A stretch of 64,000 bases of DNA from Burkholderiaceae bacterium (GTDB lineage Bacteria; Pseudomonadota; Gammaproteobacteria; Burkholderiales; Burkholderiaceae_F): the NCBI GenBank assembly GCA_019236735.1, contig JAFAIM010000014.1, positions 1 to 64,000 of the forward strand, written 5' to 3'. Within the stretch, counting starts at the first letter, position 1. Each line of letters opens with the position of its first letter. Below the pieces are notes generated by a model that made no database searches, was not told the DNA's origin, and saw only the letters and a list, made by a program, of their open reading frames with translations. The position numbers and the translations under genes were made by a program. Of the stretch, positions 1 to 64,000 are shown one piece after another.

Positions 1-404
1 CCCAGGATGGGCGATGCCGTGAAACCGCGGAAGTTCACGTCGGCCTGCAAGGGCCCGCCCTGAGTGTCGTTGATATTCACGCTGCCCAGGTTGCGTTCCA
101 ATGTTTCGGAAGAATCCATCGGATGCGATTTCTCGATTTGCTTGGCGCCAATGCTCTGGACGTTGGCCGGAATCTGGTTGATGTTGACGCCCAGCCCGGG
201 CAGCGGCGCCGGAGCAATCACCTCAACCTGCTCGATCTCGTTCGTTGTCGGCTGCGCGGGTTTTGCCGCCGGATCGACTTGTTGCGCGACTTGCTGCTCT
301 TGTGCGACTTGCTGTGCCTGCCCCGCCGGAAGGAGCGCGGCCGCACTCAGCAGACAAGCCCAGAGTTTGACGCGGTCGCCTGTTGGACCTGTTGCAGCGA
401 TCAT
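1..404 (-). CDS. TonB-dependent receptor, N-terminal part (truncated by window edge)
   Basis: Reverse-strand reading from ATG at 404 gives MIAATGPTGDRVKLWACLLSAAALLPAGQAQQ...VEVIAPAPLPGLGVNINQIPANVQSIGAKQIEKSHPMDSSETLERNLGSVNINDTQGGPLQADVNFRGFTASPIL: signal peptide followed by a TonB plug domain. Confidence 0.85.
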   Translation of the reverse strand, partial: MIAATGPTGDRVKLWACLLSAAALLPAGQAQQVAQEQQVAQQVDPAAKPAQPTTNEIEQVEVIAPAPLPGLGVNINQIPANVQSIGAKQIEKSHPMDSSETLERNLGSVNINDTQGGPLQADVNFRGFTASPIL

Positions 405-695
405 TCGGAATCCTCCGCCGCTCCGCGCTATCGTTCTTCTCGGCTGATTCGAGCAGCCACAGAGTCTCCCATATGGAGGTCGGGAATTTTTCCCGACGTG
501 AGTCGAATCGTATGAAAGCATCGACTTCCGAATACCGTGCGCGAAGGGATTTTGCTGCCAAAGCTCGGTGCGCGAAATATGGCTCAACTGCTGATGATTG
601 CGGCACGCCTGCGACCACCTCGCCCCGAGGAGTGAGTTCGATTTATATTGGCGTTTCAGGCCGCCGCGCCAATTCCTTCGTTCGCCCGACCTAAG

Positions 696-1586
696 ATGGC
701 ACCTGTCAGCCCCGCCCCGCTTGCCGAGGGCACCGAGATCGGTGGATACCGCATTCTCCAGCACCTTTCCAGCGGAGGATTTTCGATCGTCTACCTCGCA
801 TACTCGGAGCAGAGCGACGAGTGCGTGGCGATCAAGGAATACATGCCTGCGGACCGCGTCCTGCGGCGCCCCGGCGACCTCGTTCCCTATATCGGAGCCG
901 AGCACATCACCGCCTACAAGATCGGCCTTGCCGCTTTTTTCGAGGAGGCACGGATCCTTGCGGGGATCAGCCACCCGAACGTCACGCAGGTGCTCGAACT
1001 GCTACGCGCCAACGAGACGATCTACATGGTGATGCAGTTCATCGAGGGAGAGTCGCTCCAGAAATGTATCCTGCGTCATCGCAAGAAAGGCCGCATCGCG
1101 GTGCTGCCCGAAGATGCCATCACCGCCGTCTTCACACGGGTGCTCGATGGTCTGCACGAAGTGCACGGCCACAAGCTGCTGCACCTCGATCTGAAGCCGA
1201 CGAACATCATCCTGAAGCCCGACGGCGCGCCCACCTTGATCGATTTTGGCGCCGCCCGGCGCACGGTGGGGCGGGAATCCACATCGGTGATCCCGATGTA
1301 CACCCCGGGCTACGCGGCGCCGGAGGCCTGCGAACGAGACGGTACTGTTGGCGCTTGGACCGACGTCTACGCAATTGGAGCCTGCATCCTCGCTTGCATG
1401 AGTGCCAAGGCGCCGCAAGAGGCACCGTCGCGCTCCCGCGAGGACCTGGTTTCCTTGTCTTTCGAGATCCTGGAGCGGTCATACTCCGAGCGTCTTTTAT
1501 CGGTTACAAAGGCATGCTTGGAGCTCGACCCGCGCGCGCGGCCGCAGAGCGCGCGCGAGCTTCGCCAACGCCTCACTGACCGTTAA
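696..1586 (+). CDS. Serine/threonine protein kinase
   Basis: GGFSIVYLA, VAIKEYMP, HLDLKPTN catalytic loop, LIDFGAAR; in-frame ATG at 696 inside ORF 648..1586. Confidence 0.9.
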   Translation: MAPVSPAPLAEGTEIGGYRILQHLSSGGFSIVYLAYSEQSDECVAIKEYMPADRVLRRPGDLVPYIGAEHITAYKIGLAAFFEEARILAGISHPNVTQVLELLRANETIYMVMQFIEGESLQKCILRHRKKGRIAVLPEDAITAVFTRVLDGLHEVHGHKLLHLDLKPTNIILKPDGAPTLIDFGAARRTVGRESTSVIPMYTPGYAAPEACERDGTVGAWTDVYAIGACILACMSAKAPQEAPSRSREDLVSLSFEILERSYSERLLSVTKACLELDPRARPQSARELRQRLTDR

Positions 1587-1618
1587 GCGCACGCCGAACT
1601 CGATAAGGGGGAATCGCG

Positions 1619-1720
1619 ATGAAAGAAGGCAGAGGCGAACGCGGGAGCAACTGCGGGTACGCTTGCCATACGATCGTGAAGGCGAAGGACTACGTTTTCA
1701 CGTCGTACGGGAAGCGGTGA
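1619..1720 (+). pseudogene. Probable C-terminal remnant of a cytochrome P460-like c-type haem protein
   Basis: 33-codon reading frame MKEGRGERGSNCGYACHTIVKAKDYVFTSYGKR*: a haem-c-like C..CH followed by HTIVKAKDYVFTxYGKR, resembling P460-family C-termini; no upstream domain present. Confidence 0.45.
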
Positions 1721-1741
1721 CGCGCGCGCGATGGCGCGGCA

Positions 1742-2326
1742 TCAGATGGAACTCTGCGCCAGAGCGTTTCTCAGGGCGAGCGCGCCCAGAATCAGGAACA
1801 TGATGCAGGCGATGACGTGCACCGTTTTCGCAGGCAGGCGATCGGCGAAGCGTTGTCCCAGGTAGATGACGGGCACGTCGGCGATCAGCATCGCGAGGGT
1901 CGTTCCGGCGACGACGGCGACGAAGTCGTGAAAGCGCGCAGCGAGCGCAATCGTGGCGATCTGCGTCTTGTCTCCCATCTCGGCGACGAACAGCGCAACT
2001 GCCGTAGTGCCGTAGACGCCGAGTCCCCGCCTTGGCACGGCCGCTTCGGCCGCATCGGAGCGCTCCGGAACCAAGACCCAGATTGCCATCAAAACGAAGG
2101 ACGCCACGATCGCCCAGTTCAGTATAGTCGGGTTCAGCACGCCCGATAGCCAGGTGCCAAGCGCTCCGGCGCCGGCGTGATTCGCGAGTGTCGCGGTGAG
2201 CACGCCCAGGATGATCGGAATCGGTTTTTTATAGCGCGCCGACAGCATCAAGCAGAGCAGTTGGGTCTTGTCGCCGATCTCCGCCAAGGTGACGACGCTG
2301 ATCGACACGAGGAAGGCTTGAAGCAC
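1742..2326 (-). CDS. TMEM165/GDT1 family (UPF0016) membrane transporter
   Basis: Duplicated E-x-G-D-K-T motifs (AEIGDKTQ, AEMGDKTQ) in a 194-aa hydrophobic protein. Confidence 0.93.
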   Translation of the reverse strand: MLQAFLVSISVVTLAEIGDKTQLLCLMLSARYKKPIPIILGVLTATLANHAGAGALGTWLSGVLNPTILNWAIVASFVLMAIWVLVPERSDAAEAAVPRRGLGVYGTTAVALFVAEMGDKTQIATIALAARFHDFVAVVAGTTLAMLIADVPVIYLGQRFADRLPAKTVHVIACIMFLILGALALRNALAQSSI

Positions 2327-2360
2327 GCGGGGCTCCCCGGATTTTCGTTAAGGTGCGCTG

Positions 2361-2624
2361 GTGCGTTGCGGCAAAGGCAGTGTGACGACGTCGCCTTTGC
2401 TGCACATGGTCTCGTTCGTGCTCTCTCTGGTGCCGCACGCGATGATGTACGGGCCGCAGGCAGCGTTGATCGCCGAGTCGTTTACCGGACGGATGCGCTA
2501 CAGCGGCGCCTCTCTGGGCTATCAACTGGCTTCGGTGATCGCCGGCGGCCCGGCGCCGTTGATCGCTACGGCACTGTTCGCGCGCTACCACGCCGGCGCG
2601 GAGCTGGTTGGCGCGAAATCCTGA
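2361..2624 (+). pseudogene. Remnant of an MHS-type MFS transporter
   Basis: MMYGPQAALIAESFTGRMRYSGASLGYQLASVIAGGPAPLIATALFARYHAG matches a C-terminal-half motif of MHS/KgtP/ProP-like transporters, but only ~87 aa are present. Confidence 0.7.
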
Positions 2625-2630
2625 GGTCAG

Positions 2631-2656
2631 GCTCCCCTCTCCCATTGGGGAGGGGG
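2631..2656 (-). terminator. GC-rich hairpin downstream of tRNA-Leu (possible terminator)
   Basis: Minus strand CCCCTCCCCAATGGGAGAGGGG directly after the tRNA 3' end; no clear U-tract. Confidence 0.3.
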
Positions 2657-2659
2657 GTG

Positions 2660-3011
2660 TGCGACCGGCGGGAATCGAACCCGCACACCCGAAGGTCAGG
2701 GATTTTCATCCGAGCTGCGGCTTTCGCCGCCGGGCCGGGGTGCGGATTCACACGCCCGCGTCCCCACGACCCGTTTGTCGGCTGGACTTTGCCTTGGCCA
2801 TCGCGTCGCCCGCATCGTCCGTCTAAGCGGGCGCTGCCTTAGGCCCCCGTCGTCAAGTCTCTGCACGTTCCCCGAATGGGGCTTCGCTCAGCGTCGCCTC
2901 GCGCTGCGCGCGCAGGGGGTTCGCTGACTTTGGCGGGAGTCATCCGGAAGCTTTCGCAGCCGGCGCTCAAATTTTCAAGTCCCTTGCGGCTACCAGTTAC
3001 GCCACGGTCGC
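2660..3011 (-). tRNA. tRNA-Leu(UAA) interrupted by a group I intron
   Basis: 5' exon GCGACCGTGGCGTAACTGGTAGCCGCAAGGGACTT; 3' exon AAAATCCCTGACCTTCGGGTGTGCGGGTTCGATTCCCGCCGGTCGCA; spliced anticodon loop CUUAAAA, 7-bp acceptor stem GCGACCG/CGGTCGC, variable arm ACCUUCGGGU, T-arm GCGGGTTCGATTCCCGC; CCA not encoded. Confidence 0.9.
2707..2976 (-). ncRNA. Group I self-splicing intron (270 nt), inserted between U34 and A35 of tRNA-Leu(UAA)
   Basis: Core GTGCAGAGACTTGACGACGGGGGCCTAAGGC ... TGGCCAAGGCAAAGTCCAGCC closely resembles the Azoarcus tRNA-Ile intron core; P1 CUU|GAAAAUUUGAG with a U.G pair at the 5' splice site; terminal omega-G before AAAATCCCT. Confidence 0.88.
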
Positions 3012-3053
3012 GAGCGTGATTGTCGCACGAGCGCCGCGCTACCATACGCGCAA

Positions 3054-3473
3054 ATGGCTACATCGGTGCCGACGACGGATGACGCGAGCGACGCGACGAT
3101 GCGCCTGCGAGGTCTGGCTGGACTGGACGTCGATGCGGGTCTGGCGTTCGTCGGCAACAGCGCAGACGTCTATCTGCGCCTGTTGAAGCGTTTCGCCCAA
3201 CTGCACGAGGGCGACGTTCTGCGGATGATCGAGCAAGCCGAGCGCGCCGAGCGGTTGCCTCTGCAGAAGTTGGCCCACTCCATCAAGGGAGGAGCCGCCA
3301 CGCTCGGCGCCTCCGGCCTGGCGCAGGTCGCCAGGCAACTCGAGGAAGCCTGTCCGTCCGCGCCGCCGTCGCGCCTCGTGGCGTTGGCCCGGGCGCTGGA
3401 AGCGGAGCATGCGGCACTGTGTAGGCACCTGGTGCGGGCGTGCGGCGACCTTGGCGCTGCGCACCGCCCGTGA
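3054..3473 (+). CDS. Stand-alone Hpt (histidine phosphotransfer) domain protein
   Basis: LAHSIKGGAATLGASGLAQVARQLE Hpt motif. Confidence 0.85.
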   Translation: MATSVPTTDDASDATMRLRGLAGLDVDAGLAFVGNSADVYLRLLKRFAQLHEGDVLRMIEQAERAERLPLQKLAHSIKGGAATLGASGLAQVARQLEEACPSAPPSRLVALARALEAEHAALCRHLVRACGDLGAAHRP

Positions 3474-3504
3474 GCCGTGCCGGTGCGTTGCCGGGGCACC
3501 TAGC

Positions 3505-3942
3505 GTGAAGGTCTTCGATCTGTGTTGCGACGCGGACCACCTGTTCGAGGGCTGGTTCGCCTCGCAGGAGCAATTCGACTCCCAGTTGCTCGCGCAACAG
3601 ATCGGCTGCCCCCTATGCGGCTCCGCTTTGATCCGGCGCCGGCCGTCGGCCAGCCACTTGAAACTTGGGGCGGCAACGCCGGTTGCGCCGGTTGCCGTTC
3701 CGGCAGCGCAGCCGGCGCCGCAACAATCGGCGCTGGTGAGCGCAGCGCTGCGGATCCTGGCCACTACCGAGGACGTCGGCGAACGTTTCGCCGAGGAGGC
3801 ACGCCGCATTCACTACAAAGAGGCACCGGAGCGCCCGATCCGCGGAGTGGCCACGCTTCAACAGGCGCGGGCGTTGGAGGAAGAAGGCGTGCAGGTCGTG
3901 GCGCTTCCGTTTCCGGAGCTGGCCAAGGGAACCGTCCAGTAG
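3505..3942 (+). CDS. DUF1178 family protein
   Basis: VKVFDLCCDADHLFEGWFASQEQFDSQLLAQQIGCPLCGS...; GTG start at 3505 in frame with ORF 3409..3942. Confidence 0.88.
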   Translation: MKVFDLCCDADHLFEGWFASQEQFDSQLLAQQIGCPLCGSALIRRRPSASHLKLGAATPVAPVAVPAAQPAPQQSALVSAALRILATTEDVGERFAEEARRIHYKEAPERPIRGVATLQQARALEEEGVQVVALPFPELAKGTVQ

Positions 3943-3943
3943 G

Positions 3944-4633
3944 TCAATGGCGTGCGGTCTGGGTGGCGCCGAACAGGACCTCCCGGCTGCGTTCATCGAG
4001 CAACGCTTTGCGCCGGTCCTTCAACACTTCCAAACCGCGCTGGACGGCAGCGCGCGCAGAGATCGCGCGCTGCCAGCGCTGCACGTTTGGATACTGGGTC
4101 AGGTCCACACCCTGGTTCTGGTGCGATCGAGTCCAAGGATAAATGGCGATGTCGGCGATCGAGTAGCCACCGGCAAAGTATTCGACGTGAGCGAGCCTGC
4201 GATCCATCACGCCGTAGAGGCGAGCGGCCTCGCGCGTGTAGCGATCGACCGCGTATTCGATCCGTTCGGGAGCGTATTGCCGAAAATGGTGTGCTTGCCC
4301 CAGCATCGGACCGATATGGCCCATCTGGAACATCAGCCACTGTAGCGCCACGTAGCGGTCACGATCAGCCTGCGGGAGCAGCAGTCCGGTCTTGGCCGCC
4401 AAGTAGATCAGGATCGCGCCAGATTCGAACAGCGAAATCGCACTTCCATCGGGTCCATCCGGATCGACGATCGCGGGGATCTTGTTGTTCGGGCTGATCT
4501 GCAAAAACTGTGGCGAGAACTGGTCGCCGGCGCCGATGTCGATGGGGTGCACGCGGTATGGCAGCGAGCATTCTTCCAGCATGATGTGCACTTTTTGCCC
4601 GTTCGGAGTCGCCCAGGAATACAGGTCGATCAT
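3944..4633 (-). CDS. Glutathione S-transferase family protein (YghU/YfcG-like)
   Basis: MIDLYSWATPNGQKVHIMLEECSLPY...NNKIPAIVDPDG...LFESGAILIYLAAKTG. Confidence 0.9.
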   Translation of the reverse strand: MIDLYSWATPNGQKVHIMLEECSLPYRVHPIDIGAGDQFSPQFLQISPNNKIPAIVDPDGPDGSAISLFESGAILIYLAAKTGLLLPQADRDRYVALQWLMFQMGHIGPMLGQAHHFRQYAPERIEYAVDRYTREAARLYGVMDRRLAHVEYFAGGYSIADIAIYPWTRSHQNQGVDLTQYPNVQRWQRAISARAAVQRGLEVLKDRRKALLDERSREVLFGATQTARH

Positions 4634-4868
4634 GTTGGTGGCCTGCGGAGTCGGCAGCGTAGGTACGCAAAGGGTGGGACATTACGCCCAAAGCGCCGGA
4701 CTGGTGCGGGCCAACCCTACGCCGGAAACCGGCGCCGCGGCGGGTCGCGGCTGGCAAGACGGACTCGTGCACTCATTTCGCGCCAGGAGGTGAATTCCCC
4801 CCACCCCCATGCAGAATTAGGAGGTGTCCTACCTACAGAAACCCGGGGGTTGGCGGCAATAATTCGGA

Positions 4869-7079
4869 ATGTTAACCGGCAGGACTTTGCGCTGTTGGCC
4901 GCCAGCAGCGAAAACGGCGTTTGGACTCGCCGTATGCCTTTCCGTTGGCGCGCTCACCACTCCGGCGCTCGCGTTGCAGCTGGGCGAGCCGAGCGTTTCG
5001 AGTGCGCTGGGCCAGCCATTGCAAATGACGGTTCCGGTCGTTCTCGACACCGGAGCGCAGTTGGCGCCGGAGTGCGTGCAGATCGTTCGTGCCGAAGACA
5101 ACGCTGGTGCAGCGCCTTCGCTCAGCTCGGGGCGAGTCACACTCGATCCGTCCGGCCGCCAGCTGACGATCGAGAGCTCCCAACCCATTGGCGAGCCGGC
5201 CTTGCGAGTGGCTGTCGAGGTCGGTTGCAACCAAAAAATACGCCGTGAGTTCTCCATTTTGCTGGATCCACCGTCGGTCGTGCAGCCTGCCGCCTCGACC
5301 GTCTCATCGCTGCGACTCGGAATGGCACAGATTTCGGCCGTATTGGGCCAGCCTCTGTCGATCAAGGTGCCCGTTGTGGGCGCAGACGCCGGGAGCTTGA
5401 CGGCTAGCTGTGTTCGGTTGGCCGATCCGATCTCGAGCGAAGGCGCTCCCGTCCTGACGCAGGCGCAGATCCGTGTGCTGCCCCAGGGAGCGACATCGGT
5501 GATCGAGGTTTTGACTCCCGATGCGGTGACCGAACCTGCAGTGAGGATTGCACTGGACGTCGGCTGTACGGATCCGGTGCGGCGTGAATTCGCAGTCCTG
5601 CTTGGCCTGCCTACGCTGGCCGTGTCAAACGCTCCTGAGCTGGAGCAGGGTGCGCCTGCGCCGCAGGCCGAGGTGAAACCGAAAGCGAAACCGAAGCCGA
5701 GACCATTCGAACCGTTGGCGAGGCGAGCTCCGAAGCCGAACCAGGTGCCGCCGGCCGCCGAGATTGCGGCAGCGCCGGTGCAGGAGCACCCGAGCCCCGC
5801 GCCTGCGCCGGCGAAGGAAGCGGTCAAGGCTGCCCGTCCGCCCTCGGATCGCCTCGTGCTGGCTTCGCCCGAGGATATCGGGCCCGCTGCTCCGTCAGGC
5901 CAGGAGACTACCGGCGCCGTGCCGGATGCGACCGCTGAACTGCTCAAGCGCATCGACGCGATGACGCAGCAAGTCCAGGAACTACAGGCACAACTGAATG
6001 CCGAGCGGCGGCGGCAGGAAGAGTTGCGCCGCGAGTTTGAAGAGCGTCAGGCGTGGACCTGGTCGGCTGGAGGCCTTGGCGGCCTGCTGCTCGGTGGTGC
6101 GCTTGTAATGGCCTGGCGCCAACGGCGCTCTCCCGCCAGCTCGGCCTGGCCGGCGCCTGTGGAGGATCGACTCGCAGCGCCAATTGCGCCGGCGATTGCC
6201 AGGGAGGCGAGCGTAAACGCGATTCGAGCTGCCCGAGCAGCCGCGGGGCGCGATTCTCGCGGAATTGGAGGCCGGGCGACGATGCCGGGCGCGCTGACGA
6301 ATCCACCGGTGGTCGCCAGTACGACGCCGGGTGCGACCGAGCCGTCGGAGCACAACACGCACATCACCGTTACAGAACTGCACGATACGGTCCAGATCAT
6401 CAAGGAGCTGTATGCGACCGTCCTGGAGCGGACCACTTCCGGCTCGGCGAGCACGACAACGACCGGCGTGCCATCGCGCCCGCTGGAGTTGGATTTGAGA
6501 ACACCAGAGGCTGCGAAACCCGCAGTGCTTGGCGCGCTGGCGCCGGCGCTGAGTGCTCGAATCGCTGCGGGGCAGGCGGTGCCGTCGGGGCGCGACTCCA
6601 GGCGAGCTGCACTGGAGGAAGCGACGACCGAAGAGCGTTTCACCGAGTTGCCGACAGAAGTTGCATTGGATCTGGATGTCGGAACGCGCTCGGCGGCGAA
6701 CGAACCGACGGAACCAATGCTGGTGTTCGAGCCGTTGCCAGCCGCGGGCACCGAGTCGAGGCCGATGCCGGCGAAAGACATCGGTGCGGAGCGGATACCG
6801 GCAACAACCGCCAAGGCGGAGATGACTCCGGCCGTGCCTGCTCCGGGAGCCTTGGAGGAGCGGCTGAGTCAGACTCCGACGGAGGTGTTGATCGACATCG
6901 ACGTGGGGCCGACCACAGGCCTTTCCGGGATCACGTCGGCCGCCGAGCCGACAAGGGTCGACCCGGCCGAAGGGGCGGTTGCGCAGCGACCGCGCGGCAA
7001 CGGCACGGCTTCGGGTCCGATCGACCTGAAGTTGGATCTACCAGCGCGCCCGAAAGCGGGGCCGTTCGGACGTTCCTGA
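4869..7079 (+). CDS. FimV-like protein with two N-terminal FimV-type domains, one TM segment and an acidic repeat-containing C-terminus
   Basis: ALQLGEPSVSSALGQPLQMTVPVV and SLRLGMAQISAVLGQPLSIKVPVV repeats; TM WSAGGLGGLLLGGALVMAW; coiled coil QQVQELQAQLNAERRRQEELRREFEER. Confidence 0.75.
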   Translation: MLTGRTLRCWPPAAKTAFGLAVCLSVGALTTPALALQLGEPSVSSALGQPLQMTVPVVLDTGAQLAPECVQIVRAEDNAGAAPSLSSGRVTLDPSGRQLTIESSQPIGEPALRVAVEVGCNQKIRREFSILLDPPSVVQPAASTVSSLRLGMAQISAVLGQPLSIKVPVVGADAGSLTASCVRLADPISSEGAPVLTQAQIRVLPQGATSVIEVLTPDAVTEPAVRIALDVGCTDPVRREFAVLLGLPTLAVSNAPELEQGAPAPQAEVKPKAKPKPRPFEPLARRAPKPNQVPPAAEIAAAPVQEHPSPAPAPAKEAVKAARPPSDRLVLASPEDIGPAAPSGQETTGAVPDATAELLKRIDAMTQQVQELQAQLNAERRRQEELRREFEERQAWTWSAGGLGGLLLGGALVMAWRQRRSPASSAWPAPVEDRLAAPIAPAIAREASVNAIRAARAAAGRDSRGIGGRATMPGALTNPPVVASTTPGATEPSEHNTHITVTELHDTVQIIKELYATVLERTTSGSASTTTTGVPSRPLELDLRTPEAAKPAVLGALAPALSARIAAGQAVPSGRDSRRAALEEATTEERFTELPTEVALDLDVGTRSAANEPTEPMLVFEPLPAAGTESRPMPAKDIGAERIPATTAKAEMTPAVPAPGALEERLSQTPTEVLIDIDVGPTTGLSGITSAAEPTRVDPAEGAVAQRPRGNGTASGPIDLKLDLPARPKAGPFGRS

Positions 7080-7092
7080 CGGGGCAAGCTAG

Positions 7093-7157
7093 TAGTGGCA
7101 TGTAACACCCAATTCGGTAGTGCCTTTCCCTCCCGAATCGAGTGTTACATGCCACTA
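7093..7157. repeat. 65-bp inverted-repeat element (25-bp arms, 2 mismatches, 15-nt loop)
   Basis: TAGTGGCATGTAACACCCAATTCGG ... reverse complement TAGTGGCATGTAACACTCGATTCGG. Confidence 0.9.
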
Positions 7158-9059
7158 AGCGATCGCGTCGATCTGCGATTGCAGTTCCAGCCAGTGCGCC
7201 TCGAGCGTATGCAGCGCGTCGTCAAGCTGTGCCCGTCGCTTGAGAGCCTGGCCGACGGAATCCGGGTCGCCCGTATAGAACTCCTCGGTTGCCAAGCGCC
7301 CGTCCAGCTCCCGGATTTCGTCGGTTAGGGATTGGATGCGCTGCTCGATTGCGGCCAGCCGGTTCTGCAGTGGGCGCCGAGCCTTTGCGAGCCGTTCCCG
7401 CTCACCAGCCGCGAGGCGACGCTGTTCGCTTCGGCGCAGCGGCGCCGCATCCGCGGTTTCCGGACTGCTCGGTACGCGCCGCCTCTCGATGACCCAGGCG
7501 GAGTAGTCGTCCAGATCGCCGTCGAACGGGCGCACACCGGCCTGGTCCACCAGCCAGAGCTGCTCAGCAGTGGCACGCAGAAGGTGGCGGTCGTGCGACA
7601 CCACCAGCAACGCACCTTCGAAGCAGGACAGCGCGACCGTCAGCGCCTCGCGCGTAGCCATATCCAGGTGGTTGGTCGGCTCATCCAGCACCAGCAGATT
7701 GGGTTTGCGCCAGACGAGCAGAGCCAGAGCGCAGCGAGCCCGCTCGCCACCGGACATCCGACCGACCGGCAGGGCCACGAGCTCCGCGCCGAAGCGGAAG
7801 CCGCCGAGGAAGTCGCGCAGCTCCTGTTCGCGTGCGTCCGGCGCAATGCGGCGCAGCAGCTGCAACGGGGTCTCGGCCGGATCGAGATCCTCTAGTTGAT
7901 GCTGGGCGAAGTAGCCGATCATGGTGCCGGCAGAGCGCCGCAGTTCGCCCTGGATCGCGGGTAGCTCACCAACGATCGCTTTGACCAGTGTCGACTTGCC
8001 GGCGCCGTTGACGCCCAGCACGCCGATGCGATCGCCTGCTCGCACCGACACCTGCACCTCGTTGAGCACGACCTTGTCGGCGTAGCCCAGGCGCAGGCCT
8101 TCGCCTTCGACCAGATGGGCGGGGAGCCGCAGCGGGTCGAAGAATTGGAATCTCCACTCGCGCTCCTCGCGCATCGGCTCGAGCTTTTCGATTCGTTCGA
8201 GCATCTTGATCCGGCTCTGCGCCTGGCGAGCCTTGGTTGGCTTGGCGCGAAAACGGTCGATGAAACTTTGCAGATGGGCGATCGTCTGCTGTTGGCGTCG
8301 CAGCTGCGCGCCGAGCTGCCGCTGCCTCGTCAGCCATGTGGTCTCGAAGGCGCTGTAGTTGCCCGCATAACGAACGATCGTCTCGCTCGCAACTTGCCAA
8401 ATCGTCCCGACACAACGGTCCAAGAATTCGCGGTCGTGCGACACCACGATCACCGTTGCGTTCAGGCGGCGCAGCCAGTTCTCCAGCCAGACGATCGAAT
8501 CCAGGTCCAGGTGGTTGGTCGGTTCGTCCAGCAGCAGCAGATCGGCAGGCTGCAGCAGCACGCGAGCGAGCGCCAGCCGATTGCGCTGGCCACCCGACAG
8601 CTCCACCAACGGTGCTCGCGCTTCGCTCGCCGACAGGCCGAGCCCGTCCAGGATCGCCATCGCCCGCGCACGGATCGCGCCCTCGTCCAACTCGGCAAGA
8701 TGCGCGTGAGCCGACGCGATCTGCAGGTCCTTGCTTTCGCCAGCTTCGCAGTCCAGCGCCTCGCGCACCTGCGCGTGCGCTTGCATCAGAGCGGAGTGAC
8801 CCGATAGCACGAAGTCGATCGCGCAGGCACCCTCGGCCACGATATCCTGGTCGATCCAACCGATCCGGTCCTGCGGGGGAGCTTCGACCGATCCGTCGTC
8901 AATCGCGACGCGTCCGAGAATCGCGGCGATCAGAGACGACTTGCCGCACCCGTTGGCGCCGACCAAACCGACTCGCTCGCCATCGGCGGCTGAGACGTTC
9001 ACATCGCGATAGAGGGTGCGCGCTCCGCGGTCGAGTCGCAATCCGGTCAGCCGCAGCAT
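7155..9059 (-). CDS. ABC-F family ATP-binding protein (YheS/Uup-like)
   Basis: Two ABC cassettes: GANGCGKSS, LSGGQRNRLALARVLL, LLLDEPTNHLDLDS; GVNGAGKST, MSGGERARCALALLV, LVLDEPTNHLDMATREAL. Confidence 0.95.
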   Translation of the reverse strand: MLRLTGLRLDRGARTLYRDVNVSAADGERVGLVGANGCGKSSLIAAILGRVAIDDGSVEAPPQDRIGWIDQDIVAEGACAIDFVLSGHSALMQAHAQVREALDCEAGESKDLQIASAHAHLAELDEGAIRARAMAILDGLGLSASEARAPLVELSGGQRNRLALARVLLQPADLLLLDEPTNHLDLDSIVWLENWLRRLNATVIVVSHDREFLDRCVGTIWQVASETIVRYAGNYSAFETTWLTRQRQLGAQLRRQQQTIAHLQSFIDRFRAKPTKARQAQSRIKMLERIEKLEPMREEREWRFQFFDPLRLPAHLVEGEGLRLGYADKVVLNEVQVSVRAGDRIGVLGVNGAGKSTLVKAIVGELPAIQGELRRSAGTMIGYFAQHQLEDLDPAETPLQLLRRIAPDAREQELRDFLGGFRFGAELVALPVGRMSGGERARCALALLVWRKPNLLVLDEPTNHLDMATREALTVALSCFEGALLVVSHDRHLLRATAEQLWLVDQAGVRPFDGDLDDYSAWVIERRRVPSSPETADAAPLRRSEQRRLAAGERERLAKARRPLQNRLAAIEQRIQSLTDEIRELDGRLATEEFYTGDPDSVGQALKRRAQLDDALHTLEAHWLELQSQIDAIA

Positions 9060-9062
9060 GCC

Positions 9063-9989
9063 TTATGCAGCAGCCGAACGCGGCGCAGATGCCTCTATGG
9101 GCAGGTCCTCGGCTTTGGCGAAGAGCACCATATCGTCGCCCGCGCTGGTGGTCGCCCAAACCACCGGCAGGCGCGGGTACTCGCGTTCGAAGGCAGCGCG
9201 GCCGTCTCCGACCTCTATCACGAGCAGGCCCTGCGCGTTCAGTCGCGTACGAGCCTGCGCCACCACGCGCCGCACCACGTCCAGCCCATCGGGGCCGCCG
9301 GCGAGTGCCAACGTCGGCTCGTGCGAGTATTCATGCGGCAGTTTCGCCAGCGCCTCGTCGGTGACATACGGGGGATTGCAAACAATCAGGTCGTAGCGCG
9401 AGGAGCCGAGGTTTTCGAACAGGTCCGATTCGATCACCCGGACACGCTCGCTCAACCCGTACTCTTCGACGTTATGCGTGGCCACTGCCAGCGCGTCGAC
9501 GGAGATGTCGACCGCATCGACCGCAGCGTCCGGGAATACGTCGGCGGCGATCACTGCGAGGCACCCCGATCCGGTGCCCAGGTCCAGCACCGAGCGCACA
9601 GTTGCCGGATCGGCAACCCACGGGCAAAGGCGGTCCTTCAGCAGCTCGGCGATAAAGGAGCGCGGGATGATCACGCGTGAGTCCACGTGGAAGTGGTAGC
9701 CCTGCAGCCAGGCCTCCCCCAGCAGGTACGCGACCGGCACCCGCTTCTTCACGCGGCGCTCGACCAGCTCGATCAGCGTGTTGATCTCGGCATGGGTCAA
9801 AAAGGCGTCCAGAAACATCTCCATGCGCTCGAAGGGCAGTTTGAGCGCGCGCGTTACGAGGAAGGCCGCCTCGTCGAACGCGTCGAGCTGGCCGTGCCCG
9901 AAGAATATCGGGCGCTCGCTGAAGCGCGTGACTGCGTAGCGCAGCACGTCACGCATCGAACGGAGATTGGCTTGGGCGTCGATCGTCAT
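9063..9989 (-). CDS. prmB: 50S ribosomal protein L3 N(5)-glutamine methyltransferase
   Basis: [16 protein letters not shown]...[33 protein letters not shown]. Confidence 0.93.
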
Positions 9990-11143
9990 GTTGTCGCCCT
10001 CTGTTCAGCAGTTGCGTGAGCGAGCAGCAATTGGAGCGTGCGCTGATAGATGCGGACCAGCGGCTCGACATCCTCGATTCGCACGCGTTCGTCGACTTGA
10101 TGAATCGACGCATTGAGCGGGCCGAACTCGACGACCTGCGGGCAGATGCGGGCGAGAAAGCGTCCATCCGAGGTGCCGCCGGTGGTCGACAGTTGCGGGC
10201 GCCGCCCGGACACCTCGTGGATCGCGCGCGACACACAGTCGACCAGCTTTCCGGCTGGCGTCAGGAAGGGCTCCGCTCCCAGCGTCCATTGCAGCTCGTA
10301 GGCAAGCGCGTGCCGGTCGAGGATGCCCTCGACTCGCCGGCGCAGCTCGGCAGGAGCCGACGCCGGGGAAAAGCGCAGGTTGAACTGCATCTCGCAATGC
10401 CCTGGAATCACATTGCCCGCACCAGTGCCGCCATGCAAGTTCGAGACCTGGAAACTGGTCGCAGGGAAGTGCGCATCACCCTGGTCCCATTGTGTCGAGG
10501 CCAACTCGGCAAGCGCCGGGGCAAGCTGGTGGATCGGGTTGCGCGCCAGGTGCGGATACGCCACGTGGCCTTGCACGCCTCGCACCACGAGGCGACCCGA
10601 CAGCGACCCGCGACGGCCGTTCTTGATCGTGTCGCCCAACTCGCGAACCGAGGTCGGCTCTCCAACCAGGGTGAAGTCGACCAGCTGTCCGCGCGCCTGC
10701 AGTGCTTCGACGGCAGCGACGGTGCCGTCGGTCGCAGGGCCCTCCTCATCGGACGTGAGCAGCAGCGCGATCGCACCGGGATGCCGCGGGGATTCGCCCA
10801 CGAAACGCTCGGCCGCCACCACGAACGCTGCGATCGAAGTCTTCATGTCGGCACTACCGCGACCGTACAGCCAACCCTCCCGCACCGAGGGGACGAACGG
10901 CTCGCAGCTCCACGCTTCGCGCGGGCCGGCCGGGACGACGTCGGTATGCCCAACGAACACGAACAGCGGGCGGCCGCTGCCTCGCTGCAGCCACAGGTTG
11001 CGCGTGCCGTTGCGATCGAAGGTTTCGGCCCGAAAGCCCGCTCCGGCCAGCCGGTCGGCGATCAGCGGCTGGCAGCCGCAATCGTCCGGCGTCACGGACG
11101 GCCGCGCGATCAGCTGTTGTGCGAGTTCGAGCGCGGCCGACAC
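9986..11143 (-). CDS. dapE: Succinyl-diaminopimelate desuccinylase
   Basis: [22 protein letters not shown]...[11 protein letters not shown]...[13 protein letters not shown]. Confidence 0.95.
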
Positions 11144-11155
11144 CCGGATCCAAAC

Positions 11156-12298
11156 CTAGATGTTGAGGGTGAATTCGCTGAACGAAGACGCATCGGGGGC
11201 CGGCTTGGCGGCGGCGTCCCGCTTCACGACGGGCTTGCCCGCGTTGTTGATCAGCCATAGCAGGTTGTTCTTCGAATCCGCTGCGGCCAGTGCGTCCTCG
11301 CGGGTGATCGTGTCCTTCTGCAGCAGTTCGTACAGACTCTGCTCGAACGATCGGCTCTCGGGATCGAGGCTCTGCTCCATCGATTCCTTGATGGCTGGGA
11401 CGTCGCCGCGCGCGATCAACTCGTTCGCGTGGCCGCCGTTCATCAGGATCTCGACGGCGGGTACGCGGCGACCCTGACGCGAGCGAACCAGCCGCTGCGA
11501 AACGACCGCGCGCAGCGCAACTGCCATGTCCTGGAACAGGGCGAAGCGCGACTCGGTCGGGTAAAAACTGATCACCCGATTGAGCGCGTGGGCGCTGTTG
11601 GTCGCGTGCAGCGTGGCCACCACCATATGGCCGGACATCGCATAGGCGAGCGCCGCGGTCATCGTGTCGCGATCGCGGATCTCGCCGATGAACAGCACGT
11701 CGGGCGCCTGCCGCATCGCGTTTTTCAGCGCGTGCTCGAGCGTGTGGGTATCGGCGCCGATCTCGCGCTGGTTCACGATCGATTTCTTGTTGCGGAACAG
11801 GAACTCGATCGGATCCTCGAACGTCAGGATGTGCCCGGTGGCCAGTTCGTTGCGGTGGTCCAACATCGACGCGATCGTTGTGGATTTGCCGGATCCGGCC
11901 GCGCCGACAACCAGAATAAGACCGCGCCGCTCCATCGCGAGGTCTTTCAGCACTTCGGGCAGCATCAGTTCTTCCATGCGCGGGATCTCGTGCGGAATGT
12001 ACCGGATCACCGCCGAAACCGAGCCGCGCTGCAGGAACGCGCTCAATCGGAAGCTGCCGACGCCCTGCACCGGCAGGCCGACGTTCAATTCGCGATTGCG
12101 CTCGAGCTCGCGAAACTGCGCATCCGACAGGCGCTCGGTGAGCAGCGCGACCACTGCTTGCTGCTGCAGCCGCTCCTGATTGATCGGTACGCACACGCCG
12201 TTGATCTTCACCGTGATCGGCGAGCCGGCCGAGACGAACAGGTCCGATGCGTTCTTCTCCGCCATCAGTTGGAACAAGCGCTCCAGCGTCATGGTCAT
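11156..12298 (-). CDS. pilU: Type IV pilus retraction ATPase paralogue PilU
   Basis: [56 protein letters not shown]. Confidence 0.9.
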
Positions 12299-13149
12299 CC
12301 CTCTCGAAGCTCATCGGCTCCGGCGAGCCGAAGAAGGTCGTTAATCGCGGTCTTCGCACGGGTCTGCGCGTCGACGCGCTTGACGATCACCGCGCAGTAC
12401 AGGCTGTGCGTGCCGTCGCGGGCCGGCAGACTGCCCGGCACGACCACCGCGCCACGGGGCACCCTGCCGTACAGGATTCTGCCGCTTTCGCGATCGTAAA
12501 TGCGCGTGCTCGCGCCGATGTACACGCCCATCGACAGTACGGCATCCTGCTCGACGATCACTCCTTCGACCACTTCGGAGCGGGCGCCGATGAAGCAATT
12601 GTCCTCGATCACGGTCGGAGCCGCCTGCACGGGCTCCAACACCCCGCCGATGCCGACCCCGCCGGACAGGTGCACGTTGCGGCCGATCTGCGCGCAGGAG
12701 CCGACGGTGGCCCAGGTATCGACCATCGTTCCTTCGTCGACGTAGGCGCCGATGTTGATGAACGAGGGCATCAATACGACGTTGCGCGCAACGTAGGCGC
12801 CGCGCCGGGCCACCGCCGGCGGGACGACGCGCACGCCGCTGGCACGGAACCGCTCGGAGTCGAAGCGGGTGAATTTGCCGTCGACCTTATCGTAGAAGCG
12901 CAGCGGATCGGCTTCGCCCCCGCTTCCCATCACGACGTTGTCGCGCAGCCGGAACGACAGCAGCACCGCCTTCTTCAGCCACTGATGTACCACCCAGTTG
13001 CCATCGATTTTCTCGGCAACCCGCAGCCGCCCACTGTCCAGTTCCTCCAGCGCCGCCTCGATCGCGTCGCGCAGCCCCGCGGGCGCGGACGACGCCGTCA
13101 GCGCTGTGCGTTGCTCCCAGGCCCGTTCGATGACGTCTTCGATCGACAC
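12295..13149 (-). CDS. dapD: 2,3,4,5-tetrahydropyridine-2,6-dicarboxylate N-succinyltransferase
   Basis: [49 protein letters not shown] start ([14 protein letters not shown]) within ORF 12295..13320. Confidence 0.95.
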
Positions 13150-13189
13150 GTCTTCTCTTCCTGGCTCCCGCCGCAAGCTCCTCGACCCT

Positions 13190-14428
13190 TCAGAGGGCGC
13201 CGGTGGCGAGCGGCACCACCGTCTCGGCGCGGGCTTCACCGCCGCTACCGGCGCAGCGCACGATGCGCAGCGCTGCTTCCTGCACTTGCGACTCCTCGGC
13301 CACCAGGGCGATGCGGACAAAGCCGGAGCCGGGATTGATGCCGTCGACTTCGCGCCCCAGGAAGCTTCCGGGAAGCACTGTCACATTGCATTGCTCGTAT
13401 AAAGTGCGGGCGAACAGGCGGTCGTCGCCCGGTGCGCGGGCCCACAGGAAGAAACCACCCTCGGGCGCCGAGGTCGGCAGCACCGCTGCAATCGCGGACG
13501 TGACCTGAGCGAATTTGGCAGCGTAGCGACGGCGGCTCTCTGCCACGTGCGTCTCGTCGTTCCAGGCTGCGATGCTGGCCGCCTGCACGGCAGGGTTCAT
13601 CGCACAGCCGTGATACGTGCGATAACGCAGAAACGCCGCGATCAGACGCGCGTCGCCGGCAACGAAACCCGATCGCAGCCCCGGAACGCTGGAGCGCTTG
13701 GACAGACTGCCAAAAACCACGATCCGCTCGAAGCCGTCGCGACCGACTTCGGCAGCCGCCTGCAGCGCTCCGAGCGGCGGCCGCGCGGGATCAGGGTAGA
13801 TCTCCGAATAGCATTCATCGCTGGCGATCACGAAGCCATAGCGGTCGGCCTGCTCGAACAGGTCGCGCCACTCGGAAAGCGGGATCACCGCTCCGGTCGG
13901 GTTGCCGGGCGAGCACACGTAGACCAGGCGCACGTTGCGCCACTGTAGCGGGCCGAGGCGGTCGAACGCCATTTTCAATGCCGTTTGCGGTGTCACCGGT
14001 AGATACAGGGGCTCGGCGCCGGCCAACAGGGCGGCGCCCTCGTAGATCTGGTAGCCCGGGTTGGGCACGACGACCCTCTGCGTGCCCCGTGCATCCAGCA
14101 TTGCTTGCGCGAACGCGAACAGCGCTTCACGCGAACCGCTCACCGGCAACACCTGAGCGAGCGGCTCCAGCCTCGACAATCGATAGCGGCGCACCAGCCA
14201 CTGCCCGATCGCGAGCCGAAGCGCTTCCGAGCCGGCCGTCTTCGGGTAGCTGGAGATCGACGGCAACGCCTCGACCAGGGCTTCGAGCACCACACGCGGC
14301 GCAGCGTGTTTGGGCTCGCCGATCGAAAGATCGATCGGCGCCAGGTGCGCCGGCGCAACGCAGCCGGCCAGCAACGAGCGCAGGCGCTCGAACGGGTACG
14401 GTTGCAGGCGGTCGAGAAGCGGGTTCAT
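13190..14428 (-). CDS. dapC: Succinyldiaminopimelate aminotransferase (class I/II PLP)
   Basis: [33 protein letters not shown]; adjacent to dapD and dapE. Confidence 0.92.
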
Positions 14429-14850
14429 CCGGTCGGCTCAAGTGCGTTCGCTGCGTCGACCGGGCCGAGCTGCACGTACGGCGCCGGCTTCCAGCCGCGC
14501 TTGCGGTGTTCGACCACAACCGTGGTCGTGATCCCGCCTCGCACGTTCCAGCGCGAGGTCAGCCGGATGAAGCGCGGCTGCAGCGCCGCTTTCAGATCGT
14601 CCACTACCTGGTTGGTCACCGCCTCATGGAAAGCCCCCTGGTCGCGAAAGGACCAGACGTACAGCTTCAGGCTCTTGAGCTCCACGTTGCGCCGGTCGGG
14701 AACGTACTGCAGCACCAGGGTGGCGAAGTCCGGCTGCCCGGTCAAGGGACACAAACAGGTGAACTCGGGCAGCTCGATGTGGATCAGGTAGTCGCGCGCC
14801 GGGTTCGGATTGGGAAACGTCTCGAGCTGGCGACTCGGGCGCGTACTCAT
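14425..14850 (-). CDS. queF: NADPH-dependent 7-cyano-7-deazaguanine reductase
   Basis: [53 protein letters not shown]. Confidence 0.95.
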
Positions 14851-14900
14851 CGGACGGGGTCACCCGAAATGATTCGATATGATGCCACACGCTTCGAAGC

Positions 14901-15085
14901 TAGTGTCCTGAGTCGGAGGTTCGTCGAACAATGCCTACAAGATCGGAGCTGGTTCCAAAAATGTCGAAATCGGTGTCGGGCGCGAAGCCGTGCGGAGCCG
15001 GGTTCGGGACCCGGCGAGCACGGCGACAAAGCCCGGTGTCGATTCTCGACATTTTTGTGCGACGAACTTCCGACTCAGGACACTA
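14901..15085. repeat. 185-bp palindromic MITE-like element with 26-bp terminal inverted repeats
   Basis: Left TAGTGTCCTGAGTCGGAGGTTCGTCG; right reverse complement TAGTGTCCTGAGTCGGAAGTTCGTCG; internal hairpin GCCGTGC-GGA-GCCGGGTTCGGGACCCGGC-GA-GCACGGC. Confidence 0.88.
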
Positions 15086-15106
15086 GGGTTTGTAGAAGGC
15101 AAGCAC

Positions 15107-18100
15107 GTGCAGCTCAGGCAGATCAAGCTGGCCGGTTTCAAGTCGTTCGTCGATCCGAGCCAGATCGACGTTCCCGGACGCCTGGTCGGGGTGGTTGGAC
15201 CGAACGGGTGCGGAAAGTCCAACGTGATCGATGCGGTGCGCTGGGTGCTGGGCGAGAGCAAAGCGGCCGAGCTGCGCGGCGAGTCGATGCAGGACGTGAT
15301 CTTCAACGGCGCGGCCAGCCGGCCGGCGTGCGGCCGCGCCAGCGTCGAACTGCTGTTCGACAACAGCGTAGGTCGCGTCCAGGGCGAATGGGGTCGTTTC
15401 AGCGAGCTGTCGGTGAAGCGGATCCTGACACGGGACGGTGACTCGGCGTATCTGATCAACCAGCGCCAGGTGCGCCGGCGCGATGTGCACGACCTGTTCC
15501 TGGGAACCGGGCTCGGGCCGCGAGCGTACGCGATCATCGGCCAGGGAATGATCTCGCGCCTGGTAGAGGCACGCCCGGAGGAGTTACGCGTGTACCTGGA
15601 GGAAGCCGCCGGCGTCTCCAAGTACAAGGAGCGGCGCCGCGAGACGGAAGCCCGTTTGCGCGATGCGCGCGACAACCTGGGGCGCGTGGGTGACATCCTG
15701 CGCGAGTTGGACGAGCGAGTCGTGCACCTGGAGCACCAGGCCGAGCTGGCGCGACAATACCGCGACCTGACGCAACGTCACGGCGACGCCCAGACGATGC
15801 TGTGGCTGCTGCGGCTGCGTGATTCGCGCGCGCAGCAGGGGCGCGCCGCGCGCGAGGTCGAACAAGCAGAGGCAGCAATCGAAGCGCATCGCGCCGAGCT
15901 CAGTGCGCTGCAACGCAAGCTGGAAGAGGAGCGCTCGGCCCATTTTGCGGCCGCTGAGGCTACCCATGGAACGCATGGCGATCTGCTCGAGGTGAACGCG
16001 CAGATCGCGCAACTGGAAGCCGAGATCCGTCTGGTCGCCGACAGCCGGACCCGCCTGTCCTCGCAGATCGCAGGAACCGTCGACCGACGCGGGCAGCGCG
16101 AGCAGGAGCAGACGCGCCTGAGGCAGCGCGCGTCGGAGCTGGAAGCTTCCATCGACCAGATGGGCGCACAGCACGAGCAGGCATGCGCTGCCGGCACCGA
16201 ACACGACTCCCAGTTGCCCGGACTCGAGCAGGCCTACCACGACGCACGCGAGGCGTTGACGCAGGCGCGCTCGCACGCTGCGCGCGCCGCACAGGCCATC
16301 GAGGGAGCAGCGCAACAGGGACGCTCGGTGGACGAGCAGCTCGCAACGCTGGGGCAGCGCCGGGAGCGGTTGGGCGAGGAGCGCGAACAGCTCGAATCGT
16401 TCGATCAGGGCCGCCTAGATGCGCTGCAGCTGGAAGCGACGCGCCTGGACGCCCAGCTGCAGGAGCGCATGCGCGGCGAACGCGCTGCCGAGGAACAGCG
16501 CACGCAACTCGAATCGGAACGCGCAGCGGCCGGTGAGGAGAAGACCCGCGCTGCCGAAACGCTGGCACGGATGCAGGCCCGATTGCATGCGCTGAGCGAT
16601 CTGCAGGCCAATGTGGAAGCCGACGAACGCCTCGATCCTTGGCTGCACACCCACGGGCTGGATACCCTGCCAAGGCTGCTCAGCCGCCTCGAGGTGGAAA
16701 GCGGCTGGGAGACCGCCTTCGAAGCGGTGCTGCGCGAGCGCATCGAGGCGATCGAGGTTGGGAGCCTGGACTCGGTCGCCGCTTTCGATGTCGCCGCACC
16801 GCCCGCGCGGGTCGCCTTTTACTGCGTCGGCGACGCCTCCAATTTGCCGTCGCTGCCGCCGGGCTTGGCGCCGCTCTCCGCCAAACTGAGCAGCGACGCC
16901 TCGCCGCTGGCGGGCGTGATGCGCGAATGGCTGGCGGGGGTCTACGCCGCGCCCGACCTGCGCAGCGCGCTGCAGCAGCGCCACCTACTGCCGCCCGGCT
17001 CCGAGCTGGTGGTGCAGGCGGGCCACAGGATCGGCCGGCAGGCGGTGCGCTTCTACGCGCCGGATGACCGCAAGGCAGGGTTGCTGGGGCGGCGGTTGGA
17101 GATCGAGAACCTGCAGCGAAGCATCAAAGCGCAGCATCTGATCGAAGAGCAGGCGACCGCGCACCTGGCGCGCGTGGAGTCGCAACTGCGGCACGCCCAG
17201 GAACTGGCCCAATCGGAACGCGCCGCCACTGAGCGGCTGCGCTCGCAACTGCACGAAGCCCAGCTGGAGGCGGTTCGCTTGGGTGAATCGCAACAGAGCA
17301 TGCAGGCGCGGCGCGAACAGGTCGATCGCGAGCTCGAAGAGATCGGAGCGCACGCGGGCGCGCTCGAACAGCAGCGGGTCGATGCCAACAAGCTGTTCGA
17401 GGAACTCGACCAGGCGCTGGGCGCGCGGCAGCAGGAGGCGGAGACGGCGCGTGTCCAATACGAGGCGGCCGAACGCGAGCTGCGTCGGGCGCGCGAAGCC
17501 TCGCAGCACCTGCAGGTTGAGCGGCAGCGGTTGCAGATCGAGCTCGATATGGCGCGCGAGCGCCAGGCCGACATCGGAAACGCGACGCGCGAGGCGATCC
17601 AGGAGGGCGAGCGCCTCGACGCGGAACTGGAGCAGGCACGCCTCGAGCTGGCGCGCCTCGACGACAGCGCTGCGCGCGAAGGGCTCGAGCAGTGGCTGCA
17701 ACGCCGCATCGCCGCGGAGGCAGCGCTGCGCGATGCCAGAAAGCGACAGGACGAACTGGCCGAGAGCTTGCGCAGTCTGGACGAGCAGCGCCTGAGCCTG
17801 GAACGTGAGCTGCCGCCGCGCATCGATCGTGTGACCGATCTGAAGTTGAAGGAGCAGGCCGCGCGACTGGCGGCCGAACAGTTCGAACAGCAACTCGCGG
17901 AGGCCGGAGCGGACCCGCAGACGCTGGCGGCGCGGCTGGAGCGAGGAACCAGCGCCTCGTCGCTGCAGGCGGAGATCGCGCGCCTTGCGCAATCGATCGA
18001 AGAGCTCGGCGCGGTGAATCTGGCGGCGCTGGAGGAGCTGGAGTCGGCGCGTGAGCGCCGCCAGTTCCTGCAATCGCAGTCGAGCGACTTGCAAGCGGCG

Positions 18101-18631
18101 ATCGCGACGCTGGAGGATGCGATCCGCAAGATCGATCGCGAGACCCGCGAAATGCTCCGCTCGACATTCGAACAGGTCAACCGGTATTTCGGGGAGCTCT
18201 TTCCACGCCTGTTCGGCGGTGGCGATGCGCGGCTGCTGATGACCGGCGAAGAGATCCTCGACGCCGGAGTGCAGGTCATGGCGCAGCCTCCCGGCAAGCG
18301 CAACAGCACGATCCATCTGCTCTCCGGAGGTGAGAAGGCGATGGCTGCAACGGCGCTGGTGTTCGCCCTTTTCAAGCTGAACCCGGCTCCATTTTGTCTG
18401 CTCGACGAAGTCGATGCTCCGCTGGACGAAGCCAATACGGAGCGGTTCTGCGATCTGGTGCGGTCGATGACGGAGCAGACCCAGTTTTTGTTCATCACCC
18501 ACAACAAGATCGCGATGGAGATGGCCGAACAGCTGGTCGGAGTCACGATGCAGGAACAGGGCGTGTCGCGTATCGTCGCGGTCGATATCGACGACGCCGT
18601 GAAGCTGGCGGCAGCTGCAGAGGCTGCTTAG
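15107..18631 (+). CDS. smc: Chromosome segregation protein SMC
   Basis: GTG start MQLRQIKLAGFKSFVDP; GPNGCGKSNVIDAVRWVLGE; C-terminal LSGGEKAMAATALVFALFKLNPAPFCLLDEVDAPLDEAN. Confidence 0.95.
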   Translation: MQLRQIKLAGFKSFVDPSQIDVPGRLVGVVGPNGCGKSNVIDAVRWVLGESKAAELRGESMQDVIFNGAASRPACGRASVELLFDNSVGRVQGEWGRFSELSVKRILTRDGDSAYLINQRQVRRRDVHDLFLGTGLGPRAYAIIGQGMISRLVEARPEELRVYLEEAAGVSKYKERRRETEARLRDARDNLGRVGDILRELDERVVHLEHQAELARQYRDLTQRHGDAQTMLWLLRLRDSRAQQGRAAREVEQAEAAIEAHRAELSALQRKLEEERSAHFAAAEATHGTHGDLLEVNAQIAQLEAEIRLVADSRTRLSSQIAGTVDRRGQREQEQTRLRQRASELEASIDQMGAQHEQACAAGTEHDSQLPGLEQAYHDAREALTQARSHAARAAQAIEGAAQQGRSVDEQLATLGQRRERLGEEREQLESFDQGRLDALQLEATRLDAQLQERMRGERAAEEQRTQLESERAAAGEEKTRAAETLARMQARLHALSDLQANVEADERLDPWLHTHGLDTLPRLLSRLEVESGWETAFEAVLRERIEAIEVGSLDSVAAFDVAAPPARVAFYCVGDASNLPSLPPGLAPLSAKLSSDASPLAGVMREWLAGVYAAPDLRSALQQRHLLPPGSELVVQAGHRIGRQAVRFYAPDDRKAGLLGRRLEIENLQRSIKAQHLIEEQATAHLARVESQLRHAQELAQSERAATERLRSQLHEAQLEAVRLGESQQSMQARREQVDRELEEIGAHAGALEQQRVDANKLFEELDQALGARQQEAETARVQYEAAERELRRAREASQHLQVERQRLQIELDMARERQADIGNATREAIQEGERLDAELEQARLELARLDDSAAREGLEQWLQRRIAAEAALRDARKRQDELAESLRSLDEQRLSLERELPPRIDRVTDLKLKEQAARLAAEQFEQQLAEAGADPQTLAARLERGTSASSLQAEIARLAQSIEELGAVNLAALEELESARERRQFLQSQSSDLQAAIATLEDAIRKIDRETREMLRSTFEQVNRYFGELFPRLFGGGDARLLMTGEEILDAGVQVMAQPPGKRNSTIHLLSGGEKAMAATALVFALFKLNPAPFCLLDEVDAPLDEANTERFCDLVRSMTEQTQFLFITHNKIAMEMAEQLVGVTMQEQGVSRIVAVDIDDAVKLAAAAEAA

Positions 18632-18653
18632 TGTCCTAAGTCGGAAGTTCGTC
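18629..18653 (+). repeat. Solo/degenerate copy of the TAGTGTCCTGAGTCGGAAGTTCGTC repeat
   Basis: tagtgtcctaagtcggaagttcgtc, one mismatch to the 14901..15085 element end; first three bases are the smc stop codon. Confidence 0.85.
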
Positions 18654-18666
18654 CCAAATCGACGCC

Positions 18667-21821
<3,155 letters not shown>

Positions 21822-21831
21822 TCCGGCAGCC

Positions 21832-22575
21832 ATGTTTGCGATCATCGGTGGCAGTGGCCTGGTAAAGCTGTCGGCGCTGGAGTCGCCGCGCCGGCGAGTC
21901 ATGCGCACACCGTACGGAGAGCCGTCAGGCGCACTGACGTTCGGCCGGCTGGCCGGATCGGAAGTTGTCTTCCTTGCGCGCCACGGCTATGGCCACACGA
22001 TCGCTCCGCACGAGATCAACTACCGCGCCAACATCTGGCTCCTGAAGGAGCTGAGCGTGGAGGGAATCTTCGCTCTGGCATCAGTAGGTGGGATTCGCGA
22101 AGACCTCGTCCCCGGCACGCTGGTGATTCCCGACCAGATCATCGACTACACGCACAGCCGCAAAGCGACCTTTTTCGAAGGCTCGGGGACGCCCGTCACG
22201 CACGTCGATTTCACGCAACCGTACTCGGAGAGCCTGCGCGCACGCCTGGTGCAAGCGGCCCGGCAGGCTGGCGAGGTGGTGGTCGACGGTGCCGTCTACG
22301 GATGCACGCAGGGGCCGCGTCTGGAGACCGCCGGCGAGATCAACCGCCTGCAGCGCGACGGCGCCGACCTGGTCGGCATGACGGGGATGCCGGAAGCGGC
22401 GCTGGCGCGCGAGCTCGAACTGGAGTATGCATGCCTGGCGGTGGTGGTGAACTATGCCGCCGGCAAAGGAACGAGCCGCGAGCGCATCGAGTTGGGCGAG
22501 CTACACGAAGTGCTGGACGAAACGATGGTGCGGGCCGTCCGGATCCTGGAACAAAGCGTGAGGGACTCGGCATGA
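21832..22575 (+). CDS. S-methyl-5'-thioinosine phosphorylase / MTAP-family purine nucleoside phosphorylase
   Basis: [67 protein letters not shown]. Confidence 0.88.
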
Positions 22576-23102
22576 TTCGTGAAATCCTGCGGATGGGCGA
22601 TCCGCGCCTGCTGCGGGTGGCGGAACCGGTGGCGCGTTTCGATACACCCGAACTGCGCGAGCTGCTGGCCGATATGTTCGAGACGATGCATGCCGCCGAC
22701 GGCGCCGGGCTGGCCGCACCGCAGATCGGGATCGGCTTGCGCGTCGTGGTTTTCGGTTTCGAGCGCAACCCGCGCTATCCGGAAGCGGCCGCGGTGCCGG
22801 AGACGATCCTGATCAATCCGGTCATCGAGCCGCTCGACGATGCGATGCAGGACGGATGGGAAGGGTGCCTGTCGGTGCCAGGCCTGCGCGGGCTGGTGCC
22901 TCGCTACGAACGCGTCCGATACCGGGGCTTCGACCAGAAAGGCGTGCCGTTTGAGCGCGAAGTCGACGGTTTTCATGCAAGGGTCGTTCAGCACGAGTGC
23001 GACCATCTGGACGGAATCTTGTACCCGATGCGGATGCGGGACCTGCGGGCTCTGGGCTACACCGACGTCCTGTTTCCCGGCGAGGCGGTCCCGGCGGAGT
23101 AA
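22572..23102 (+). CDS. def: Peptide deformylase
   Basis: [26 protein letters not shown] motifs; ATG at 22572. Confidence 0.95.
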
Positions 23103-23159
23103 GCCCGCTGCGACAATATGTCGCACGACAAACCGCCGGGCGTATGCCAAAGTGACGGC

Positions 23160-23639
23160 ATGCGCAAATTCGTATTGCACCTCGTCACCGCGGCTAGCGC
23201 AGCATTGCTGTGCTCCGTGTGCGCTGCGGGCGGTTTGCCTTATGACGAGCAGGCGAACGCTGCCGAGCAGATCCGCGTGGCCGAGCAGACCGCCGCTAGC
23301 GGGCACAAGAATGTCCTGCTTGTATTTGGCGCCAACTGGTGCCCCGACTGCCGAGCGCTGGACTCGGCGCTGCATGACAAGAACGCAGCGGCGCTCCAGG
23401 ATCGTTTCGTGATCGTCAAGATCGATGTCGGCAATTTCGACAAAAACCTGGATCTGGCCAAGCGTTACCAGGTGCCGCTACGCAAGGGCATTCCAGCCGT
23501 TGCGGTAGTCGGCGCGGACGGCGCTGTCCGGTACGTGACCAAGGAAGGCGAACTGGCCGACGCGCGCCAGATGGGCGGGCCTGCCATCCTGAGCCTGTTG
23601 TCTCGGATCGACGCCGACGGCGCCGTCGCGCGCCACTAG
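23160..23639 (+). CDS. Exported thioredoxin-fold protein
   Basis: Signal peptide; NVLLVFGANWCPDCRALDSAL (WCPDC active site); GIPAVAVVGADG. Confidence 0.85.
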   Translation: MRKFVLHLVTAASAALLCSVCAAGGLPYDEQANAAEQIRVAEQTAASGHKNVLLVFGANWCPDCRALDSALHDKNAAALQDRFVIVKIDVGNFDKNLDLAKRYQVPLRKGIPAVAVVGADGAVRYVTKEGELADARQMGGPAILSLLSRIDADGAVARH

Positions 23640-23648
23640 GAACCACCA

Positions 23649-24644
23649 ATGCGCAGGGCGTACAGCGGCGCGGCCGTCGCGCTCGCGATGCTCGTTTGCA
23701 GCCCGGTTGCGCTGGCGTGCGCCACCTGCGGATGCACCCTGTCGAAGGATTGGCTCGGACCGCAACTGGGTTCGGCCTCGGGTTGGGCGGTCGGCGTCTC
23801 CTACGATTTCCTCGACCAAAACCAAATGCGCACCGGCAGGACCGACATCGACCAGGCCACCGCCGAGAGGATCCTGAATCCGTCCGGCCATACGGGAAAT
23901 GAAGTCGAACTGCAGACGCTAAGCCGCATCACAACATTCGGTGCCGACTACAACACGGCCGATTGGGGAGTGAGCGTGCAGGTGCCGTTCGTGAACCGCT
24001 ACCACACGACGCTGCAGGACGGCACGCAGGCCGGTTATAACTTCAACCAGTTCAACGCGCTCGGCGATGCCCGCGTCATCGTAAAAATCGGCCTCTCGGC
24101 CGTGGGCTTGGCAGCCGATGCGAGCTCGGGCGCGATCGCCGGCGTCAAGCTGCCCACCGCCCCCACGGACGAGCCATTCAACGGGGCCGCCGGGGGAATC
24201 GTCGACCCCAGTTTGCAGCCGGGCACCGGATCCACCGACCTGCTGCTGGGGGGGTTCTATAGCGGCGGCTGGAAAAAGCTGGGCTGGTTCACACAGGGGC
24301 TGTGGCAGCACGCCGTTGCGTCGCAGGCGGGCTACCGCCCAGGCGATGCGATCACCGTCAACGGCGGGCTTCGCTACGCCGACATGGGTCAGGCAGTGGT
24401 GCCGCTGCTCCAGGTCAACTACGTCCACCGCAACACCGACAGCGGCGACCTGGTGAACGTCGCGTTCGACGGCAGCCCGCTCACCGGTGGCGACTTGCTG
24501 TATCTCGCTCCGGGCATCTCGGCCAGGTTTGGCGCCGGATTCAGCGCGTACGGCTACGTGCAGTTTCCCGTGTACCAGGACGTCAACGGCGTGCAGCTCA
24601 CGCCCAAGCAGATCTACTCGGTCGGGATCCGCAAGACGTTCTGA
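23649..24644 (+). CDS. Outer-membrane beta-barrel protein with N-terminal CATCGC motif
   Basis: Signal peptide ending ALACATCGCTLSKD; alternating aromatic/hydrophobic strands, terminal F (GIRKTF). Confidence 0.7.
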   Translation: MRRAYSGAAVALAMLVCSPVALACATCGCTLSKDWLGPQLGSASGWAVGVSYDFLDQNQMRTGRTDIDQATAERILNPSGHTGNEVELQTLSRITTFGADYNTADWGVSVQVPFVNRYHTTLQDGTQAGYNFNQFNALGDARVIVKIGLSAVGLAADASSGAIAGVKLPTAPTDEPFNGAAGGIVDPSLQPGTGSTDLLLGGFYSGGWKKLGWFTQGLWQHAVASQAGYRPGDAITVNGGLRYADMGQAVVPLLQVNYVHRNTDSGDLVNVAFDGSPLTGGDLLYLAPGISARFGAGFSAYGYVQFPVYQDVNGVQLTPKQIYSVGIRKTF

Positions 24645-24801
24645 CCCGCCTTCTCGCGACAATCGGGCCCGGCCGAAGCGACCGGTGCGGTTCCGCTCAT
24701 GGCACGCCCTTCGCCATCACGGGGGCTCGGGCGTGCTTTACTTCGCTTCACCGCATCCGGTCACTCCAGCCGGGGCCCGATTGTCGCGAGAAGGCGGGTC
24801 A
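24642..24801. repeat. 160-bp palindromic element between convergent genes
   Basis: Left end TGACCCGCCTTCTCGCGACAATCGGGCCC equals the reverse complement of the right end over 29 nt, imperfectly extended to ~50 nt. Confidence 0.92.
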
Positions 24802-25374
24802 AACGCGTACCGGACGTTTCGTGAGCTTGCGCTGCAGTGTGCGCCGATGCATTTTGAGCGCGCGTGCGGTCGCCGAGACGTTTCCGCCGTTTTCCGCGAG
24901 CACCCGCTGGATGTGTTCCCACTCCAGGCGCGACACCGACAGCGTCGTGTCGCCTGCGCCGTCCGGATCCGGCGCGCCATCTTCCACCAACGCACGCACG
25001 ATCGCGTCGACCTCGACCGGTTTGGCCAGATACTGGTCCGCCCCCAGCTTGATTGCGTCCACTGCAGTCGAAATGCTCGCGTACCCGGTCAGAATCACGA
25101 TGCGGCACGTCGGATTGGCCCGACGCACCTCGCCGATCAGCTTCAAGCCGGAAGCTGCGCCCAGGTTCAGGTCCAGGATCGCGAAATCGGGAGCCATCTT
25201 GCCCGCCTCCAGCTGCGCCAGCGCTTGCGCATGCGAAGCGGCGGTGTGAACGACGAAACCACGTGCACTGAGAGCTCTCGCGAGCACGCGTGCGAACAAG
25301 GCATCGTCATCGACCAGCAGAAGCGGCCCGCGACTCGACGGCGCGCCCAGCGCGATGCCTCCGTCAGATTCCAT
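24799..25374 (-). CDS. regA: RegA/PrrA/ActR-type response regulator
   Basis: LLLVDDDALFARVL, ILDLNLGAASGL, LTGYASISTAVDAIKLGADQYLAKP, C-terminal Fis-type HTH GGNVSATARALKMHRRTLQRKL; ATG at 25374. Confidence 0.88.
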   Translation of the reverse strand: MESDGGIALGAPSSRGPLLLVDDDALFARVLARALSARGFVVHTAASHAQALAQLEAGKMAPDFAILDLNLGAASGLKLIGEVRRANPTCRIVILTGYASISTAVDAIKLGADQYLAKPVEVDAIVRALVEDGAPDPDGAGDTTLSVSRLEWEHIQRVLAENGGNVSATARALKMHRRTLQRKLTKRPVRV

Positions 25375-26638
25375 CTGTGGCAGCCACGCCGATCGATGCG
25401 AGCGGCAGCACCACCTTGGCGAGGGTGCCGCCGCCGGAACGGTCCGTAATCGACAACGAGCCGCCGCTTTGCTCGATGGCCGACAATGCAAGCACGACGC
25501 CCATGCCGGTGCCGTCGTCGCGCGTCGACACGACGTCGCGACCGAGGCGCTCCGAGATCTCCGGCGGTATCCCGCTGCCACGGTCGACAATCTCCACGCG
25601 CACCTGCTGTGCGTCCCAGGCGGCTTGAATTCCCACGTGCGCGGGGCTCGCGTCGGCCGCGTTATTGAACAGGTTCAAGAGCGCCTGCTCGAGCGTTGCG
25701 TCGGTGGCGATACGCGGGCCCGGGATCGGCCCATCGATCCGGACCTCTGGCGCCACCTGCGGGCGCTGTCGGCGCCAACGCTCGACCAGTTGTCCGATCC
25801 AGATGTCGGCATACACCGGCTGCACGCCCTCGGCGCGGGAGCTGCCGGCGCGCGCGGCGAGCTGCGTGATAATGCGCTTGCATTCGCGCACTTGGTTGAG
25901 GATCAACTCGACATCTGCTTTCGCATCCGCCGGCAGCGCCGGATCGGCGGCGAGCTCTCCCACGAGAACCGCCATCGTCGCGAGCGGCGTTCCCAACTCG
26001 TGGGCCGCCCCAGCCGCAAGGTTGCCCAGCGCGACCACTCGCTCGTTTCGAAGAGCCGTCTCGCGCGCGGCCGCAAGTGCGGCATCGCGTTCGCGGATCG
26101 CCCCATTGAGGCGAACGACGAACCACCAGATCGTCAGGGCCGAGCAGACGAAAATCATCCACATGCCCATTAAATGGCTGCGAAACGCCTGTTCCGGATC
26201 GTGCACGTGCGGCGCTGCCGCCACCAGGCTCACCAGCGAATAGCAACCGACAGAGATCGCTGCAATGGCTGCCGCCGCACGCGCCGGCAGGATCGTCGCG
26301 GCGACGGCGATCAACGGCAGGTACAGCGATATCAGCGGGTTGGTCCCGCCGCCGGCAAAGTACGCGATCGCCGTGAGCGCGAAAACGTCGACGAGGATTT
26401 GCGCGAAAGCCGATGCCGTCTCGGACGTCATCGTCGCGACACGCCGCCACAATGCCGGCAGCGTCAGCAGCGCCTGGGCGCAGCAGATCGCCAGAATCGG
26501 CCAAAGCGCGATCGGCATGCCAAGGCCGGCCGAGACAAACACGATGAAGGCGGATTGAATGGCGATTGCAATGCAGCGCATCGCCGTCAATCGCCGCATC
26601 GAAGTCGTTGCCTCGGTATTCCGCGCCAGCAGCATCAT
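25364..26638 (-). CDS. regB: RegB/PrrB/ActS-type redox sensor histidine kinase
   Basis: Six-TM N-terminus, FAGGGTNPLISLYLPL quinone-site motif, LAAGAAHELGTPLATM H-box, VRECKRI cysteine. Confidence 0.88.
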   Translation of the reverse strand: MMLLARNTEATTSMRRLTAMRCIAIAIQSAFIVFVSAGLGMPIALWPILAICCAQALLTLPALWRRVATMTSETASAFAQILVDVFALTAIAYFAGGGTNPLISLYLPLIAVAATILPARAAAAIAAISVGCYSLVSLVAAAPHVHDPEQAFRSHLMGMWMIFVCSALTIWWFVVRLNGAIRERDAALAAARETALRNERVVALGNLAAGAAHELGTPLATMAVLVGELAADPALPADAKADVELILNQVRECKRIITQLAARAGSSRAEGVQPVYADIWIGQLVERWRRQRPQVAPEVRIDGPIPGPRIATDATLEQALLNLFNNAADASPAHVGIQAAWDAQQVRVEIVDRGSGIPPEISERLGRDVVSTRDDGTGMGVVLALSAIEQSGGSLSITDRSGGGTLAKVVLPLASIGVAATDGI

Positions 26639-26644
26639 CGTCGA

Positions 26645-29203
26645 CTATGGAGACAGGGCCTCGAGCAGATCGCGCTCCAACTGCAATTGCGCCTTCGGCT
26701 GCGCAAGCTCCGGGCCGTCGATCAGGAATACGTCCTCGACCCGCTCGCCCAGCGTCAGGATCTTGGCGGTCTGCACGTTGATGCCGTGGTGCGCCAGCAC
26801 GCGCGCGACGCCGTACAACAACCCCAGGCGGTCCGTGGCAACCAGTGAAAGGAGGTAGTGCTGCCCCGATTCGTCCGCGTTCAACTGGACCGCCGCGGAG
26901 ACCGGGAAATGGCGCGACTGCCGCGACAACCTCCCCTTGACGGGGGGTGGCAATTCGACCCTTGCACCCATCCACTCGGTCAGTTCACCCTCGATTCGGT
27001 CCAGCAGGCTTCGAAAGTGGGTGCCGTGGCCGCGCTCCGACACCAGAAACGTGTCGAGCGCGTAGCCGTGCCGGGTCGTGTGGATCTTGGCGTCCAGGAT
27101 GCTCAGGCTGCGGTTGTCGAAATACGCGCAGGCGCGCGCGAACAAGTCCTTCTGGTCGCGGGCGTACAAAAGTACTTCGATTCCTTCGCCGGCTGGGGCC
27201 AGCCGGGCCCGAACGATCGGCCGCTCCGTGGTGACGTGTACCAGCAGAGCGCGCGCGTGCCATGCGATGTCTTGCGCCGAATGGCGCAGAAAGTACACGA
27301 TGTCCAGCTCGCGCCAGAGGGCTTCGTGCGCGCGTTCCGAAAGCCCGTACAGGCGCAGGATTCGCAGCGCTTCGCGCTTGCGCCCTTCCAGCTCGGTGTC
27401 GGCCCCGCGTGCATCGCCCCCGAGTGCGCGCCGGGTCAACTGGAACAGCGTCTCGATCAAGCGCGCTTTCCATGCGTTCCAAACCTTCGGGCTGGTGCCA
27501 CGAATGTCCGCGACCGTCAGTAGATACAACGCCACCAGGCGCCGGTCGGTACGGACCAGTTTGGCGAAACGTTCGATTACGGCAGGGTCGGTCAGGTCTT
27601 GCTTCTGCGCGACGCGCGACATCGACAGATGGTGCTGCACCAGAAATCCGACCAGCTTCTCGTCCTCGCCGGTGATTCCGTGCTGCCTGCAAAATCGGCG
27701 CGCATCGCGTGCGCCAAGCTCGCTGTGGTCGCCCCCGCGGCCTTTGGCAATGTCGTGGAACAGCGCCGCCGCGTATAGCAGCCAGGGCCTCGCGAAATCG
27801 GCCACGAGTTGACTGCACAGGGGATATTCGTGTGCGAACTGCGATTGCGTGAAACGGCGCAGGTTGCGCACGACCATCAGGATGTGCTGATCGACCGTGT
27901 AAACATGAAACAGGTCGTGCTGCATCTGTCCGACGATCCGGCGAAACACCGGCAGGTAGGCTCCGAGCACCGACCATTGGTTCATCCGGCGCAGCTCGTG
28001 CACGACTCCCCGCGGCTGCTGCAGGATGCTCAGGAAGCATTGGCGATTTTCCGGGTCGTCCCGGAAGGCCGCGTCCATCTGGGGTCCGGCGTGCCAGATG
28101 GCGCGCAGCAGCGCGGGCGACATGCCCTTGAGCTCGGGGTGCAGCTGCATCGTCAGAAAGGCGCGCAGGATTGCGGACGGCTGTCGCTTCAACGCGTCCG
28201 GATCGGCGATGTCGAGCAGTTCATCGCGCGAAAGAAAAATTCCGTCCAGCACGGCCGCCGGTGCGGCATCGCGCGGGACGAGCAGCTGCTCGATCGCCAG
28301 CAACACGATCGTATTGAGCTGCGTGACGGTCTTGGCCGCGCGGTAGTACGTCTGCATCAGGACCTCGCTGGCGAGGCGCTCGGCGTTGCCGCCGATTCCG
28401 GCCGCCTCCGCGACGGTCCGCTGCACGTCGAACAGCAGCCGGTCCTCGCGCCGGCGCGCCGCAAGGTGAACACGCGCGCGGATCGACTTGAGCGTGGTTT
28501 CGGTGCGCCGCAGCGTCGCTGTCTCCTCCCGGGTCAGCAACCCCCGCCGCTGCAGGTCGCTCCACGATGCGCCCAGGCCAGCCGCCTGTGCCACCCACAG
28601 AAGGATCTGCAGATCGCGCAGGCCACCGGGGCTTTCCTTGCAATTGGGCTCGAGCGCGAACGGCGTGTCCTCGAACTTGGCGTGGCGCTGTTTCTGCTCG
28701 AGCAGCTTGGCGGTGAAGAACGCGCGTGGATCGAGCACCCGGCGCAGTTCCGACTGCAGCGCTGAAAACGGAGCTTTCGCCCCGCACACGATCCTCGATT
28801 CGAGCATCGAGGTCATCACAGTAGGATCGCGGCTGGCCTCCTGACCGCATTGCTCGACCGTGCGAACGGCGTGGCCGATCGGCAGCCCCATATCCCACAG
28901 CATGTGGACGAAGGCCTCGATCGCCTCCGCCTGCACCGCAGTCGGTTCGTGCACCGGGATGATCAGCAGATCGACGTCCGAGTGCGGGAACAGTTCCGCA
29001 CGCCCGTAGCCGCCGACTGCCACGACCGAGGCGAAGCGCGTTACCCGAGTATGTCCGGTGGCCCTCCGAACAAAGCGGTCGGCGACCTGCGCCAGCCGAG
29101 ACAACAAGCGCCGCACCGAGCGGCTTGACTGAAATTCGGCGATGACCTGGTCCCGCTGCGCGCTCAGCTCGCCGCGCAGGGCGAATCCAGGGTCGTCGTT
29201 CAT
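26645..29203 (-). CDS. glnD: Bifunctional PII uridylyltransferase/uridylyl-removing enzyme
   Basis: VGGYGRAELFPHSDVDLLII, HD domain LFHDIAKGRGGDHSELG, C-terminal ACT domains; likely start MNDDPGF. Confidence 0.95.
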   Translation of the reverse strand: MNDDPGFALRGELSAQRDQVIAEFQSSRSVRRLLSRLAQVADRFVRRATGHTRVTRFASVVAVGGYGRAELFPHSDVDLLIIPVHEPTAVQAEAIEAFVHMLWDMGLPIGHAVRTVEQCGQEASRDPTVMTSMLESRIVCGAKAPFSALQSELRRVLDPRAFFTAKLLEQKQRHAKFEDTPFALEPNCKESPGGLRDLQILLWVAQAAGLGASWSDLQRRGLLTREETATLRRTETTLKSIRARVHLAARRREDRLLFDVQRTVAEAAGIGGNAERLASEVLMQTYYRAAKTVTQLNTIVLLAIEQLLVPRDAAPAAVLDGIFLSRDELLDIADPDALKRQPSAILRAFLTMQLHPELKGMSPALLRAIWHAGPQMDAAFRDDPENRQCFLSILQQPRGVVHELRRMNQWSVLGAYLPVFRRIVGQMQHDLFHVYTVDQHILMVVRNLRRFTQSQFAHEYPLCSQLVADFARPWLLYAAALFHDIAKGRGGDHSELGARDARRFCRQHGITGEDEKLVGFLVQHHLSMSRVAQKQDLTDPAVIERFAKLVRTDRRLVALYLLTVADIRGTSPKVWNAWKARLIETLFQLTRRALGGDARGADTELEGRKREALRILRLYGLSERAHEALWRELDIVYFLRHSAQDIAWHARALLVHVTTERPIVRARLAPAGEGIEVLLYARDQKDLFARACAYFDNRSLSILDAKIHTTRHGYALDTFLVSERGHGTHFRSLLDRIEGELTEWMGARVELPPPVKGRLSRQSRHFPVSAAVQLNADESGQHYLLSLVATDRLGLLYGVARVLAHHGINVQTAKILTLGERVEDVFLIDGPELAQPKAQLQLERDLLEALSP

Positions 29204-29260
29204 ACCGTCTGCGGCCAACCCTCCGCGCGGCACGCCAGTGCGTTCGTGTTCGGTCTCAGG

Positions 29261-29282
29261 GCACTTCCGACTCAGGACACTA
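29261..29282 (-). repeat. Solo copy of the TAGTGTCCTGAGTCGGAAG repeat
   Basis: Reverse complement TAGTGTCCTGAGTCGGAAGTGC; first three bases are the map stop codon. Confidence 0.85.
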
Positions 29283-30116
29283 AGCCGCGACCAGGTTCGG
29301 CGCGCGGTTCAGACGGTCCAGGACGAGCGCCGCAGGCGGTGGCGCTCCCGCCGACATCGTCAGGACCTCGACGCCGGATTCGGTCACCAGCACGGTGTGC
29401 TCCCATTGTGCCGAAAGGCTGTGGTCCCTGGTGACGATGGTCCAGCCGTCGGCGAGTTCGCGGATCTCGCGCCGCCCCGCATTGATCATTGGCTCGATCG
29501 TGAACGTCATTCCTGGGACAAACCGGTCGAGCGTGCCGGCCTTGCCGTAATGCAGGACCTGGGGCTCCTCATGGAAGCGCCGCCCGATACCGTGTCCGCA
29601 AAATTCGCGAACGACGCTGAAGCCGTGTTTTTCCGCGTGAGCCTGAATTGCGGCGCCGATATCGCCAAGGTGGCCCCCGGGGCGCACCGTCGCGATACCG
29701 AACCACATGCACTCGAACGTCACCTCGCATAGACGTCGCGCCGCGAGGGCAATGTCACCCACCGGATACATCCGGCTGCTGTCGCCGTGCCAGCTGTCTT
29801 TGATGACGGTGACGTCGATGTTGACGATGTCGCCTGCCTTCAAGATTCGGTCACCGGGGACACCGTGGCAGACCTGGTGGTTCACCGATGTGCAAATCGA
29901 TTTCGGGAACGGCCGGTACCCCGGCGGCGCGTAGTTCAATGGGGCGGGGACGGTCCCCTGCACGTCCACCATGTAACGGTGGCACAGGCGGTCCAGCTCG
30001 CCGGTCGTCACGCCCGGTTTCACATGCGGAGTGATGAAATCGAGCACTTCCCCGGCCAGGCGGCCGGCGACGCGCATCGCCTCGATTTCCTCCGCGGTTT
30101 TGATGCTGGCTGCCAT
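29280..30116 (-). CDS. map: Type I methionine aminopeptidase
   Basis: ICTSVNHQVCHGVPGDRILKAGDIVNIDVTVI, GHGIGRRFHEEPQVLHYG. Confidence 0.95.
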   Translation of the reverse strand: MAASIKTAEEIEAMRVAGRLAGEVLDFITPHVKPGVTTGELDRLCHRYMVDVQGTVPAPLNYAPPGYRPFPKSICTSVNHQVCHGVPGDRILKAGDIVNIDVTVIKDSWHGDSSRMYPVGDIALAARRLCEVTFECMWFGIATVRPGGHLGDIGAAIQAHAEKHGFSVVREFCGHGIGRRFHEEPQVLHYGKAGTLDRFVPGMTFTIEPMINAGRREIRELADGWTIVTRDHSLSAQWEHTVLVTESGVEVLTMSAGAPPPAALVLDRLNRAPNLVAA

Positions 30117-30189
30117 TGCAAAGTGCGCCCGGTACGGGCAGGTACGTTCCCGCTTCCACCGAGCAGGGGCAGGGGCGGAGCAGTGCCGC

Positions 30190-30362
30190 TATAATACCCG
30201 CCTTCGCGGGGCTGGCTCGCCACGGGTATCGCGGACCAGCCCTTTGATTTGCCGCGAAGTTTTGCTTTCGGAAATCGCGCGCACCGCTACCAAGGTGCGG
30301 CCGGCCGGGCCTTCCCGGCGGCCGAATCGGCGGCTGCGTCGGACCCAACCTTGGAGAGACAT
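30190..30362 (+). promoter_or_regulatory. rpsB promoter (TATAAT) and ~165-nt structured 5' leader, candidate S2 autoregulatory leader
   Basis: TATAAT at 30190-30195; inverted repeats ggggctgg...ccagcccttt and GCCGGCCGGG...CCCGGCGGCC before the rpsB RBS. Confidence 0.4.
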
Positions 30363-31118
30363 ATGTCGGTAACCATGCGCCAGATGCTGGAGGCGGGCGT
30401 GCATTTCGGGCACCAGACGCGTTTCTGGAACCCGAAAATGGCGCCCTTTATTTTCGGCCAGCGCAACAAGATCCACATCATCAACCTGGAGCGCACGCTC
30501 GACCAGTTCGTGGCGGCGACGCAGTTCACCCGGCGCTTGGCGGGGAACCGCGGCACCATGCTGTTCGTCGGCACCAAGCGGCAGGCACGCGACATCGTCG
30601 TCGAGGAGGCGCGTCGCGCCGGCATGCCGTTCGTTGACCAGCGATGGCTGGGAGGCATGCTGACGAACTTCAAGACGATTAAGACATCGATCAAGCGCTT
30701 GAAAGAGATGGAGCAGACCAAGGAGGAGGGTGGGCTGGAGCGCATGCCGAAGAAGGAGGCGCTGCATTTCCAGCGTGAGATCGACAAGCTGAACAAGTCG
30801 ATCGGCGGCATCAAGGAGATGAATGCTTTGCCCGACGCCCTTTTCGTGATCGACGTCGGGTACCACAAGATCGCGATCGCCGAGGCCAACAAGCTGGAGA
30901 TTCCCGTGGTGGCAGTGGTCGACACGAACCACTCGCCGGAGGGAATCGCCTACGTGATCCCCGGCAACGACGACTCCAGCCGGGCGGTTCGGCTGTACGC
31001 GCGCGGCATGGCCGATGCAGTCCTGGAGGGCAAGGCGACCGCACTGCAAGGAGTGGTGGCGAGCGCGACCGACGACGAGTTCGTCGAGGTCAGCGAGGAA
31101 GCCGGGGAAGAGGACTGA
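30363..31118 (+). CDS. rpsB: 30S ribosomal protein S2
   Basis: [45 protein letters not shown]-like N-terminus. Confidence 0.97.
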
Positions 31119-31208
31119 GGCGCTGCGCCGCCAATGGGTGGGGCGCTCGTGGCCGGCGGTACGCACGCTCGGCCAGTCGTGCACGAACCAAATGGAGGAA
31201 ATCCGACA

Positions 31209-32090
31209 ATGGCCGAAGTAACCGCCGGCATGGTCAAGGAGCTGCGGGAGAAGACGGATGCGCCGATGATGGAGTGCAAAAAGGCGCTCGCGGAGGCCGG
31301 TGGGGACATGGGGCGTGCCGAAGAGATTCTCCGGGTAAAACTCGGGAGCAAGGCGGCCAAGGTTTCCGGCCGGGTCGCCGCCGAAGGGATGGTCGCGATT
31401 CATGTGGATGCGCCGGGCAAGGTCGGTTCGATCGTCGAAGTGAACTGCGAGACCGACTTTGTCGCCAAGAACGAGGATTTCCAGGGCTTCGTGCGTTCGC
31501 TGGCCGCGCTCATCGGCGCTCGTGCGCCGGCCGACGTGGCGGCGCTGGCGGCGCTGCCGCTGGGCACCTCCACGGTCGAAGCCGCGCGCACGGCGCTGGT
31601 GGGCAAAATCGGCGAGAACATTTCGATCCGTCGCTTCGCCCGCCTGAACGCGACCGGCCGGATCCATAGCTACGTTCACGGCGGCTCGAAGATCGGCGTT
31701 CTGGTCGACCTCTCGAGTGGAGACGAGGCGCTGGGCAAGGACCTGGCTATGCACATCGCAGCGAGCAAACCCAAGTCGCTGCGAGCCGACGGCGTTTCCT
31801 CAGACGAGATCGCGCGCGAGCGTTCGATCGCGCAGCAGAAGGCAGCCGAATCCGGCAAACCGGCCGAGATCCAGGCCAAGATGACGGAAGGCGCGGTGCA
31901 GAAGTATCTGAAGGAGGTAACGCTGCTCGGGCAGCCGTTCGTGAAAGACGACAAGCTGTCGATCGAACAGCTGCTGAAGCAAAAGGGCGCCGTCGTCATC
32001 GGCTTCGTTCTGTTCGTGGTGGGAGAAGGAATCGACAAGCCCGCCTCCGGCGATTTCGCCGCCGAAGTTGCCGCGATGGCGGGTCGTTGA
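31209..32090 (+). CDS. tsf: Elongation factor Ts
   Basis: [37 protein letters not shown]. Confidence 0.97.
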
Positions 32091-32118
32091 CCGAGTCTCG
32101 GCGCCCTGGGGGGTCGCG

Positions 32119-32838
32119 ATGAACGAACAGCGTCGCTACCGGCGCATCCTGTTGAAGCTGTCGGGTGAGGCTCTGATGGGCGAGCAGGCGTTCGGCATCA
32201 GCCGAGCCACGCTTGAAGCCATGGTGCAGGACATCGCCCAGGTCGTGCGGCACAAGATCGAGGTGGCCATCGTCATCGGCGGCGGCAACATCTTCCGCGG
32301 AGTCGCGCTCGGCTCCAGCGGAATGGAGCGCGCGACAGCCGATTACATGGGGATGATGGCGACGATCATGAACGCGATGGCGCTGCAGGACGCGATGCAG
32401 CGCGCAGGTCTGGAGGCGCGGGTGCAGTCGGCGCTGAACGTGGAGCAGGTGGTCGAACCATACATCCGTCCCAAGGCGTTGCGCTACCTCGAGGAAGGCA
32501 AGATCGTGATTTTCGCGGCGGGAACCGGCAACCCATTTTTCACGACCGACACGGCGGCGGCCTTGCGTGGCTCGGAGATGGGCGCGCAGATCGTGCTGAA
32601 GGCGACCAAGGTCGACGGCGTGTATTCGGCAGATCCCAACAAGGACCCCTCCGCGGTGCGCTATACGCGAATCAGTTTCGACGATGCGTTGGCGCGCAAC
32701 CTGCAAATCATGGACGCGACTGCATTCGCGCTGTGCCGCGACCAGAACCTGCCGATCCGGGTATTCAACATCGGCAAACCCGGCGCGTTGCTGCGAGCGG
32801 TTCTCGGGGAGGACGAGGGAACTCTGGTATACGTCTGA
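32119..32838 (+). CDS. pyrH: UMP kinase
   Basis: [43 protein letters not shown]. Confidence 0.97.
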
Positions 32839-32892
32839 CTGGCACGAGCAGCCGGCCCGAGTTGGACCGGCGTTCTTGCGGGGAGGTTCGGC

Positions 32893-33453
32893 ATGACACC
32901 GGCGCAGATACACGACTCGACCGAGCAGAAGATGCACAAGAGCGTCGATTCCCTGAAGCACGATCTGGCGAAGGTCCGCACCGGGCGCGCGCATACCGGG
33001 CTGCTCGACCACATCCACGTCGAGTACTACGGGTCTTCGGTGCCGCTCGCCCAGGTGGCGAGCGTGGGCCTGGCCGATGCGCGAACGATCACGGTGCAGC
33101 CATGGGAAAAGAAGATGCTGGCGGTCATTGAAAAGGCAATTCGCGAATCCGATCTCGGATTGAACCCAGCTTCGCAGGGCGAGATGCTGCGCATCCCGAT
33201 GCCCCCGCTCACGGAGGAGCGGCGGCGGGAAATGATCAAGGTGGTGCGGCACGAAGGAGAAAACGCGCGTGTCGCGGTGCGCAACCAGCGCCGCGACGCG
33301 ATCCATCAGCTCAAGGAGATGTTGAAAAAGAAAGAGATCTCCGAGGATGATGAGCGACGCGCCCAGGAGGACGTCCAGAAGCTCACAGACCGCTTCGTCG
33401 CGGACATCGACAAGCTGGTTGCCGAGAAGGAAAGGGAGTTGATGACGGTTTAG
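32893..33453 (+). CDS. frr: Ribosome recycling factor
   Basis: [29 protein letters not shown]...[35 protein letters not shown]. Confidence 0.97.
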
Positions 33454-33477
33454 TGCGCGCAACCCGCCTCGTGACTC

Positions 33478-34218
33478 GTGAATTCACGCAATCCGGAAGC
33501 GACCGTAGTGCCGCGTCACGTCGCGGTCATCATGGACGGCAACGGGCGCTGGGCCACAGCCCGCAGGCTGCCGCGCGCAGCCGGTCATTCGCGCGGGGTG
33601 GACGCCGTTCGTTCCACCATCGAGACGTGCGCGCAGCGTGGAATCGAATTTCTTACGCTGTTCGCTTTCAGCTCCGAGAATTGGCGGCGCCCGACCGAAG
33701 AGGTGTCGCTGCTGATGCGACTTTTCGTGAGCTCGTTGCAGCGGGAGGTCGGGCGCCTGGTCGAGGCCGGCGTGCGAATGCGCGTCGTTGGCCAGCTCGA
33801 TTCGCTCGAGCCGGAGCTGCGACGCCTGATCGACGAGGCGGAGCAGCGAACCGCGGGCAACCAACGATTGCAGCTGACGGTGTGCGCCAGCTATGGCGGG
33901 CGCTGGGATATCGTGCAGGCCGCTCGCGGCCTGGTGCAGCGGGCAGCACGCGAAGGTGGCGCGGAGCAGATCGGGGAGGAGGAATTTGCCGCTGGCCTTG
34001 CGCTGTCGTTCGCGCCCGATCCAGACCTTCTCATTCGCACCGGCGGCGAGCGCAGGATCAGCAACTTCCTGCTCTGGCAGTTGGCGTATACCGAGCTGTA
34101 TTTCTCCGACGTGCTGTGGCCCGATTTCGACTCCGACCAGCTGGACACTGCGCTGCGCTGGTTCGCGCAGCGCGAGCGCCGCTTCGGCCGTGTCGCGAAG
34201 CCCGTGACGCGGCTATGA
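33478..34218 (+). CDS. uppS: Undecaprenyl diphosphate synthase
   Basis: [60 protein letters not shown]. Confidence 0.97.
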
Positions 34219-34255
34219 AACCCAGCGACCGGCACGTGTGCCCGGGGCCCCATTG

Positions 34256-35077
34256 ATGCTTCGCACGCGCGTGATCACGGCGGTCGTGCTGCTGGCGCTG
34301 CTCGCGGGATCTGCTGCGCTGGGTGACAAGGAGCTGCAGGAAATGTTTGCGCTGCTGGTGGCTGCGGCGATGTTCGAATGGATGCAACTGGCGGGGTGCG
34401 GCGTTGCGCTCGCGTTGACGGTCGGCGCCGTCTACGGCGTGGCCCTCGGTTTGGCCAGCGCCTGGGACGTTCGGCTGTCGCCACATGCGGGCGCCGTGGC
34501 TTGCCTGGGAGCGAGCGCGTTGTGGTGCACCCTGGCTGCGGTCGTGGTGCAGGCCCGCGGATTGCGAATCGGGCGGAGCGCATCGATCACGCTTGCTTTT
34601 GTTCTGCTCACGGTTGCGTGGATCGCGTTGGACCGCCTGCTTCAACACGGATTGCTGTGGCTGCTGTCGGTCCTTGCGGTCGTATGGGTGGCGGACATCG
34701 CCGCCTATTTCACGGGACGTGCGTTCGGGCGCTACAAGCTGGCACCGCATGTGAGTCCGGGCAAGACGTGGGAAGGGGTGTTCGGCGCGATCGTGGCGGT
34801 CACGCTGGTCGCGCTGACCGTACGTGTCTTGTGGCCGCGGGCGGACGTCTGGTCCAATCAGCTGCTGGTGCTCGCTTGGCCGCTCGCATTGGCGGCCATG
34901 TGGGCAGTGGTCGCGCTTTCGATCGTCGGGGATCTGTTCGAAAGTCTCCTGAAGCGGCAGGCGCAGGTGAAGGACAGCGGCCGCCTGCTCCCGGGCCATG
35001 GCGGTGTGCTCGACCGGATTGATGCAACGCTTCCCGCACTGCCTGCGGCAGTGCTGATCGAATGGTGGACCCGATGA
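34256..35077 (+). CDS. cdsA: Phosphatidate cytidylyltransferase
   Basis: Multi-TM, GKTWEGVFGAI, SIVGDLFESLLKRQAQVKDSGRLLPGHGGVLDRID. Confidence 0.95.
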   Translation: MLRTRVITAVVLLALLAGSAALGDKELQEMFALLVAAAMFEWMQLAGCGVALALTVGAVYGVALGLASAWDVRLSPHAGAVACLGASALWCTLAAVVVQARGLRIGRSASITLAFVLLTVAWIALDRLLQHGLLWLLSVLAVVWVADIAAYFTGRAFGRYKLAPHVSPGKTWEGVFGAIVAVTLVALTVRVLWPRADVWSNQLLVLAWPLALAAMWAVVALSIVGDLFESLLKRQAQVKDSGRLLPGHGGVLDRIDATLPALPAAVLIEWWTR

Positions 35078-36282
35078 GCCAGGCGCCGTTCCATCGGGAG
35101 CAGGGGCGTACGCAGGGCGTCTGCATATTGGGAGCAACCGGCTCGATCGGTGCCAGCACGCTGGATGTGCTGGCGCGCCATCCAGAGCGCTTTCGTGTCG
35201 TTGCGCTGACGGCGAACTCGAATGTCCAAGCGCTGGTGGATCTGTGTCGCCGCTTCGAGCCGGAGCTGGCCGCGATCGGCGATGCCGCGCTTCGTGCTGC
35301 TCTCGAGCAAGGGCTGCGATCGGCGGGTCTTCGCACGAAGGCTGCCGCCGGTCCTGAGGGCTTGCTGCGGGCAGCGCGGCTGGAGTCGGCCCACTGTGTG
35401 GTGGCGGCGATCGTCGGCGCTGCAGGGCTGAGCGCGACGCTGGCGGCGGCGCGGGCGGGCAAGCGCCTGCTGCTCGCCAACAAAGAGGCGATCGTGTGCG
35501 CCGGCTCGCTGCTGATCGAAGCCGTGCGCTCGAGCGGCGCAAGTTTGCTTCCGGTCGACAGCGAGCACAACGCGATCCACCAATGCCTGGCCGCAGCTCG
35601 CGACGCCGAGCGTGCGGTGCTGCGCCTGATTCTGACTGCTTCGGGTGGCCCTTTCTTGCGGCGGACGGATCTGACCGGTGTGACGCCGGAGGAGGCCTGC
35701 GCGCATCCGAAGTGGAACATGGGCCGCAAGATTTCGGTCGATTCGGCCACCCTGATGAACAAGGGCCTGGAGGTGATCGAGGCGAGCCGATTGTTCGGGT
35801 TCGCACCGGAGCGCGTGGATGTCGTGATCCATCCGCAGAGTGTCGTGCACTCGATGGTCGAATTCGTCGACGGCTCCGTGCTGGCGCAGATGGGGTCGCC
35901 GGACATGCGCACTCCCATCGCCTATGCCCTCGGGTTTCCCGAACGGATCGGCAGCGGCTCGCCGCGCCTTGATCTGCTGCAAACCGGCCCGCTGCAGTTC
36001 GAGGCTCCGGATCAGGACCAGTTTCCCTGCCTTCGACTCGCGTACCAGGCACTGCGCGAGGGGCCGGCGTCCTGCATCGCGCTGAATGCAGCCAACGAGG
36101 TTGCTGTCGAGTCGTTCTTGAACCGGGAGCTGCCGTTCGCGCGCATCCCGGCGATGATCCAGGACGTCCTGGCCGAATGTTCTACGACGCCGCCCGACTC
36201 GATCGAGGCGGTCATCGAACTGGATCTGGCCGCCCGCCGTCGGGCCCGGTCCGTACTGGCGAGAAGCGCATGGAACTGTTGA
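35074..36282 (+). CDS. dxr: 1-deoxy-D-xylulose 5-phosphate reductoisomerase
   Basis: ILGATGSIGASTLDV; LANKEAIVCAG; LPVDSEHNAIHQCL; NMGRKISVDSATLMNKGLEVIEA. Confidence 0.97.
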   Translation: MSQAPFHREQGRTQGVCILGATGSIGASTLDVLARHPERFRVVALTANSNVQALVDLCRRFEPELAAIGDAALRAALEQGLRSAGLRTKAAAGPEGLLRAARLESAHCVVAAIVGAAGLSATLAAARAGKRLLLANKEAIVCAGSLLIEAVRSSGASLLPVDSEHNAIHQCLAAARDAERAVLRLILTASGGPFLRRTDLTGVTPEEACAHPKWNMGRKISVDSATLMNKGLEVIEASRLFGFAPERVDVVIHPQSVVHSMVEFVDGSVLAQMGSPDMRTPIAYALGFPERIGSGSPRLDLLQTGPLQFEAPDQDQFPCLRLAYQALREGPASCIALNAANEVAVESFLNRELPFARIPAMIQDVLAECSTTPPDSIEAVIELDLAARRRARSVLARSAWNC

Positions 36283-37628
36283 GCACGATCCCGGCATTCC
36301 TGGTGGCGTTGGGCCTGTTGATCGTCGTGCACGAGCTCGGCCATTTCGGGATGGCGCGTTGGTGCGGCGTCAAAGTACTGCGATTTTCGGTCGGGTTCGG
36401 CAAACCGATCGCGCGCTGGGTGACGGGCGCGGACCGTACCGAGTGGGTGATTGCGGCGATTCCGTTCGGTGGCTACGTGCGAATGCTGGATGAGCGCGAG
36501 AGCGAATCCGGGCCGATCGATCCGGCGGACCTTCCGCGCGCGTTCAACCGACAGCCGGTGAGCAGGCGCACGGCGATCGTCGCCGCAGGCCCGGCAGCCA
36601 ATTTGCTGCTGGCGGTGCTGATCTACTTTGGCGTCAACCTGGTCGGGACAACCGATCTGCGGGCCGTGGTGAGCCAGCCGGAAGCAGGCACGCTCGCGGC
36701 GCAGGCAGGTTTCGCCGAAGGCGACCTGGTGCTCAAGATCGACGGCCGGGGCGTTCGATCGTGGGAGGATCTGCGCTGGGATTTGCTGCAAAGCACGGGC
36801 GGCGGCGCTCGCCCTCGCTTCCTGGTGCGCGCGTCCGACGGCACCGAACGACAGCTGCAGCTGGATCTGTCCGGGATCGACATGGATCGGATCGACAGTC
36901 ACTGGTTTGCGCAAGTCGGATTGCAGCCCGGAGGGGCCGAAACGATCGTGCGCGACGTCACCCTGGGCGATCCGGCCGCACTCGCGGGGCTGCACGCGGG
37001 CGACCGAATCGTGTCGATCGAAGGTAAGCGCGTGACCTCGCCGGCCGATGTCAGTCAGCGCGTCGGCGCGGCGGCCGGACGCCCGTTGCGATTCGAAATC
37101 CAGCGCGATGGCGGCGCGTTGACGTTTGTGATGACACCGGTCGAGGCTGCAGGCCCGGAAGGAAAGCCGATCGGTCGTGTCGGCATCAGCGTCGGAAGCG
37201 AGTTTCGCGACACGATCCTGGTTCGCGACCAGCCGGTCGCGGCGTTGCGCCATGCGATCGACAAAACCTGGCAGACCTCGGCGTTCTCGCTTCGAATGCT
37301 CGGCAAAATGGTGGTCGGGCGCGCCTCCTGGCACAACTTGTCGGGCCCGGTGACGATCGCCGATGTGGCGGGGCGCAGCGCACGTATCGGTCTGTTCGCA
37401 TACGTGAGCTTCCTCGCTTTGGTTTCGATCAGCCTGGGCGTGTTGAATCTGCTCCCCGTCCCCGTGCTCGACGGCGGACACTTGCTGTACTATGCCATCG
37501 AGGTTGTGACGGGTAGTCCGCCGTCGCCCGCATCGGTCGAAATCGGGCAGCGCGTGGGGATCGGCCTGCTCGTCGTCCTAACGGCACTTGCTCTATACAA
37601 CGACGTTACGCGGCTGCTGTTTCAATAG
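36270..37628 (+). CDS. rseP: RIP metalloprotease RseP
   Basis: VVHELGHFGMARW (HExxH), tandem PDZ, NLLPVPVLDGGHLLYY. Confidence 0.95.
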   Translation: MELLSTIPAFLVALGLLIVVHELGHFGMARWCGVKVLRFSVGFGKPIARWVTGADRTEWVIAAIPFGGYVRMLDERESESGPIDPADLPRAFNRQPVSRRTAIVAAGPAANLLLAVLIYFGVNLVGTTDLRAVVSQPEAGTLAAQAGFAEGDLVLKIDGRGVRSWEDLRWDLLQSTGGGARPRFLVRASDGTERQLQLDLSGIDMDRIDSHWFAQVGLQPGGAETIVRDVTLGDPAALAGLHAGDRIVSIEGKRVTSPADVSQRVGAAAGRPLRFEIQRDGGALTFVMTPVEAAGPEGKPIGRVGISVGSEFRDTILVRDQPVAALRHAIDKTWQTSAFSLRMLGKMVVGRASWHNLSGPVTIADVAGRSARIGLFAYVSFLALVSISLGVLNLLPVPVLDGGHLLYYAIEVVTGSPPSPASVEIGQRVGIGLLVVLTALALYNDVTRLLFQ

Positions 37629-37697
37629 CACGCCGGTTCGGGACCGCCTTGCTCTTGCCTGCCCAACGGACGGTCATAGATCACTAGGCGGAATTCC

Positions 37698-40001
37698 TTG
37701 GCACGCCACAACAGCCGCTTGTCCGTGGCGACGCGAAATTTGTGCCTCGCGCTCGGCTTCGCCCTCGTGCAGACCGCGCTCCGCGCCCAACCGACCGGTT
37801 TCGTGATCCGGGATATCCGTGTCGAGGGTGCTCAGAGAGCGGACGTCGGCACCGTATTCGGCTATCTGCCGCTGCGTGTCGGTGACCGCTATGACCCGAC
37901 CAAGGGAGTCGCGGCGATCCAGGCTCTGTACGCGTCTGGGCTGTTCAAGGACGTGCGGCTGGACGCCGACGGTGACGTGCTCGTGGTGGTGGTAGAGGAA
38001 AGGCCTGCCGTCGCGTCGATCGAGCTCGCCGGGATGCATGCGTTCGACAAGGACCAGGTCAACAAGTCGCTCAAGGAAGTGGGACTGGCCCAGGGGCGCA
38101 TCTACGATCGTTCGCTGTTGGAGCGCGCCGAGCAGGAGCTCAAACGGCAGTATCTCTCGAATGGGCGCTACGGCGTCAAGATCACGACGACGGTCAGTCC
38201 GCTGGAGCGCAATCGCGTCGCGATCACGATCTCGATCGACGAAGGGGAGGTCGCCCGGATCCGTGAGATCCGCTTCACGGGCAACCACGCGTTTTCGGAC
38301 TCCGAGCTGCTCGACCAGCTGGAGCTGTCGACCCCGGGTTGGCTCACCTGGTACACGGGACACGACAAGTACGCTCGCCAGAAGCTGCAGGCGGACGAGG
38401 AGACGCTGCGCTCGTTTTACCTAGCCCGCGGCTACCTGGACTTCCATATCGAGTCGACCCAGGTATCGATCAGTCCGGACAAACAGGACATCCACATCAC
38501 GATCAACCTGCTGGAGGGGGAGCGCTACCGGGTCTCCGGGGTCAAGCTCGCCGGCGAGCTGCTCGGACTCGACGACGAACTTTCCAAGCTGATCGATGTG
38601 AAGCCGGGCGAGATCTACAACGGCGAGAGGATCAACAACATCGCCAAGGCGGTGACAGACCGCCTCAGCGTCCTGGGGTACGCGTTCGCGAACGCCAACC
38701 CCGTGCCCGATGCCAACAAGGAGAAGCGCGAAGTGGCGTTCACGATCCTGGTCGATCCAGGGCGGCGCGCGTACGTGCGGCACGTCAACATCGCGGGCAA
38801 CACGCGAACGCGCGACGAGGTCATCCGACGCGAGATCCGCCAGTTCGAGTCGGGCTGGTACGACTCGGAGAAGGTCAAACTGTCGCGCGATCGGGTCGAC
38901 CGTCTCGGATTCTTCGAGAAGGTCGAAGTCGAAACCCCGGCGGTTCCAGGCACCCAGGACCAGGTTGATGTCAACGTCACGGTCAAAGAGCGGCCGACCG
39001 GGACGATTCAGGCAGGCCTCGGGTACAGCTCGACCGAACACCTGGTGATTTCCGGCTCGTATACCCAGCAGAACGTCCTTGGGACCGGCCACGCGATCGG
39101 CGTGCAGGTCAATACGAGCACGGCCACCCGCACGATCGCGCTTTCGCACCAGGATCCATACGTCACGATCGACGGCGTCAGCCGCAGCGAGGAGATCTAT
39201 CGGCGCGACTCCAATCTCGCCAAGCTGGGTCTGGCCACGGTCGACCTGGGCACGACCGGCGGAACCTTGCGCTGGGGTGTGCCTTTTACCGAGTTCGACA
39301 CGGTCTTCTTCGGGGTGGGTGTCGAGAGCACCGATATCACGCTAACCGCTGCCAGCCCGTTCCGCTACATCGATTACGTGAACCGCTTCGGCTCGAGCGC
39401 AGCCGCACTGCTCGGAACGGTGGGATGGTCGCGCGACAGCCGCGACAACATCCTGACACCTCAACGCGGCCGCTATCAGCGCGCCTTCCTCGAGCTCGGA
39501 ACTCCGGTACTGGACCTGGAATATTACAAACTCACGTACCAGTACCAGCAGTTCCAGCCTTTGACGAACAAATTCACGCTCGCGTTCAACGGGCAGGCGG
39601 GTTACGGAGGGGGCTACGGCGACAAGGAGTATCCGCTGTTCAAGAATTTCTACGTCGGCGGAATCGGAAGCGTTCGCGGGTTCGAAGCCGGCTCACTTGG
39701 TCCGCGTGATGCCAACGGCGATCCACTCGGCGGCGTGAAGGAGTTGAACGGCTCGATGGAGGCGCTGGTGACATTGCCAGGCGCGGATCGATCGCTGCGC
39801 GGTCTGACCTTCCTCGATGCTGGAAACGTATGGGGCGTCGGCGAGGCAGTACGTTTTGCCGACCTGCGCGCTGCGGTCGGGATCGGAGTAGCCTGGATTT
39901 CGCCGATTGGGCCGCTGAAAGTGAGCATCGCGGAACCGATCAAACACCAGTCGATCGACCGGATCCAGCGATTCCAGTTCCAGATCGGCACCGGATTTTA
40001 A
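37698..40001 (+). CDS. bamA: Outer membrane protein assembly factor BamA
   Basis: FVIRDIRVEGAQRADVGTVFGYLPL, POTRA repeats, VRGFEAGSLGPRD, terminal F; probable TTG start. Confidence 0.96.
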   Translation: MARHNSRLSVATRNLCLALGFALVQTALRAQPTGFVIRDIRVEGAQRADVGTVFGYLPLRVGDRYDPTKGVAAIQALYASGLFKDVRLDADGDVLVVVVEERPAVASIELAGMHAFDKDQVNKSLKEVGLAQGRIYDRSLLERAEQELKRQYLSNGRYGVKITTTVSPLERNRVAITISIDEGEVARIREIRFTGNHAFSDSELLDQLELSTPGWLTWYTGHDKYARQKLQADEETLRSFYLARGYLDFHIESTQVSISPDKQDIHITINLLEGERYRVSGVKLAGELLGLDDELSKLIDVKPGEIYNGERINNIAKAVTDRLSVLGYAFANANPVPDANKEKREVAFTILVDPGRRAYVRHVNIAGNTRTRDEVIRREIRQFESGWYDSEKVKLSRDRVDRLGFFEKVEVETPAVPGTQDQVDVNVTVKERPTGTIQAGLGYSSTEHLVISGSYTQQNVLGTGHAIGVQVNTSTATRTIALSHQDPYVTIDGVSRSEEIYRRDSNLAKLGLATVDLGTTGGTLRWGVPFTEFDTVFFGVGVESTDITLTAASPFRYIDYVNRFGSSAAALLGTVGWSRDSRDNILTPQRGRYQRAFLELGTPVLDLEYYKLTYQYQQFQPLTNKFTLAFNGQAGYGGGYGDKEYPLFKNFYVGGIGSVRGFEAGSLGPRDANGDPLGGVKELNGSMEALVTLPGADRSLRGLTFLDAGNVWGVGEAVRFADLRAAVGIGVAWISPIGPLKVSIAEPIKHQSIDRIQRFQFQIGTGF

Positions 40002-40094
40002 GATCCTCGCGCTGGGCGGAGGCTCCGGATGGGGCGGCGCCTTTCGCGGCCGTATATGGCAGAATCGCTCGCTGGGGACTTCCCGAGGTTGCTG

Positions 40095-40625
40095 ATGCGA
40101 TTGATGTCTTCCTTGGCGCTGCGGCTTGGCTCGGTCGCCGCGGCGGCCGTATGGGCACTGTGCGCCATGCCGGCGGGCGCCGAAGAATTGAAGATCGGGT
40201 ACGTGAGCACGGAGCGGATCCTGCGCGATTCGGCGCCGGCCAAGGCAGCCGAGCAGAAGCTCTCGACGGAATTTGCCAAGCGCGGCAAGGACCTGCAGGA
40301 CATCGAAGCGCAGTTGAAGGCGACTGCGGACAAACTGGACAAGGACAGCCCCGTACTTTCGGACGCGGAGCGCAATAAGCGCCAGCACGAACTGCAGGAC
40401 ATGGACCGCGAGTTCCAGCGCAAGCGGCGCGAGTTCCAGGAAGATCTGAACCAGCGCAAGAACGAGGAGTTGCAAAACCTGCTGGAGCGCGCGCAACGGA
40501 TCGTGCGCCAGCTGGCCGAGCAGGAAAAGTACGACCTGATCCTGCAGGATGCGGCGTACGTCGGGCCGCACATCGACATCACCGACAAGGTGCTGCATGC
40601 GCTCGACGCGACCGCGACCAAGTGA
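40095..40625 (+). CDS. skp: OmpH/Skp family periplasmic chaperone
   Basis: Signal peptide, KIGYVSTERILRDSAPAKAAEQKLSTEFAKRGKDLQ coiled coil. Confidence 0.92.
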   Translation: MRLMSSLALRLGSVAAAAVWALCAMPAGAEELKIGYVSTERILRDSAPAKAAEQKLSTEFAKRGKDLQDIEAQLKATADKLDKDSPVLSDAERNKRQHELQDMDREFQRKRREFQEDLNQRKNEELQNLLERAQRIVRQLAEQEKYDLILQDAAYVGPHIDITDKVLHALDATATK

Positions 40626-40688
40626 TTCGCGGGCCGTCGTGCTTCGAATGACCTGAGGCGATCGACAGCGTGGGTCCTCGACGGACCG

Positions 40689-41780
40689 ATGCCGATGCCG
40701 AGCGCCTTCACCATCGACGATCTAGCCGCTGCGGTGCGCGAGCGCTCGAACGGCGCGCTGGTTGAGCGGATCGTTGGCGATGGCAGCCGGCGAATCGCTG
40801 CCGTCGCGACCCTCGAGCAGGCCGGCGCCGACGAACTGAGCTTCCTCGCCAATCCGCGCTACCGGCGCGCAGCCGCCTCCACCCGCGCCGGTGCCCTGGT
40901 GCTGTCGAACGAGGACCGCCAGGAGCTGTTCGGGAGCGGATCGGCGCCAGCCGTGCTGATCGTGTGCGACGCACCTTATGCTTGGTTCGCGTTCGCGGCG
41001 CAGGTGCTCGAGCCACGCCGCGATCCGGTGCCGGGATGCGCTCCCGGCGCAGTGATTCATCCATCTGCGCGGGTCGATGCGAGCTCTTCGATCGGGCCGC
41101 TGGCCGTGATCGACGAGGCAGCGTGCATCGGGCCGGCGGCACAGGTTGGGGCGGGCTGTTACGTCGGATTTGGTGCGCACATCGGCGAAGCCACGCGTCT
41201 GTACCCGGGTGTTCGCGTCTACCACGGCTGCCGCATCGGAGCGCGCTGCATTCTGCATTCGGGTTGCGTGATCGGGGCCGACGGCTTCGGGTTCGCGCCG
41301 TTCCAGGGGCGGTGGATCAAGATTCCACAGACGGGCGCTGTGCGGATCGACGACGACGTCGAGATTGGAGCTGGCACGGCGATCGACCGGGGCGCGATCG
41401 GCGACACCGTCATCGAGGAAGGTGTGAAGATCGACAACCTCGTGCAGATCGGGCACAACTGCCGCATTGGTGCGCACTCGGCGATCGCTGGCTGCGTCGG
41501 GATCGCCGGAAGCACAACGATCGGCCGGCGCTGTCAGCTCGGCGGCGCAGCGATGATCCAAGGGCACATCACGATTGCCGACGACAGCGTGATTGCTGGC
41601 GCTACTGCGATCACGCGCGACCTTCGGCAAGGCGGCTTCTACACCGGCATCTTTCCATTCATGACGAACCGCGATTGGGAACGGAGCGCGGCCGTGCTCA
41701 GGCACCTGGACGAACTGCGTGAACGGGTCCGCCGACTCGAAGCGGACGCTCGCGCCCGAGACACTGGACCCGACCGATGA
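40689..41780 (+). CDS. lpxD: UDP-3-O-(3-hydroxyacyl)glucosamine N-acyltransferase
   Basis: Left-handed beta-helix hexapeptides; [37 protein letters not shown]. Confidence 0.96.
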
Positions 41781-42265
41781 TGGACATTCAGGAAATCCTG
41801 CGAACTTTGCCGCACCGTTACCCGATCATCCTGGTCGATCGGGTCATAGAGGTCGAGCCGCGCCGCCGGATCGTTGCTCTGAAAAATGTCTCGATCAACG
41901 AGCCGGTCTTCGCCGGGCATTTTCCCGGCTATCCGGTGATGCCGGGTGTATTGATCCTGGAGGCGCTGGCGCAAGCGGCGGCCATCCTGTCGATCGTCAC
42001 GCTTGGCGATCAAAGGCCGAAGGATCTGATTTACTACTTTGTCGGCATCGACAAGGCTCGCTTCAAACGGCCGGTCGAACCGGGCGACCAGCTTATGCTG
42101 GAAGTCGATTTGGCCCGCGAGCTGCGGGGCATCGCATTTTTCAAGGCAAAGGCCACCGTCCAGGGCCAGGTCGCGTGCGAAGCAGACCTGATGTGCGCCT
42201 ACCGCTCGCCGTCAAAGGCACCGGTGGGATCGCTTTCCGACCCGGGAAGCGGAGCGTCGGCCTAG
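41777..42265 (+). CDS. fabZ: 3-hydroxyacyl-[ACP] dehydratase
   Basis: [45 protein letters not shown]. Confidence 0.97.
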
Positions 42266-42267
42266 AC

Positions 42268-43056
42268 ATGGCACGGATCCATCCGAGCGCGATCGTCGAG
42301 GCTGGCGCGCAGCTTGCCCAGGAGGTGCAGGTCGGCGCGTTCAGCGTGATCGGCGCCAAGGTCACGATCGAGTCCGGTACGTCGATCGACGCCCACGTTG
42401 TCATCACCGGCCACACTCGGATCGGGCGCAACAACCGGATCTATTCGTTCTGTGCACTCGGCGAAATTCCCCAGGACAAGAAGTATGCGGGCGAGCGCAC
42501 CGAGCTGGTGATCGGTGACGACAACACGATTCGCGAGTTCTGCTCGTTGAACGCGGGAACGGCGCAGGGCGGAGGAGTGACACGGATCGGCTCGGACAAC
42601 TGGATCATGTCGTACGTCCATATCGCGCACGACTGCGTCATCGGCGATCACGCTGTGCTGGCCAACCTGGCGCAGCTCGCGGGCCATGTCACGGTGGGCG
42701 ACTGGGCCGTGCTGGGCGGGATGGTCGGCGTCCATCAGTTCGTGCGAATCGGCGCGCACTCGATGTGCGGCGGCGGCTCGACACTGGTGCAGGACGTGCC
42801 TCCGTTCGTGCTGTGCCGCGGCAGCCCGGCAAAACCGTTCGGCATCAATGTCGAGGGCTTGCAGCGGCGCGCTTTCGACGAAGAGACGATCACCGCGCTC
42901 AAGCGTGCCTACCGTACCGTATTTCGCGACGGCCTGACCTTGGTGCAAGCGCGCGAGGCGATTGCCTCCGGACTGCAGGAAGGGTCGGCCGCTGCCGAAG
43001 CGATCGACCAGCTCGTCCAGTTTCTTGCGGTTCCGGGGCGCGGAATCATTCGATAG
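42268..43056 (+). CDS. lpxA: UDP-N-acetylglucosamine acyltransferase
   Basis: IHPSAIVEAGAQLAQEVQVGAFSVIG; hexapeptides; NVEGLQRRAF. Confidence 0.97.
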   Translation: MARIHPSAIVEAGAQLAQEVQVGAFSVIGAKVTIESGTSIDAHVVITGHTRIGRNNRIYSFCALGEIPQDKKYAGERTELVIGDDNTIREFCSLNAGTAQGGGVTRIGSDNWIMSYVHIAHDCVIGDHAVLANLAQLAGHVTVGDWAVLGGMVGVHQFVRIGAHSMCGGGSTLVQDVPPFVLCRGSPAKPFGINVEGLQRRAFDEETITALKRAYRTVFRDGLTLVQAREAIASGLQEGSAAAEAIDQLVQFLAVPGRGIIR

Positions 43057-43077
43057 GCGCACCCGGTCACATCGGCC

Positions 43078-44238
43078 TTGACCGCTCAGTCGCTCCTCGT
43101 GATGGTCGCTGGCGAGGTCTCCGGCGATCTGCTCGCTGCTCCCGCGATCCGTGCGATCCGTGCAAGCGATCCTTCTTGGCAGGTCGCTGGGGTCGCTGGA
43201 GATCGGATGATCGAGGCCGGTTGCGAGGCGTGGCACCACGTTCGCGAGATTTCGGTGCGTGGCTACGTGGAGGTGTTGCGACACTTGCCTCGCCTGCTTT
43301 GGCTGCGCGCGGCGCTGCAACGGCGCATTGTCGCAAGTGGATGCCGCGTCCTGGTCGGCGTGGATTCGCCTGATTTCAACCTGGGGCTCGAGGCGGCCGT
43401 GCGGTCGCGAGGCATTCCCACGGTGCAGTATGTCAGCCCGTCGATCTGGGCATGGCGCGGCGAACGCATCGAAACGATCCGCCGCGCCGCCAGCCACCTG
43501 CTGTTGGTCTTTCCGTTCGAGCAAGCTCTGTACCGGAGAGCCGGCATCCCCGCCACGTACGTCGGGCATCCGTTGGCCCAGATTATTCCGCTGCGGCCGG
43601 ATCGTGACGCGGCACGTGCTCGCCTGGGTTTGAACGCTGCGGATACGGTGATTGCGCTGCTTCCGGGCAGCCGGCGAGCCGAGGTCGAGTTTCTGGGTCC
43701 GGCTTTCTTCGGCGCGGCCGACCGGATCACCCGCGAACTCGGCGCGGTGCGTTTCGTCGTGCCGGTGGCCGATGCTTCGCTGCGACCTCGTATCGAGGAG
43801 CAAGCGCGGCGCCATCTACGCCTGGGGCCGATCACTTCGTTGATCGAGGGGCGCTCGCACGACAGCCTGGAGGCTGCCGACGCAGTGCTGGTGGCGAGCG
43901 GAACGGCGACGCTCGAAGCGGCGCTGTTCAAGCGACCGATGGTGATCGCGTACCGGATGCCACGGCTATCGGCCTGGATGATCCGCAAGATCGGCGGGTA
44001 TCTGCCTTGGGTCGGCCTGCCAAACATCCTCGCGCGCGAACAGCTGGTGCCGGAGTTGCTGCAGGAGGAGGTCACCGAGTCGGCGCTGACCACGGCGCTG
44101 ATGCGGCAGCTGGAAGATCACGCAGGGCAGGCCAGGCTCGCCGAGCGCTTCCATGCCATTCATGAAAGTTTGCGGCGCGATACCCCAGCGCTCGTGGCCG
44201 AAACGGTGCTCGGCGTTGCGCGTAAGCCGGAACGGTAA
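43078..44238 (+). CDS. lpxB: Lipid-A-disaccharide synthase
   Basis: [67 protein letters not shown] start. Confidence 0.96.
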
Positions 44239-44246
44239 GCTCGATC

Positions 44247-44858
44247 ATGCCTTTGTACCGTTCGACCTCGCGCCGGCGCATCCTTCTGATCGCCGGCGTC
44301 GATGAGGCGGGCCGCGGCCCGCTGGCGGGACCGGTTGTGGCCGCAGCGGTTGTGCTCAATCCGCGCTGGCCGCTAGAAGGCCTGCGCGACTCCAAGCAGC
44401 TGACCGCTGCCCTGCGCAACGATCTTGCCGAGCAGATTCGCGCACAGGCCGTAGCATTCGCGGTCGGTCAGGCGAGCGTGTCGGAGATCGATCGACTCAA
44501 TATCCTGCGGGCCAGTTTGCTTGCGATGCGCCGCGCGATCGAGGCGCTCCATCCGCAACCGGATCTGGTGCTGGTCGATGGAACACACTTGCCGCTGATC
44601 GCGATTGCCGCGCGCGCGATCGTCGGGGGCGACGCAAGCGAACCGTCGATTTCCGCTGCCTCGATCCTGGCAAAAACGCATCGCGACAAGCTGATGGTGC
44701 GGCTGCACGAGAAACATCCGCAATACGGGTTCGACCGACATTTCGGCTATCCGACCCCCCAGCACCTGCGGCAGTTGCGCCGCCTTGGCCCATGCCCGGT
44801 GCACCGGCGCTCGTTTGCCCCGGTGCGCGAGCTGCTGTCGCTGAAACTGGATTGCTAG
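44247..44858 (+). CDS. rnhB: Ribonuclease HII
   Basis: [59 protein letters not shown]. Confidence 0.97.
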
Positions 44859-45652
44859 TGAAACGCCTGACCTCGGATTCCAATCCTCTGTTTCGGCGTT
44901 GGCTGCGTCTGTCGACCAACTCACGGGCGATCCGCGAGCTGGGCCAGACGCTGGCCGAGGGTTTTCACGTTGCTCAGGCCATCGTCGAGCGCGGCTGGCC
45001 GGTGGTTGCTGCACTGGTGCGCCGTGGCGCGGACGAGGACGCGATCGAACGGGCGCTGGCGGCGCTGCCGCCACGCACGCCCCACTTCGAGCTGGCGGCG
45101 GCGTTGTACGACCGAGTATGCCCGGTGGAGCACGGAGTCGGCCTGACGCTGGTGATCGCGATCCAGGACGCCGCAGTTCCGACAGCTTTGCGCGAAGATC
45201 TGGTTTACCTGGACGGAGTGCAGGATCCTGCGAACGTCGGCGCGCTGCTTCGTACCGCGGCGGCGGCCGGAATTGCGCACGTCCTTTGCGGCCCATCGAC
45301 CGCATGTGCTTGGGCACCCAAAGCGATGCGCGCCGGCATGGGCGCGCATTTGCGCCTGAAGATCTCTGAAGCCGTCGAACCGGCGTCGATGCGCGCGGCG
45401 CTGGCCGGCACGTGGATCGCCGCAGTTGCTCGCGATGCGGCCTCTGTGTGGGAGAGCGACATTCCCGTGCACTCAGTGGGGTGGGCGTTCGGTTCAGAAG
45501 GCGCGGGGCTGTCGCAGTCCGTGCTGGAGCACTGCGCCCTGCGAGTCGCGATTCCGACGACCAACGCGGTCGAATCGCTGAACGTCGCGGCGGCAGCGGC
45601 GGTGTGCTTGTTCGAGAGAAGGCGCAGGCGCAGCCAGACGGCCGCCCGATGA
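44858..45652 (+). CDS. TrmH/SpoU family RNA methyltransferase
   Basis: VYLDGVQDPANVGALLRTAAAAG; GWAFGSEGAGLSQSVLEHCALRVAIPTTNAVESLNVAAAAAV; GTG start. Confidence 0.93.
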   Translation: MKRLTSDSNPLFRRWLRLSTNSRAIRELGQTLAEGFHVAQAIVERGWPVVAALVRRGADEDAIERALAALPPRTPHFELAAALYDRVCPVEHGVGLTLVIAIQDAAVPTALREDLVYLDGVQDPANVGALLRTAAAAGIAHVLCGPSTACAWAPKAMRAGMGAHLRLKISEAVEPASMRAALAGTWIAAVARDAASVWESDIPVHSVGWAFGSEGAGLSQSVLEHCALRVAIPTTNAVESLNVAAAAAVCLFERRRRRSQTAAR

Positions 45653-45662
45653 CGCCGGCGCC

Positions 45663-46535
45663 TCAAATCCGCCGTTCGCTGTCTGCGTTCTCGCCGCGGT
45701 GTTGCGGCAGCCAATCTTGCAGGATCGTAGCGGCGATCTCCTCGATCGACTTGGTCGTCGACGAAAGGCAGCGAATTCCCTCACGCCGCATCATGCTTTC
45801 GGCTTGCGCCACCTCGTAGCGGCAGTTCTCCAGCGAAGCGTAGCGACTGTTCGGGCGGCGTTCGCGCCGCACCTCGGCGAGGCGCTCCGGGGAGATCGTC
45901 AGCCCAAACAGGCGATCTTTGTGGGCGGGCAGGGCAGAGGGCAGCAGGCCGCGCTCGAAATCCTCCGGAATCAGCGGATAGTTGGCGACCTTGACGCCGT
46001 AGTGCACGGCCAGGTACAGGCTCGTGGGCGTCTTGCCGCTGCGCGAAACGCCGATCAGGATCACCTCGGCCTGCAGCAGCCCCGCGGCCAGCTGCCCGTC
46101 GTCGTGGGCGAGCGTGAAATTAATCGCTTCGATCCGGTTCTTGTATTTCTCGGAATCCGACATCGCATGGAATCGCCCGATGGTGTGGGTCGATTTCATC
46201 CCCAGCTCTCGCTCCAGCGGAACGACAAACGTACCGAACGCGTCCAGGATCAGCGCCGAGGCAGCGCGCAACGCCTCGTTGGTCTTCGGATCGACCAGCG
46301 TCGAGAACACGATCGGTCGACTCGCGTGGCGCAGGGCGACGTCGTTGATTCGCGCGACTGCTTCGCGCGCCTTCTCGGGGCTGTCGACGAAAGCGATCCG
46401 GTGTACGCGCAGGTGGAGCTGGTCGAATTGCGCCAACACGCTCTGGCCGAGCGTCTCGGCGGTGATGCCGGTGCCGTCGGAAACGAAAAAGACGTCGCGC
46501 TCCACCAGCGATGCGGTATCGGTCGGATCGGTCAT
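45663..46535 (-). CDS. ppsR: PEP synthase regulatory protein (bifunctional kinase/pyrophosphorylase)
   Basis: FFVSDGTGITAETLGQSVLAQF; ILIGVSRSGKTPTSLYLA; divergent from ppsA; ATG at 46535. Confidence 0.95.
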   Translation of the reverse strand: MTDPTDTASLVERDVFFVSDGTGITAETLGQSVLAQFDQLHLRVHRIAFVDSPEKAREAVARINDVALRHASRPIVFSTLVDPKTNEALRAASALILDAFGTFVVPLERELGMKSTHTIGRFHAMSDSEKYKNRIEAINFTLAHDDGQLAAGLLQAEVILIGVSRSGKTPTSLYLAVHYGVKVANYPLIPEDFERGLLPSALPAHKDRLFGLTISPERLAEVRRERRPNSRYASLENCRYEVAQAESMMRREGIRCLSSTTKSIEEIAATILQDWLPQHRGENADSERRI

Positions 46536-46631
46536 CGATCGGTGGCGACCTGCGCCATTGTCCCGGACGGAGCAGTCGGCGCGAAGCACGTAAGATAGAC
46601 GCACCATTTTCGCACACGCCGAGAGGAGGGT

Positions 46632-49016
46632 ATGGGCAGCGGGCGATATGTGATCCCGTTCCGCCGCTTGCGCAACACCGATGTTGCGTTGGTTGGAGGA
46701 AAGAACGCGTCTTTGGGCGAAATGCTCGGCGAGCTCGGATCGAGCGGGATCCTGGTGCCGGACGGATTTGCGACCACTGCGCAAGCGTTTCGCGATTTTC
46801 TGCGCGACAACGACTTGACCGAAAGGATCGCGCAGCGTCTGAGCACGATCGACGTCGATGACGTGCGCGCGCTGGAAGCTGCCGGACGGCAGGTTCGAAC
46901 GTGGGTCGAGCAAGCGCCTCTTTCACGCGAATTCGAGAGTGAAATATGTGAACATTATCAAAATCTTATAAGTGATGGTTCACGTCAAATCTCGGTCGCG
47001 GTGCGATCCAGCGCCACCGCCGAAGACCTGCCTGAGGCCTCGTTCGCCGGACAGCAGGAAACATTCCTGAACGTGAACGGTGGCGGTGAGGTGCTTGCGT
47101 GCGTACGCAAAGTGTTCGCCTCGCTGTACAACGACCGGGCAATCTCGTACCGGGTGCACCACGGGTATTCCCACGCGGAAGTCGCACTGTCGGCGGGCGT
47201 ACAGAAGATGGTGCGCAGCGACCTGGGTGCGGCTGGCGTGATGTTCACGCTCGATACCGAGTCGGGTTTTCGCGACGTCGTGTTTATCACCTCGAACTTC
47301 GGCCTCGGAGAGACCGTGGTGCAAGGGGTCGTGAATCCGGACGAGTTCTACGTGCACAAGCCGATGCTTCACGCCGGCAAGTTCCCGATCGTCCGCCGCA
47401 GCCTGGGATCGAAGCTGGTGAAGATGGTGTTCGACACGCAGGCCGAAAGCATACGTCGCGTCCACCAGATCGACGTTGCGGACGAAGAGCGGCATCGGTT
47501 CTCTCTTTCGGACGACGACGTCGTGGAACTGGCGCGAATTGCGACGCGAATCGAAAAGCACTACGGGCGGCCGATGGATATCGAGTGGGGGTTGGACGGA
47601 ATCGATGGCCGGCTGTACGTGTTGCAAGCACGGCCCGAAACCGTGCAGTCGCGCGCCCAGGCGCAGGTGCGCTATCGCCTCCAACAGACCTCGCGCGTAT
47701 TGGCCTCCGGCCGGGCGATCGGACAGAAAATCGGGTCTGGGGCGGCACGCCTGGTCGTCGCCACCAGCCAAATGGATCGGGTGCGCGCCGGTGATGTGCT
47801 GGTAACCGACATGACGGATCCGAACTGGGAACCCGTGATGAAGCGCGCCGCAGCGGTCGTCACCAACCGCGGCGGAAGGACTTGTCATGCGGCGATCATT
47901 GCGCGCGAACTGGGAATCCCGGCAGTGGTCGGTTGCGGCAACGCCACTGCATCGATCGCCGACGGCGCCGAGGTAACGGTCTCGTGTGCGGAGGGAGACA
48001 CCGGTCGCGTGTACGAAGGCAGGCTCGAGGTCGAAGTCGATTCGGTCCAGGTCGGCGCGCTACCGCCGCTGCCGGTGAAACTGGCGATGAACGTCGGCAA
48101 CCCACAACTCGCCTTCGAATTCCAGGCGATTCCCAATGCGGGCGTCGGACTTGCACGGCTGGAATTCATCATCAACAACCACATCGGCGTGCATCCGAAG
48201 GCGATCCTGCAGTATCCGAACCTGGACGCCGAGCTCAAAGATGCGGTCGAAGCGCTGGCGCGGGGCTATCCGAGTCCGCGCGCTTTTTTCGAGCTGCGGC
48301 TGGCCGAAGGCATTGCCACGATCGCCGCTGCCTTCTGGCCGAAGCCCGTGATCGTCCGGCTGTCGGATTTCAAGAGCAACGAGTACCGCAAGCTGATCGG
48401 AGGCGGTCGCTACGAACCCGAAGAAGAAAACCCGATGCTCGGCTTCCGCGGCGCGGCGCGCTTCCTCGCGCCCGATTTCGCCGACTGTTTCGGGCTCGAA
48501 TGCGTGGCACTGAAGCGCGTTCGCGAAAAAATGGGACTCGTGAACGTCGAGATCATGGTGCCGTTCGTTCGCACGCTCGATGAGGCCCGCGGCGTGGTGC
48601 AGCTGCTGGAGCGCCACGGACTTCGGCGCGGCGGCGGAGCGGGGTCCGATGGCAGCGGAGGGTTGCGCGTCATCATGATGTGCGAGGTCCCATCGAACGC
48701 CGTGATGGCGGAAGAGTTCCTGCAATACTTCGACGGCTTTTCGATCGGCTCCAACGACTTGACGCAGCTCACCCTTGGGCTCGACCGCGACTCCGGCCTG
48801 GTCGCGGCAGGCTTTGACGAGCGCGATCCCGCCGTCAAGACACTGCTTTCGCGCGCGATCGAAGCGTGTCGACGCAATGGCAAATACGTCGGAATCTGCG
48901 GGCAGGGGCCATCGGACCACATCGAATTCGCGCGCTGGCTGGTCGAACAGGGGATCGAGTCGATCTCGCTGAATCCCGATTCGGTGGTCGACACCTGGCG
49001 CAAATTGGCGTCATAG
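46632..49016 (+). CDS. ppsA: Phosphoenolpyruvate synthase
   Basis: [61 protein letters not shown]. Confidence 0.97.
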
Positions 49017-49172
49017 TCGATCGCCAGCATGTCTGTCGCCTATCCCGCGCGCAATGCGTCGCGCCGCGTCGATTGTCGCCTGGGTGTCATAGGGATTGTC
49101 TAGCCTGTGCCTCCTTCCGCAACGCGCGTTGCGGGTCGAGAAACAACTAGAAATCCTCTTCGAGGGACAATC

Positions 49173-50768
49173 ATGATGAAGAGCACACTCGCGTTTTTCG
49201 CATGTCTGGTTCTTTTTGGTACCCAGCAGCTGGTCCGCGCCGACGAGGGCAGCTCAGACCGTGGGTACGCGGTCGAACATGTGCTGCTGATCAGTGTCGA
49301 CGGGCTGCACGCTCTGGATTTGGCCAATTACGTTGCCCAGCATCCGAACTCGACGCTGGCGGCGTTGAGTCAGAACGGCGTGACGTACACGAATGCGTCG
49401 ACCTCGACGCCGTCGGATTCCTTCCCGGGGCTGGCGTCCCTGGTTACCGCAGGCTCTCCGACGACGACCGGCTTCTGGTACGACGTGACCTGGAATCGGG
49501 CGGTATCGCCACAGCTGACCGGCAACACGATCATGGGCTCCACCGGTGGCAACTGTCCGGGAACGATCGGCGCCGTCGTCGAGCTGGACGAGGGTGTCGA
49601 CAACGACCTGACGCAACTCGACGGCGGCGGCGGTATCAACCCGGCATACCTACCGCGCGACCCGACAAATGGCTGTCAGCCCATTTATCCGCACCAGTAT
49701 CTTCGCGTCAACACGATCTTCGAGGTGGTGCATTCCCACGGCGGGCGCACGGCTTGGACCGACAAACACCCGTCGTACGAATGGACGAACGGCCCGAGCG
49801 GGACCGGTGTCGATGATTTTTACGGGCCGGAAATCAATTCGATTCCGGTCGCACTCGCGCAATTTCCCGGATGCTCGCCGGTCCCATACGGGGATTCCAT
49901 ACCCGACGACGGCTGGACGACGAGCTTTGCGAACATCATGTGCTATGACTCATTGCACGTCCAAGCCGTTCTGAACCAGATCGACGGCTACACACATGAC
50001 CGCTCCAGTCACGTCGGCGTTCCCGGCCTATTTGGCACCAACTTCCAGGCGGTCAGCGTCGGCGAGAAGCTGAAGACCGATCCGGTCAGTGGAATCAGCG
50101 GCGGCTACACCGATGTGCTCGGCACGCCCAGCGCGGGATTGTCCTCGGAGCTGGATTTCGTCGATCAGTCGCTCGGCAAAATGGTCAGCGAACTGAAGAA
50201 TCAAGGTGTTTACGCTTCGACGCTGATCATCATCGGCGCGAAGCACGGCCAGTCGCCGATCGATATCAGCAAGCGCACCGGAATTGGTGGCAATCAGCCG
50301 GCGACGCTGATCGGCGCACCGGAGGCTTTCGACATCTCGGATGACGGGTCGCTGATTTGGTTGACCGATCCATCGCTTGCGCCCACGGTCGTATCCCTGC
50401 TCAGCCAGCCGGCGAATCAGCAAACGCTAGGAATCCAGGAGATCTTCGCCGGGGCCTCGCTGCAGAATAAGTTCAATAGTCCGAGCCAGGATCCGCGGAC
50501 CCCGGACATCATCCTGAAAGTCAACACGGGCGTGATTTTCACGGGCGGCTCGAAAGTCGCCGAGCACGGTGGATTCAACGAAGACGATGTTCACACGGCG
50601 CTGCTGATATCCAACCCCAGGCTGAAAGCCGCGTCGGTAAACGTTGCGGTCAGCAATCAGCAAGTCGCCGCCACGATCGTCAAGGCGCTGGGTTACGATC
50701 CGCGGGAGTTGGAGGCCGTGCGGAAGGAGGACATTCACGTCCTGCCGTTCCTGTTCGATGGGAATTGA
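49173..50768 (+). CDS. Secreted alkaline-phosphatase-superfamily phosphodiesterase / nucleotide pyrophosphatase-like
   Basis: Signal peptide; HVLLISVDGLHALDLANY; PSDSFPGLASLVTAGSPTTTGFWYD; GAKHGQSPID; AEHGGFNEDDVHTALLIS. Confidence 0.85.
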   Translation: MMKSTLAFFACLVLFGTQQLVRADEGSSDRGYAVEHVLLISVDGLHALDLANYVAQHPNSTLAALSQNGVTYTNASTSTPSDSFPGLASLVTAGSPTTTGFWYDVTWNRAVSPQLTGNTIMGSTGGNCPGTIGAVVELDEGVDNDLTQLDGGGGINPAYLPRDPTNGCQPIYPHQYLRVNTIFEVVHSHGGRTAWTDKHPSYEWTNGPSGTGVDDFYGPEINSIPVALAQFPGCSPVPYGDSIPDDGWTTSFANIMCYDSLHVQAVLNQIDGYTHDRSSHVGVPGLFGTNFQAVSVGEKLKTDPVSGISGGYTDVLGTPSAGLSSELDFVDQSLGKMVSELKNQGVYASTLIIIGAKHGQSPIDISKRTGIGGNQPATLIGAPEAFDISDDGSLIWLTDPSLAPTVVSLLSQPANQQTLGIQEIFAGASLQNKFNSPSQDPRTPDIILKVNTGVIFTGGSKVAEHGGFNEDDVHTALLISNPRLKAASVNVAVSNQQVAATIVKALGYDPRELEAVRKEDIHVLPFLFDGN

Positions 50769-50797
50769 TCGACCGTATCGGCCGTAGCGCGTTCGCC

Positions 50798-50822
50798 GGA
50801 CCCGTTATCGACTAACGGGTCC
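50798..50822 (-). terminator. Perfect 10-bp-stem hairpin spanning smpB stop codon
   Basis: GGACCCGTTA-GTCGA-TAACGGGTCC on the minus strand. Confidence 0.6.
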
Positions 50823-51264
50823 TTTGCTTCAGCAGCCGGTTTTGCTGCCGTTTCCAATCGCGTTCCTGCTCTGCTTCGCGCTTCTCGAATTGGCGCTTGC
50901 CCTTGGCCAGGCCGACAGCGAGCTTGACGCGGCCGCGGGTGAAATGCAGGTCGAGCGGCACCAGCGTGTAGCCGGCGCGCTCGACTTTGCCGATCAGCCG
51001 CCGGATTTCGGCGCCGTGCATCAGAAGCTTGCGCGTGCGGCTCGGATCCGCGGGCTCGTGCGTCGACGTGGTTGGCAGCGCCGCGAAATGCGCGTTCAGC
51101 AGCTGCAGTTCCCCGTCCCTGACAATCACGTACGCTTCATTGAGCTGACACTGTCCGGCGCGCGCGCTCTTGACCTCCCAGCCCCGCAGCGCCAATCCCG
51201 CTTCGAAGCGCTCCTCGATCGTATAGTCGTGACTGGCCCTGCGATTCTTCTGGACGATCGACAT
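50812..51264 (-). CDS. smpB: SsrA-binding protein
   Basis: NRRASHDYTIEERFEAGLALRGWEVKSARAGQCQLNEAYVIV. Confidence 0.97.
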   Translation of the reverse strand: MSIVQKNRRASHDYTIEERFEAGLALRGWEVKSARAGQCQLNEAYVIVRDGELQLLNAHFAALPTTSTHEPADPSRTRKLLMHGAEIRRLIGKVERAGYTLVPLDLHFTRGRVKLAVGLAKGKRQFEKREAEQERDWKRQQNRLLKQRTR

Positions 51265-51312
51265 GTCGCGGTGTGGTGCCGGCTTACAATGTCAGTGTAA
51301 CAACCACCTGCT

Positions 51313-51744
51313 ATGCACCGAATCGAACGGTCGGTGCTGGTACCGTACAGCGCGGAGCGGATGTTTCGACTGGTCGAGCGAGTCGACGACTATCCCGCGT
51401 TCCTGCCCTGGTGCCCGGCATCGCGCGCGCGGCATTTGCCCGACGACAGCGTCGAAGCGACGATCGAAATCGCCTTTCGCGGCGTTCGCGCGCGCTTTAC
51501 TACGCGCAACGAACTCGACCCGCCACGCGAGATCCGGATGACGCTGGTCGATGGGCCGTTCCGCCGTCTGGCAGGAAGCTGGCATTTCCGCGAATTGCCG
51601 GAAGAGTCGTGCAAGGTCAGCTTGCAGCTGCAATACCAGTTTGCTCCGGGGTTGCTCGGGCGACTGGTCGCCCCGGTGTTCGAATCGATTGCCGGCTCGA
51701 TGATCGATGCGTTCGCGCGCCGCGCCGAATCCCTGTATGGGTGA
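51313..51744 (+). CDS. ratA: RatA / COQ10-type START-domain protein
   Basis: IERSVLVPYSAERMFRLVERVDDYPAFLPWCPASRA. Confidence 0.93.
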   Translation: MHRIERSVLVPYSAERMFRLVERVDDYPAFLPWCPASRARHLPDDSVEATIEIAFRGVRARFTTRNELDPPREIRMTLVDGPFRRLAGSWHFRELPEESCKVSLQLQYQFAPGLLGRLVAPVFESIAGSMIDAFARRAESLYG

Positions 51745-51750
51745 GGCAGG

Positions 51751-52047
51751 GTGAACGCGCAATCCGGCCACATCGAGGTGACCATCGTCTACGCGGTTGC
51801 GCGCCGTTCTCACCTGTACCGCGCGCACGTGCAAGTCGGAACGACCGTCTGGCAGGCGATCGAAGCCTGCGGCATTGTCTCCGATGTACCGGAGCTGTCG
51901 GGATGCACGCTCGATGTCGGTATCTTCGGCCAGTGTTGTCCGCTCGACCGCGCGGTTCGGGATGGCGATCGGATCGAGATCTATCGCTCGCTCACGATCG
52001 ACCCGAAGGATGCGCGGCGGCGGCGCGCGGCGCTGAAACAACGCTGA
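51751..52047 (+). CDS. RnfH/RatB family protein
   Basis: IEVTIVYAVARRSHLYRAHVQVGTTVWQAIEACGI...GIFGQCCPLDRAVRDGDRIEIYRSLTIDPKDARRRRA; GTG start. Confidence 0.93.
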   Translation: MNAQSGHIEVTIVYAVARRSHLYRAHVQVGTTVWQAIEACGIVSDVPELSGCTLDVGIFGQCCPLDRAVRDGDRIEIYRSLTIDPKDARRRRAALKQR

Positions 52048-52054
52048 CAATGCT

Positions 52055-52071
52055 GGCCGCAGTTTGCGGCC
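52055..52071. terminator. Hairpin between convergent ratB and DUF4124 genes
   Basis: GGCCGCA-GTT-TGCGGCC perfect stem-loop. Confidence 0.5.
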
Positions 52072-52090
52072 CCGAAAATCGGCCGAGCAA

Positions 52091-52663
52091 CTAGCAGCGG
52101 GACTGGATCATTTCGCGGGTGCGCTGCACCTCGGCGTTGCGCTGCTCATCGCTCAGCAGCTCGCGAGTTCCGTCCGGGTTGGTGCGTATCAGCCGCATCC
52201 CCGAGTCGAGCGACTTCATGTAGCCGCGCGCCCTTTCGCAATCGGCCGCCTTCTGCGCTGTTTCCGACTGCACGTCGGCAAGCTTCTTCTCGGCATCGGC
52301 CCGCTCCTTGACGCGCTTGCGGAAATCCGCGTCGCGCTCAGACATCGTCGGAGTGTGCGGCGCGGCCGCATTCGGGACCGGTGCCGGCGCCGCTGCAGCT
52401 CCGGGGGAGTCAGCCGCCGGCGGGGCCGCCGCTGGCTCGGGCTCAGCTAGATCGGAGGGCGCTGCCGCCCGCGCCGGGGTCGGCTCACGCAAAACATCGG
52501 TGGGCCTCACGCCCGCCGGCGGCGGCTGGTCGGAATAGACGGTGTGGCCGCTTTCGTCACGCCAAGCCCATTGGGCCGCGGCGATCGAGCCGAGCGAGCA
52601 CAGGAGGAACAGCGTGCCGAACCGGCACGCGCGCACAACAAAGGAGGAGGTCGGATCGTTCAT
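52091..52663 (-). CDS. DUF4124 domain-containing exported protein
   Basis: AQWAWRDESGHTVYSDQPPPAGVRP; Ala/Pro-rich linker; coiled coil. Confidence 0.85.
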   Translation of the reverse strand: MNDPTSSFVVRACRFGTLFLLCSLGSIAAAQWAWRDESGHTVYSDQPPPAGVRPTDVLREPTPARAAAPSDLAEPEPAAAPPAADSPGAAAAPAPVPNAAAPHTPTMSERDADFRKRVKERADAEKKLADVQSETAQKAADCERARGYMKSLDSGMRLIRTNPDGTRELLSDEQRNAEVQRTREMIQSRC

Positions 52664-52876
52664 GCGACGAAATTTACCGGAGGGCGTCGGAAGCGAACAT
52701 CGGCAGTATTCATGAAACGGCGGCAAAGGATGCTGCGTCGCAGCATCTAAGCACAGGCCCGCACAAGGTACGGATTGTCGGCGATACGGCCTGGTTGAGG
52801 ACAGATGTCGCAGTCGCGCCTCGCGAGCGGGGGCGAGGCGCCCCGTATAATCGACTTTTGCGGCGCGAGGACTGTA

Positions 52877-54337
52877 ATGCGTTTGATCGAGAAGGCGCTG
52901 ACGTTCGACGATGTTCTGCTGCTGCCCGCCTACACGGCGGTCCTTCCCAGGGAGACGGACCTCACCTCCCGCTTCTCCCGCCGCATCGCCCTGAAGCTAC
53001 CCCTGGTGTCCGCGGCCATGGACACCGTCACCGATTCGCGCCTGGCGATCGCGCTCGCGCAGGAAGGTGGAATTGGGATCATCCATAAGAACATGTCGGC
53101 GCGCGATCAGTCGGCCGAGGTTCTGAAAGTCAAACGCCACGAAGCTGGCGTGCTGCGCGACCCGATCACGATCGGTCCGGACATGAAGGTGCGCGACGTC
53201 ATCGAGCTCACCCGCCAGCATCGGATCTCTGGCCTTCCCGTGGTAGAGGGACCGAAGGTCGTTGGAATCATCACGAATCGGGACCTGCGCTTCGAGACGC
53301 GGCTGGATGCGCCCGTACGCGAGATCATGACGCCGCGCGAGCGGCTCGTTACGGTACGAGAGGGCGCCAGTCTGGACGAAGCCAAAGCACTGATGCATCG
53401 GCACCGCCTCGAACGCGTCGTGGTCGTCAACGGCGATTTCGAGCTGCGTGGCTTGGTTACCGTGAAGGACATCACGAAAGCGACCGAGCACCCGAACGCT
53501 GCGAAGGACGAATTGGGCAAGCTGCGGGTCGGTGCCGCGGTCGGGGTAGGTGACGCCGACGAGGAACGCTGCGAACTGCTGGTGCGAGCGGGTGCGGACG
53601 TGCTCGTGGTAGACACCGCGCACGGGCACTCGCAGGGCGTACTCGATCGGGTGCGCTGGATCAAGCGTAACTATCCAGAGGTCGACGTGGTCGGCGGCAA
53701 CATCGCGACCGCTGCTGCAGCCACTGCGCTTGCAGAACAGGGTGTCGACGCGGTGAAAGTTGGAATCGGCCCGGGCTCGATTTGCACAACCCGAGTGGTG
53801 GCGGGAGTGGGGGTGCCGCAGATCACGGCGATCGCCAACGTTGCGCGCGCACTGGCCGGACAGAATATCCCGGTCATCTCTGACGGCGGCGTGCGGTATT
53901 CGGGGGACGTGGCAAAGGCGCTTGCGGCGGGCGCGTGGAGCGTGATGATGGGAAGCATGTTCGCCGGCACGGAAGAAGCCCCCGGCGAGACGATCCTGTA
54001 TGAAGGCCGCTCGTACAAGTCGTATCGCGGCATGGGGAGCCTGGGGGCGATGCAGCAAGGAGCCGCGGACCGGTATTTCCAGGACTACGAAGCCAACGCG
54101 GACAAGTTGGTGCCCGAGGGCGTCGAAGGCATGGTTCCGTACAAGGGAAGCGTGTTGACGATCCTGTTCCAGTTGGCCGGCGGGGTGCGCTCCAGCATGG
54201 GCTATTGCGGCTGCCGCACCATCGAGGAGATGAGGACGCGCGCCGAGTTCATCGAGATCACCGCTGCGGGCATGCGTGAGTCGCACGTGCACGACGTCCG
54301 GATCACCAAGGAAGCGCCGAATTATCGAGTCGAGTAG
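52877..54337 (+). CDS. guaB: IMP dehydrogenase
   Basis: [26 protein letters not shown] domains; [20 protein letters not shown]. Confidence 0.97.
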
Positions 54338-54344
54338 GAATGAG

Positions 54345-55910
54345 GTGTCGCACGAACGCATCCTGATCCTGGACTTCGGCGCGCAATACACGCAACTGAT
54401 CGCCCGGCGCGTGCGCGAGGCGCGCGTGTACTGCGAGATCCACCCTTGCGACGTGGGCGACGATTTCGTGCGGTCGTTCGCGGCGCGCGGAATCATTCTT
54501 TCGGGCAGCCACCTTTCTGCACACGAGCAGGCGTCGGCAAAAGCGCCGGCCGAGGTGTTCCGTCTCGGAGTGCCGGTGCTGGGGATTTGCTACGGCATGC
54601 AGACGATGGCACATCAGCTCGGCGGGCGCGTCGAGGCTGGAGCCACGCGCGAGTTCGGCTACGCGGAGGTGCGTGCGCACGGCCATACACGGCTGCTGGA
54701 CGGAATCCAGGATTTTGAAACGTCCGACGGGCACGGAATGCTGAAGGTGTGGATGAGCCACGGCGACCGTGTCGTGCAGATGCCGCCGGGGTTTTCGCGG
54801 ATGGCGTCGACCGAGACCTGCTCGATTGCCGGCATGGCCGACGAAAGCCGCCACCTGTACGGCGTGCAGTTTCACCCCGAGGTCACCCACACAACGCAGG
54901 GGCAGGCCATTTTGACGCGGTTCGTGCGCGAGATCTGCGGCTGCCGCGGCGATTGGAACATGCCCGACTATCTCGAGGAGGCGGTGCGCGCGATTCGCGA
55001 GCAGGTCGGGCGCGAGGACGTGATCCTGGGTCTGTCGGGCGGGGTCGATTCGTCGGTCGCGGCGTTGCTGATCCATCGCGCCATCGGCAGTCAGCTGACG
55101 TGCGTATTCGTTGACACCGGGTTGTTGCGTCTGAATGAGGCGCGCGAGGTCGAGGACACCTTCCGCAATCATCTGGGATTGCACCTGGTCAGCGTAGATG
55201 CCTCCGAGCGTTTCCTGCGGCGGCTGGCCGGACAGACCGACCCGGAGTCCAAGCGCAGGATCATCGGAGCCGAATTCGTCGAGGTGTTCCAACAGGAGGC
55301 GGCGCGTCGCGCACAAGCACGCTGGCTCGCTCAGGGAACGATTTACCCGGACGTGATCGAGTCGGCGGGCGGCAAAACCAAGAAGGCAACCAACATCAAA
55401 TCGCACCACAACGTGGGCGGGTTGCCCGAGACTCTGCACCTGAAGCTGCTCGAGCCGTTGCGCGAATTGTTCAAGGACGAGGTTCGTGAGTTGGGTCTTG
55501 CGCTGGGCTTGCCGCGCCAGATGGTATTGCGCCACCCGTTTCCCGGCCCCGGACTGGGGGTGCGGATCCTCGGCGAAGTTCGTTCGGAGTACGTGGACCT
55601 GCTGCGGCGAGCCGACGCCATTTTCATCGAGGAACTGCGAGCGAGCAGCTGGTACGAGCGCGTGAGCCAGGCGTTCGCCGTGTTCTTGCCGGTGCGCAGC
55701 GTCGGGGTGATGGGTGACGGGCGCACCTACGAGTTCACCGTTGCGCTTCGAGCCGTGCAGACGCAGGATTTCATGACCGCGCACTGGGCGCCTCTGCCGC
55801 ACGAACTGCTGAGCCGGGTTTCGAACCGGATCACCAATGAGGTGCGAGGCATCAATCGGGTCGTGTACGACATCTCCGGCAAGCCGCCGGCTACGATCGA
55901 GTGGGAGTGA
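54345..55910 (+). CDS. guaA: GMP synthase (glutamine-hydrolysing)
   Basis: [56 protein letters not shown] start. Confidence 0.97.
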
Positions 55911-56629
55911 TTTCGGGACCTTCACGGCTCGCCATCGAGGCGGTTGCACGACACTTTTCTGCGACTTGGCCAGAAGGCCCAGATTCACCGGATGCTTTCC
56001 TCAGCGTCGCGGGCAAGCGCATTGCGGTCGAGCTCGCGATCATGTCCGGCAAGCGGGCGCCGGTCGCCGCGAAGCCGCGGCTACGCTTCGACAAGGTTGC
56101 GCTCGGTCTGTTAAGACGTTTGCGAGCCGATCTGAGCGGATCCGTACCGAATGGCAAGGTGGCGGTCGCGACGGTTACGGCACCGATACGGCTGGCAGCG
56201 AAGACCGCGACTGCGCTCGCAGACAAGATACGGAAGCTTGTCGCGGATGGCTCGACGCGGGCTCGGTTCAACGGCACGATCCACGCAAATCGAATTCAGG
56301 TTCGCATCATCCCGGATGGGTCCAATCGAGCCTCGAAGCTGATCGGCTTCGTGCACAATCCGGATTCGGATGCAGACAATTTGTTCGACGTGACGCGTTC
56401 TCTGCTCGCCTGCATTGGCCCGAAACTGGGCACACGCACACCGCCCGGGTTTGCGGGCGAGCGCTGGCTCGTGATCGCCAACGAGAGCGGGTTTTTGCAT
56501 ATCGACACGCTTCGGCAAATCTATTCGCAACTGTTCAATCCCTTGACTCCGGGGTTCGAGCGGGTTTTCATGGTGTTTGCCGGCGGGGAGGTCGAGGAAT
56601 TGGCCGCGCAGGAGACCGACGCCGAATGA
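55901..56629 (+). CDS. Hypothetical protein, family not recognised
   Basis: 242-aa ORF overlapping guaA stop; in-frame alternative GTG at 55907. Confidence 0.7.
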
Positions 56630-57226
<597 letters not shown>

Positions 57227-57296
57227 TCGTGGGCGTGATCGCTGGCTGCGCTGCCTGCCGTTCGAAGTGCCGGCACTTCTGCGGGACGCTCGTGCG

Positions 57297-58196
57297 ATGA
57301 AGGTTCGGCGTGTAGGGTTGGTCGCGCCGTCCGGTTTTCTGCCCGACCCTGGTATCGCTGACCGGGCTGCCTCGTTCTTTACGCAGCGCGGATGGCAGGT
57401 GTGTGCCGGAGAAACGGTGTTTGCGCGCGAACTGCGCTTCGCCGGTCCCGACGAGCTCCGGGCCGCCGAACTGCAGCGCTTCGCAACCGACCGGTCGCTC
57501 GATTTGGTAGTGGCGGCGCGCGGCGGCTACGGAATGTCGCGCCTGCTTGACCGCCTGGACTTCAACGCGATCCGCAAGGCTGGCCGGATCCTGGTCGGCT
57601 ATAGCGACTTCACTGCGTTCGGACTGGCATTGCTGTCTCGTGCCGGCGGGATAAGCCTGCAGGGACCTTCTGCGGCGGATTTCGCTTCGCCAGGGGATCG
57701 CGAACTGACGCTTCGCAGTTTCTTCGATGCGATCGAGACGCGTGAGGTTTCGATCGATTTTGAAGCCGACGGTCCGGATGTCGACGTGCGCGGGCGCCTA
57801 TGGGGCGGCAATTTATCGATGCTGTGCGCACTGATGGGCACGCCATACCTGCCGCGGGTCAGGGGAGGAATCCTGTTCCTCGAGGACGTCAATGAGGCCG
57901 CCTACCGGATCGAGCGGATGCTGCTGCAGTTGCTGCATGCTGGCATATTGCAGCGCCAGCGGGCCGTGGTGCTGGGTGATTTTTCGCCGATACCGGGGAT
58001 GCCGAACGACAACGGATTTGACCTAGCGGCAGTCGTCGGCCACCTTCGATCCATGCTCGTCACCCCGGTGCTGACGGGCCTTCCGTTCGGCCACGGCGCG
58101 CGTCGCGTGACACTGCCGATCGGGGCTGCCGGCCGTCTGCAGGCGCGCGCGGGGCGGGCGAGTCTGAGCTTCCGCGGCCATCCCGTATTGAAGTAG
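57297..58196 (+). CDS. ldcA: Muramoyltetrapeptide (LD-) carboxypeptidase
   Basis: VVAARGGYGMSRLLDRLD; ILVGYSDFTAFGLALLSR; GGNLSMLCALMGTPYLP. Confidence 0.93.
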   Translation: MKVRRVGLVAPSGFLPDPGIADRAASFFTQRGWQVCAGETVFARELRFAGPDELRAAELQRFATDRSLDLVVAARGGYGMSRLLDRLDFNAIRKAGRILVGYSDFTAFGLALLSRAGGISLQGPSAADFASPGDRELTLRSFFDAIETREVSIDFEADGPDVDVRGRLWGGNLSMLCALMGTPYLPRVRGGILFLEDVNEAAYRIERMLLQLLHAGILQRQRAVVLGDFSPIPGMPNDNGFDLAAVVGHLRSMLVTPVLTGLPFGHGARRVTLPIGAAGRLQARAGRASLSFRGHPVLK

Positions 58197-58295
58197 ATTG
58201 AAGTAGACAAAGGCAGCCAGGTCGGGGCGATTGCTTCTGCCTAAGGCCCTCATTGATTTTCATCCTTCCGACCGAGCGTTCATTATCATTCGGAC

Positions 58296-60224
58296 ATGAC
58301 GGGCCCACTGACGCGACTCGGTCTGGGCGAGGAATCGCCTGAGCAGCGAAATCAGCGGATCACCGCCGGGGTGATGGCCACCGTGTACCGGCAGGTTCCG
58401 CAGTCGGTGCTCGCCAGCATCTTCGGCGGGATGGCGCTCGTTGCGGCCTTCTGGAACGGCCCGGCGAAGGACGCGCAGCTGCAGAGGAACCAGAATCTAC
58501 TGATGATCTGGTTCATCGGGATGCTGATCGAATCGCTGCTGCGCCTGCTTGCGGCGCGCGCATTCCGGCTGGATCCCGAGCCTACCAAGCGCGCGCGCCT
58601 GTGGGCGACCCGCTGGGTCGCGATCGCGGCCGCCGCCGGGCTGTTATGGGGAGCGGCCGGACACATCTTCTTCACGCCGGAATCGCCTTTGCAGCAGCTC
58701 GTGTTGATGGCGGTCGTGCTCGGAGTGGCGTTCGGCTCGCTGACGCTGTATGCGAGCTACCGGCGCTCATTGTTTTTCTTCCTGCCTTTTGCTGTACTGC
58801 CGCTGATCGTGCGAATGGTCGAGCAGCACGATGCCGCGTATTACAGCGCATCGATCATCGTGTTCGCGGTCTTCTGCTTTACGCTGTTCTTCGGCCGCAA
58901 CTTCGGCGCGACGATTTCCGAGTCGGTCAAGCGCAACTATGAGAACGAAGTGCTGGTCGAGCAGCTGCTGAACGAGAAGCGTCTGGCCGAAGAGGCACGC
59001 CGTGCCGCCGAGAACGCGAATCGCTCCAAGACGCAGTTTTTTGCAGCGGCAAGCCACGATCTGCGCCAGCCGCTGCAGGCGATCGGGATTTACTGCTCGC
59101 TGCTGCGCAAGCGAGCGCAGGGCCCGCTGGAGCCGCTGACGAAGAATTTGTCGACGGCGGTCGAATCGCTATCCAAGCTGGTCGAGGAGCTGCTCGAGAT
59201 CTCGCGCCTGGACTCCGGCGCGGTGCAGGCGGTCAAACAGGTGGTGGATCTGAACGAGGTTTTTTCGACGCTGCGCCAGGAATTCGTGCCGATCGCCGCG
59301 GCCAAGGGACTGCGCTTCCGCGAGCGGCGCGCGCGCCTGTTCGTCGAGACCGACCCGTTGCTGCTGCAGCGGGTGCTGCGCAACCTTCTTTCCAACGCGG
59401 TGCGATACGCAACGAGCGGTGGCGTGCTGCTGGCGGCACGCAAGCGCGGCGGTCGAGCCAGCTTGGAGGTCTGGGATACGGGGCCGGGAATCCGGCGCGA
59501 TGAGTTCGACCGCATCTTCGAGGAGTTCTACCGCGGAGAGAGCTCGAAGTCCGAGAAGACCGGCGGCTATGGCTTGGGTCTTTCGATCGTACGGCGCATC
59601 TGCACCGCACTGGGTCATTCGCTGTTCGTTACCAGCCGGCCGGGATCGGGCACCGTGTTCCGTGTCGAAATCCCGCTGGCTGCGCGGCCGGTGCGGCATC
59701 GCTCCAAGTCGGCCGCGGTAGCGGTTGAGTCGCTGACCCCGTTGCCCGATCGCCGTATCGTGGTCCTGGAAGACAACCCCGAAATCCTGACCAGCCTGAG
59801 CCGCCTGCTCAGTTCGTGGGGAGCGCGCGTCGTGCCCGCTCCGAAGTTCGACACGGTCCTGCTGCAGCACCTGGCGAACGAAGGCAAGGTCGATCTGATC
59901 GTCGCCGATCACAACCTGGGCGGACCCATCAACGGCGCCGAAGCGGTGCTGCGGATCCGCGAGCTGGTCGGTGCTCCGGTGCCAGCGGTGATGCTTACCG
60001 CGGTGCCGTCTCACGAGGTGATGGCGGAGTTCCGCAGGTTGCAGAAAGCGAGGACCGTCGGCGGCTCTGTGCTGGAAGCAGAGGGTTTGCACCACGGCGG
60101 CGAGGAGCCGGTCGTGCTGCAAAAACCGGCCGATGCGACCCTACTGAATGCGACGATGGCGCACGCGCTCGGCCTCGGCTCCGCCTGGGGAGCAGATCGC
60201 GCGGCGATTCAGCCGACGTCGTAG
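58296..60224 (+). CDS. Hybrid sensor histidine kinase with C-terminal receiver domain
   Basis: TM region; AASHDLRQPLQAIG H-box; RNLLSNAVRYA; GYGLGLSIVRRI; VVLEDNPEIL/VADHNLGG receiver. Confidence 0.93.
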   Translation: MTGPLTRLGLGEESPEQRNQRITAGVMATVYRQVPQSVLASIFGGMALVAAFWNGPAKDAQLQRNQNLLMIWFIGMLIESLLRLLAARAFRLDPEPTKRARLWATRWVAIAAAAGLLWGAAGHIFFTPESPLQQLVLMAVVLGVAFGSLTLYASYRRSLFFFLPFAVLPLIVRMVEQHDAAYYSASIIVFAVFCFTLFFGRNFGATISESVKRNYENEVLVEQLLNEKRLAEEARRAAENANRSKTQFFAAASHDLRQPLQAIGIYCSLLRKRAQGPLEPLTKNLSTAVESLSKLVEELLEISRLDSGAVQAVKQVVDLNEVFSTLRQEFVPIAAAKGLRFRERRARLFVETDPLLLQRVLRNLLSNAVRYATSGGVLLAARKRGGRASLEVWDTGPGIRRDEFDRIFEEFYRGESSKSEKTGGYGLGLSIVRRICTALGHSLFVTSRPGSGTVFRVEIPLAARPVRHRSKSAAVAVESLTPLPDRRIVVLEDNPEILTSLSRLLSSWGARVVPAPKFDTVLLQHLANEGKVDLIVADHNLGGPINGAEAVLRIRELVGAPVPAVMLTAVPSHEVMAEFRRLQKARTVGGSVLEAEGLHHGGEEPVVLQKPADATLLNATMAHALGLGSAWGADRAAIQPTS

Positions 60225-60871
60225 CCGTTGCGGCGCGCGGCGAGCAGCGCCTCGGTGCGGTTGGATGCACCGAACGCGCGGTAAATTGCCGTCACGTGCG
60301 TCTTCACGGTGCCTTCCGACAAGCCCAGCTCGCGACAGATGACTTTGATCGGCGCGCCGCGCGCCAGCAACTGAAGGACCTGCTCCTGCCGCTCGGTCAA
60401 TGCGACCCGGCTGGATCCGATCGGGCTACTTTGCAAGCGCTGTGGCGGCCCCGAAAGGGGGCCGAGGCGCTGTGCCTCCTCCAGTAGATCGGCCGGAATG
60501 TAGAAGCCGCCCGACATCACGAATTTGATCGCCGACAGCAGCTTGTCGGTCGCCATCGATTTTGGAACGAAGCCCGCCGCGCCCAGTTGCAGCGTCCTTA
60601 ATACGCTGCGCTGGTCCTGCATGCCGGACAACACCAGGATCTTCAAGTCCGGCACGTGTGCCACGATCGACTCGAGCAGCGACGTGCCGGTCGCCCCGGG
60701 AACACCCAAGTCGAGCAGCAGCAGATCGGCGTCGGCGTGCTGCTCGACCAGTTTCATCGCCTCGGGCGCCGTGGCGGCCGTGTGGATCTCGACGTTCGGA
60801 TCGATGTCCTGCAGCAGCGCACTGACCGCGTCGGTGATCAGGGAATGGTCGTCGACCAGCAGAACTTTCAT
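60209..60871 (-). CDS. NarL/LuxR-family response regulator
   Basis: VLLVDDHSLITDAVSALL; LLLDLGVPG; LTERQEQVLQLLARGAPIKVICRELGLSEGTVKTHVTAIYRAFGASNRTEAL. Confidence 0.95.
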   Translation of the reverse strand: MKVLLVDDHSLITDAVSALLQDIDPNVEIHTAATAPEAMKLVEQHADADLLLLDLGVPGATGTSLLESIVAHVPDLKILVLSGMQDQRSVLRTLQLGAAGFVPKSMATDKLLSAIKFVMSGGFYIPADLLEEAQRLGPLSGPPQRLQSSPIGSSRVALTERQEQVLQLLARGAPIKVICRELGLSEGTVKTHVTAIYRAFGASNRTEALLAARRNGYDVG

Positions 60872-60975
60872 CGCCTCAATCGCATTGCAAAAACCGTAGC
60901 CATTCTATCCTGGAAGAACCTGACGCGCGCCCGATCACCCGTGGCCTCCCGATATGCGCTAGAAAGGGGACGGAC

Positions 60976-62613
60976 ATGCAAGGCATGCTCCAAACGGGCG
61001 ATTGGCTAGACTGTTGCGCCGTGCTCAATCAACGCGCTGCTGCCGCTCCTTCCGCCTGGTCGCCGTTGCGCCGGCGCACCTTCGGGCGCCTCTGGTTCGC
61101 CTCGCTCGCGAGCTACCTCGCTGTGTGGATGCAGAGCGTGGCCGGCGCGTGGCTGATGACGTCGCTGACCTCGAGCGCGTTCGTGGTCGCGCTGATGCAG
61201 ACAGCCATAAGCCTGCCGATGTTTCTGCTGTCGCTGCCCGCAGGCGTGCTGGCCGATCTGCTGGATCGGCGCCGGCTGATCCTGTCGACCCAGACGCTGA
61301 TGCTGACGGCCAGCTGCGTGCTGGCCGTGTTGGCGCTGCCTGGCGAGATTGGCCCGGTGGGACTGCTTGCTCTGACGTTCTTGCTGGGTTCCGGAATGGC
61401 CTTGAACGGCCCGGCATGGCAGTCATCGATGTGCGAGGCGGTCGACCACACCGAGCTGGCGCAGGCTTTGACGCTGATCGGGATCGCGTACAACATCGCA
61501 CGCGCGCTCGGCCCGGCGCTTGCTGGAGGCATACAAACCGTGGGCGGCCCCGGACTCGTTTTCGGCGTCAACGCCGCAGCGTACGCGTGGGTGGTTCTGG
61601 TCGCGTGGCGCTGGCGGACTGCTCCAGTGCGCTCGCAGTTGCCGCCCGAGCGGCTGATCAGCGCGATTCGCGTGGGACTGAACTACGCGGCACATGCGAC
61701 TGCAGTACGAGCGCCGCTGATTCGAACCGCCGCTTTCATGCTGCCCGCCAGTTCGCTGTGGGCACTGATCCCTGTGGTTGGCCAGGCGCGCCTCGGAACT
61801 TCGGCAGCGGGGTTCGGGTTCCTGATCGGAAGCCTGGGGTTGGGTGCGATTTTGGGCGGCCTTGCGCTGCACTGGCTGCGTGAGCGCGTTGCGCTCGAAA
61901 CGCAAGTACGAACCGCCACCTTGGCGTACGGGCTGACACTGGCGTTGGCCGCGGTGCTGCCGGACCTGCCTAGCCTGTGCGCCGCGCTGGTGCTGGGCGG
62001 AGCTGCGTGGAGCATCGCGCTGACGTCACTGGGCTCGGCGCTGCTCACTTCGGTGCCGATGTGGGTGAGGTCGCGAACGATTGCACTATCGATGCTCGCC
62101 TCGCAGGGCTTCATGGCTGGTGGAGCTGCGCTATGGGGTGCGGTCGCCAGCCACGCGGGGACCGAACTCGCGCTGGGGATGGCCAGCGGCCTGATGGTGT
62201 TGCTGCTGATTTGGGGCTATCGCCATCCGGTTGTGCTGGGGGATCAGAGCGACGTCACGCTGTCTCCGGCGGAAGTGCTGCCGCCGCTGTCGGGGTCGGT
62301 GCCGGCCGAAGCCGGCCCGGTCGCAGTCGAGATCCGCTATCGGATCGATCCGATCCACCGCGAGGCCTTCTTGCGGGCGTCGGAACCCGTGGGTCGGCTG
62401 CGGCGCCGTAACGGCGCGCGCGTGTGGCGCCTGTATCGCGACCTGGCCGATGAGAGCCTCTATGTGGAGCGTTTCATCGTCGACTCGTGGGTGGATTATC
62501 AGCGGCACCTCGCGCGCAGCACGGTTGCCGATCACGAGTATGAGGAGCGGGTGCGGTCGTTTCTGCAGCCCGGTTCTGAAATCGAGGTGTCACACTATCT
62601 GGCGGAACGCTGA
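60976..62613 (+). CDS. MFS transporter (EntS-like/MFS_3) with C-terminal soluble domain
   Basis: RRTFGRLWFASLASYLAVWMQSVAGAWLMTSLT; DLLDRRRLIL; C-terminal VAVEIRYRIDPIHREAFLRA... extension typical of this family. Confidence 0.9.
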   Translation: MQGMLQTGDWLDCCAVLNQRAAAAPSAWSPLRRRTFGRLWFASLASYLAVWMQSVAGAWLMTSLTSSAFVVALMQTAISLPMFLLSLPAGVLADLLDRRRLILSTQTLMLTASCVLAVLALPGEIGPVGLLALTFLLGSGMALNGPAWQSSMCEAVDHTELAQALTLIGIAYNIARALGPALAGGIQTVGGPGLVFGVNAAAYAWVVLVAWRWRTAPVRSQLPPERLISAIRVGLNYAAHATAVRAPLIRTAAFMLPASSLWALIPVVGQARLGTSAAGFGFLIGSLGLGAILGGLALHWLRERVALETQVRTATLAYGLTLALAAVLPDLPSLCAALVLGGAAWSIALTSLGSALLTSVPMWVRSRTIALSMLASQGFMAGGAALWGAVASHAGTELALGMASGLMVLLLIWGYRHPVVLGDQSDVTLSPAEVLPPLSGSVPAEAGPVAVEIRYRIDPIHREAFLRASEPVGRLRRRNGARVWRLYRDLADESLYVERFIVDSWVDYQRHLARSTVADHEYEERVRSFLQPGSEIEVSHYLAER

Positions 62614-62662
62614 CGGGTCACGCGGTACCGTCGATTCGAGACCGAGACGTCGCGGCACGTCC

Positions 62663-63739
62663 TCACGGTGCGGTCGACATGATCCCGCGGGTGCGCAGAG
62701 CATCGCGCGCCTGCCGGATCATCTTTTCGGTCGCCGCCCAATCCACGCAGGGATCGGTCACGGAACATCCGTACTTCAGCTTCGACGGATCATCCGGGAT
62801 CGGCTGGTTACCCCACTCCAAGTTGCTCTCGATCATCCAACCGACGATCGCGTTGTTGCCCTGTGCGATTTGCGACAGACCGTCGCTCAGGACCAGCGGC
62901 TGCAACTCCGGCTTCTTGTATGAGTTGGAGTGCGCACAGTCGATCACGAGGTTGCGCGCAAGATTCGCCTGCTGCAGTGCCGCCTCCGCGAGTGCAACGC
63001 TGACCGAATCGTAATTGGGCCGGCCGCTGCCGCCGCGCAGCACCAGATGGCCGTATGCGTTGCCGCGCGTCCGGATCACGGATGTGACGCCTTCCAGGTT
63101 GATTCCCAAAAAGCTGTGCGGTCGCGAGGCAGAGATGATCGCGTTAATGGCGCCGCTCAGGTCGCCGTCCGTTCCATTCTTGAACCCGACCGGAGTTGAC
63201 AGTCCGCTGGCCATCTCACGGTGCGTCTGCGATTCCGACGTCCGCGCGCCGATCGCCGTCCACGCGATCAAGTCCCCAAGATACTGAGGCGCGATCGGAT
63301 CCAGCGCTTCGGTAGCGGCCGGCAAGCCCAGTTCGGCCACATCTGCGAGGAAGCGACGCGCCCGCTCCATGCCCTCGGCGATGCGGAACGAGTCGTCCAT
63401 GCGCGGATCGTTGATGAAGCCTTTCCAGCCGACCGATGTGCGCGGTTTCTCGAAATACACGCGCATCACGACGAGCAGCGTGTCAGCCACTTCGCGGGAA
63501 AGCGCCAGCAGGTGCCTGGCGTACTCCAGCCCCGCGTCGGGATCGTGGATCGAGCATGGGCCAACGATCACGAAGCGGCGGGGATCCTCACGGCGCAAGA
63601 TCCGGCACAACGCCGCGCGGCCTTCGAGCACGGTGCGCGCTGCCTCATCCGACAGCGGCACCAGCGCCTTGATCCGAGCCGGCGGAGGCATCACCTCCGC
63701 CGCGACGACATTGAGGTCCTCTGTGGGCGCGTGGCTCAT
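62663..63739 (-). CDS. aroG: 3-deoxy-7-phosphoheptulonate synthase, class I
   Basis: VIVGPCSIHDPDAGLEYA; RVYFEKPRTSVGWKGFINDP; GFKNGTDGDL; VIDCAHSNSYKKPELQ; ATG at 63739. Confidence 0.96.
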   Translation of the reverse strand: MSHAPTEDLNVVAAEVMPPPARIKALVPLSDEAARTVLEGRAALCRILRREDPRRFVIVGPCSIHDPDAGLEYARHLLALSREVADTLLVVMRVYFEKPRTSVGWKGFINDPRMDDSFRIAEGMERARRFLADVAELGLPAATEALDPIAPQYLGDLIAWTAIGARTSESQTHREMASGLSTPVGFKNGTDGDLSGAINAIISASRPHSFLGINLEGVTSVIRTRGNAYGHLVLRGGSGRPNYDSVSVALAEAALQQANLARNLVIDCAHSNSYKKPELQPLVLSDGLSQIAQGNNAIVGWMIESNLEWGNQPIPDDPSKLKYGCSVTDPCVDWAATEKMIRQARDALRTRGIMSTAP

Positions 63740-63767
63740 GTGGCGAAGGTCGGCGAGATGCAGCCGC

Positions 63768-64000
63768 CTACGACTGCGGTACGGCACGCGGGCGCTGGCG
63801 TGCCGACACAGCGACAGTGATCTCCCGCAGGAAGACGCTTAGCGCCGTGATCATCGAGAACATCGCGAGCACGAAAAGCACCGCCAGGACGCGCGCAAGA
63901 TCGACTTCCAGCAGCACCCCGATGAACGCGAGCGCCACCACGAGACAGACAAGCAACCCGGCGATCACCGCCGATACGATGGCGCGGTAGGAAAGGTGCA
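63768..64000 (-). CDS. DUF2721-like membrane protein, C-terminal part (runs off window edge)
   Basis: Frame stays open to the window end: ...HLSYRAIVSAVIAGLLVCLVVALAFIGVLLEVDLARVLAVLFVLAMFSMITALSVFLREITVAVSARQ. Confidence 0.65.
   Translation of the reverse strand, partial: HLSYRAIVSAVIAGLLVCLVVALAFIGVLLEVDLARVLAVLFVLAMFSMITALSVFLREITVAVSARQRPRAVPQS

Follow-up and report, generated by a model that had tools for sequence, protein, structure and literature searches.

A tRNA-Leu(UAA) gene on the minus strand of the window, by which we mean the whole 64-kb stretch of betaproteobacterial DNA analyzed here, is split by a 270-nt insert with the anatomy of a group I intron. Our main reading, to which we assign a probability of roughly 0.93 from comparative sequence analysis, is that the insert is an autocatalytic group I intron which probably falls in the small tRNA subgroup IC3, that it sits in what is probably the bacterium's only tRNA-Leu(UAA) gene, and that it came from a pool of such introns in the Burkholderiales. 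The intron itself is real and well supported, and it is of a kind that is already known and fairly common in related bacteria. On this reading, the organism's tRNA-Leu(UAA), probably its only one, would depend on an RNA that must excise itself.

Anatomy of the interrupted gene

The gene consists of three parts:

2977..3011, minus strand: tRNA-Leu(UAA) 5' exon, ending ...GGGACUU (C32 U33 U34); ARAGORN with introns allowed, joined exons
2707..2976, minus strand: group I intron, 270 nt, G first and omega-G last at 2707; RF00028, ARAGORN, covariance model, covariation
2660..2706, minus strand: tRNA-Leu(UAA) 3' exon, starting AAAAUCCC and ending at discriminator A73; ARAGORN

Read along the minus strand from 3011 to 2660, the locus comprises GCGACCGTGGCGTAACTGGTAGCCGCAAGGGACTT (5' exon), the 270-nt insert, which begins GAAAATTTGAG and ends CTCGGATG, and AAAATCCCTGACCTTCGGGTGTGCGGGTTCGATTCCCGCCGGTCGCA (3' exon). 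ARAGORN finds 0 tRNAs in the 64-kb window when introns are disallowed; when they are allowed, it calls a tRNA-Leu(TAA) whose 270-nt intron separates ...GACTT from AAAAT, and the joined exons by themselves are scored as a tRNA-Leu(TAA) of 83 bases. The insertion lies between U34 and A35, in the anticodon loop CUUAAAA of tRNA-Leu(UAA). The initial annotation had proposed that two halves 270 nt apart form a complete tRNA, split at U34/A35 in a proteobacterium, and both points are confirmed by these calls and by the presence of the same intron in a genus-mate classified within the Betaproteobacteria. The 3' CCA is not encoded, with CAC following A73 (window 2657-2660); CCA is encoded in the genus-mate gene and in most other tRNAs of the window genome. 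Neither a sigma-70-type promoter nor an intrinsic terminator was called near the tRNA gene.

Identification as a group I intron

The insert matches the Rfam model Intron_gpI (RF00028) at 2986-2838 on the minus strand, with 33.5 bits and E = 1e-6 in a search of a 701-nt stretch and E = 1.1e-6 when the whole genome is searched. This does not reach the RF00028 gathering score of 50 bits, a database inclusion rule rather than a biological feature, and the Rfam scan of the window at that score reported nothing for this reason; the empty result reflects a threshold and not an absence. A covariance model built from nine other genomes, with the window's genus left out to avoid circularity, gave a single match in the 64 kb, at 2942-2780 on the minus strand, with 118.3 bits and E = 6e-29. 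A chance match is excluded as an explanation of the intron. Standard tools, namely ARAGORN at its defaults and Rfam at the gathering score, miss tRNA and intron alike. In a tree of intron cores, the intron groups with tRNA introns of the Leu(UAA), Ser(UGA), and Arg(CCU) type, and it probably belongs to the small tRNA subgroup IC3.

The following elements make up the predicted structure:

2966..2979, minus strand: P1, exon CUU (2979-2977) with intron GAG (2968-2966), U.G at the splice site; pairs kept in 6/6 relatives
2944..2965, minus strand: P2 hairpin with GAAA loop; hand-drawn structure over six homologues, sequence
2846..2937, minus strand: P3, 2937-2932 with 2851-2846, enclosing P4-P6 and the 5' strand of P7
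2888..2927, minus strand: P4 (2927-2922 with 2893-2888) and P5 (2916-2897); six-homologue structure, 78-intron covariation
2865..2887, minus strand: P6 and P6a hairpin; six-homologue structure, 78-intron covariation
2785..2859, minus strand: P7, the guanosine-site helix, 2859-2855 GACUU with 2789-2785 AAGUC, crossing P3
2796..2845, minus strand: P8 with enlarged loop; compensatory changes in 4/4 pairs (78 introns)
2710..2781, minus strand: P9 region, with a GAAA-loop hairpin at 2729-2718; six-homologue structure, sequence

Across six homologues, the hand-drawn P1-P9 structure with its P3/P7 crossing has 98.4% of cells paired and 8 pairs changed on both sides, and the pairing collapses on a one-column slide. 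The same core is apparent in an alignment of 78 introns, where P7, although left out of the alignment fitting, is paired in 99% of cells with compensatory changes in 3/5 pairs, its alternatives across introns including GACUU/AAGUC and GACUA/UAGUC. Compensatory changes are likewise seen in 4/6 pairs of P3, which has one C.A mismatch in the window's genus. In total, cells changed on both sides number 337 in the P3-P8 core of these introns, where shuffles average 99, a comparison that kinship inflates; the covariation score is 0.48 against 0.05-0.08 in slid controls, which have the same relatedness. The minimum-energy fold of the whole precursor beats shuffled sequences by a modest margin (z = -1.8), and the complete pseudoknotted core does not appear in it; single-sequence folding cannot represent a pseudoknot. 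By sequence, AAAA of the 3' exon is able to pair with the UUU before GAG, making this a P10 candidate. The group I identity proposed at the outset is thus borne out by the RF00028 match below cut-off, the genus-free model, and the covarying P3, P7, and P8, and the individual elements then named, P1 as CUU|GAAAAUUUGAG with a U.G pair at the splice site, a terminal G, and the core segments, all hold.

Taken together with what is established about group I introns, this anatomy suggests a splicing pathway. The precursor tRNA would fold, and exogenous guanosine in P7 would attack the phosphate between U34 and the first intron G, where P1 has its U.G pair. The freed U34 would in turn attack after the terminal G, with the exons joining as CUUAAAA. 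The tRNA ends would then be matured, the CCA being supplied by the CCA-adding enzyme, as the gene does not encode it.

Probable use of the gene

Comparison with the genus-mate (genome G066), which carries the same intron at the same site, is informative on function. The exons differ at 1/82 sites, the 5' exon being identical and the one difference falling in the 3' exon, while the introns differ at 53/253 aligned sites and by 17 nt in length. Exons that are nearly unchanged around a diverged intron argue that the tRNA is under selection, and hence that it is very probably used and its intron spliced.

The initial annotation had raised the matter of an intact second tRNA-Leu(UAA) in the genome. 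None was found among the 38 tRNAs recovered from the window genome, a draft assembly in 95 contigs, and since the assembly is 95% complete such a gene could be missing from it. The joined-exon string GGACTTAAAATCC, which marks an uninterrupted anticodon arm, is found neither in the window genome nor in the sole sampled genus-mate; it is present in 56/65 other family genomes. The split gene is probably the sole tRNA-Leu(UAA) gene of the window bacterium. The draft state of the assembly, the missing CCA, and the mismatch in P3 could also fit a tRNA pseudogene whose intron is decaying and unspliced, with an unassembled intact copy covering the function. We regard this as very improbable, as the exons are almost constant beside an intron that has diverged by about one fifth, the core pairing is preserved, and the intact copy is absent from the genus-mate assembly too.

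Distribution in relatives

Apart from the genus-mate, the intron was not found in the 65 other family genomes by BLAST or covariance model. BLAST matches in two of them, G010 and G019, proved to be unrelated sequence without tRNA exons. Further afield, the covariance model detects related introns in 61/399 sampled genomes of the order, and classification by exons places a Leu(UAA) intron at the same site, with the same P1, in 25/399, the window's genome included. Other hosts in the order are Leu(CAA), Ser(UGA), Arg(CCU), Ile(CAU) at two sites, Thr(UGU), and Asn(GUU). Covariance-model matches are present in 50/369 genomes of the wider class and 41/399 of the phylum, and Leu(UAA) is, as in the order, the commonest host among the loci classified, the weak class matches lying mostly outside the classification. 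Interrupted tRNA-Leu-TAA genes have already been published for Beggiatoaceae, in Thiomargarita and BOGUAY (PMC4853749). The earlier view that tRNA-Leu(UAA) introns are rare in proteobacteria therefore fails, since surveys of the order, class, and phylum find them repeatedly. Reviews greatly understate how common such introns are in Pseudomonadota.

The surveys also brought other tRNA introns to light. Another group I intron of the window genome, 225 nt long and with an RF00028 score of 58 bits, splits a tRNA-Asn(GUU) gene at U35/U36, the only Asn(GUU) gene found in that genome; L116 and L117 are two more Asn(GUU) introns from the order. A separate type of intron, ~245-290 nt long, lies in tRNA-Ile(CAU) between U33 and C34, which is not the Azoarcus-type site, and several of the genes concerned are mislabeled by ARAGORN as Leu, Ser, or Val. 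Group I introns are further seen in tRNA-Thr(UGU) (L084, L091, L203), in tRNA-Leu(CAA) (L089, L095, L104, L122), and in an apparent tRNA-Arg(CCG) (L046). One 50-bit core match, at G242:C30:55428-55587 (L118), has no recognizable tRNA exons. The positions of the first two types are as follows:

G000:C36:9107-9405 (L001 1477-1776): tRNA-Asn(GUU) intron locus; RF00028
L087, L093, L099, L103, L105, L107-L114 and others: U33/C34 Ile(CAU) introns

Phylogeny and origin

To place the intron, we used quick trees of 118 core columns, with the exon-guided P1 and P2 left out. The window intron falls within seven betaproteobacterial Leu(UAA) introns (SH-aLRT 98), and this set is nested in 26 Leu, Ser, and Arg introns that are almost entirely betaproteobacterial (SH-aLRT 99). 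Cyanobacterial Leu introns form a separate set (SH-aLRT 97). The data reject one common origin for all Leu(UAA) introns, as forcing them into one clade gives p = 3.8e-5, and it follows that the Leu(UAA) site has been reached more than once or that introns have been exchanged; this rejection is strong but not clean, because the columns are few, the trees quick, and the groups were named after the first tree had been seen.

Lateral transfer or transposition had been offered initially as the source of the intron. Within the order, insertion or transfer is supported by the comparative data, since the anticodon arm is uninterrupted in 56 of the 65 other family genomes and the intron is in none of the 65; on a tie to cyanobacteria, the test leans neither way. 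Direct lateral transfer of a cyanobacterial tRNA-Leu(UAA) intron, in which the shared site would mean shared descent, draws on an identical insertion site and a similar P1, and forcing the window clade together with the cyanobacterial Leu introns costs just 3.8 log-likelihood units over the 118 columns (AU p = 0.435). The placement of the window intron in the 26-row betaproteobacterial set, apart from the cyanobacterial one, tells against it, as does the rejection of one origin for all Leu(UAA) introns, with the caveat of few columns and post hoc groups, and we consider such a transfer unlikely.

We give about even odds to a history in which small group I introns from a Burkholderiales pool have repeatedly colonized many tRNA anticodon loops (Leu UAA and CAA, Ser UGA, Arg CCU, Ile CAU at two sites, Thr UGU, and Asn GUU), passing from one site to another with the same short 5' exon for P1 to recognize, as with CUU in both Leu(UAA) and Ser(UGA). 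There would then have been several independent arrivals at the Leu(UAA) site, one of them in this genus. At four loci (L057, L058, L065, L184), a group I intron splits tRNA-Ser(UGA) at 34/35, where it follows CUU as the Leu(UAA) introns do. That the tRNA-Ser(UGA) introns lie near the betaproteobacterial Leu introns in the tree, and follow the same CUU, suggests movement between tRNA genes with a common P1 target. Close Leu(UAA) and Ser(UGA) introns with the same 5' exon letters make intron movement between genes testable.

The intron probably reached the genus from a pool of related introns circulating in the Burkholderiales, via homing or reverse splicing, and would now lack an endonuclease of its own. 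Pfam gave no match for the frames that overlap the insert, which leaves an endonuclease unsupported, in keeping with the initial expectation that the insert holds no homing endonuclease. A BLAST search with the intron gave no match among plasmids or phages, and thus no direct vehicle was found. A gammaproteobacterial tRNA-Leu(UAA) intron (L205:985-1755) has in its P6 region a 154-aa HNH-like frame on the opposite strand (1564-1100), which matches Pfam HNH_3 with E = 5e-4, below the Pfam cut-off. It is plausible that this intron shows a homing form of the family.

Comparison with known systems

Azoarcus-type tRNA-Ile(CAU) introns and proteobacterial tRNA-Arg(CCU) introns resemble the window intron in being small, in interrupting the anticodon loop, and in having GAAA loops in the P2 and P9 regions, and their P7 GACUA/UAGUC corresponds to GACUU/AAGUC in the window; they differ in the tRNA and in the insertion site. 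The interrupted tRNA-Leu-TAA genes of Beggiatoaceae are gammaproteobacterial, and their structure was not determined by the authors of that study. Cyanobacterial Leu(UAA) introns share with the window the tRNA, the site, and the same kind of core, but have different P7 and P3 sequences and lie on a separate branch. Nearest in the tree are introns of 216-262 nt from metagenome-assembled genomes (MAGs) of Rhodocyclaceae (L042), Aquitalea (L045), and Formivibrio (L047) and from the genus-mate, Betaproteobacteria BP_15 (L043), which have the same tRNA, U34/A35 site, P1, and core. Compared with these, the window copy has longer P8 and P9 elements and an exon 3' end without an encoded CCA.
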